The notes under the pieces were generated by a model. It was given only the letters and a program-made list of their open reading frames with translations. It was not told the origin of the DNA and ran no database searches. The position numbers and the translations under genes are program-made. A DNA stretch of 32,982 nt from Nanobdellota archaeon (GTDB lineage Archaea; Nanobdellota; Nanobdellia; Parvarchaeales; Parvarchaeaceae): positions 1-32,982 of the forward strand of contig JAKBJF010000009.1 of NCBI GenBank assembly GCA_021836125.1, written 5' to 3'. Below, one piece after another: positions 1 through 32,982 of this stretch; the first letter of the stretch is position 1, and each line of letters begins with the position of its first letter.

Positions 1-76
1 TATATCTCCAGTATAATCGGAACAAAACCAATCGAACTTAAGAATAGTATTTATCTATCTTTTTGCAAGATGTTCT

Positions 77-994
77 ATGGATAACGTGATGCTACTAGGG
101 ACTTCTTCCGCATTTCCTACAAAGGAGAGGAACCACCCCGCGCTTTATATGTCGCTTGACGGCAAACGCGTGCTTTTTGACTGCGGGGAAGGCACACAAA
201 GGCAGATACGTGTAGCAGGTTTAAGCCCGTCCATAGATTATATGTTCCTAACACACTGGCATGGAGATCATTCCTTGGGAGTGGGTGGTATAATACAAAG
301 CCTTAATATGATGAGAAGGAAAGAGCAACTCTATATATATGGACCACAAGGCACTGGCTCCAGTGTAAATCATATACTAGCTACATATCGATTTCATTCT
401 GAGATACAGATAAAAGCAAAATCATTAGATCTAAAAAAAGAGACCTTTATAACGAAAATAGGGCGATTCAGCGTATACGGCATAAACGTGATGCATACTA
501 CAAAGTGCATCGGCTATAAAATCAAGGAAGACGACCAGCTGAACATAAAACATGAATTTCTTAAGAAAAACAAGATAAAATCGGGCGTGTTCCTTCAAGC
601 CCTTAAGAAAGGCAAGGATATAGTTTATGAGGGGAAGAAGTTCCTTGCTAAAGAAGCAACTTATCTAAAGCGCGGAAAATCTTTGGTTTACCTTACAGAT
701 CTGGGTTATGATAAGAACCTTTATAGATTCGCACGCGGTGCAGATGTTCTCGTAATAGAATCTACGTGGTCCTCAGAGTTCGAAAACCAGGCCAAGGAAT
801 TTGGGCACCTTACTGCCAGACAGGCATTGGAAGTAGCGAAGTATGCAGATGTGGGAAAAGTCTATCTTACTCATTTTAGCCAGAGATATGAAGATATGTC
901 AGTGTTTAAGGAAGAACTATCGGACATAGTAAAAAAGTTAAAACTAAAGCCGAAAGTATTTGTATCAAACGACTTTGAGAGGATAAATTTTTGA
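77..994 (+). CDS. rnz: Ribonuclease Z (tRNase Z)
   Basis: This 305-residue metallo-beta-lactamase-fold endonuclease cleaves the 3' trailer from pre-tRNA in the cytoplasm. The zinc motif HWHGDH is at residues 60-65. The start LLGTSSAFPT, the segment HLTARQALEVAKYA (the family's HxTA region) and the late histidine in LTHFSQRY follow the expected order, and the length is normal for the ~300-residue short form of the family. ATG 77 is preceded by an AT-rich TATA-like stretch (about 45-58) and no Shine-Dalgarno, which fits a leaderless transcript. It stands alone, with an 87-nt gap before the next gene. tRNA-Thr in this window has no encoded CCA, so 3' processing by this enzyme would be needed. 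Function is secure from the motifs. Confidence 0.95.
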   Translation: MDNVMLLGTSSAFPTKERNHPALYMSLDGKRVLFDCGEGTQRQIRVAGLSPSIDYMFLTHWHGDHSLGVGGIIQSLNMMRRKEQLYIYGPQGTGSSVNHILATYRFHSEIQIKAKSLDLKKETFITKIGRFSVYGINVMHTTKCIGYKIKEDDQLNIKHEFLKKNKIKSGVFLQALKKGKDIVYEGKKFLAKEATYLKRGKSLVYLTDLGYDKNLYRFARGADVLVIESTWSSEFENQAKEFGHLTARQALEVAKYADVGKVYLTHFSQRYEDMSVFKEELSDIVKKLKLKPKVFVSNDFERINF

Positions 995-1081
995 AGTTTT
1001 TGCCGTTGAATAGGCTAAGATTAAATATTTAAATTAAAGAATCATAATCTTATAAATAATGGTTTTAAAATCGATTTTTAT

Positions 1082-2110
1082 ATGAATTCGCTTTCGGTAG
1101 CAGTAATAGGGCCGTATCATTCAGGCAAAACAACGCTTGTGAACAAGCTGCAACAGAAATTAGGAGCCGAAGGCGATGTGTCTTTTTTCTCTTTTAAATA
1201 CGGCGGGAAGAACATTACACTTATGGACACGCCAGGAGATACCGACAGCCCGGTATTAATGGCATCTGTGCTAAGCGTAGCGGACGCGATGATATTCTGC
1301 ATATCACCGGATGTAGGGATAACGTTCCAGGTAGGCGAAATAGTCGTGCTTGCGGATACGCTTAAACTCGGTAAAGGCATAGTGTGTATAACAAAGACGG
1401 ATATGTCGACCACGCAGGAGATAGACGCGCTAAAAGCTAAGTTGAAAGCGCTTTTGAAATCAACAAGCATGGAGTCTATGGAGCTCTTTGAGATGAATAT
1501 ATACGATGATCAAAAGATAGCTGACATGCGGGCAAAATTGTCGAATTTACCATACGAATCAGAAATGATAACTCGTCCATTCAAGTTTGCCGTGGATCAC
1601 GCATTCGAATCAAAAGGAATGTCGGTAGCCATAGGCACTGTTATATCCGGCAAGATAGCTGTGCACGGCGATGCAGTGCTGACACCAGACCCGTTCACAA
1701 AAGAAGTAAACGTGAACGGTATACAGATAAATCAAGAAGACGTTCAATCAACCGAAGCCGGCGACAGGGCTGGTGTAAGCATAAAAGGCGTATGGCCCTG
1801 GGATCTCCCGCGCGGCACGGAATTGAGGCAACCCAAAACATACAAAGATGTAAAAAGCGGTAAACTTCAGATAAAGTTGTCCAAGTTATACAAGCAGGAC
1901 ATACAGGATGATACTAAATTGAATCTGATATGCAACTGGCAAAACTGTACGCTTACTCTAAATAATGTGAAGAAAGAAAACGACAAGATAAGCGCAGACT
2001 TTGAATCGGATAAGAACTTCGTCTTCGATAAATATGACAAAATGGTACTTGTAAACAAAGATCTGCCTATAAGAATGTTAAGGGTTGTCGGGTACCCGGA
2101 GATACTATAA
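1082..2110 (+). CDS. EF-Tu/SelB-like translational GTPase
   Basis: A 342-residue GTPase related to EF-Tu/EF-1A and SelB. The P-loop GPYHSGKT is at residues 10-17 and switch II DTPG at 49-52. The base-recognition motif reads TKTD (104-107) instead of NKxD. The second half looks like EF-Tu-type beta-barrel domains, from the segment VAIGTVISGKIAVHGDAVL onward. It is shorter than real EF-1A (about 430) and resembles the archaeal EF-Tu-like paralogues of uncertain role. A TATA-like box (TTATAAATA, about 1050-1058) lies about 25 nt upstream of the ATG without a Shine-Dalgarno. The ndk gene begins one base after its stop, so the two are almost certainly cotranscribed. Family is clear; whether it binds tRNA or the ribosome is unknown. 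Confidence 0.75.
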   Translation: MNSLSVAVIGPYHSGKTTLVNKLQQKLGAEGDVSFFSFKYGGKNITLMDTPGDTDSPVLMASVLSVADAMIFCISPDVGITFQVGEIVVLADTLKLGKGIVCITKTDMSTTQEIDALKAKLKALLKSTSMESMELFEMNIYDDQKIADMRAKLSNLPYESEMITRPFKFAVDHAFESKGMSVAIGTVISGKIAVHGDAVLTPDPFTKEVNVNGIQINQEDVQSTEAGDRAGVSIKGVWPWDLPRGTELRQPKTYKDVKSGKLQIKLSKLYKQDIQDDTKLNLICNWQNCTLTLNNVKKENDKISADFESDKNFVFDKYDKMVLVNKDLPIRMLRVVGYPEIL

Positions 2111-2111
2111 A

Positions 2112-2696
2112 ATGGAACGTACCCTTGCTGTAGTTAAACCTGATGGCGTAAGAAGAGGACTGATAGGCGAAATAATAAGAAGATTTGAGAAAGCAGGTCT
2201 TAAGATAGTGGCTTTAAAGATGTTAAAACCAACAGAAGAACTCGCGGCCAAGAATTATCCCGACACGGATGAATGGTTCAAGAAAGTCGGTGAAAGGAGC
2301 AGTAAGACGTTCGCATCGATAGGTATGGACATAAAGAAAAAATTCGGTACCGATGATCCCATATTGATAGGAAAGACAATAAAGGGATGGTTAGTCAGAT
2401 TCTTGTCTTCCGGTAATGTAGTAGCCATGGTATTGGAGGGTAATCGTGCAGCAGACAATGTTAGAAGACTTGTGGGGGAAACAGACCCTCTGATGGCACA
2501 GGCAGGTACTATAAGAGGAGATCTCTCTATAGATAACGTCGTATTAGGCAATTCATCTAACAGACCGATGGTTAACGTAGTCCATGCGTCTGGAAACGCC
2601 GAAGAGGCGAAACAGGAAATAAAGACATGGTTTAATGATTCTGAGATACTAGAGTATAACCGAGCAAACGAAGACGAATTTTATAGGGCGTGGTGA
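2112..2696 (+). CDS. ndk: Nucleoside diphosphate kinase, long form (copy 1)
   Basis: This 194-residue kinase transfers gamma-phosphate from ATP to NDPs through a phosphohistidine. Landmarks are KPDGV near residue 9, the RLVGETDP segment (119-126), TIRGD (133-137) and the active-site histidine H158 in NVVHAS. The key Lys, Arg, Thr, Asn and His residues of the family appear to be kept. It is longer than a standard NDK (about 140-150) because of a roughly 35-residue insert between the NYP segment (48-50) and FLSSGNVVAMV (97 on), plus a 25-residue C-terminal tail. An in-frame ATG at 2085 would add nine residues lying inside the upstream gene. ATG 2112 is preferred because it begins with the family's MERTL start. 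A second, diverged ndk follows two bases later. Confidence 0.9.
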   Translation: MERTLAVVKPDGVRRGLIGEIIRRFEKAGLKIVALKMLKPTEELAAKNYPDTDEWFKKVGERSSKTFASIGMDIKKKFGTDDPILIGKTIKGWLVRFLSSGNVVAMVLEGNRAADNVRRLVGETDPLMAQAGTIRGDLSIDNVVLGNSSNRPMVNVVHASGNAEEAKQEIKTWFNDSEILEYNRANEDEFYRAW

Positions 2697-2698
2697 GG

Positions 2699-3211
2699 AT
2701 GGCAAAAGTGTTCATATTGATTAAACCAGACGGCGTAAAGCGCGGGTTAGTGGGCGAATGCGTTAACAGGTTCGAAAACGCCGGGCTAAAAGTAGTTGCG
2801 ATGAGAATGCTAAAATTGAGCGAAGCAATGGCCGATAAGCTTTATCCAAGCGACAAACAGTGGTTAGAGAATCTTGGCATGAAAGCAAAGGAATCAATGA
2901 ATAAAATCGGTAAGGACATAAAGGACGATAACGTTTCCCACGGTAAAAAGGTAAGACAATGGCTTATGGACTACGTTCTGTCTGGCCCAGTTGTAGCAAT
3001 GGTTCTAGACGGGAACGACGCCATGACGGTTGCGAGGAAACTAGTCGGTCCTACAGATGGTGCCGCGGCATCCGCAGGAACAATACGTGGTGATTTCTCA
3101 TCAGATTCTATAGTAACTGCTACATCCGAGGGCAGGGCAAACATGAACGTTCTTCACGTGTCTTCTGACGAAAAGGAAACAGAAAACCAGACAAAAATAT
3201 TTTTTGATTGA
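2699..3211 (+). CDS. ndk: Nucleoside diphosphate kinase paralogue (copy 2)
   Basis: A second NDK of 170 residues directly follows copy 1. It keeps KPDGV (9-13), RKLVGPTD (113-120), TIRGD (128-132) and the active-site histidine H153 in NVLHVSSD, so it is probably catalytic. It shares copy 1's insert after the LYP segment (the WLENLGMKAKESMNKIGKDI region), which shows that the two are tandem paralogues from one long-type ancestor. It lacks the C-terminal tail. ATG 2699 is chosen over in-frame GTGs at 2690 and 2693 because it starts at the conserved region and has a short G-rich stretch upstream that overlaps the end of copy 1. The peroxiredoxin gene converges on it 4 nt downstream. Why two are kept, for example different specificity or hetero-oligomers, is unknown. 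Confidence 0.88.
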   Translation: MAKVFILIKPDGVKRGLVGECVNRFENAGLKVVAMRMLKLSEAMADKLYPSDKQWLENLGMKAKESMNKIGKDIKDDNVSHGKKVRQWLMDYVLSGPVVAMVLDGNDAMTVARKLVGPTDGAAASAGTIRGDFSSDSIVTATSEGRANMNVLHVSSDEKETENQTKIFFD

Positions 3212-3215
3212 AAGC

Positions 3216-3719
3216 TTAATTTGATGGCTCCCAATTAACTGCACATGCACCATCGCTTTGCAGCGCCCTCAAAACTCTGTAAATCTCTTTCGTGCTCCTG
3301 CCGACTTTGTTGTTAGATGCACAAGAATAGGCTATGAGCCCGTTGTTGTCTATTATGAACGTAGCCCTTCTTGCCTTTTTTTCGTTTTTATCAAATACTC
3401 CATACATCGACGACACAACGCCATCATCATCTGCTATCAACGGAAACTTTATCGGTGTTTTGCTTTCTTTGACGAACTTTTCGTGAGTATGAACATCATC
3501 CGTGCTTATTCCGATAACCGCTGCGCCGCTTGCAGTGAACTTATCCAATTCCTGACTAAATGCCAATATCTCAGTCGGACACACCTTGGACAGATCAGCA
3601 ACATAGAACAACATAACTTTCCATTTATTTTCCAGATCGCTCAATCCGAAGTCGCCCGCAGCTCCGTTGTTATAAGCCTTTGCGAAAAATCCCGGTGCAC
3701 TTTCACCTACGTCAAGCAT
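3216..3719 (-). CDS. 2-Cys peroxiredoxin (AhpC/Prx type)
   Basis: This 167-residue thioredoxin-fold peroxidase reduces hydrogen peroxide and alkyl peroxides. The peroxidatic cysteine is C47 in the VCPTE motif, and a resolving cysteine C159 sits in ACAVNWEP near the end, as in typical 2-Cys enzymes. The TFIIDNNGLI strand also fits. The residues before the catalytic Cys (VADLSK) differ from the usual PxDFTF. A longer in-frame reading exists upstream, but it runs through the IF2 gene's promoter and coding start. ATG 3719 begins the conserved domain and has a TATA-like box about 20-27 nt upstream. The reductant is not encoded here. It is divergent from IF2 across 45 bp. Confidence 0.9.
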   Translation of the reverse strand: MLDVGESAPGFFAKAYNNGAAGDFGLSDLENKWKVMLFYVADLSKVCPTEILAFSQELDKFTASGAAVIGISTDDVHTHEKFVKESKTPIKFPLIADDDGVVSSMYGVFDKNEKKARRATFIIDNNGLIAYSCASNNKVGRSTKEIYRVLRALQSDGACAVNWEPSN

Positions 3720-3764
3720 ATTAACTCGAAGCACATTTATAATAAATAAATTTACTAGCATGAT
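3720..3764. promoter_or_regulatory. Shared divergent promoter, peroxiredoxin and IF2
   Basis: Only 45 bp separate the two divergent start codons. The centre (about 3736-3751) is an AT-only block, TTTATAATAAATAAAT, that reads as a TATA-like box on both strands, 20-30 nt from each ATG. Neither gene has a Shine-Dalgarno, so both transcripts are probably leaderless and may compete for the same TBP site. Confidence 0.5.
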
Positions 3765-5480
3765 ATGAGATCTCCGATATGCGCGTTCTTGGGGCACGTC
3801 GACGCGGGAAAGACGTCGATAATGGACGCCATAAGAAACACAGCCTTTGCATATAAAGAAACCGGCGGGCTTACGCAAAACATAGGTATAACTGAGGTCC
3901 CTACGGATAGGATAAAGAAGATATGCATCGAACTTCTGAAGAAACTTAACATTGCGATAAAGGTGGACAGCGTAATATTCATTGACTCGCCCGGACACGA
4001 AGCTTTTGTTACCTTACGGGAACGTGGTGCGTCAATAGCGGATATAGCAATACTTGTAATCGATGTAACAGAAGGGGTACAAAGACAGACTATAGAATCG
4101 ATAGACATCTTAAAGTCCTATAAAACCCCTTTCATAGTTGCATTGACAAAGATAGACCGCGTTGACGGTTATATAGATAGAAAAGACATTTCGTTCATAG
4201 ACTTCATGTCAAAACAAAACAGAAAATACTCAGAAAACCTCGATGCGGCCATATATAAGATGGCCGGAGAATTATCAAATTATGGTTTCCAGGCAGAAAG
4301 ATATGATCGCGTCATAGACTTCACCAAACAGATATCAATAGTCCCAGTGTGTGCCGTGAACAATATTGGCATACAGGATCTTATTGTCATGCTGATAGGT
4401 CTTAGTCAGAGATACATAGACCTGAATAAACCCGCAGGCGACGAGGCAGCAATACTGGAAGAAAAGCAATTAAAAGGCATGGGTAAGGCGTACGATGCGA
4501 TAGTGTATTCCGGCAGAATAAGCGTAGGGGACAAGGTAGTGATACAGAAAAAAGACATGATATCAGAAACAAAAGTGAAGGCGATGTTCAAACTTGTTCC
4601 GATGGAGGAAAGCCGCGAGAATTTCGGGACGTATGAGAGTATAAAATCAGCAAGCGCCGCCACTCCGATAAGGCTTATACTACAGGACTCCGAAGTCTTG
4701 ATAGGGACTTCAATATCTGTATTCCATAACGAGCAGGAAAAGAACAGGATAATCGGAGCCCTAGAAGGAGTAACAAAAGGTTACAATGATGAAAAAGCCA
4801 AGGGGATAGTCATTTGTGCGGATTCGATAGGCAGTATAGACGCGATAAAGAAGATAGGAGGAGCAAATTCCATACAGATAGGCATGACGAGGCTAGGCGA
4901 ACCGACAAAACGTGAGATAACAACGGCCAAACTAAATGAGAAGGTAATTTTGTGTTTTAATGTGCCTATCAGCAAGCAGATAGAGGAGCTCTCAGCCATC
5001 GAAGGAGTAACGATAATAAGCAGCAACTCGATATACACAATATTCGAGAAGTATAACGAATTCAAATCTGCATTCAACAAGGAAGTCATTAACGACAAGA
5101 CATCGGATATGACACTGCCCGCCGAGTTTGTGTTCATAAAGAGCAAGGTTTTCAGGCGGTCAAATCCATGCGTCATAGGCGTTGAGGTTCTTGCCGGCGA
5201 GATAAGGCCAGGCTATAGGGTAATAAATCATAAAGGCGCAAATTTGGGCAGAATACAGGAGATACAGGACGACAAAAAGAAATTGGATTCTGCAGTAAAG
5301 GGACAAAAGGTTGCGGTTAGCATAGACGATGCCGTGTATGACAGGAACCTATTTGATGGAGAGGTTCTTTATACAGACATAAGCCTGCCAGACATAATTA
5401 AATTCGTAGACGTGAAGGGGATGTTAAGCGATGACTATAACGATGCGCTGCAAAAGATACAAAAAATAAAGCGTATTTAA
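3765..5480 (+). CDS. infB: Translation initiation factor IF-2 (aIF5B)
   Basis: A 571-residue GTPase that promotes initiator tRNA placement and ribosomal subunit joining. G1 is GHVDAGKT (residues 10-17; the family consensus has His where Ala14 stands), followed by the GGLTQNIGITEVP switch I region, DSPGHE (74-79) and TKID (128-131; the usual form is NKID). The switch II histidine H78 is kept. Later parts match the beta-barrel, alpha/beta/alpha and C-terminal barrel layout of aIF5B, including FVFIKSKVFRRSNPCVIGVEVLAG. The length is close to the usual ~600. It starts at ATG 3765, just after an AT-rich TATA block. Its stop overlaps the stop of the convergent fusion gene by three bases. Confidence 0.93.
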   Translation: MRSPICAFLGHVDAGKTSIMDAIRNTAFAYKETGGLTQNIGITEVPTDRIKKICIELLKKLNIAIKVDSVIFIDSPGHEAFVTLRERGASIADIAILVIDVTEGVQRQTIESIDILKSYKTPFIVALTKIDRVDGYIDRKDISFIDFMSKQNRKYSENLDAAIYKMAGELSNYGFQAERYDRVIDFTKQISIVPVCAVNNIGIQDLIVMLIGLSQRYIDLNKPAGDEAAILEEKQLKGMGKAYDAIVYSGRISVGDKVVIQKKDMISETKVKAMFKLVPMEESRENFGTYESIKSASAATPIRLILQDSEVLIGTSISVFHNEQEKNRIIGALEGVTKGYNDEKAKGIVICADSIGSIDAIKKIGGANSIQIGMTRLGEPTKREITTAKLNEKVILCFNVPISKQIEELSAIEGVTIISSNSIYTIFEKYNEFKSAFNKEVINDKTSDMTLPAEFVFIKSKVFRRSNPCVIGVEVLAGEIRPGYRVINHKGANLGRIQEIQDDKKKLDSAVKGQKVAVSIDDAVYDRNLFDGEVLYTDISLPDIIKFVDVKGMLSDDYNDALQKIQKIKRI

Positions 5481-6298
5481 GGCCAATTCTTCAGCGCCTT
5501 TTCATAAAGTTGCATGTTGTCGCAAGGCAGCCATTTCCCGCTGCACAGAAAACCGTTCAATTTGCCTTTTGTCGCAAGTTTCTCGAACAAACCTTCCATT
5601 GAAGATTTTCCTTCAGGTATAAGCGACACTATCAGAGGATTTAAAATGTAGATACCTGCGTTTATAAGATGGGTGCTCTGCATTCCAGTCGGTTTTTCCA
5701 CGAATTTCGTTATTTTGTTTCCTTCCATCTCAACAGCACCGAACTGTGAAACGTTGTCTGTAGTAGTGAGCGCTATCGTTGCAAGGGACCTGTTCTTTTT
5801 GTGGAATTCGTACATCTTGTCTAGGTCGAAATCAAAAAGATCGTCTCCGTTTAGCATGAAAAAATCGTCATTGAATAGATTTGATGAAAGTCTAAGCGGA
5901 CCGGCAGTACCAAGTGGAACCTTCTCTTCAAGGTATTTTATAGAAACACCAAATTTCGCCCCGTCTCCGAAGTAATCTCTTACCTTGTCGCCAAGATAGC
6001 CAACAGATATGACTATATCAGAAACCCCTGCTTCCTTGAGTTTATTTATCGCATACTCCATTATCGGTTTTCCTTTTATAGGCACCATCGGTTTTGGAAG
6101 TTCGTATGTGAGCGGCCGCAGCCTTATACCTTGCCCCCCGGCGAGTATGAACGCTTTCTTTATGCTTTTAGGAGAAAAACGCTCCTTCAATATCCTTTCT
6201 ATCGCATTAGATCTGTTTAGTATATTTTCTCCATCGACTATCGAATCTAGCTCTTTAAGAATCTGTGGATTTAAACTTATGGTTATACGGGTTTTCAT
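5477..6298 (-). CDS. RHH DNA-binding domain fused to sugar nucleotidyltransferase
   Basis: A 273-residue fusion. Residues 1-41 look like a MetJ/Arc/CopG ribbon-helix-helix: a short strand TRITISL, then two helices with the connecting segment NRSNAIERILKERF. From residue 47 a full NTP_transferase domain follows, with LAGGQGIRLRPLT at 52-64, the KPMVPIKGKPIMEYA signature, GTAGPLR and NGDD. This class makes NDP-sugars from sugar-1-phosphates (mannose-1-P guanylyltransferase, glucose-1-P thymidylyl- or uridylyltransferase). The exact substrate cannot be read, and the left-handed beta-helix C-terminus of some members is missing. It lies 21 bp downstream of a GT4 glycosyltransferase on the same strand, with palindromic half-sites at its start codon. 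Both domains are recognisable; self-regulation is inference. Confidence 0.85.
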   Translation of the reverse strand: MKTRITISLNPQILKELDSIVDGENILNRSNAIERILKERFSPKSIKKAFILAGGQGIRLRPLTYELPKPMVPIKGKPIMEYAINKLKEAGVSDIVISVGYLGDKVRDYFGDGAKFGVSIKYLEEKVPLGTAGPLRLSSNLFNDDFFMLNGDDLFDFDLDKMYEFHKKNRSLATIALTTTDNVSQFGAVEMEGNKITKFVEKPTGMQSTHLINAGIYILNPLIVSLIPEGKSSMEGLFEKLATKGKLNGFLCSGKWLPCDNMQLYEKALKNWP

Positions 6299-6321
6299 AC
6301 TGAGTATGATACAATCATACT
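6296..6321. promoter_or_regulatory. Candidate RHH operator: three alternating half-sites
   Basis: Three copies of the 6-mer CATACT/AGTATG occur in 26 bp: CATACT (6296-6301), AGTATG (6303-6308) and CATACT (6316-6321). They form two overlapping perfect palindromes, CATACT-g-AGTATG and AGTATGAT-aca-ATCATACT (8-bp arms). The array covers the start codon of the RHH-nucleotidyltransferase and the last codon of the preceding glycosyltransferase. RHH proteins usually bind such short palindromic half-site arrays, so autoregulation is plausible. An RNA hairpin is the alternative reading. Confidence 0.5.
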
Positions 6322-7477
6322 ATTTATTACTTTTAGTTTTTGAAACCAGTCTTTCTACAAGCGCGTCAAATCCCTTTATGAACCTCTTCTCGTCGTATTT
6401 TTCGGATTTTATAGCGCCTTTAACAAGTTTTGAATAGATTTTCTTTTCCGTTATCTTTATCATTGCATAAGCCAGAGACTCTTCGTCTGCATCTATGACC
6501 ACCCCATTACGTCCATTCTCAACGAATTCCTTCGGCCCGCCTTCATTAACGCATATCACCGGTTTTCCGTACGCTAAAGATTCGAGAGGCACTAAGCCAG
6601 TATCCTCATTCATCGCAAGAAACAAAGTAGCGTAACACCTCCTGTATAGCCGTGATATGCCTTCGTTCGAAAGATCCGTTTTTATTTCTATTGAAGGATT
6701 TCCTCCAGCGGCCTTTTTTACTTCTTCCAGATATTTTTGATCCTCAACGAAACCGCCGACTATGAGTCTGAAGCCTTTTTTGTCCAGTCCGGATCTAAGG
6801 AAACCCTTTACAGCCAACACTTGCCTCTTATATCTTGTGAACCTGCTAGCGTAAAAGAAATATTTGTCGTGTACGCGGCTAGGTCCTATTCCGTTATATT
6901 GTATGCTTGGAAGTATACTAAATATTCTATTCGATTGCATTAGACCGTACGATTCTATGCGTCTTCTAACTTCGTTGCTGTAAACAAATGAGTAGTCTAT
7001 TTTTTTCCACGCGCCTCTCTCTAAAAGCCGATAAATAGGGATTATTAGAGGAAGTAACATCCGGTACTTTATGTTACTAGCTCTGTAATAGTCATACATG
7101 GAGTGGGCTATCCTAAGAGGGGTGTGAGTTATCGCGATCACAGGTACTTTAGGACTGTTTCGGTACACTATTAACTCCGCTAAGCCACCAGTTGAGATTA
7201 TAAACAAATCATAATCTTTCAAAGGGATTTTTGTCGTGAGCATGTTATAAAACAACTTGAAACCTCTCATAAGCATCGAGCCGCTAGAACTTCCATTGAG
7301 TTCCTTTACGTTGAATTTCTTGAACTCTTTAAAAGTATTCTCTTTGTTATAAGTGAAAGTGTAAATGTCTATCTTGTGCCTGCTGTTCTTCAGGATGCTC
7401 AACATGGCACGCTCCACTCCGCCCTTGCTTTTTATCCACGGTACAAAGACAGCGATCTTCAATCGTTTTTTTATCAT
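6320..7477 (-). CDS. GT4-family glycosyltransferase
   Basis: A 385-residue GT-B glycosyltransferase. The N-terminus (KIAVFVPWIKSKGGVERAML) has the Gly-rich loop of the acceptor domain. The C-terminal half carries the NDP-sugar-binding signature NEDTGLVPLESLAYGKPVI, with the E-x7-E arrangement, followed by EGGPKEFVENGRNG. It is expected to be cytoplasmic and membrane-associated, and to transfer a sugar onto a glycolipid or glycan intermediate. Acceptor and donor cannot be read. The downstream gene makes an activated sugar, so the two probably supply one glycan pathway, perhaps modifying the many N-x-S/T-rich surface proteins nearby. A TATA-like stretch (about 7490-7500) lies 15-25 nt upstream of ATG 7477. 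The stop is TAG and overlaps the candidate operator. Confidence 0.88.
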   Translation of the reverse strand: MIKKRLKIAVFVPWIKSKGGVERAMLSILKNSRHKIDIYTFTYNKENTFKEFKKFNVKELNGSSSGSMLMRGFKLFYNMLTTKIPLKDYDLFIISTGGLAELIVYRNSPKVPVIAITHTPLRIAHSMYDYYRASNIKYRMLLPLIIPIYRLLERGAWKKIDYSFVYSNEVRRRIESYGLMQSNRIFSILPSIQYNGIGPSRVHDKYFFYASRFTRYKRQVLAVKGFLRSGLDKKGFRLIVGGFVEDQKYLEEVKKAAGGNPSIEIKTDLSNEGISRLYRRCYATLFLAMNEDTGLVPLESLAYGKPVICVNEGGPKEFVENGRNGVVIDADEESLAYAMIKITEKKIYSKLVKGAIKSEKYDEKRFIKGFDALVERLVSKTKSNK

Positions 7478-7496
7478 GACATATCACACGTATAAT

Positions 7497-7628
7497 TTAA
7501 CTCGCAGTGTAAGCACATATTATGATGTCCTTCCGATTCCAGACACCATCCCGTTGAAGCCGAAATGTCCAAGGATGTTTCTTTCCGTTCTTTGTTCGTT
7601 TCCAGCTTGGCATATACACCGTCAACAT
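7497..7628 (-). CDS. Possible 43-residue basic protein, unrecognised
   Basis: An ORF starting at ATG 7628 gives a 43-residue, Trp-, Lys- and Arg-rich peptide beginning MLTVYMPSWKRTKNGKKH. It has no recognised domain, membrane segment or Cys motif. The reason to list it is position: on the minus strand a box reading CTATAAAC (7652-7659) lies about 27 nt upstream, the spacing seen for leaderless genes elsewhere in this window. It ends 19 nt before the glycosyltransferase start. It may be chance within a 288-nt intergenic stretch. Confidence 0.25.
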   Translation of the reverse strand: MLTVYMPSWKRTKNGKKHPWTFRLQRDGVWNRKDIIICAYTAS

Positions 7629-7765
7629 ATTACTAATTTATCTTTCATACGTTTATAGTTTCTTGTTCTTCTTGTCTCGTATAAGAGTGGCATGTGCTCG
7701 CCGTATACTTCCGATTCTGATGGACGACACCCTAGATGATTTTCCTTTTTAAATAACCAAAAGTT

Positions 7766-10177
7766 CTACGACACAGTCTGCCAATAAGTTACATTTCTGA
7801 CTAGGGTGTTATTCGTAAAGGCAGTGATCTTATATGTGCCAGCCGATAGGGTGGAAGTATACATTGTTTTATTAATCGATAGGCTCTTTATGACTAGTCC
7901 ATTCAAAGTTATCCCCACATAGCCATAAGGAAGAGTAGCAGTGAAGTTTGAGGCCACGCCGCCTGTTATGGAACTGTTTCCGTCCAGCACGCCGTTCAAA
8001 TATAGGTAAGTCTTTCCCACTCGCCCTGAGGGCATTACGCCGTTAGGGGGGAAATCCCGTATCCTTGCCCATTTTAATGTCATCGCAAAGCCTCCCGTGC
8101 CGCCGGTATTTGTGAATTCCACGTAATTGTCAGCGGTAGCCGGCGCCTGCGCTTCTGACTGGAGAGCATATTCCTTCGACATATTTGAATAGTTCAGAGA
8201 GTATACCGCATTTTTCCCATTGTTTGAAACAGTGAATAGATCTGGCGTATTATAAGCTACATTGTAGTGGGTAGATGTAACGGAAGATCCGGAAGTAGTG
8301 TACCCCCATGAATAATTAGAGGTATACTGTGAAAGCCATCCATTTGCAGCATAATTTGCGCTGCTAGTCGGATTTGAAGAATAATAAAGTCCATTGACCG
8401 TATAAGATCGTTTTGCAGCTTCGGTAAAGTTGCCGAGCCAGTCAAGCGTAGTGTTAGCCCCGAAATAAGAATTTGAATCAATGAATTCATTAACACTCGT
8501 CGATGCGGGAAGGTACACCCCGTGGTTTATGGTGACACTGGCACTTGTCCAGCCACTCGGCGCAGAGGGACCAGTAAAATTGCTGTATAACAGGTCAAAA
8601 ACACTAGCGCCATCGTCATATTCGCCATAAATGGGCGATAACAGAGCAGATTCACCAGTCGTTAGTTTGTTGAAATCGTTCAAATTTGGATTCTGTATGA
8701 CCATGAAGACGGTCTTTGTACTTAAAGCCGGTATCGTACCCACTTTCAGCCAGTATAAACTGCTTTTAGATGCATTAGAGCCACCGTGCTCCAGCCACGA
8801 ATCGACTACCGAGCCGTTCGGCCACATGAAATAAACGTTTGTGAGGCTCTTACTCTCTGCGTAACCGTATGCGGACGAGTTTATTGTCACATTCTGCTGA
8901 AAATCGGACAGAGTGGGAACATTTTGCGCGTTAGCAAAAGTTATTGGCAGCATCGGATTCCATATATGCAGAACTCTCGCTATAGAAGAAGGCGTATAAT
9001 TCTGGTTGCCGTTTGTAGACAGATTGTAAAGATACGAACCCATATAAGTTTTGCTAGCTGTTCCCGAAAGTATGTTTTTATATATCAATGAGTTATTTAT
9101 CGACATGTTTGCAAAGAGCTGGTTATTTACCGTCGTTATGCTGAACGTAGTCGTCCTAAGTACTCTGTTGAAAGTCGTGTTTTGACTTTGGGGAAGCGTC
9201 AAAGTCAGTATAGGGACAGCTTTATCTATTATCTCCCAAAAAGTGATGTTGTTCACACCGCTGAGGTTGCTGAAAGCGGTGACTTTATACGTGCCGGCTG
9301 CCCGGAGTACCACATTTGTACTATAATTCTTTGCGAGTGGTGCGACAAGTACACCATTTACGTAAATACCGACATATATTTTTATAGTGGAAGCGGTGAA
9401 GTTTGCATCCGTCCCGTATACTATGGAATTGTTAACGTCTTCAATACTGTTTAAAAACAGATTTAGCAGCGGCTTCTTTCCAGGTATACAGCTTGGAGAT
9501 ACAATATTGTACCCAGAAGGTACAATGTCTATCAGGTACGCATTGCTAAAGGAATTCAGTGTGATGTTGCCGTTAACGGTTCCGGTTGCGCCAGTGCTGA
9601 AGAGATAGCTCTGCATCTGTTGTCCAGACGTAGAGAGAACAGTAAGATTGAATTGCACGTTTGTAAGCACAGAGCCCGAATAATTGTAGAAACTGACTAT
9701 GTACTGCATCTTGGAATTGTTGTATGTCTTGTATGAGTAATTTATGAATGATATGGGCGCGTTAACACCTATTTGTACTGCAGACGAGCCGTTGAACACA
9801 ACGGTTTTAGCGTAAGCTGTGTATACACCAGTAGTAGTCGGTAAAAGCCCTTCAAGATAGACATTAGCATAACCAACGGCGCTGTGCGAAGATTCGCTTA
9901 TTGTTATGGAATTCTGGCAGAACAGGCTGCCGCTAAGGTCAAGACTGCCAAATTGAAGGGGAAATGTCGAGATAGAACCTACTCCCTGGGATGAAACGTA
10001 GTTTGCCTCGGATACTATTGTATTAACGATGTTATTCGCTAAATTAGAGGCTGTGTTATTATTTATCGCGGATGAATATGCAAAAAGATAATACATAAAC
10101 GCCGCAATCACAGCCAAGCCTATACCTATGACTATCATGTATTCGGTATAAGTCTGCGACTTTCTGCTTTTTCGCAT
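7766..10177 (-). CDS. Large pilin-like surface protein with DUF2341-type domain
   Basis: An 803-residue secreted, membrane-anchored protein. The N-terminus is basic (MRKSRKSQTYTEYM) and followed by one hydrophobic helix (about 14-32), a class III/type IV prepilin-like signal. The rest is rich in Asn, Ser, Thr and Tyr with many N-x-S/T sites, as in glycosylated archaeal surface proteins. A mid-protein segment with YFMWPNGSVVDSWLEHGG and GEYDDGASVFDLLYSNF matches my memory of DUF2341 domains, often found in archaeal pilin and adhesin proteins. Two related beta-rich modules end in AGTYKVTAFSN...ITFWEII and AGTYKITAFTN...VTYWQTVS, the second at the extreme C-terminus, so the protein contains an internal duplication. 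No C-terminal membrane anchor is seen. Role as adhesin or pilus-tip protein is inference. Confidence 0.75.
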   Translation of the reverse strand: MRKSRKSQTYTEYMIVIGIGLAVIAAFMYYLFAYSSAINNNTASNLANNIVNTIVSEANYVSSQGVGSISTFPLQFGSLDLSGSLFCQNSITISESSHSAVGYANVYLEGLLPTTTGVYTAYAKTVVFNGSSAVQIGVNAPISFINYSYKTYNNSKMQYIVSFYNYSGSVLTNVQFNLTVLSTSGQQMQSYLFSTGATGTVNGNITLNSFSNAYLIDIVPSGYNIVSPSCIPGKKPLLNLFLNSIEDVNNSIVYGTDANFTASTIKIYVGIYVNGVLVAPLAKNYSTNVVLRAAGTYKVTAFSNLSGVNNITFWEIIDKAVPILTLTLPQSQNTTFNRVLRTTTFSITTVNNQLFANMSINNSLIYKNILSGTASKTYMGSYLYNLSTNGNQNYTPSSIARVLHIWNPMLPITFANAQNVPTLSDFQQNVTINSSAYGYAESKSLTNVYFMWPNGSVVDSWLEHGGSNASKSSLYWLKVGTIPALSTKTVFMVIQNPNLNDFNKLTTGESALLSPIYGEYDDGASVFDLLYSNFTGPSAPSGWTSASVTINHGVYLPASTSVNEFIDSNSYFGANTTLDWLGNFTEAAKRSYTVNGLYYSSNPTSSANYAANGWLSQYTSNYSWGYTTSGSSVTSTHYNVAYNTPDLFTVSNNGKNAVYSLNYSNMSKEYALQSEAQAPATADNYVEFTNTGGTGGFAMTLKWARIRDFPPNGVMPSGRVGKTYLYLNGVLDGNSSITGGVASNFTATLPYGYVGITLNGLVIKSLSINKTMYTSTLSAGTYKITAFTNNTLVRNVTYWQTVS

Positions 10178-10236
10178 ATAAGTGGTTGTTTTGCGCGCAT
10201 TTAAGTTTTATAAGCCGTAACGCCCAAAATAAAAGT
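10178..10236. promoter_or_regulatory. Shared divergent promoter, surface protein and DHH gene
   Basis: In this 59-bp divergent gap, TTTTATAAG (about 10206-10214) is a TATA-like box for the plus-strand DHH gene (about 25 nt from ATG 10237). Its complement, CTTATAAAA, is the likely box for the minus-strand surface protein (about 30 nt from ATG 10177). No Shine-Dalgarno is present on either side. Confidence 0.5.
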
Positions 10237-11283
10237 ATGACGTGGTACATATACACACACAAAAAGGATTTGGACGGTATAACTTCTGCCGCGATTATGC
10301 AAAGATATCTCGATAAGAATAAGATAGCCGGACATATCGATTTTATAGATTATAGTCCGCTGGAAGAGTTAATGGAGATATTCGCAGGTGTCACAAAAAT
10401 CCCAAAGGATTCTACATTGGTCTTAGTGGACTTCGGCGCGAACAAGACGATGGAAAGCACCGCGCTAAAAGCATTTGAGGAGTTGCACGATAAAAACGTT
10501 AAAATATATTGGCTTGACCATCACACGTGGGACACAAAGTTTAAAGATGCTCTATCTAAATACGCGGAGATAACGATTTCGGGCTCAAAAGAGCATTGCG
10601 GCGCCGAGTTGACTTACGCTAAGTTCATGCACGATGACAGTATTTCGGAGGGATTGGCAAAATTAGGAAGGGATGCGGACTTAGATATGTGGGAAAAACA
10701 GCCGCCGTTTCCAAATTTCGGTTTAACGGAATGCTTGGGAAACGTCATAACATACTATAATTATATATCGAGGGGAGACATCAGAAAAAGACAAGAGCTT
10801 TTATTTTATATTGTAAAGAAGCTTTCAACGGCAAGTTTGGAGAGAATATTGACAAAGGACTTTAAGAACCCTTTTTTGGACGAGCGACTGAAAGAGGACT
10901 ATTTCGCATACAAGAGACTGGAGGAATCCGAACTCAGAAAATGCGTAGATTCCGCAGAAAACGTTAAATTTGGAAAGTATAAAGTAGTACTAGGTTTTGC
11001 AGAGCCGATAATTTCGACGACGATATCCGGAAGAAACTTAATATCACGTTACAATGCCGATGTCGCGATAGTTCTAAGCGAATACGGCTCTTTTGGGATA
11101 AGGCGCAGTAATGAAAGAATAGAGGTAGACTGCGGCGCTATAGCGCGTCTTTTTAATGGTGGAGGACACGTGTTTGCGGCAGGCGGCGAACTAGGATTCA
11201 AGATAAAAAATAAAGAAGACCTTGAAAAAGCGAAAGAGCTTATAAAATCCAGATTAAACCCGTTTTTTGCTGAGCATTCATAG
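10237..11283 (+). CDS. DHH-family phosphoesterase
   Basis: A 348-residue DHH/DHHA1 phosphoesterase (RecJ, nanoRNase and cyclic-dinucleotide phosphodiesterase superfamily). Metal-binding residues appear in order: HKKDLDG (H8, D11, D13), LVDFG (D65) and the DHH signature LDHHTWD (D94-H95-H96). The C-terminal DHHA1 domain has the GGGHVFAAGGE substrate-binding loop. A longer frame opens at 10186, but it crosses the divergent promoter; ATG 10237 starts at the conserved strand and sits about 25 nt after a TATA box. It could degrade short oligonucleotides or cyclic dinucleotides, or act as a RecJ/Cdc45-like replication factor. The sequence alone does not decide which. Confidence 0.85.
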   Translation: MTWYIYTHKKDLDGITSAAIMQRYLDKNKIAGHIDFIDYSPLEELMEIFAGVTKIPKDSTLVLVDFGANKTMESTALKAFEELHDKNVKIYWLDHHTWDTKFKDALSKYAEITISGSKEHCGAELTYAKFMHDDSISEGLAKLGRDADLDMWEKQPPFPNFGLTECLGNVITYYNYISRGDIRKRQELLFYIVKKLSTASLERILTKDFKNPFLDERLKEDYFAYKRLEESELRKCVDSAENVKFGKYKVVLGFAEPIISTTISGRNLISRYNADVAIVLSEYGSFGIRRSNERIEVDCGAIARLFNGGGHVFAAGGELGFKIKNKEDLEKAKELIKSRLNPFFAEHS

Positions 11284-11323
11284 ATCCGAAATAGCTTTTA
11301 TCCTCCAGTAACATAATCAGGAT

Positions 11324-11449
11324 ATGTGCGACTGTTGTGAAGAGAGCCCCAACTGCGAATGCCATTGCGGCAATAAGACTGCAGGGAATATAAATTCTGC
11401 CAGTGGGAAATGCGACAAGTGCGGTCACTATGCCGATCTAGGCAAGTAA
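11324..11449 (+). CDS. 41-residue cysteine-rich metal-binding protein
   Basis: This short ORF encodes 41 residues with eight cysteines and two histidines. The N-terminal cluster is MCDCCEESPNCECHCG and the C-terminal one KCDKCGHY. The Cys spacing (CxCC, CxCxC, CxxC) suggests a metallothionein-like or small zinc/iron-binding protein. It starts 41 nt after the DHH stop. A TTTTAT box (about 11295-11300) lies about 25 nt upstream of ATG 11324, so it probably has its own leaderless transcript. A membrane-protein gene converges on it 12 nt downstream. Minus-strand ORFs across this stretch have no recognisable features. I do not recognise a named family. Confidence 0.65.
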   Translation: MCDCCEESPNCECHCGNKTAGNINSASGKCDKCGHYADLGK

Positions 11450-11461
11450 ACGAACATTGCG

Positions 11462-12019
11462 TCACTTGCCCAAGACATAGGCAACAATCGACTGCACAGC
11501 AGGATACAACTGCGCTATGTGAGTAAAGATAAGAAATGACATAATAAAGGTTATAGCGATATCGAAAATCAGAGGCGCAAGATCTATTACAGGTATAAAC
11601 CAAATCGCTTTTAGCAGTTTATCAGAGAAGTGCTTTACTAAGTGCAATATTATCAACAACACAAGTATGTAGTAAGGTACTACGCCTATGGTTGATGACA
11701 ACAAAGGAGACTTTATAAGAAAAAAGTTTGCGAACACGACAAATGCGTAAGAAATTATGCCCGGCAGACCTGTTGAAACCATAAGGAATGCAGTCAACAG
11801 AGCGGCAATTGATAAAGAGCCAATACTAGCAACGTATACCGTTATTGCCAATATAGCGAAAGCTGTAACGACTTGTATAAAGATTTTCTTCTGTACAAGG
11901 TTCGTCGCTAAAAGAATTATTAGATATCCCACTAACCATACGATGTTTATTCTTGTTACAGCATAAATTACAAGTATGATAACGATGCTAGCTGCGTACA
12001 AATAATTCAAAAATTTCAT
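11462..12019 (-). CDS. Multi-pass membrane protein, unrecognised
   Basis: A 185-residue integral membrane protein with about six or seven hydrophobic helices (roughly residues 6-21, 24-41, 46-65, 68-85, 90-106, 115-131 and 141-165) and short basic loops such as QKKIF and KHFSDKLLK. No catalytic motif or transporter signature is recognisable. ATG 12019 is used. An in-frame TTG at 12040 would add seven residues and lies about 26 nt from a TTTAAA box (12061-12066), so that start is possible. It is divergent from the Nudix gene. Function unknown. Confidence 0.7.
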   Translation of the reverse strand: MKFLNYLYAASIVIILVIYAVTRINIVWLVGYLIILLATNLVQKKIFIQVVTAFAILAITVYVASIGSLSIAALLTAFLMVSTGLPGIISYAFVVFANFFLIKSPLLSSTIGVVPYYILVLLIILHLVKHFSDKLLKAIWFIPVIDLAPLIFDIAITFIMSFLIFTHIAQLYPAVQSIVAYVLGK

Positions 12020-12112
12020 ATATAGACCGTTGCGATTCAAGGAATTAAGCTACGATATGATTTAAAGGCGAGCGAAAACCGTTTATTTATTTGATATACT
12101 TCTCTTTATAAT

Positions 12113-12631
12113 ATGAAGGTTTTCTCCGGTAGGCGCTTCGATGTAGAGACGAACAAGATAATCCTGCCAAACGGCAATGAAATGAATGTGGAGAAAGCAC
12201 ACTCAGCAGAAGTTGCAGTAATATTGCCTATACTTAGTGGACAGGTAATAATGCTGAGGCAATTCAGGCCGGTTATAGGGAAGTGGATGTACGAATTACC
12301 GGCTGGACTTATAGACGCAGGTGAGAAGCCAGTAGACGCCGCCAGGAGGGAGCTCAGAGAGGAAACAGGGTTTTTGGCTGCAAAAATGCACAGAATTATC
12401 GACGTATTCTCGTCCCCAGGTTTCTCAGATGAGCATGTTTATATATTCTTTGCGAGCGACCTTAAGGAGGTAGGGCAGGAATTAGAACCGTCCGAAAACA
12501 TAAAACTTCTAAAAATCCCGATAGATAAAGCGATAGATATGGCTAAAAGCGGAAAGATAAAGAACGTTCATTCAGTCGCAGCGCTTATACTTTTCGATAA
12601 ACAAAGGAAGAATCGGGCCGCAAAGCCATAG
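12113..12631 (+). CDS. Nudix hydrolase, ADP-ribose pyrophosphatase-like
   Basis: A 172-residue Nudix enzyme. The box GX5EX7REUXEEXGU is complete, in GLIDAGEKPVDAARRELREETGF. The preceding MLRQFRPVIGKWMYELPAG is characteristic of ADP-ribose pyrophosphatases, which hydrolyse ADP-ribose to AMP and ribose-5-phosphate. The AAARRE-type helix supplies the metal-binding glutamates. A TATA-like stretch, GTTTATTTAT (about 12081-12090), lies about 25 nt upstream and there is no Shine-Dalgarno. It is alone between divergent and downstream promoters. Other NDP-sugars are possible substrates. Confidence 0.9.
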   Translation: MKVFSGRRFDVETNKIILPNGNEMNVEKAHSAEVAVILPILSGQVIMLRQFRPVIGKWMYELPAGLIDAGEKPVDAARRELREETGFLAAKMHRIIDVFSSPGFSDEHVYIFFASDLKEVGQELEPSENIKLLKIPIDKAIDMAKSGKIKNVHSVAALILFDKQRKNRAAKP

Positions 12632-12739
12632 TTACATAAAATTTTACCACTATTAATTCATAAAATATTCAAATATTCTTTCATAATAGAAAGCTTTAAA
12701 TACAATACTTATTCATAATATAAAAAGGTTACTATATTT
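12632..12739 (+). promoter_or_regulatory. TFB promoter region
   Basis: A 108-bp AT-rich gap. The sequence GCTTTAAATAC (about 12691-12701) is the best TATA match, giving a start site near 12725 and a short leader. A second TATAAA (about 12719-12724) lies closer to ATG 12740. No clear palindromic operator was seen. Confidence 0.4.
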
Positions 12740-13663
12740 ATGAAGGTCATAACAGAAAAGTCAGCTTCTAAATGCCCATCATGTGACAGCAAAGCGGTAA
12801 TATACGATAAGAGTACCGGCGAACTGGTATGTCAAAAATGTGGATACATAGTTGAAAGTGATGTTATAGACTACGGCAGGGAATGGAGATCCTTCGAGGA
12901 TGAAAGAAACGAAGGAAAAGGCAGAATGGGCTCCCCATTGAGCTATGCAAAATATGATAAAGGTACTAGTACAGTTATAGGAAAAGCCAGTGAATCAATA
13001 AAACTTTCAAACGCAAACAGAAGAACTTTCTACAAGTTAAGAAAGTGGCAACCAAGGATTTCGACGGCCTTTGAGAGAAACCTTAAATTTGCGCTTACAG
13101 AATTAAGACACGCAAGCAATCAATTGCACGTTTCAAATGTTATACAAGAAGAAGCAGCAAAAATGTATAGGGAAGCCATAAGCAGAAGACTTGTAAGAGG
13201 GCGCTCAATGGAAAGCGTAATAGCCGGTGCACTGTACGCTGCAGCAAGAAAATACATGAGACCAATAACCTTAGACGAGATATCTGAGACATTCAGCATA
13301 GAGAGAAAGGAGGTGGGCAAGGCCTACAGACTACTATGCAGGGAATTGGGTATAAAGATACTGCCAACTTCTCCAAAAGATTACATATACAAATTTGCTT
13401 CGGAGTTAAAAGTTTCCAATAAGACCGTTGCCGACGCATTAAAACTTCTTAAAGAAGCAGAGGATAAAGGACTTACAAGCGGCAAGGGGCCTATGGGCAT
13501 AGCAGCCGCAGTACTGTACGTAGCAACTTTGATAAATAAAGAAAAGAAGACGCAGCGCGATGCCGCCAAAGCAGCGGGCATAACAGAAGTAACCATAAGG
13601 AATAGGTACAAGGAATTGTACGAAGTGTTGAAATTAAAAGAACGATATAAGATAGAAGAATAA
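12740..13663 (+). CDS. tfb: Transcription initiation factor B (TFB/TFIIB)
   Basis: A 307-residue TFIIB homologue that bridges TBP-bound promoters and RNA polymerase. The N-terminal zinc ribbon has C12, C15, C31 and C34 (CPSC...CQKCGY). It is followed by the B-reader/linker region (GREWRSFEDE) and two cyclin-like repeats; the first includes RGRSMESVIAGALYAAARKY and the second GKGPMGIAAAVLYVATLI. The length is normal. The start is supported by TATA-like boxes upstream. Trm1 begins 9 nt after its stop on the same strand, so the two may share a transcript. It is the only TFB seen here; paralogues could exist elsewhere. Confidence 0.97.
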   Translation: MKVITEKSASKCPSCDSKAVIYDKSTGELVCQKCGYIVESDVIDYGREWRSFEDERNEGKGRMGSPLSYAKYDKGTSTVIGKASESIKLSNANRRTFYKLRKWQPRISTAFERNLKFALTELRHASNQLHVSNVIQEEAAKMYREAISRRLVRGRSMESVIAGALYAAARKYMRPITLDEISETFSIERKEVGKAYRLLCRELGIKILPTSPKDYIYKFASELKVSNKTVADALKLLKEAEDKGLTSGKGPMGIAAAVLYVATLINKEKKTQRDAAKAAGITEVTIRNRYKELYEVLKLKERYKIEE

Positions 13664-13672
13664 GCTCCCAAT

Positions 13673-14725
13673 ATGCAGAGATTCAAAGAGGGAGAAGTAA
13701 CTTTCTTTGCAGAAGACAATCAAACCAAAAAGGCAGGAGTATTTTTTAATCCCTCAAGAAGATTCGATAGAGACTTAAACGTGTCATTGATCAAAGCATT
13801 AAGCGCTAAGGATATAGTGGGAATAGATCTTTTTGCCGCAAGCGGAGTTCGTGGACTCAGGTTAGCAAAGGAAACCGGGGCGTTCACTAGTATTATTATA
13901 AACGACATAAAGACCTCGCACACGATAAAGAAGAATATCACCCTGAATCATATAAAAAGAACAAAACTAATACAGACTTGCATAAACGCAGCAAATGTGA
14001 ATTCTTTGGAAGATGGCTTTGATTATATAGACATAGATCCTTTTGGATCACCCGTGCGGTTTCTTGCGTCCGCAATCCAGAAATTAAGATATGGTGGTAC
14101 GCTTGCGATAACAGCAACGGACTCAGCACCCTTATACGGGAGGGCACCAAAAGCATGCATTCTTAAGTATGGGGCCGTGTCGCTAAAGACTTCATATTAT
14201 AATGAGGTCGGGCTCAGGATACTAATAAAACGTGCGGAAGAAATAGCGAATATTTATGGACGTTCGCTCGAACCGATATTATTCGATGTAAGAAGGCATT
14301 ATCTAAGAGTTTATCTAAAAGTACGCAAACCAGACAGTTCAAGACCGATAGGGTATATCTTCCAATGCAAGCACTGTCCTTACAGATTAACAGAAGGATA
14401 CGGCGAAAAATGTCCAGTTTGCGGCTCAAATTTGGTGCGTATAGGGCCATTATGGATGGGAAAGTTATTTTCAAATGAATTAATGCCCAACATTTCAGCG
14501 TTTTCAGTGTCTTCTGAAGTAAAGAGTTATGTCGAAAATTTAGCAAATGAAGAACACATAATCTCGTATTATACTACAAATGAACTGTCTTCTTATCTGA
14601 AAACAAAGGAAATACCAATCAATGGTCTCGGCAGCAGGACGGTGTTTGATCCAAAAGGTTTTCGGACTAAAAAAGCACTAAATGAAATAATTGAAGACTG
14701 GAAGTCTCTACTTGCTAGATTTTAA
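13673..14725 (+). CDS. trm1: tRNA (guanine26-N2)-dimethyltransferase Trm1
   Basis: A 350-residue SAM-dependent methyltransferase that makes N2,N2-dimethylguanosine at tRNA position 26. The SAM-binding loop is DLFAASGVRGLRLA, the acidic residue follows in NDI, and the catalytic motif DIDPFGSP is intact. A C-terminal zinc ribbon, CKHCPYRLTEGYGEKCPVCG, matches archaeal Trm1. The N-terminal FFNPSRRFDRDL also fits. The tRNA-Thr in this window has G at position 26, a suitable substrate. It follows TFB by 9 nt. Its 3' end overlaps the convergent eL33 gene by 18 bp. Confidence 0.95.
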   Translation: MQRFKEGEVTFFAEDNQTKKAGVFFNPSRRFDRDLNVSLIKALSAKDIVGIDLFAASGVRGLRLAKETGAFTSIIINDIKTSHTIKKNITLNHIKRTKLIQTCINAANVNSLEDGFDYIDIDPFGSPVRFLASAIQKLRYGGTLAITATDSAPLYGRAPKACILKYGAVSLKTSYYNEVGLRILIKRAEEIANIYGRSLEPILFDVRRHYLRVYLKVRKPDSSRPIGYIFQCKHCPYRLTEGYGEKCPVCGSNLVRIGPLWMGKLFSNELMPNISAFSVSSEVKSYVENLANEEHIISYYTTNELSSYLKTKEIPINGLGSRTVFDPKGFRTKKALNEIIEDWKSLLARF

Positions 14726-14962
14726 TTCCCGGTTTATAGCTTGACCCGGCAGGCCTCTTCTAAACCTTACGACAACCTTGCCTTTGCTGCCATGCACACG
14801 AGTTACAACTCCTTTTATGACTGCTTTTGAAAATTTTATTTCCATACGAGTGCCGATCATTTTTTTTGCTTCTTCTCGGTTTTTCGCTGTGGTGGAAACT
14901 ATCGCCTGATTTAGCGTCTGCGTCTTTCTGCCACGTCTAAAAGAGAGAATTTTCTGGTTCAT
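14708..14962 (-). CDS. rpl35ae: Ribosomal protein eL33 (L35Ae)
   Basis: An 84-residue large-subunit ribosomal protein of the L35Ae family. The signature is the KGVVTRVHGSKGKVVVRFRRGLPGQAI segment: a Gly-Val turn, VHG, then a strand ending before LPG. The length is typical of archaeal members. Its ATG overlaps the stop of the upstream nucleotidyltransferase by four bases (ATGA), so translation is probably coupled. It converges on Trm1 with an 18-bp antisense overlap. Confidence 0.88.
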   Translation of the reverse strand: MNQKILSFRRGRKTQTLNQAIVSTTAKNREEAKKMIGTRMEIKFSKAVIKGVVTRVHGSKGKVVVRFRRGLPGQAINRELKSSK

Positions 14963-16047
14963 ACTTTCTTTTCCGGAGACTTAGGGATGTATTTCTCCTG
15001 TTCTTGTGAAGGAGGTCTTAAGTCCTTGTCTATAATCGGTTTTGGAAGCCCCTTCTTTTCTCTTAGACCATCGATGGTTTTAAGTATTTTATCCACGATT
15101 TCCTTTGCTTTTAAGTATTGTTTTGAATATTCGTCACCATTTATGCTTTTAACCTCGCCATGCTCTATCCTTTTGAACCATTTCACAACGTCATCCAATT
15201 TATCCACATCTTCCTTTGAGAGTAACTTCGTTTTCTCAACAGCAATAGCCATTAGATTCTTTGATACTTCTTTAGGAACCGGAGGCAAGTAGCCTTCTTC
15301 CATTAGGAGCGCCTGTCCGGCAGCAACGACGGACCTAAACAGGTCTTCACTGAGCTTCTTTGAAAGTGTGTCGTCCGCCCATAAAAGGAGCGCCTCTGCG
15401 TTGGCTATGTTTGCATCTATTGATTCCCTCGTAGGTATTATGTTGCCGTTCCTGTATATCAGTTGTATAGGCACGAAAAAGCCAGTATCATACACAGCTA
15501 CACCGGTCTGCAAGAGCGTCATTATTACCGGATCCGGACGTACTATAGCGCTCCAGAATTCAGATAGAGGATAAGCTTGTGCGTGTATCTTTTCCGAGAA
15601 TCCCCGTGCTATCTCGGCCATTTTAGCGAATAATCTTTCTTTTAGCTGTTCAAGTGTGAATTTCTGTATATCAGTATCATCAACGATAAATGCTACGTCT
15701 ATATCAGAGGTGCTTGTGACGCCAGTCTTTGTCTTCGAACTACCGAATACTATTATCGACTTTATATATTTTCTAAAAAGACTAAGCACTCTTAGAAAAT
15801 AAGCCCTTAGTGCATTAGCATCCTTTGCGCTAAGCAGTTTGTTCAGCACATCTAAAGACAGTCCTGCAAGCTGACCCGGTGGCTCGGCATGCTCTTTGCC
15901 CTCTTCACCAATTTCAAGCCCGACAAACGACGCAAGGTAGTCTATCCTTTCGTCAACTTCATCCATCTTCGATGAGAGAAGATCTATGTTCGAAAAAAGC
16001 TTGTTCAAAGCGCTTTCCGATGGGTCATTATTTTCAGTCTGATGCAT
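14959..16047 (-). CDS. Nucleotidyltransferase-fold protein (pol beta superfamily)
   Basis: A 362-residue protein with an N-terminal coiled-coil-like region (about 15-40) and a minimal nucleotidyltransferase domain. The motif is FGSSKTKTGVTSTSDIDVAF, with G102-S103 and metal-binding D115 and D117. The remainder is helical (RSVVAAGQALLMEEGYLPP resembles a HEPN-like or four-helix segment), with a charged, proline-rich tail. Start ATG 16047 is fixed by a strong GGAGGT Shine-Dalgarno (16052-16057), one of the few in the window; a longer frame to 16170 would run into the divergent gene. It may nucleotidylate RNA or protein. Its coupling to eL33 hints at a translation link. Substrate unknown. Confidence 0.75.
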   Translation of the reverse strand: MHQTENNDPSESALNKLFSNIDLLSSKMDEVDERIDYLASFVGLEIGEEGKEHAEPPGQLAGLSLDVLNKLLSAKDANALRAYFLRVLSLFRKYIKSIIVFGSSKTKTGVTSTSDIDVAFIVDDTDIQKFTLEQLKERLFAKMAEIARGFSEKIHAQAYPLSEFWSAIVRPDPVIMTLLQTGVAVYDTGFFVPIQLIYRNGNIIPTRESIDANIANAEALLLWADDTLSKKLSEDLFRSVVAAGQALLMEEGYLPPVPKEVSKNLMAIAVEKTKLLSKEDVDKLDDVVKWFKRIEHGEVKSINGDEYSKQYLKAKEIVDKILKTIDGLREKKGLPKPIIDKDLRPPSQEQEKYIPKSPEKKV

Positions 16048-16125
16048 ATTTACCTCCGATAATTCTAACAGATTAATCTTATATATTTCTTCCTGTTTAT
16101 ATACATTTATTGCCAAATAGGTTTT
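16048..16125. promoter_or_regulatory. Divergent promoter with Shine-Dalgarno on the minus side
   Basis: This 78-bp gap has GTTTATATAC (about 16095-16104) about 25 nt before ATG 16126 on the plus strand. On the minus strand it holds GTATATAAAC or ATATATAAG, either of which would give a short leader, then GGAGGT (16052-16057) four nt before ATG 16047. The two sides therefore use different initiation styles. Confidence 0.5.
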
Positions 16126-17886
16126 ATGAGCAAACAAGCACCGCTGCCAATAACATTGAACCCCTCTCAACTGCAGGAAGTGAGAAAACGAGTTACTAAG
16201 ATGGGCGCAGGAGAACTCTCCGCGTTTATAAAGGAACTAAAATTAAGAGCAAGTGGCCTTAACACACACTACGGTGGACCAGTAAACATGAGATACATAA
16301 ATGATGAGGAGATACCGGATGTAGGCCTTTTGGGGAAGCCAGATGGATTTGCCGTGTCTAAAGATATAAAAAAGAGATACGAATTTCAGACGGAATATTA
16401 TTCGCTTTCACAGCAGTTCGCGTTCTTTGGTTATTCGAGGATGAAAGAGATTGAGTCTATCGATCCATCGGCCATGTCACAGATAATGTCCCTCGTTTTC
16501 GAAAAAAGAAAGATTTTCGAAGATAGGGTAATGCAGTTGATGGGCAGTATAAATCAGGTGGTTCAATCAGTATTGAGAATACTGTACGAATTAAAGGAAT
16601 TGGACAGGAACGTAATATTCTATGAGCAACTTAAATCCAAGGACCCTAAGACCATAGAAAATGCAGAGATGTCAATAAAGAGAATATTCGTAGATACAGT
16701 CGATTCTAGGAAAGGAGGGGCCAGTATGCTTTCTCTTGTAAGGGCTGCCAGTCAATCAGGCGGCGGAGGCCCCGGTTTCACTACTTTAGTCGCAGCGTTC
16801 TACTCACCAAGCATCAAGTCTGCAAAGGACGTGGATAAATTGAGTCTTAATGAGCAGGTAAAGAACATACTAAAACCAAGGGTAGAAGAATATATCCAGT
16901 GGAAGAGCATAAACGAGACGGACCTTAGAAACAGAAAATCCATGCTTTTGCAGTATCTTACCAGTCAGGTAGGTTCGTATAAGATGTATGTACAATGGGC
17001 ATCCCAGTACTTGAACATATTGAAACGAATAAACCAGGCTCCCCCACAGTCTGCTGGAAAATATATGTCATCCCTTAAGACCCCCGACATATTCAATACT
17101 GCTGTGTTTTCTTTGAATATGATGGGCTTTAAAGAGATATTTATGAGAGAGTACGACATAGAATGGTCAAGACCTTTTGGAAGTAAAGGAATACAGCTGC
17201 CGGAATCGGCGTCTCTTAAGACAAACAGCGGCGATCTTATGACGCGTGGCGGCAGGGAAACCCAGAGAAGATTCATATATGACAAGGTAAAAAAATACGG
17301 TCCTATAGTCATGAGCGCGATAGAGGCCGAATTTTCATTTAGAGAAAAACCAATACTTTCGGAAGATGTCCCGCAACAGCCACTGCAGTATGAGGGAACT
17401 CTTGATCTGAAACTTACTCCCTACTGTTTTACGTTGGAGGAATGGTACCTTTTCAAAGCAGCTCTTGAAGAACAGATAAGGAAGACCGTTTTTGCAGACA
17501 TGGACCAGGTACTAACATCTTCGCTGGAAAGCATGAAATCCGATCTTGACAAATACCTGGAAGAAGCCTCAAAGTTAAAGTTGAAGGAGGACAAACAGAA
17601 AAAACCGAACGAATTCGCACTTATGGACATATTCCAGTCCTTTAAGGAGGATTTCCTTGGAGTAACTAAGTATATACCTACTAATTTTAAATCGGAATCC
17701 CCGGAGAATCCTGAGTTTTATACACTTTATACTATGATAGTGAACAAAAGACAAAGTTTTCTTAAGATGAAGGATGCGTTAAAACTTGGTTTGTTTACGT
17801 CCATTAGCGACTCGTCACTTATATATGAGGAATTCAAGAGAAGGGTAAAGCTTTTGAACCCTCTTTCCAAGTTCGATATCTTTTGA
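16126..17886 (+). CDS. 586-residue unknown cytoplasmic protein
   Basis: I do not recognise this protein. It has no signal peptide or membrane segment and is predicted to be mostly helical and cytoplasmic. Long charged helices recur, for example around residues 100-180 and in SSLESMKSDLDKYLEEASKLKLKEDK, which looks coiled-coil. A Gly-rich loop, SQSGGGGPGF, sits near residue 215. Cysteine is almost absent (one, in TPYCFTLEEW). No Walker, DxD, zinc or nuclease motif is visible. The N-terminus contains Pro-rich and GGPVNMRYINDEE segments that resemble nothing I can name. It is divergent from the nucleotidyltransferase, and its stop abuts the helicase stop with no base between. Codon use looks like its neighbours. 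Coding is certain from length; function unknown. Confidence 0.85.
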   Translation: MSKQAPLPITLNPSQLQEVRKRVTKMGAGELSAFIKELKLRASGLNTHYGGPVNMRYINDEEIPDVGLLGKPDGFAVSKDIKKRYEFQTEYYSLSQQFAFFGYSRMKEIESIDPSAMSQIMSLVFEKRKIFEDRVMQLMGSINQVVQSVLRILYELKELDRNVIFYEQLKSKDPKTIENAEMSIKRIFVDTVDSRKGGASMLSLVRAASQSGGGGPGFTTLVAAFYSPSIKSAKDVDKLSLNEQVKNILKPRVEEYIQWKSINETDLRNRKSMLLQYLTSQVGSYKMYVQWASQYLNILKRINQAPPQSAGKYMSSLKTPDIFNTAVFSLNMMGFKEIFMREYDIEWSRPFGSKGIQLPESASLKTNSGDLMTRGGRETQRRFIYDKVKKYGPIVMSAIEAEFSFREKPILSEDVPQQPLQYEGTLDLKLTPYCFTLEEWYLFKAALEEQIRKTVFADMDQVLTSSLESMKSDLDKYLEEASKLKLKEDKQKKPNEFALMDIFQSFKEDFLGVTKYIPTNFKSESPENPEFYTLYTMIVNKRQSFLKMKDALKLGLFTSISDSSLIYEEFKRRVKLLNPLSKFDIF

Positions 17887-19416
17887 TTAAGTGAACGGTT
17901 TTAAAGTTCCGTCGTTTTTTATTAGCGAAGGGTTTTCCTTTATTTTTTGGACTATATTTTTCATTCTTTTCTCCTTTCTTTTTGATATCCAGTAATACCC
18001 TTCATCGTTCGTATCATTAGTTATAAGAACGTATACTCTACCCACATTGAAGCGCCCTACGCGTCCACGTCTCTGTATACTGCGTATTCCACTCGGTATT
18101 GTCTCATAAAAGACCGCAAGATCTACACCCTTTATAGAGATGCCCTCTTCGCTTACACTGGTGGATATCAGCGCATTGTAGACTCCTGCCTCGAAGTCCC
18201 TTACCGTAGCTATTTGCTCCTTTTGTGTCAGTCCTTTCTTTCCCTGACCTATGAATTTTACCGCATGCACATTCGGACATGAACCAAGCATCTTTTCTAT
18301 CACATCGGCCGTGTCTCTATACTGTGTGAACACTATAGCGCGTTCTGAGCCCTTTAGTTGGCTTTCAAGTATATTCTTCAGAAGCGAAAGTTTAGGATGT
18401 TCGATTCCATCACTGAGCAGGCTCTTGCTTTTTTCGTATAATTGTATTATTTCCGGATCCTTTCCGATTTCTTTGTCGGTCTTTGACTTACCCTGCTTTA
18501 TTATCTTCTCTAAAAACGCTTCGAATGCACGCAAGCTTTGCGTCGAGATCAAGTTTATTGCATGATAGATTTTTAGTATCTTCGCTGTCGCTATTATACC
18601 TCTTATCGTGTAGAACGAGCGCCCGCCCCTTATCATCTGCCCCTGCAATTTTTTCTGCAAAAGCAGTACGCTCATACGGTTTATACGGCTGTTAAGCGTG
18701 TCCTTGAAGAATCCGCTCTGTTTTAGTGAGCTTATATATGAATCTAGCACTTTCTTTGCCGATTCAGTCAGTGCTCTCAACTCTGGTTGTAAATCGACTC
18801 TAAGCTCTTCCACGAGCTTCGCCTTTATGTAAGGCTTAACGTCCGGATCATCCTCTCCGCGGATTTCAACGTTTGAGATATTCAGGTTCCTGCATATCGT
18901 TATTATTTTGTCGTGATCTGAAGCCGGAGAAGCCGTGAGCGCTATTATATTAGGGTGTTTCGACGTGTGTAAAAAAGAATCAGCTATCCTTACATAGGAA
19001 TAATTACCTATCGCATGGTGCGCTTCGTCTACGATCAATATGCTGAAATCCTCCAGATTTAGAACCTCATTTTTCAAATCGTTTTCGATTGTCTGTGGCG
19101 TAGCAAACACCACTCGGCTTTCATCGTACACTTTCTTTCTTTTCTCCTTTGATACGGATCCGCTCACGATTCCAAGAGGCAGGGACACAAATTCATCGAA
19201 AGTCCTGAAATGTTGGTTTATCAGCGGTTTCGTCGGCGCGACGAACAGAGCCTTAGAATCAGGATATTCGGATAGCCTGTAGTCTATGAGCATTATGCTT
19301 ATCATCGTTTTACCGAGGCCCGTCGGTATTACAATCAAACTGTTTTTATCCTTTGCACTGTCAACGATGCTGAGCTGATATTCTCTCCTTTCAAGATCTC
19401 TTTTTATAAAATTCAT
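17887..19416 (-). CDS. hef: Hef/FANCM-type superfamily 2 helicase
   Basis: A 509-residue DNA helicase of the archaeal Hef/FANCM family, which acts on stalled forks and branched DNA. Motif I is PTGLGKT (31-37), II is DEAH (130-133), III is TASPA (161-165) and VI is QRRGRVGR (448-455). The N-terminal REYQL is the Q-like motif, and a helical insert lies between the RecA lobes, as in Hef. The protein ends soon after motif VI, so the C-terminal ERCC4-type nuclease of euryarchaeal Hef is absent. Its start overlaps the GINS gene by four bases (ATGA), so the two are coupled. The helicase-only form also occurs in other archaea as far as I recall. Confidence 0.9.
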   Translation of the reverse strand: MNFIKRDLERREYQLSIVDSAKDKNSLIVIPTGLGKTMISIMLIDYRLSEYPDSKALFVAPTKPLINQHFRTFDEFVSLPLGIVSGSVSKEKRKKVYDESRVVFATPQTIENDLKNEVLNLEDFSILIVDEAHHAIGNYSYVRIADSFLHTSKHPNIIALTASPASDHDKIITICRNLNISNVEIRGEDDPDVKPYIKAKLVEELRVDLQPELRALTESAKKVLDSYISSLKQSGFFKDTLNSRINRMSVLLLQKKLQGQMIRGGRSFYTIRGIIATAKILKIYHAINLISTQSLRAFEAFLEKIIKQGKSKTDKEIGKDPEIIQLYEKSKSLLSDGIEHPKLSLLKNILESQLKGSERAIVFTQYRDTADVIEKMLGSCPNVHAVKFIGQGKKGLTQKEQIATVRDFEAGVYNALISTSVSEEGISIKGVDLAVFYETIPSGIRSIQRRGRVGRFNVGRVYVLITNDTNDEGYYWISKRKEKRMKNIVQKIKENPSLIKNDGTLKPFT

Positions 19417-19991
19417 ACGAACGTTGCTTTTCCGCCCTTTACTAGTATATCAGCAACGTCCTTGTCTATTTCTATTACATTCGGAAAAGAAAAAGGACCA
19501 TATGATTTGTTATTTTTCCATATGAATTTCGGCACATCGGACATTATCTTTATTACTGCCTTTTCGCTTCCGTCATCCTCTGAATCGCTTTTTTGTACCG
19601 CCTTAGGTTCAGCTTCCTTTATCTCACGTATTACCTTGCCCTTATACGAATCGATTACTTCCTTTAATTTATCAAATAGGACCACTTCTTGTGACAGCAT
19701 GTTCTGTCGCGTCTTTGGATCCAGTCCGCGTCCCTCTATCGCTATTTGCGTCAGCTTGTTTATGCGTCGATTTATTATTTTGTTCAATTCCTCTAAAGCG
19801 TTCTTTATTTTCGTGGATATTTCGGAAGCCCGATTTTCATCGTTCGATTTTTTGCACTCTTCGAGCGCTTGCTTGTTTATTGCGATGTATTCTTTCATCT
19901 CATCCAAAGTCTTGTCACTAAACGGAGTAAGTTCACCTCTGCTTTCATCTTCAGCTCTTCTTAATCTTATGAATTCGCTGTAAGTTATCAT
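19413..19991 (-). CDS. GINS complex subunit (Gins51, Sld5/Psf1 type)
   Basis: A 192-residue GINS subunit, part of the archaeal replicative helicase complex with MCM and a RecJ/Cdc45-like protein. The N-terminus (MITYSEFIRLRRAEDESRGELTPF) and helical A domain (about 1-120) are followed by an acidic linker and a small C-terminal beta domain, IMSDVPKFIWKNNKSYGPFSFP, matching the vPkFvg...yGPf pattern of the Gins51 B domain. The A-then-B order is that of Sld5/Psf1 relatives. The helicase gene overlaps its stop by four bases, placing a fork-remodelling helicase under the same control. A TATA-like stretch (GTTAATATC, about 20011-20019) lies about 25 nt upstream of the start. Confidence 0.8.
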   Translation of the reverse strand: MITYSEFIRLRRAEDESRGELTPFSDKTLDEMKEYIAINKQALEECKKSNDENRASEISTKIKNALEELNKIINRRINKLTQIAIEGRGLDPKTRQNMLSQEVVLFDKLKEVIDSYKGKVIREIKEAEPKAVQKSDSEDDGSEKAVIKIMSDVPKFIWKNNKSYGPFSFPNVIEIDKDVADILVKGGKATFV

Positions 19992-20025
19992 AGATAATCT
20001 CTATATCAATCAAGATATTAACCTT

Positions 20026-20205
20026 TTACACCCCCGCACCAGGGCCGAAAATTCCCTTGCTAAGTGCAGAGAAAAAGTTAGCAACTGGAGCGACTATAGA
20101 TGTTGGACCGACAAATATTAAATATGCTATCACTACTATCAATGCGAGAATCAGAAGTATTATATAGAATATTAAGGTCTCACTCATGCCTTTTTTATTT
20201 TTCAT
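20026..20205 (-). CDS. Pilin-like micro-protein, 59 aa (operon gene 9)
   Basis: A 59-residue protein with the class III (type IV prepilin-like) signal MKNKKGMSETLIF: basic residues, a Gly, a polar residue and Glu, then a hydrophobic helix (about 11-32). A short hydrophobic tail ends FGPGAGV and has no cysteine. ATG 20205 is chosen over an in-frame extension to 20268, which would lie inside the preceding gene. The gap to the preceding gene is 4 nt. It is last in the operon; GINS follows 34 nt later on the same strand. It may be a pilus subunit or a small membrane component. Confidence 0.75.
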   Translation of the reverse strand: MKNKKGMSETLIFYIILLILALIVVIAYLIFVGPTSIVAPVANFFSALSKGIFGPGAGV

Positions 20206-20209
20206 AAAG

Positions 20210-20353
20210 TCAAGGCAACCCCGGGATTGACGGCATAAGCTTTCCGATAAAATCCGGTGCGAACACAACCAGATAAAAAATGACTATTATCAAACATACT
20301 ATAAGAATTATAATCAAAGTTATTAAGTATTCCGTCATCCCGCGCTTATCCAT
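20210..20353 (-). CDS. Pilin-like micro-protein, 47 aa (operon gene 8)
   Basis: A 47-residue ORF beginning MDKRGMTEYLI, a good class III signal (K-R-G, then T-E-Y), followed by one membrane helix (about 10-32) containing a single Cys (C20), and a short Pro-rich tail (SIPGLP). Its first eight bases, ATGGATAA, are also the last eight of the preceding gene in another frame. There is no Shine-Dalgarno, so translation probably depends on coupling. Its similarity in layout to genes 6, 7 and 9 supports it being real. Confidence 0.75.
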   Translation of the reverse strand: MDKRGMTEYLITLIIILIVCLIIVIFYLVVFAPDFIGKLMPSIPGLP

Positions 20354-20519
20354 AGTTACTGAAGTTCATCCCAAGAGTGTATTTCATAAAGTTGGTTATT
20401 ATATTAGTTATCTTATAAGGCGTGAAGAATTCCAGCACGGCGATTACTATAATTACACATACAACTGCTACCATTATATATTCTAGCAGTTTTCCCTCCA
20501 CAGCTCCTTTTTTATCCAT
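20346..20519 (-). CDS. Pilin-like micro-protein, 57 aa (operon gene 7)
   Basis: A 57-residue ORF starting MDKKGAVEGKLLEYIMVA, again basic-Gly-polar-Glu and then one hydrophobic helix (about 14-32) with C21. The extracellular tail is amphipathic (YKITNIITNFMKYTLGMNF). Both ends use the same junction: its start ATGGATAA overlaps the stop of gene 6, and its stop overlaps the start of gene 8. Function unknown; membrane-anchored by inference. Confidence 0.72.
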   Translation of the reverse strand: MDKKGAVEGKLLEYIMVAVVCVIIVIAVLEFFTPYKITNIITNFMKYTLGMNFSNYG

Positions 20520-20682
20520 TGCCGAAAAGCCAGCTGAAAGAGACTACACTCCATAGCTCTTGGCTTACTGAAAAGCCACCTCCGCTGAAAACGATAAGTA
20601 TCAGGATTATAGCTACGAGTATTATTATCGCTATGATTATCGCTATTATCTCTGTTAATGGAAGTTCTCCCTTTTTATTCAT
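20512..20682 (-). CDS. Pilin-like micro-protein, 56 aa (operon gene 6)
   Basis: A 56-residue ORF starting MNKKGELPLTEIIAI. The helix (about 10-32) is almost pure Ile, Ala, Leu and Val. The tail FSGGGFSVSQELW continues through VVSFSWLFGNG, with aromatic residues and no Cys. Its last eight bases form the ATGGATAA overlap with gene 7. It lies 31 nt after the 143-residue Cys-rich gene. Confidence 0.72.
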   Translation of the reverse strand: MNKKGELPLTEIIAIIIAIIILVAIILILIVFSGGGFSVSQELWSVVSFSWLFGNG

Positions 20683-20713
20683 AGTATACCTATTACGTTA
20701 CTAAATTAAAGGT

Positions 20714-21145
20714 TTAGCAGTACATTGTACCGCCACCTTCTCCCCCACTGTTATAGAATGTGCCGCCGCCCGTCTTTCCGCCGCTGGTGTTACACACATA
20801 CAAATTCTGAGTATTAAGTGCTACGTTCAATATCGTAATATTGCATGATGATGCACCTGGCACATATTGACACATTTTTCCAGTCGAATTATACAAAGAA
20901 TAATTAAGTCCGGGAGTGCCCAAGGTTACCGTAACATAAAAAGAACACACGCCGGAATCTGTTATTGTGTGTGTCACAAGCTGGCATGTCGCAGGGGTAT
21001 TTCCAGGGCTTACAGTTACTGGTCCTGAGCCGAATATCGCGGCGAAGAATCCGGATATTGTAAGAATCAATACTATTACTAAGAAGATGATGACGAGCAT
21101 CAAGCTTACTATTATCTCTATCGTTGATGCAGCTTTGTTTTTCAT
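20714..21145 (-). CDS. Cys-rich pilin-like protein, 143 aa (operon gene 5)
   Basis: A 143-residue protein with a class III-like start, MKNKAASTIEIIVSLML, one membrane helix (about 9-38), and a beta-rich ectodomain. The ectodomain has exactly six cysteines, the last being the C-terminal residue (TMYC), plus a Gly-rich end (SGGKTGGGTF, SGGEGGGTMYC). N-x-S/T sites are present. Six extracellular cysteines suggest three disulfides, which is inference. It starts one base after gene 4. Not recognised. Confidence 0.75.
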   Translation of the reverse strand: MKNKAASTIEIIVSLMLVIIFLVIVLILTISGFFAAIFGSGPVTVSPGNTPATCQLVTHTITDSGVCSFYVTVTLGTPGLNYSLYNSTGKMCQYVPGASSCNITILNVALNTQNLYVCNTSGGKTGGGTFYNSGGEGGGTMYC

Positions 21146-21146
21146 A

Positions 21147-22703
21147 CTAAGAAACTACAGCGCACATATACATCTCGTTTTCGCCCAGTACGCCAGGATG
21201 GCCAAACGCATTCGATAGATAACCGCTTATGCATGAAACACATTGAGATAGACCACTGGTAGTGAAAAGTCCAGTACTTATCACATTCGTCAAATCATTA
21301 TATCCTGGTTGCAGTATGTATTGATTGCATCCGGAATTTGAACTGCAAGCTGCCGTCGTAGAACCAGCAGCAATACCCGTTACAGCTAATGCAGATACCG
21401 TTGTTATACCCAGTTTTCTTCCAGCCCCTTTGTATAAGCCATAATAGAATATTGCTGCCCTTGCACAGTAATCATAGCAGCTTCCTGGATAATTGTTAAG
21501 GTAAGTGAATGGCGCACACTCCGATGGCAGACTTATAGTACTTGGTACAAAGCGTGTCCCGGAGAGCGAATTAAGGAATAGTATATACAATTGTGCATGA
21601 CTTATACTCCTGTTTATAGCGTCTGGGGAGCTTAAAGTTTTGAAACTGCCATTTGTGTAGGGTATTTCATCTGTAGCGCCCCCAGGTCTTACATATTCGT
21701 AAGCTCCACTTGTTTTATTGACCCAAGTCATGAATAGGTTTATGCCGGGTTGAAGATAATTGAAGAAAGTCATGTTGCTGGTTATGCCGGAATTTATGTT
21801 CTCAGTCAGAGTGCAGCTAGCAGGTGCGTAAAAAGAGTCTGTGACTGAATTATATACAACAGAGCAGTTGTATTTACCAAAGCCCTGCTCAGACGTCGGA
21901 TTTTGGCTGCAAAAATTAAGGTAATACTGCGTACATGCGTTTATTGAGCCGCTAGCGTTTTCACACGCCCCCGCGCCCGAATCTGCAGTCGGTACAAATG
22001 AGCATCCAACCTGCGAACATAGATATTCAGACATATTGTTAGCTGCTGTAGTAGCTTTGTTCGGAGTGTTAAGTGGTATGTTAATAACCTGCCCCGGGCC
22101 TGCATTGTAATTCACAGAATCCTCACATTGAAAATAATTGTTTGTGGATAATTCGCAAAGGTTTGGCTGTTGAGTATCGCATGCATATCCTTTTGCGTAA
22201 TTAGGACAAGCTTGCTCTGCTGTATGTCCTACGCAACTAGGTGTAGAAGAATAAGCCGTGACGTTTAGATATTTGGTGAAGTTATAGAATGTAACGTTAG
22301 AATTAAGGTTAAGGCTTATCTCGCTACAAATTGGCGCTTGATCCTGTATTACCGCCCACCCCTGGTCGCCCCCATATTGATACCAGCAACTCGATAATGC
22401 AGTAACGATTCCTGAAAAAGCAGTATTTGCGTTGCTTCCAGAATAAGCAGAAGTAGACGGTGAACAGCCATAAAGAGGAGGTACCAACCCTAACGAATTC
22501 AAAGTACTGGAAAGACATGCCACATTGGTTACGCAAAGACCGGTGTTTATGAAGTTTCTAAGACCAGAACTTGCGAAACAGAGCGAACTATCACTAAAAC
22601 CGAAACCGAACAGCAGAAAATACGCAAATATAGATATTATTACAAACGCTATTATCGCAAAAGCTATCCAGAATACGGTGTATTCACCGCCAGTCTCAGC
22701 CAT
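21147..22703 (-). CDS. Cys-rich membrane-anchored surface protein, 518 aa (operon gene 4)
   Basis: A 518-residue protein: short N-terminus MAETGGEYTVFWIAF, one hydrophobic helix (about 9-33), then a large outside domain with 26 cysteines and many N-x-S/T sites. Cys clusters include CVGHTAEQACPNYAKGYAC and CYDYCARA, and the C-terminal quarter has C-SSNSG-C and CVSC. A hydrophobic stretch, TTVSALAVTGIAAGS (about 430), might be buried or a second helix. No enzymatic motif is visible. A TATA-like box occurs in the 41-nt gap upstream (TTATATTTAG), so an internal promoter is possible. It is the largest member and probably the structural core. Confidence 0.72.
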   Translation of the reverse strand: MAETGGEYTVFWIAFAIIAFVIISIFAYFLLFGFGFSDSSLCFASSGLRNFINTGLCVTNVACLSSTLNSLGLVPPLYGCSPSTSAYSGSNANTAFSGIVTALSSCWYQYGGDQGWAVIQDQAPICSEISLNLNSNVTFYNFTKYLNVTAYSSTPSCVGHTAEQACPNYAKGYACDTQQPNLCELSTNNYFQCEDSVNYNAGPGQVINIPLNTPNKATTAANNMSEYLCSQVGCSFVPTADSGAGACENASGSINACTQYYLNFCSQNPTSEQGFGKYNCSVVYNSVTDSFYAPASCTLTENINSGITSNMTFFNYLQPGINLFMTWVNKTSGAYEYVRPGGATDEIPYTNGSFKTLSSPDAINRSISHAQLYILFLNSLSGTRFVPSTISLPSECAPFTYLNNYPGSCYDYCARAAIFYYGLYKGAGRKLGITTVSALAVTGIAAGSTTAACSSNSGCNQYILQPGYNDLTNVISTGLFTTSGLSQCVSCISGYLSNAFGHPGVLGENEMYMCAVVS

Positions 22704-22744
22704 ACAGAATTATTAAACGGGCTAAATATAAGGTTTTTAGACTG

Positions 22745-23731
22745 TTAGCCGGGATTTGTTATGCAAACGAACACTCTGTTCTGCGCGTTTACCATAGTAT
22801 TCAAGAGTATGCCGCAGAATGGGACAGTATAATTCTCTGGTGCGCACCCCAAAATTTTCGTATTTAGAAGACTGTTAAAACCTCCAATCAGTCCGTTGCT
22901 AAGTGAACTTACAGGCATTGTTGTTGCGGCTGCAGAATAGTTAGCGTAACTGCATACAGACGCTCGTTCAGATGACGTTATGTTCGGTTGTGCGAATTTC
23001 GAATCATAGTAACATGAAGAAGCCCAGTTTATAGGGCAGGCAAAAGAGACCACAAGTGTAGGATTTGGTATCGCACCAGGTGCTGGAAATGATAGCGAAA
23101 CAGATGCACCGGGATATCTGAAGTATACAATATCATAATACGAACCATTTTCAACGTGCGCCGATGTATTAGTATAATTAGCCAGTTCTCCGCTGCCATT
23201 CGTTATAAGAACTATCTGCAATGGGCTGTTCGGGTTGTAATAATTTTTATCAATGTAATTTATTACGTTGCTGAAGTTGCTTATATCGCCGCTTTCATAA
23301 TTGTATATCTTGCCATAATAGCAATTGAATATGTCATTGAAATTGCCCTTGCTTAAAAGCGTATTTCCAGTCTGTTGGTTGTTTCCGGCAAACAGATCAA
23401 AGCATGATGCAGCCTTTCCATATATTTGAGTCGCAATATCTGCCGTGCTGTATGCGTTTATGTTGCTTTCGGTTATGCACGCAGATTGTATTTGTGCAGC
23501 GGAAGCACTGCTTGGGGAAAGATAATTGAAACCCACTGCGCTTATAAACGATGTGAACGGCTCAAGATAACTATTAACAAGGTTGTACTCGACGAAAGCG
23601 AAATAACAGTTGAAACCGAAACTGAGAGCACCTGTAGACATCGAGAACACCAATACGACTACAAACAAAATAACACCAGCTATGCTTATTATCAATATTT
23701 CTATGAATGTGAGCCACATCCCGCTTGCCAT
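22745..23731 (-). CDS. Cys-rich membrane-anchored surface protein, 328 aa (operon gene 3)
   Basis: A 328-residue protein with an N-terminal helix in a class III-like setting (MASGMWLTFIEILIISIAGVI and on to about residue 31) and an ectodomain with ten cysteines. The segment SPLQIVLITNGSGELANYTN resembles a beta-strand-rich fold, but no family is recognised. Asn and Tyr are abundant and N-x-S/T sites frequent. It shares one base with the preceding micro-gene (TGATG), and a GGAGGAGG stretch just upstream, in the end of gene 2, may act as a Shine-Dalgarno. Confidence 0.72.
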   Translation of the reverse strand: MASGMWLTFIEILIISIAGVILFVVVLVFSMSTGALSFGFNCYFAFVEYNLVNSYLEPFTSFISAVGFNYLSPSSASAAQIQSACITESNINAYSTADIATQIYGKAASCFDLFAGNNQQTGNTLLSKGNFNDIFNCYYGKIYNYESGDISNFSNVINYIDKNYYNPNSPLQIVLITNGSGELANYTNTSAHVENGSYYDIVYFRYPGASVSLSFPAPGAIPNPTLVVSFACPINWASSCYYDSKFAQPNITSSERASVCSYANYSAAATTMPVSSLSNGLIGGFNSLLNTKILGCAPENYTVPFCGILLNTMVNAQNRVFVCITNPG

Positions 23732-23892
23732 CAGCCGCCTCCTCCGAATATATTAGAGAATAATGAAAAAGGAGACTGTGTGTTGATCTGGGCATAATAC
23801 AGTGCAACAATGACTATTGTCATAACTATTAAGCCGGCTATCACTGCGATTAACCATATTATTCTCCATTCTATGTCTCCTTTATTATTCAT
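23731..23892 (-). CDS. Pilin-like micro-protein, 53 aa (operon gene 2)
   Basis: A 53-residue ORF starting MNNKGDIEWRIIWLIAVIA (basic-Gly-polar-Glu, then helix about 11-34), with a tail ending FSNIFGGGG. It has no Cys. It lies 3 nt after gene 1 and overlaps gene 3 by one base. Its Gly-rich C-terminus encodes the GGAGGAGGCGGC stretch that precedes gene 3. It is similar in design to genes 6-9. Confidence 0.72.
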   Translation of the reverse strand: MNNKGDIEWRIIWLIAVIAGLIVMTIVIVALYYAQINTQSPFSLFSNIFGGGG

Positions 23893-23895
23893 ATT

Positions 23896-24396
23896 TTACT
23901 GTCCTAGGCACGGGGCGCAATACTTACTGTCTCCAGGTATGCATTGCGGATTTGATATGTCACAACTCTGTATTTGCGTTGCGTTATCTGCCACAATAGT
24001 GCTTTTATCGCAGCTTTCCAATGCCGCTGTATTCGAAGGGGACAAGTTGCTGCATGCGGCAAGTACGCCCGGGGGCGGGTTGCTTATACAGTTAAGAGCA
24101 GCATTTTGGTTTCCACTGTAATTGTAATAACACCAGTGCGTTATGCACGTGGATTTAGCAGTCTGTTGGTTATAACAACAATCGGTGAGATAAGACCGGA
24201 ATAATGCGGTGCCTTCATATCTATTTGGCCACCCGTATTGTGCGGCAGTAAATTGGTTCTCGCACAGATTGTTTTGGTTAGGCCCTATAAATAGGGCTGC
24301 AGAAAAACTCGCTGAGAATTCTAAGAATATTATTACTGCTACTACAATGGCGAACAATACCCCTATAAGTATGAATTCTTCAGCGCTCGTCTGCAT
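23896..24396 (-). CDS. Cys-rich pilin-like protein, 166 aa (operon gene 1)
   Basis: First gene of the operon: 166 residues, starting MQTSAEEFILIGVLFAIVVAVIIF, with one membrane helix (about 8-26) and an ectodomain with twelve cysteines, including the CC pair in LTDCCYNQ and the C-terminal KYCAPCLGQ. Spacing of the C-terminal cysteines is fairly regular. A TATA-like stretch, TTAAAATATTAA (about 24415-24426), lies 20-30 nt upstream. No known family is recognised. Confidence 0.72.
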   Translation of the reverse strand: MQTSAEEFILIGVLFAIVVAVIIFLEFSASFSAALFIGPNQNNLCENQFTAAQYGWPNRYEGTALFRSYLTDCCYNQQTAKSTCITHWCYYNYSGNQNAALNCISNPPPGVLAACSNLSPSNTAALESCDKSTIVADNATQIQSCDISNPQCIPGDSKYCAPCLGQ

Positions 24397-24430
24397 AACC
24401 TAATTACACAGCAGTTAATATTTTAACTTT
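24397..24430 (-). promoter_or_regulatory. Promoter of the pilin-like operon
   Basis: Read on the minus strand, AAAGTTAAAATATTAACTG has a TTAAAATATTAA core at about 24415-24426, at the correct distance for a leaderless start at 24396. The core GTTAAAATATTAAC is nearly palindromic. Confidence 0.45.
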
Positions 24431-24478
24431 GTTAGGACTAAAACCGCCATCAACCGCCTTCACTATAGTATTAAGGTA

Positions 24479-24889
24479 TTATTTTACTATTATTGGATCC
24501 TTCATCAGGACTTCAAACCATTTGTATTGTCCATTTTCTGTTAAAAAGTAAGACCCGACCAATGACATGTTGCGGTAAACCCTTGAAGCGCGTTCCTCGG
24601 CTATAATCCTTTTGCTTTTTGATAGATTAAGGTACATTCCCGTCTTACTCGGTTTTCTTGCGTGATTGATACGGGGCCTTCTAAAACTACCCTTTGATAC
24701 GCGTACACGAACAACTACAAAGCCGTTCTTGCTTTTGTACCCTAACATTCTTGCTCTTGCAATTTTTGTCGGCCTATCAACTCTAACCAAGATTGGCTCT
24801 TTGGTGACTTGTTGGATTATCTCTGCTTTTCTTTCTTTACTCTTGTTTATAAGTCTCTCGTTTTGTCTTATGTACTTAAAAGCTCCCAT
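24479..24889 (-). CDS. rpl15e: Ribosomal protein eL15 (L15e), short form
   Basis: A 136-residue large-subunit protein. The core matches L15e: RVDRPTKIARARMLGYKSKNGFVVVRVRVSKGSFRRP, then IIAEERASRVYRNMSLVGSYFL and KWFEVLMKDPIIVK. Typical archaeal eL15 runs to about 190 residues; here the reading frame stops right after the DP segment, and the next bases in all frames do not encode the usual W-rich, Gly/Arg-rich tail. A TATA-like TTATTTATAC (about 24914-24923) lies about 25 nt upstream of ATG 24889. It is between two pilin-like transcription units. Confidence 0.88.
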   Translation of the reverse strand: MGAFKYIRQNERLINKSKERKAEIIQQVTKEPILVRVDRPTKIARARMLGYKSKNGFVVVRVRVSKGSFRRPRINHARKPSKTGMYLNLSKSKRIIAEERASRVYRNMSLVGSYFLTENGQYKWFEVLMKDPIIVK

Positions 24890-24987
24890 AAAGCTAAGAT
24901 ATGAATTTTTGAGTATAAATAACTATCAGGGCGAGTAGGCGTATTTTTACGAATATCGAGACCACATGGAAATGTCACCGAATATAA

Positions 24988-25425
24988 TTAATTGTTTACA
25001 GTACCGGTTATGTTTATCTCAACATTGCTGAATGAGATGTTTGTGGGCGTATACTCTATGGTTATAGTCGCGGTGAACGGCGACGGCAGAGAAGAAACGG
25101 AAAGATTACATTCAGTGTAATTAAGTGCCGGTACGAACGTATTGGTACACAGAATCCCGTTGGTATTTATGCTGTTCCCGCTAAAGTATATATTGGTAAG
25201 ATTTATATTCTCATTCAGCAGATTTTGGAATTTTATAATAAAATTGCCATTAAGGTAGCCCTGCTTTACAACGTTAAGCCCCGGGAATCCGTTGGTATAG
25301 GGGTTTGAAGGGCTGCCGAAAGCCTGCGGATAAAATATGTATATGACCGCAAGTGCAACTGCTATAGTGGTGAACGCCACACTATAAACCAATAATTGTT
25401 CTATAGCTATCTGCCCTTTTCTCAT
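24988..25425 (-). CDS. Class III signal peptide pilin-like protein, 145 aa
   Basis: A 145-residue protein with a textbook archaeal class III signal: MRKGQIAIEQLLVYSVA, with KG|Q and Glu at +5-like position, then a helix through about residue 31. The ectodomain is rich in Asn, Thr and Ile, has N-x-S/T sites and two cysteines, and looks like an immunoglobulin-like beta sandwich (FIIKFQNLLNENINLTNIYF, TATITIEYT). Archaeal proteins of this shape are small pilins or surface subunits. It is a separate unit with its own AT-rich upstream box (about 25450-25460). Confidence 0.82.
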   Translation of the reverse strand: MRKGQIAIEQLLVYSVAFTTIAVALAVIYIFYPQAFGSPSNPYTNGFPGLNVVKQGYLNGNFIIKFQNLLNENINLTNIYFSGNSINTNGILCTNTFVPALNYTECNLSVSSLPSPFTATITIEYTPTNISFSNVEINITGTVNN

Positions 25426-25475
25426 GATTACATTAATGCTTTTTTGCTTATTAAATTGCAGTGCGTGAAAAGAAA

Positions 25476-25546
25476 GCCTCTGGTGGGGATCGGACCCACG
25501 ACCTCCCGCTTACGAGGTGGGCGCTCTACCACTGAGCTACAGAGGC
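25476..25546 (-). tRNA. trnT: tRNA-Thr, anticodon CGU
   Basis: A 71-nt cloverleaf without intron. The acceptor GCCTCTG pairs with CAGAGGC. The D-arm is GCTC-AGTGGTA-GAGC and the T-arm GTGGG-TCCGATC-CCCAC. The anticodon arm is CCCAC-CTCGTAA-GCGGG, so the anticodon is CGT (Thr, ACG codons), with T33 before it. The base after the acceptor is T, a U73 discriminator as expected for archaeal tRNA-Thr, and no CCA is encoded. One mismatch, A30-C40, lies in the anticodon stem. G26 is available for Trm1. The promoter box probably lies inside the 3' end of the adjacent zinc-ribbon gene, 6 nt upstream. Confidence 0.93.
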
Positions 25547-25552
25547 GTATAT

Positions 25553-25720
25553 TTATTTGAAAAGAGCCGGTTTATTTATCTCTTTAAGATAGCTGGCCTC
25601 TGTGACAGAATTCTTTGCTATTGCCAAAACATGGCCACAACCAAAGCACGCAGCCTTCGATTTTGCGCTGGTTCGTCTGAATTTACCGCACTTTGGGCAT
25701 TTTAATATCAAAGTTTTCAT
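25553..25720 (-). CDS. 55-residue zinc-ribbon protein
   Basis: A 55-residue ORF with a four-cysteine zinc ribbon: C8 and C11 (LKCPKCGKF), C25 and C28 (ACFGCGHV). The rest is basic with a short C-terminal helix, SVTEASYLKEINK. Layout resembles small archaeal zinc ribbons such as DUF1922, but assignment is tentative. It begins 5 nt after the ParA/MinD stop on the same strand, suggesting cotranscription. Its end carries an ATAAATAA stretch placed to serve as the tRNA promoter. No Shine-Dalgarno. Confidence 0.7.
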   Translation of the reverse strand: MKTLILKCPKCGKFRRTSAKSKAACFGCGHVLAIAKNSVTEASYLKEINKPALFK

Positions 25721-25725
25721 ATGGT

Positions 25726-26457
25726 TTAATTCCTAATCGACGCTATATTGCTGGCAATTTGCATGAAAGATGCAGCCGTCTTACTTTTAGTGTTCAAAAC
25801 AGTTATTGGAGTGCCAGTCATCAGTGCACGCGACATTTTTGGTTCTTCCGGTACCTCACCAACTATCTTTGTCCTTACCATATGTTCAATGTCGCTCTTC
25901 GACATGTTAGACTCGTTTTTTATGTTGACTTTGTTTATGACTATACCGAGGACTTTAATCTTGTTCTCTTCAATTTTTTCTTTAAGTTTTTTAGCTTCTA
26001 TTACGGATGTTATCTCCGGTAAAGTTACAAGAAGAACGTTAACGTCGTTTATAAGTTTTATAAAGTCCAGACTGCTGGATGGTCTCGAATCTAGCACTAC
26101 AAAATCGTATTTGTCGCGTATCTGATTCAAGTGATGAAAAAGATTTATTAATTTGTAATCCGCGTTTCCATCACCAAGTTTCTTAAATATCCTTGAAGGT
26201 ATTATATCCAGACTTATCTTATCGTTGTGATATATCGCTTTTTCCATCTGTACAGTCCCGTTTAGGACGTCTTGAAGTGCGTAGTTGAAGTCGCTAAAAC
26301 CGTAATGCACAGCTACGTGAGGAGTCTCTAAGTTCGTGTCTATTATCAGCACTTTATGATTCAACAAAGCCAAAGCCATCGCGATATTTATCGAAGTAGT
26401 AGTCTTGCCGACCCCTCCCTTCGGGCTCATTATAGCGATTACCGTTGCCTTTTTCAT
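25726..26457 (-). CDS. ParA/MinD-family ATPase
   Basis: A 243-residue deviant Walker A ATPase. The signature is KGGVGKTT (13-20), with the signature lysine, followed by DTNLETPHV (switch I region) and FVVLDSRPSS (Walker B/switch II; the Walker B Asp is kept). The VINKVNIKN segment binds adenine in relatives. Such proteins position cell-division, chromosome or surface machinery at the membrane or nucleoid. There is no ParB or MinE partner nearby, and the C-terminus is not clearly an amphipathic membrane-targeting helix. A TATA-like block (about 26470-26490) lies upstream. Role cannot be fixed; proximity to pilin-like genes may be coincidental. Confidence 0.88.
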   Translation of the reverse strand: MKKATVIAIMSPKGGVGKTTTSINIAMALALLNHKVLIIDTNLETPHVAVHYGFSDFNYALQDVLNGTVQMEKAIYHNDKISLDIIPSRIFKKLGDGNADYKLINLFHHLNQIRDKYDFVVLDSRPSSSLDFIKLINDVNVLLVTLPEITSVIEAKKLKEKIEENKIKVLGIVINKVNIKNESNMSKSDIEHMVRTKIVGEVPEEPKMSRALMTGTPITVLNTKSKTAASFMQIASNIASIRN

Positions 26458-26533
26458 ACTCTAAATTGTTGATATATAATTAAATACATGTCAGTTAAGC
26501 TAACGTCATCGTATCTTCAGAATTCGTTTAAAG

Positions 26534-26716
26534 CTAGTACTTTCTTATACCGTTTATTTTTTTGCTGTTCCAGGAAAATTGTTTTATCTTTGCAGTTTTT
26601 CCATATCCACAATGTGAACAGTAGCCTTTACGTTTAAGAAAGGACTCCTTTCCACATCGTCTGCACATTACATGGGGCTGTTTTCTGTTATGCAAGCCCA
26701 TTCCTGCGGTGCTCAT
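26534..26716 (-). CDS. rpl37e: Ribosomal protein eL37 (L37e)
   Basis: A 60-residue zinc-binding ribosomal protein. The zinc cysteines are C18, C21, C33 and C36 (CRRCGKESF and YCSHCGYG). The MGLHNRKQPHVMCRRCG start and KTAKIKQFSW end fit the family. It overlaps LSm by four bases and is last in the thermosome operon. LSm followed by eL37 is a common archaeal pair. Confidence 0.93.
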   Translation of the reverse strand: MSTAGMGLHNRKQPHVMCRRCGKESFLKRKGYCSHCGYGKTAKIKQFSWNSKKINGIRKY

Positions 26717-26949
26717 AACGTAGGGGATATCATGATTATAGTATCTCCTCTAAGGAAAACGTTGCCGAGTTTCCTTACGACTTCACCTTCCTTTTTCTCC
26801 TCAGAGTTTTCAAGTACTATATTTATGTGGACATCGAAGGCAATCAATTTGCCAGTTATCGTGTGTCCATTCTTTAGCTCAACAAGAACAGTCTTGCCCT
26901 TCGAACTATTGAGCAAATCTAAAGGTCTTGCATTGTTTTCCGTAACCAT
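26713..26949 (-). CDS. Sm-like (LSm) RNA-binding protein
   Basis: A 78-residue archaeal LSm protein expected to form a heptameric ring that binds U-rich RNA. The Sm1 motif is GKTVLVELKNGHTITGKLIAFD with the HINIVLEN end, and the Sm2 motif is LGNVFLRGDTIIMIS. Its ATG follows the thermosome stop with no base between (TAAATG), and its stop overlaps eL37 by four bases, so all three genes are one transcript. Confidence 0.93.
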   Translation of the reverse strand: MVTENNARPLDLLNSSKGKTVLVELKNGHTITGKLIAFDVHINIVLENSEEKKEGEVVRKLGNVFLRGDTIIMISPTL

Positions 26950-28590
26950 TTACTCTTCACCGTATCCTCCCATACCAGGCATTCTTGGTTGCCCACCGGC
27001 AGCCGATTTGCCAGCGGATATTATGTCATCTATCCTCAATATCATTATCGCAGCCTCGCTGGCGCTTTTTATAGCCTGTTTCTTTGTTCTCAAAGGCTCC
27101 AAAACGCCCTGCTTAAACATATCTGATATCTTCGGTTTGTACACGTCAAGTAAATCTACGCCCGCCCATGTCTGTCCTTTTTGATGTGCAGCACGCAAAT
27201 CTACAATTATATCTATGGGATCCATTCCTGCGTTTTCAGCAAGAGTCTTTGGTACTATTTCGAGTGCGTCTGAGAAAGCGTTAACAGCAAGTTGTTCTCT
27301 GCCTTCAAGTTTAGTAGCAAAGTCGCGCAACTGCTTGGATACTTCCATTTCACATGCTCCGCCGCCGGCTACTATAGCACCGCCGTCTTCTATCACGGAC
27401 TTTAAGTCGCCCAAGCTGTCTTCTATCGCACGTTGAATTTCATCTACTACGTGTTCGGTTCCGCCCCTTACCAGTATAGTCACCGACTTTGGATTCTTGC
27501 ATTTTTCAATGAATGCCAGAGTCTCACCGGCTATTTTATCAACGTGGACCAATCCTGCGTCTCCTAGAGACGATTTTTCAAGCTCATCGAGTGTCGACAC
27601 TATCTTTGCGCCAGTCGCTTTACTTATCTTCTTTATGTCGCTTTCCGATACGCGCCTGAAGCCAAGTATACCGGCTTTAGCGAGAAAATGCTGTGCAGCA
27701 TCATCTATCCCTTTTTGACATACAACTACGGTTGCACCGGAATCTTTTATTTTAGTTACCATATTCTTAAGCATTTTTTCCTCTTGGTTTAAGAATGCTT
27801 CTATTTGCTCGGGTTTTTCTATCCTTATTTGAGCATCGATGTTCGTTTTCTCTATTTCCAATGCAAGGTTCAAAAGGGCTATTTTTGCGTCCTTCATGGT
27901 TTCAGGCATATTTGGGTGTACCGGTTCTTTATCTATAACGACACCAGCCACAAGTTTTGAATCTCTTAATCCACCGCCTATCTTCTTTTCTACTTTTATG
28001 TCATCAAGTTCGACGCTTTCATTGTTTCCACTGTGGGATTTCACATGCTGTATAGCATCGACTATAAGTGATATTACATATTCATCTGCACCGGTACTCT
28101 TACCGATTGTTGCGGTCTTGACTATCTTTGATAGGTCCTCCTTACTGTTAACATCAAGCTTTATTTTTAGTTTATCTAGGACCTCTTGCGCTCTATTGGC
28201 TGCTAATCTGTAGCCCCTTGCAATAAGTGTAGGGTGTATGCTTTGGTCAAGCAGCGTTTCAGCATTCTTTAACAGTTCACCGGATAAAATAACTGCTGTA
28301 GTCGTTCCGTCTCCGACTTCTTCTTCCTGTGTCTTCGCTACTTCTACAATCATCTTCGCAGCAGGATTCTCGACTTCCATGTTCTTTAATACGGTAACAC
28401 CGTCGTTCGTTATCGTTATGTCACCTATATTGTCCACTAACATCTTGTCCATGCCTCGTGGACCCAGAGTGGATTTTACGCTATTCGCAACCGCTTTTGC
28501 TGCGGCTATATTATTTCTTTGTGCATCTTTGCCCGAAGTCCTTGAGTATCCTTCAGGTAATATGAAAATTGGTTGAACTGCGTCTGCCAT
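26950..28590 (-). CDS. Thermosome subunit (group II chaperonin)
   Basis: A 546-residue chaperonin that folds proteins in an ATP-driven double ring. The ATP-binding region has [23 protein letters not shown] and [10 protein letters not shown], and the C-terminal equatorial part has [10 protein letters not shown] and the IDDIISAG end. The tail [15 protein letters not shown] is the Gly/Met-rich type. Length is normal. AGGAGGT (28596-28602), 5 nt before ATG 28590, is one of two clear Shine-Dalgarno sites here, consistent with strong expression. A TATA box GCTATAAATAC (28645-28655) gives a leader of about 40 nt. It heads the LSm-eL37 operon. Confidence 0.97.
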
Positions 28591-28660
28591 AATTTACCTC
28601 CTAAAATATTCCATTTTTTACAATCCAATATACTATTCTGATTAGTATTTATAGCTTTCA
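28591..28660 (-). promoter_or_regulatory. Thermosome promoter and Shine-Dalgarno
   Basis: On the minus strand GAAAGCTATAAATAC (TATA box plus an A/G-rich BRE-like stretch) lies at 28645-28659, and AGGAGGT at 28596-28602. The resulting leader of roughly 30-40 nt contrasts with the leaderless genes around it. Confidence 0.6.
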
Positions 28661-28763
28661 TTTAAAGGCCTTAAACCATATCTATAATCTAAAAATAGAC
28701 AAATAACCGCATTTTTAATATTCTAAACCAAAAGATTAATAATTTCACGTGCCATCCAATAAG

Positions 28764-29738
28764 ATGGCGGATGAGATTCTTGGCCAGAACGAAATAAGAC
28801 GTGACTATCGAACTGGCGACTATGCCATAATAGCTCCCGATCGTGGCAAGAGACCGGAGGACTTTCACAATCCAAAAGTTCCAGAACATTCTACGCCCGA
28901 AAATTGCCCCTTTGAAAGGGGAAAGGAGAATACAAATACAGAAATAATGAGAGTCGGAGATCCATGGCAGATAAGAGCGGTAGAAAACAAGTTTCCAGAG
29001 CTTTATGGGAATATTCCAGTATACCAGCGTGACGGCGTTTTCGCTATGATTAGCGGCTATGGCTATAACGAAGTTGTAATAGACACGCCTAGCCACAATG
29101 AACCCTTCGAATCTATGGACAATGACAGGTTGTTATTGTGGTTAAATATGATAATAGAAAGAGAAGATGCGCTATATCTTAAAAAGTACATAAAACATGT
29201 GCATATGTTCAAGAATTCGGGAAGAGACGCGGGTGAGAGCTTAGACCACGCCCACACGCAGATAATGGCGTGGCCAGAACTTATAGGAAGGGTGCGCACA
29301 GAGTACGATGCAGCTTCAAAATACACTCAGAAAAATGGCAGCTGTCTTTACGAAAAGATTTTGGATGTGGAACGATATAGGCTACTTATCGAAACTAACA
29401 ACTTCGTCTGTATAGCGCCATTTGCCTCCAGAATGGCTGGTGAATCAATGATATTGCCCAAAAGACACCTTGCTTACCTAGGAGACCTTACAGATGAGGA
29501 AAGAGAGGATCTGGTACAAGTTTTGAAGCAGACATTGCTGGTTAATAGATCAATTTTTGGTAATCTTTCGTACAATTTTGTTTCGCATGAGATAAAAGCG
29601 ATGGAAGATTTCCATATGCATATAGAAATATACCCGCGTTTGGCTAAATTTGCGGGCGTAGAGCTAGGCGAAGGCGTATTCGTTAATCAGCTTCCACCGG
29701 AGATTTACTCGGAATCTTTCAGAAAATTGCTTAAGTGA
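28764..29738 (+). CDS. galT: GalT-like hexose-1-phosphate uridylyltransferase (HIT superfamily)
   Basis: A 324-residue nucleotidyltransferase of the GalT branch. The catalytic motif is HAHTQ (residues 162-166), in NSGRDAGESLDHAHTQIMAWP, the family's N.G..aGaSl.HpH.Q pattern; the second His forms the UMP-enzyme intermediate. The N-terminal RRDYRTGDYAIIAPDRGKRP and CPF motif are kept, but the usual second Cys of CPFC is Glu (CPFE), so the structural zinc may be lost. ATG 28764 is preferred to the GTG at 28749, since GATTAATAATT (about 28734-28744) lies about 25 nt upstream. A role in UDP-sugar supply for glycan or storage polymer fits the next two genes. ADP-glucose-type relatives are possible. 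Confidence 0.82.
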   Translation: MADEILGQNEIRRDYRTGDYAIIAPDRGKRPEDFHNPKVPEHSTPENCPFERGKENTNTEIMRVGDPWQIRAVENKFPELYGNIPVYQRDGVFAMISGYGYNEVVIDTPSHNEPFESMDNDRLLLWLNMIIEREDALYLKKYIKHVHMFKNSGRDAGESLDHAHTQIMAWPELIGRVRTEYDAASKYTQKNGSCLYEKILDVERYRLLIETNNFVCIAPFASRMAGESMILPKRHLAYLGDLTDEEREDLVQVLKQTLLVNRSIFGNLSYNFVSHEIKAMEDFHMHIEIYPRLAKFAGVELGEGVFVNQLPPEIYSESFRKLLK

Positions 29739-29907
29739 GCGTCGTATAATTTAAAATAGTTTAAGAAGGCAGTAGAATTCCGGAATTAAAGCGCTTAAAT
29801 TTTACTACTGCAGTAATAAGCTTATATCGATTAATAGTCGACGCAACAAAGCTATCTTTGTAACATCATATATAGCTTATGTGGCGCTGATATAAAAAAA
29901 GAAAGTT
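29739..29907 (+). promoter_or_regulatory. Palindrome-rich gap and promoter before glycogen synthase
   Basis: A 169-bp gap. Within 29769-29815 are nested palindromes: outer arms GCAGTAG (29769-29775) and CTACTGC (29805-29811), AATTCCGGAATT (29776-29787), AAGCGCTT (29789-29796) and TACTGCAGTA (29806-29815). These could terminate galT transcription or bind regulators. Nearer the start, GATATAAAAAAAG (about 29888-29900) and ATATATAGC are the best TATA-like sites. No small gene was found. Confidence 0.45.
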
Positions 29908-31674
29908 ATGGATTATTTTCTGACAGAAGTGTCATTTGAGGCAGGCAATAAAGTCGGCGGGATATGGACAGTGCTTACCTCTAAGTCCAGCAAGATAAAA
30001 GACACGTTCGGAACGGATTACCTTGCAATAGGATTTTATAATCCGACGCAGGCGGCAATAGAGTTTATAGAATCGGACCCTCCAGACTTGATTAAGGATG
30101 CGCTTGCTGCAGTAAAACTTGAAGGAGTAGAATTCCATTTTGGCAGATGGGTATCAGCAAATGATGTTAACCTGCTTTTGATAGATTCTTCTTCCTTCAA
30201 AGACATGCACGTAAATGACATTAAAAAATCATTTTGGGAAAAATTCGGCATAGATTCACTCAATGCACCGGATGACTATAACACACCACTTGCATGGTCA
30301 TACGTAGCAGGCGCCGTTGTAGCTTCGTTGTCCAATAAACTAAATAAAAAGATAGTATGTCAGGTCCATGAATGGCTTTCCGGCGGGACAGTACTATACT
30401 TAAAATCTAACGGCATAAAAGTTCCGACGGTTTTTACGGTCCATGCAACTGTCCTAGGCAGGGCTATGGCAAACGCAGGGATCGATACCCTTGAATTCGT
30501 AAACTCAAATACTACTATAGATCAATCGCTAGCATACAAGTATTGGGTGGCGGCGAAGCACTTAACGGAAAAGGCATCCGCGAAGGAATCTAACGTGTTC
30601 ACGGCAGTAAGTGACATAGTCGCAAAAGAAGCGGAGCTCATACTAGAAAGAAAAGCAGATGTAATAACTTTAAACGGATTGGACAAAGATGACCTGCCAG
30701 ATGTAGACGGGTTAACAGAAATGAGATCTTCCGCCCTGACCAAATTTTATAATTTTATAACTTCGTATTTTCTTCCTTACTATGATTTTAGCCCGAAGAG
30801 CGTACCGATATTCTTTACCAGCGGAAGATATGAATTTTTTAACAAAGGATTTGATCTTTTCATAGACGCGCTCGGAAAACTTGACAAGATGATGCCCGAA
30901 AATAAAAGCGTCATAGCCATGATAACTGTGCCAGCAGGTACGGTGGGTTTGAAGAACGAGGTGGTTGCAAACTATATAACTTACATGAGCATAAAATCTT
31001 CTCTCGATGCAGATCTTAAAAATTTTGATAGAGTAGTATCATCCTACGACTTCACTTCTCAGACTTCATTGGAGAAAGTGTACAGCAAAATAGTCAACGA
31101 TTCAAGAATGGTAATAACTCAGTTAAGGAGGCCTAAACCGACGTTCCCACCGCTTTGCCCATTTAGATTGTCTTACCCAGAAGAGACCGATTCAATAATA
31201 AACAAGCTTCAGGACAACGGTTTGATAAATGCACCATCAAACCATGTGAAGGTTATATTTTATCCAAAGTACCTCACAGTCGGGGAGGAGCTCCTAAATC
31301 TGACGTATAATGAGCTTATCGCGGTATCAACAGCGGGTTTCTTCCTTTCAAGATACGAGCCTTTTGGATATACGCCGATAGAAGCCGCAGCCTTCCTTTC
31401 AATTCCGTTTACTACCGACCATAGCGGATTTGGAGTCTGCTTACATAATCTTAAATTGGCGGAGAATGGAGTGTTTGTAGAAGGACTTCTTAACGTTGAA
31501 AGGGAGAGCGCAGTAAATAACATAGCTGACGATATGCTTAGATTAGTTACAATGGACGACGACAACATATTAGACCTTAAACTCAAAGCCAGAGAGGTTG
31601 CGGAGGTGTTTGACTGGGAACATCTTATATCGACTTATTTCAGAGCTTATGAGACTGCGCTCGGAAAAGTTTAA
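29908..31674 (+). CDS. GT3-family glycogen synthase (eukaryote-like)
   Basis: A 588-residue glycosyltransferase resembling animal/fungal glycogen synthase rather than bacterial GlgA. The N-terminus EVSFEAGNKVGGIWTVLTSKS is the GYS-type donor loop. Other family segments are QVHEWLSGGTVLYL, FTVHATVLGRAM, TSGRYEFFNKGFDLFIDAL and the C-terminal FFLSRYEPFGYTPIEAAAF, with catalytic E484 and E492 (E-x7-E). The SGFGVCLH loop follows. It would add glucose from an activated donor (UDP-glucose in eukaryotes) to an alpha-glucan. Its 3' end overlaps the convergent GH57 gene by 35 bp. No branching enzyme or glycogenin is seen. Sporadic archaeal GT3 homologues are known. Confidence 0.88.
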   Translation: MDYFLTEVSFEAGNKVGGIWTVLTSKSSKIKDTFGTDYLAIGFYNPTQAAIEFIESDPPDLIKDALAAVKLEGVEFHFGRWVSANDVNLLLIDSSSFKDMHVNDIKKSFWEKFGIDSLNAPDDYNTPLAWSYVAGAVVASLSNKLNKKIVCQVHEWLSGGTVLYLKSNGIKVPTVFTVHATVLGRAMANAGIDTLEFVNSNTTIDQSLAYKYWVAAKHLTEKASAKESNVFTAVSDIVAKEAELILERKADVITLNGLDKDDLPDVDGLTEMRSSALTKFYNFITSYFLPYYDFSPKSVPIFFTSGRYEFFNKGFDLFIDALGKLDKMMPENKSVIAMITVPAGTVGLKNEVVANYITYMSIKSSLDADLKNFDRVVSSYDFTSQTSLEKVYSKIVNDSRMVITQLRRPKPTFPPLCPFRLSYPEETDSIINKLQDNGLINAPSNHVKVIFYPKYLTVGEELLNLTYNELIAVSTAGFFLSRYEPFGYTPIEAAAFLSIPFTTDHSGFGVCLHNLKLAENGVFVEGLLNVERESAVNNIADDMLRLVTMDDDNILDLKLKAREVAEVFDWEHLISTYFRAYETALGKV

Positions 31675-32821
31675 TGCGGTCTTCAAGGCCGGAAACGATG
31701 TTCATATAGTTTACATATGCTGTGTATGGTGAATCGTACGCATTGAAATACTTGTGTATGTCTCCGTCAGCGAACCACTTCGTGCACATATAATAAAAAT
31801 TATCAGATGTTTGCAGTATTCTCCAGTCTCTTATAAGTTCCTCATTGTTAGAAGACAATACATCATTTCTCATTTTCTTTATCTTTTCGAAAGCGGCATC
31901 TTGCATCTTATTACCTAACCATGCCGACACGTCGCGATCTACGTCTGCCCACGAAAGAAGATAAGGAACATCTACGATACCGACGCTTTTTAGCGAAGCG
32001 GTTTCGGATATTTTATTGAATCCGACGCCTCTTTTGATAAGCTCCGATGGCAGGTGTTTTAGGAATTCCAGTATGCCAGTCTCACGCCATTGATGTTCGC
32101 CGAAAGTTTCATAATCCATGAAAAGATTCACCGTTTCACCGTCAGAGCGAGATATCCAATCTGAATACTTGTCCGCAGTAAGAGGGAACTCTTTCCACTC
32201 TCTTGAGGAGAATCTAAATGATATATCGTCGCTTAGTCTGTAATTCCTTAATAGGACGTTTATCCCGCCGCTTGGCGGTGAATAAACATAATTAGGCGAT
32301 CTCCAGTCAAGTATCCTGTCCCACCCTTCCGCTATTATCCCTTTATAACCGAGTTTGGATACTACGTTCGCTATATCATTAGAATACATCGCTTCGGTGT
32401 TTCTGAATATTTTTGGCACAAAATTAAACTCTTTTTTTATCATATCCCTGTGCATTTTTATCTGCTCTGTAAATTCTTCTTTGTCTATAAGGTACGCCAA
32501 CGAATGATAGTAAGTCTCTTCAAGGATGTCTATGTTACCCGTGTCGAACAGTTCTTTGAACACATTAAGCGCATCTTCGTCGAACATCTTTGCCTGTTCT
32601 ACGAAAGTACCAGTAAAGGAGAAACTTAATTTTAATTCCGGGTGTTTCTTAACGAGTTCTATTAAGAGTTTTGTTGTCGGTAAATAACATTTGTTTTTTA
32701 CTCTATCAAATATTTCTCTATTTTTATGTATGTCTATTATCCCGTTTTTTTCATCAAAGCCAAAAGATCTTTTTAATCTAAAAGGTTGATGCACTTGAAA
32801 ATAAAGCGTTACATTAAGCAT
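31640..32821 (-). CDS. GH57 alpha-glucan hydrolase/transferase
   Basis: A 393-residue family GH57 enzyme (alpha-amylase, 4-alpha-glucanotransferase or branching-type). All five conserved regions can be seen: HQP (11-13), GNIDIL through YYHSL (95-108), FRNTE with nucleophile E143, MDYETFGEHQW with acid/base D236, and SWADVDRDVSAWLGN. The length is that of the short, single-domain alpha-amylase-like type, with no signal peptide, so it acts inside the cell. It pairs with the convergent GT3 glycogen synthase to build and degrade storage glucan. A TATA-like AATTTATAA (about 32847-32855) lies about 25 nt upstream and partly inside the inverted repeat. Confidence 0.9.
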   Translation of the reverse strand: MLNVTLYFQVHQPFRLKRSFGFDEKNGIIDIHKNREIFDRVKNKCYLPTTKLLIELVKKHPELKLSFSFTGTFVEQAKMFDEDALNVFKELFDTGNIDILEETYYHSLAYLIDKEEFTEQIKMHRDMIKKEFNFVPKIFRNTEAMYSNDIANVVSKLGYKGIIAEGWDRILDWRSPNYVYSPPSGGINVLLRNYRLSDDISFRFSSREWKEFPLTADKYSDWISRSDGETVNLFMDYETFGEHQWRETGILEFLKHLPSELIKRGVGFNKISETASLKSVGIVDVPYLLSWADVDRDVSAWLGNKMQDAAFEKIKKMRNDVLSSNNEELIRDWRILQTSDNFYYMCTKWFADGDIHKYFNAYDSPYTAYVNYMNIVSGLEDRIKLFRAQSHKL

Positions 32822-32848
32822 AAAATCGCATAGTCAGCGCAGCATTAT

Positions 32849-32982
32849 AAATTTTAATAGTATAAAAGAGCATGATTAATAATCAATTAGAAAAGATATT
32901 ATGAAAGATCAACAAAAAAATCAAGTCACAAAAATCTTTTTTAGGGATAAACCTTTCATGCTCTTTTATACTATTAAAATTT
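32849..32982. repeat. 27-bp perfect inverted repeat at window edge
   Basis: Arms at 32849-32875 and 32956-32982 are exact reverse complements (27 of 27), separated by 80 bp. The inner ends stop matching immediately. The outer end of the right arm is the last base of the window, so the true arm could be longer. Each arm contains a TATA-like GTATAAAAG. The left arm is in the GH57 promoter region and the right arm lies in the ORF that begins at 32901. This may be a real invertible or structural element, or the end of a contig at a repeated k-mer. Confidence 0.75.
32901..32982 (+). CDS. Partial ORF, possible winged-helix regulator N-terminus
   Basis: An open frame from ATG 32901 to the window end, 27 residues, MKDQQKNQVTKIFFRDKPFM then LFYTIKI. 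The KIFFRDKPxxLLYxIK pattern resembles the first helix of small archaeal winged-helix DNA-binding proteins, which is a weak match. A TATA-like GATTAATAATC lies about 20-27 nt upstream. The last nine codons are inside the inverted-repeat arm. The 3' end is missing, so neither the frame's length nor its function can be confirmed. Confidence 0.35.
   Translation, partial: MKDQQKNQVTKIFFRDKPFMLFYTIKI

Follow-up and report, generated by a model that had tools for sequence, protein, structure and literature searches.

The window, by which we mean the whole stretch of 32,982 nucleotides analysed here, carries at positions 20026-24396 nine consecutive open reading frames on the minus strand, which encode, in transcription order, proteins of 166, 53, 328, 518, 143, 56, 57, 47, and 59 aa. 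We refer to these genes as g166, m53, g328, g518, g143, m56, m57, m47, and m59, the number giving the length of the product in aa. The intergenic distances, in the same order, are +3, -1, +41, +1, +31, -8, -8, and +4 nt. An earlier reading of this DNA from its letters alone (hereafter the sequence-only reading) had described nine consecutive minus-strand genes of these lengths with gaps from -8 to 41 nt, all of which was confirmed by our check of the open reading frames. Each of the nine proteins has a single N-terminal hydrophobic helix.

The first gene, g166 (23896-24396), codes for an N-terminal anchor and a Cys-rich ectodomain with 12 Cys and is followed by m53 (23731-23892), whose product is a 53-aa micro-protein with a class III-like signal (K-G/A, then E). 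The 328-aa protein encoded by g328 (22745-23731) also has an N-terminal anchor, together with 10 conserved Cys. The product of g518 (21147-22703) combines the anchor with a large Cys-rich ectodomain and is a candidate tip or minor pilin, and g143 (20714-21145), which shows the clearest pilin signature, is a candidate major pilin. Micro-pilin candidates are encoded by m56 (20512-20682), with a conserved C-terminal SFSWLFG, m57 (20346-20519), with a conserved FTPYK after the helix, m47 (20210-20353; KRG-MTEY...), and m59 (20026-20205; KKG-MSET...).

None of the nine proteins scored above the Pfam cut-off, in agreement with the earlier statement that no ectodomain is recognised, and no NCBIfam match was obtained for the four proteins tested (g143, m47, m59, and g518). 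PilA-like sequence was likewise not recognisable, either by Pfam in any of the nine or by NCBIfam in these four. The five micro-proteins gave no Flp/Fap match in Pfam at E values up to 1 and resemble Flp in size only. No pilus ATPase, TadC or prepilin peptidase was seen among the open reading frames of the window, as the sequence-only reading had also stated.

Conservation and organization of the gene cluster

Nearly all of the 26 other genomes of the genus and the 4 other genomes of the family carry the nine genes as orthologues whose order is conserved; where genes are absent at a few loci, this mostly coincides with contig ends. The search with g518 found a counterpart, complete or in part, in 25 of the 26 genus genomes and in all 4 family genomes. 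Conserved clustering in relatives, on which the sequence-only reading had staked its proposal, is therefore evident from synteny. The median dN/dS lies between 0.03 and 0.10 for every one of the nine families, the micro-proteins of 47-59 aa included (m53, 0.096), which indicates that all nine are real proteins under purifying selection. Together, the order conserved across relatives and the low dN/dS values indicate that the nine-gene arrangement is not a product of chance.

The flanks of the cluster are syntenic across the family: rpl15e, pil145 (a PilA-like gene), a zinc-ribbon gene, and a gene for a MinD-like ATPase adjoin one end, whereas GINS and Hef adjoin the opposite end. The PilA-like pilin pil145 (MRKGQIAIEQLLVY...) is encoded at 24988-25425 of the window, is syntenic with rpl15e, the zinc-ribbon gene, and the MinD-like ATPase across the family, and likely belongs to a second, canonical type IV pilus (T4P). 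The MinD-like ATPase (25726-26457), which scores 154 bits against TIGR01969 and thus below the cut-off of 201.75, is syntenic near the subunit module and could position the pilus. Tandem small membrane proteins without known homologues are also what an integrated virus or plasmid island might contain. However, throughout the family the cluster is conserved vertically, in synteny, and as a single copy, with rpl15e, GINS, and Hef around it, its genes are under purifying selection, and no viral fold match was found; comparison of the g518 AlphaFold model with viral structures gave no significant match. We rejected a viral or mobile origin because of the vertical synteny, and its probability is close to nil.

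In most relatives, g166 and g518 are each preceded, at a distance of about 25-30 nt, by a TATA-like element. In the window, such an element, TTATATTT, falls within the 41-nt gap between g328 and g518 (22704-22744, minus strand), about 26 nt upstream of the ATG of g518; most of the relatives inspected have an A/T-rich, TATA-like element at this distance, and the gap is a probable promoter of a second transcription unit. Relative to g166-m53-g328-g518-g143, most members of the genus have the block m56-m57-m47-m59-GINS-Hef in inverted orientation. Because of these TATA-like elements and the inversion that sets the m56-m59 block apart, the nine genes probably form two or three transcription units rather than the single nine-gene operon that had been proposed. 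The segment of the window inverted with respect to most of the genus, with m56-m59, GINS, and Hef, spans 16126-20268. In most relatives, m56 comes after a sequence matching the end of a 586-aa gene.

Class III signals and conserved cysteines

A K/R-[GA] site is kept in the orthologues of m53 (26/26), m56 (28/28), m57 (24/27), m47 (26/27), and g143 (24/28), and in these five families G and A interchange at the same position of the site. The consensus of the g143 family, K-[G/A]-x-S-x-x-E, places Glu at +5, the classic pattern, and the micro-proteins mostly have E or D at +3. In contrast, the site is absent from g166 and g328, is found in only 2 of 27 g518 orthologues, and is present in 11 and absent in 16 of the 27 m59 orthologues. 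The polar start with Glu or Gly/Glu attributed to all nine proteins in the sequence-only reading is thus not uniform: the site is conserved in m53, m56, m57, m47, and g143, mixed in m59, absent from g166 and g328, and nearly absent from g518. Some g518-profile matches in other families still begin with MDKKA, MINKKG or MKKG, which suggests that g518 may have lost a cleavage site.

The large proteins are rich in Cys, with 12 residues in g166 (7.2%), 10 in g328 (3.1%), 26 in g518 (5.0%), and 6 in g143 (4.2%), compared to 0.66% in the other window proteins tested. In g166, g328, and g518 the numbers are even and nearly invariant: 12 Cys were counted in 23 of 25 g166 orthologues, 10 in 24 of 26 g328 orthologues, and 24 in 22 of 27 g518 orthologues. 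The 25 g166 sequences share 31-63% identity. Two Cys of g166 shift together between orthologue groups, since the window and the loci L036 and L045 have LCEN and DCCY where the others have VGC and FRCY; this joint shift suggests that the two residues form a disulfide pair.

AlphaFold models of g518 and g166 (mean pLDDT 75.5 and 71.7, respectively) consist of the N-terminal helix followed by domains without known relative. Compared with the PDB, neither model gave a significant fold match or a known pilin or adhesin fold. Searches of PDB sequences with the g518 and g143 profiles retrieved no pilin, g143 giving a sub-significant flagellin match (E 0.42), and when the g143 profile was compared with that of the major-pilin-like KAQGLP proteins of other families, the signal helix alone was aligned, with 18% probability. 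As the models show domains without known relative, a tip role of g518 is a candidate assignment based on size, Cys content, and position.

Motor, peptidase, and accessory genes in the same genome

The sequence-only reading also depended on a pilus motor and a peptidase elsewhere in the genome. The assembly, which is 66% complete, does encode an ATPase of the pilus type, a platform protein of the TadC type, and an A24 peptidase. The ATPase (746 aa) and the platform protein (696 aa) are encoded as a pair on another contig (L058). We use the name TadCx2 for such platform proteins of about 700 aa with two TadC-type halves in tandem. The ATPase matches PF00437 (T2SSE) with 61.4 bits (cut-off 24.9), and its nearest solved structures are archaeal GspE (2oap), CpaF, and FlaI; against the NCBIfam FlaI equivalog it scores 127.9 bits, far below the cut-off of 550 for an archaellum-type FlaI. 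The ATPase and TadCx2 are 51 and 35% identical, respectively, to their counterparts at locus L045. For the 690-aa TadCx2 of L045, T2SSF gave a weak match that stays below the cut-off (E 6e-4; 20.2 bits, cut-off 25.2), and BLAST showed similarity to a TadB-like protein of the window's own genome. With modest statistical support, the 696-aa protein therefore appears to be a polytopic platform protein (GspF/TadC/FlaJ).

An A24 prepilin peptidase was detected above the PF01478 cut-off at G000:C24:50996, and such a peptidase was found above cut-off in 27 of the 31 genomes searched. The same contig carries three tandem accessory genes for proteins with 4-5 transmembrane helices (4-5-TM), two of them recognised with an accessory-family profile and the middle one by position and topology. 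Encoded in tandem at L125:3937-5825 are three 4-5-TM proteins whose family, as yet uncharacterised, precedes the T4P ATPase in other families and has matches in 27 of 31 genomes. In the window's family, the island is thus broken into at least three loci, namely the motor, the accessory genes, and the subunit module of the window.

Just upstream of the ATPase, L058:5016-7442 encodes an 808-aa protein with a secretion signal that looks, by eye, like a sedolisin-type peptidase, and a gene of similar size occupies the same place in L127 and L128. Very large surface proteins of 803, 883, and 1144 aa, with archaellin/pilin-like N-termini (SQTYTEYM, QSALEYMMTYGWAI), are encoded at 7766-10177 of the window, L058:2292-4943, and L125:5917-9351, respectively. 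The genome also has a second, canonical T4P motor at L057:8946-12414, comprising an ATPase of 507 aa, a TadB-like protein of 299 aa, and a TadC-like protein of 344 aa.

Homologous subunits follow the motor genes in other families

Of 280 genomes of the class, 270 have TadCx2, representing 186 of 191 genera. A draw of 119 genomes at the level of the phylum, which turned out to consist of members of the same class throughout, had it in 117. At most of the roughly two dozen TadCx2 loci that we read, the ATPase adjoins TadCx2 and a run of single-helix proteins follows. These runs contain two sorts of proteins, micro-proteins of 40-66 aa and larger, often Cys-rich ones, and most of the islands are preceded by 4-5-TM proteins and coiled-coil genes. 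At four distant loci (L113, L115, L116, and L118) no single-helix run was seen beside TadCx2. The islands L089 and L092 include an A24 peptidase-like gene, judged from the start of the sequence; that of L089 has no NCBIfam family match.

Homologues of the g518 profile were found in 47 of the 280 class genomes, distributed over 17 genera. In genome G052, from another family of the class, a 751-aa secretion ATPase and a 690-aa TadCx2 are followed directly by a g166 homologue and then by a 44-aa micro-protein, a 287-aa protein, homologues of g518 and m56, a micro-protein, KAQGLP pilins, and further micro-proteins. The g166 homologue is the first gene downstream of TadCx2 in G055 and G042 as well. 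At L045, homologues of g166, g518, and m56 come after the ATPase and TadCx2, with the m56 homologue next after g518. In all 12 genomes outside the window's family that have a g518-profile match and TadCx2 on one stretch, the match lies 0.36-4.6 kb downstream of TadCx2 on the same strand; these genomes belong to other families of the same class, and their tandem-TadC gene of about 700 aa adjoins a secretion ATPase of about 750 aa. This set leaves out G042 and G085, which have short contigs, and G236 and G130, whose matches are doubtful. The weak g518-profile matches of the latter two (E about 6e-4) were discarded, as their stretches carry no TadCx2 and one has an internal stop.

Because homologues of g166, g518, and m56 directly follow the ATPase and TadCx2 in other families, the island appears to be the pilin/minor-pilin module of a phylum-wide, Tad/archaellum-like type IV filament machine that is unlinked from its motor here. 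The sequence-only reading had put forward a candidate new surface system and had noted that no motor gene is in the window; a new, motor-less system is not sustained, since these homologues sit within T4P islands. In the window's family, motor and subunit genes are unlinked and their pairing rests on synteny in other families. The second motor could be considered as the one that assembles the nine proteins, or both motors could share them: it is present in the genome, and archaeal ATPase/TadC modules have been argued to be able to use pilins encoded in trans (PMC4858521). However, the homologous subunits adjoin the 750-aa ATPase and TadCx2 in every other-family case with both on one stretch, and the second motor has better candidate substrates in PilA-like proteins, pil145 among them. 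We regard assembly by the second motor as distinctly improbable.

The separation of motor and subunits could also mean that motor dependence was lost in the window's family and that the proteins form a static, disulfide-linked membrane assembly, such as an S-layer anchor or a host-contact patch. The ectodomains are large for pilins, and the three largest subunits, as well as m59 in half of the genus, have no peptidase site, which would fit such an assembly. Nevertheless, m53, m56, m57, m47, and g143 retain the K/R-G/A site with its G-to-A interchange, and the ATPase/TadCx2 pair and the peptidase are kept throughout the family, making a static assembly unlikely.

Discussion

Our analysis indicates that the products of the nine genes are very probably the subunits, exposed at the envelope, of a DPANN-type type IV filament machine, the motor genes of which lie elsewhere in the genome. 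Sequence comparison reveals the ATPase, TadCx2, the A24 peptidase, and three 4-5-TM proteins in the same genome, and motor and subunits as one island in related families. The unlinked position of motor and subunits in this family, the second motor, the missing K/R-G/A site in g166, g328, and g518, the lack of a known fold for the g518 and g166 models, and the alignment of g143 with KAQGLP proteins over the signal helix alone count against this assignment. The core of the sequence-only reading, a disulfide-rich surface apparatus of pilin-signal proteins in a DPANN archaeon, is supported, although g166, g328, and g518 lack the class III signal.

The type of system is already known. Makarova et al. 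(2019) described a DPANN island with TadC and unassigned "dark matter" proteins that were proposed to be pilins (PMC6393860). Like the genes described here, such islands combine a secretion ATPase and TadC with many signal-bearing proteins without detectable relatives, predicted to be diverse pilins; here, in contrast, motor and subunit genes lie apart, and conservation delimits one set (g166, g328, g518, and the micro-pilins) that can be followed from family to family. Makarova, Koonin and Albers (2016) noted that archaeal pilins can be encoded in trans and reported that, for one nanoarchaeal ATPase, they were unable to identify the cognate pilins (PMC4858521). The present system shares with archaeal T4P the ATPase, TadC (one or two), pilins with class III signals, and the A24 peptidase, but differs in that the TadC halves are fused in one protein of about 700 aa and in having four Cys-rich large subunits and five micro-proteins (PMC4858521). 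In the open-access literature, we found no paper describing the present subunit set, its Cys conservation or its separation from the motor.

Filament assembly by the nine proteins is predicted from the genes. The subunits would be inserted N-in/C-out via the first helix, and the A24 peptidase would trim those with a K/R-G/A site (m53, m56, m57, m47, and g143). ATP hydrolysis, relayed through TadCx2, would then lift the subunits out of the membrane, so that g143 and the micro-pilins, which are of Flp size, build up a helical stalk. The Cys-rich g166, g328, and g518, either uncleaved or with divergent signals, might assemble into a priming or tip complex, held together by disulfides, through which partner cells are contacted.

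Bacterial Tad/Flp pili are built with a CpaF-type ATPase, a TadB/TadC platform, pilins of about 50-60 aa, and larger minor pseudopilins. The system described here resembles them in its CpaF-type ATPase relative, platform, and subunit sizes, whereas its micro-proteins have no Flp Pfam match, its context is that of an archaeal single membrane, and its ectodomains are Cys-rich. Each island encodes several pilin-like proteins of differing size, with many minor-pilin-like subunits and few candidates for an abundant major pilin, as might also be expected of a pseudopilus-type secretion or uptake system (T2SS/Com-like) instead of an extended adhesive pilus. On the other hand, our analysis identified neither a dedicated substrate nor a partner, and the KAQGLP pilins occur in several copies in other families, as expected of a filament. 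We therefore find a pseudopilus less convincing, if conceivable, and favour a filament.

A host-contact function of this filament is a plausible hypothesis. In Nanoarchaeota, a FlaJ/TadC gene with many non-synonymous SNPs has been suggested to play a role in symbiosis (PMC6142677), and pili-like connections have been imaged between ARMAN and Thermoplasmatales cells, where several of the described structures belong to the partner (PMC4110969). For Saccharibacteria, ultrasmall episymbionts, two distinct T4P systems are reported to drive episymbiosis (PMC12206443); these are bacterial systems, and the analogy is one of lifestyle. We tentatively raise the possibility that the 750-aa ATPase, TadCx2, and the set of Cys-rich and micro-proteins constitute a type IV filament class of their own that defines the phylum in these DPANN archaea. 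It would be the central organelle of host contact, with a tip stapled by disulfides and a core of micro-pilins that no solved pilus resembles.

It has long been asked by what means DPANN archaea hold on to their hosts and exploit them. Since 270 of the 280 class genomes sampled, strongly reduced ones included, have kept this pilus-like machine, it is a leading candidate for the contact apparatus, and a conserved subunit set with defined cleavage sites and Cys pairs makes this question directly testable.
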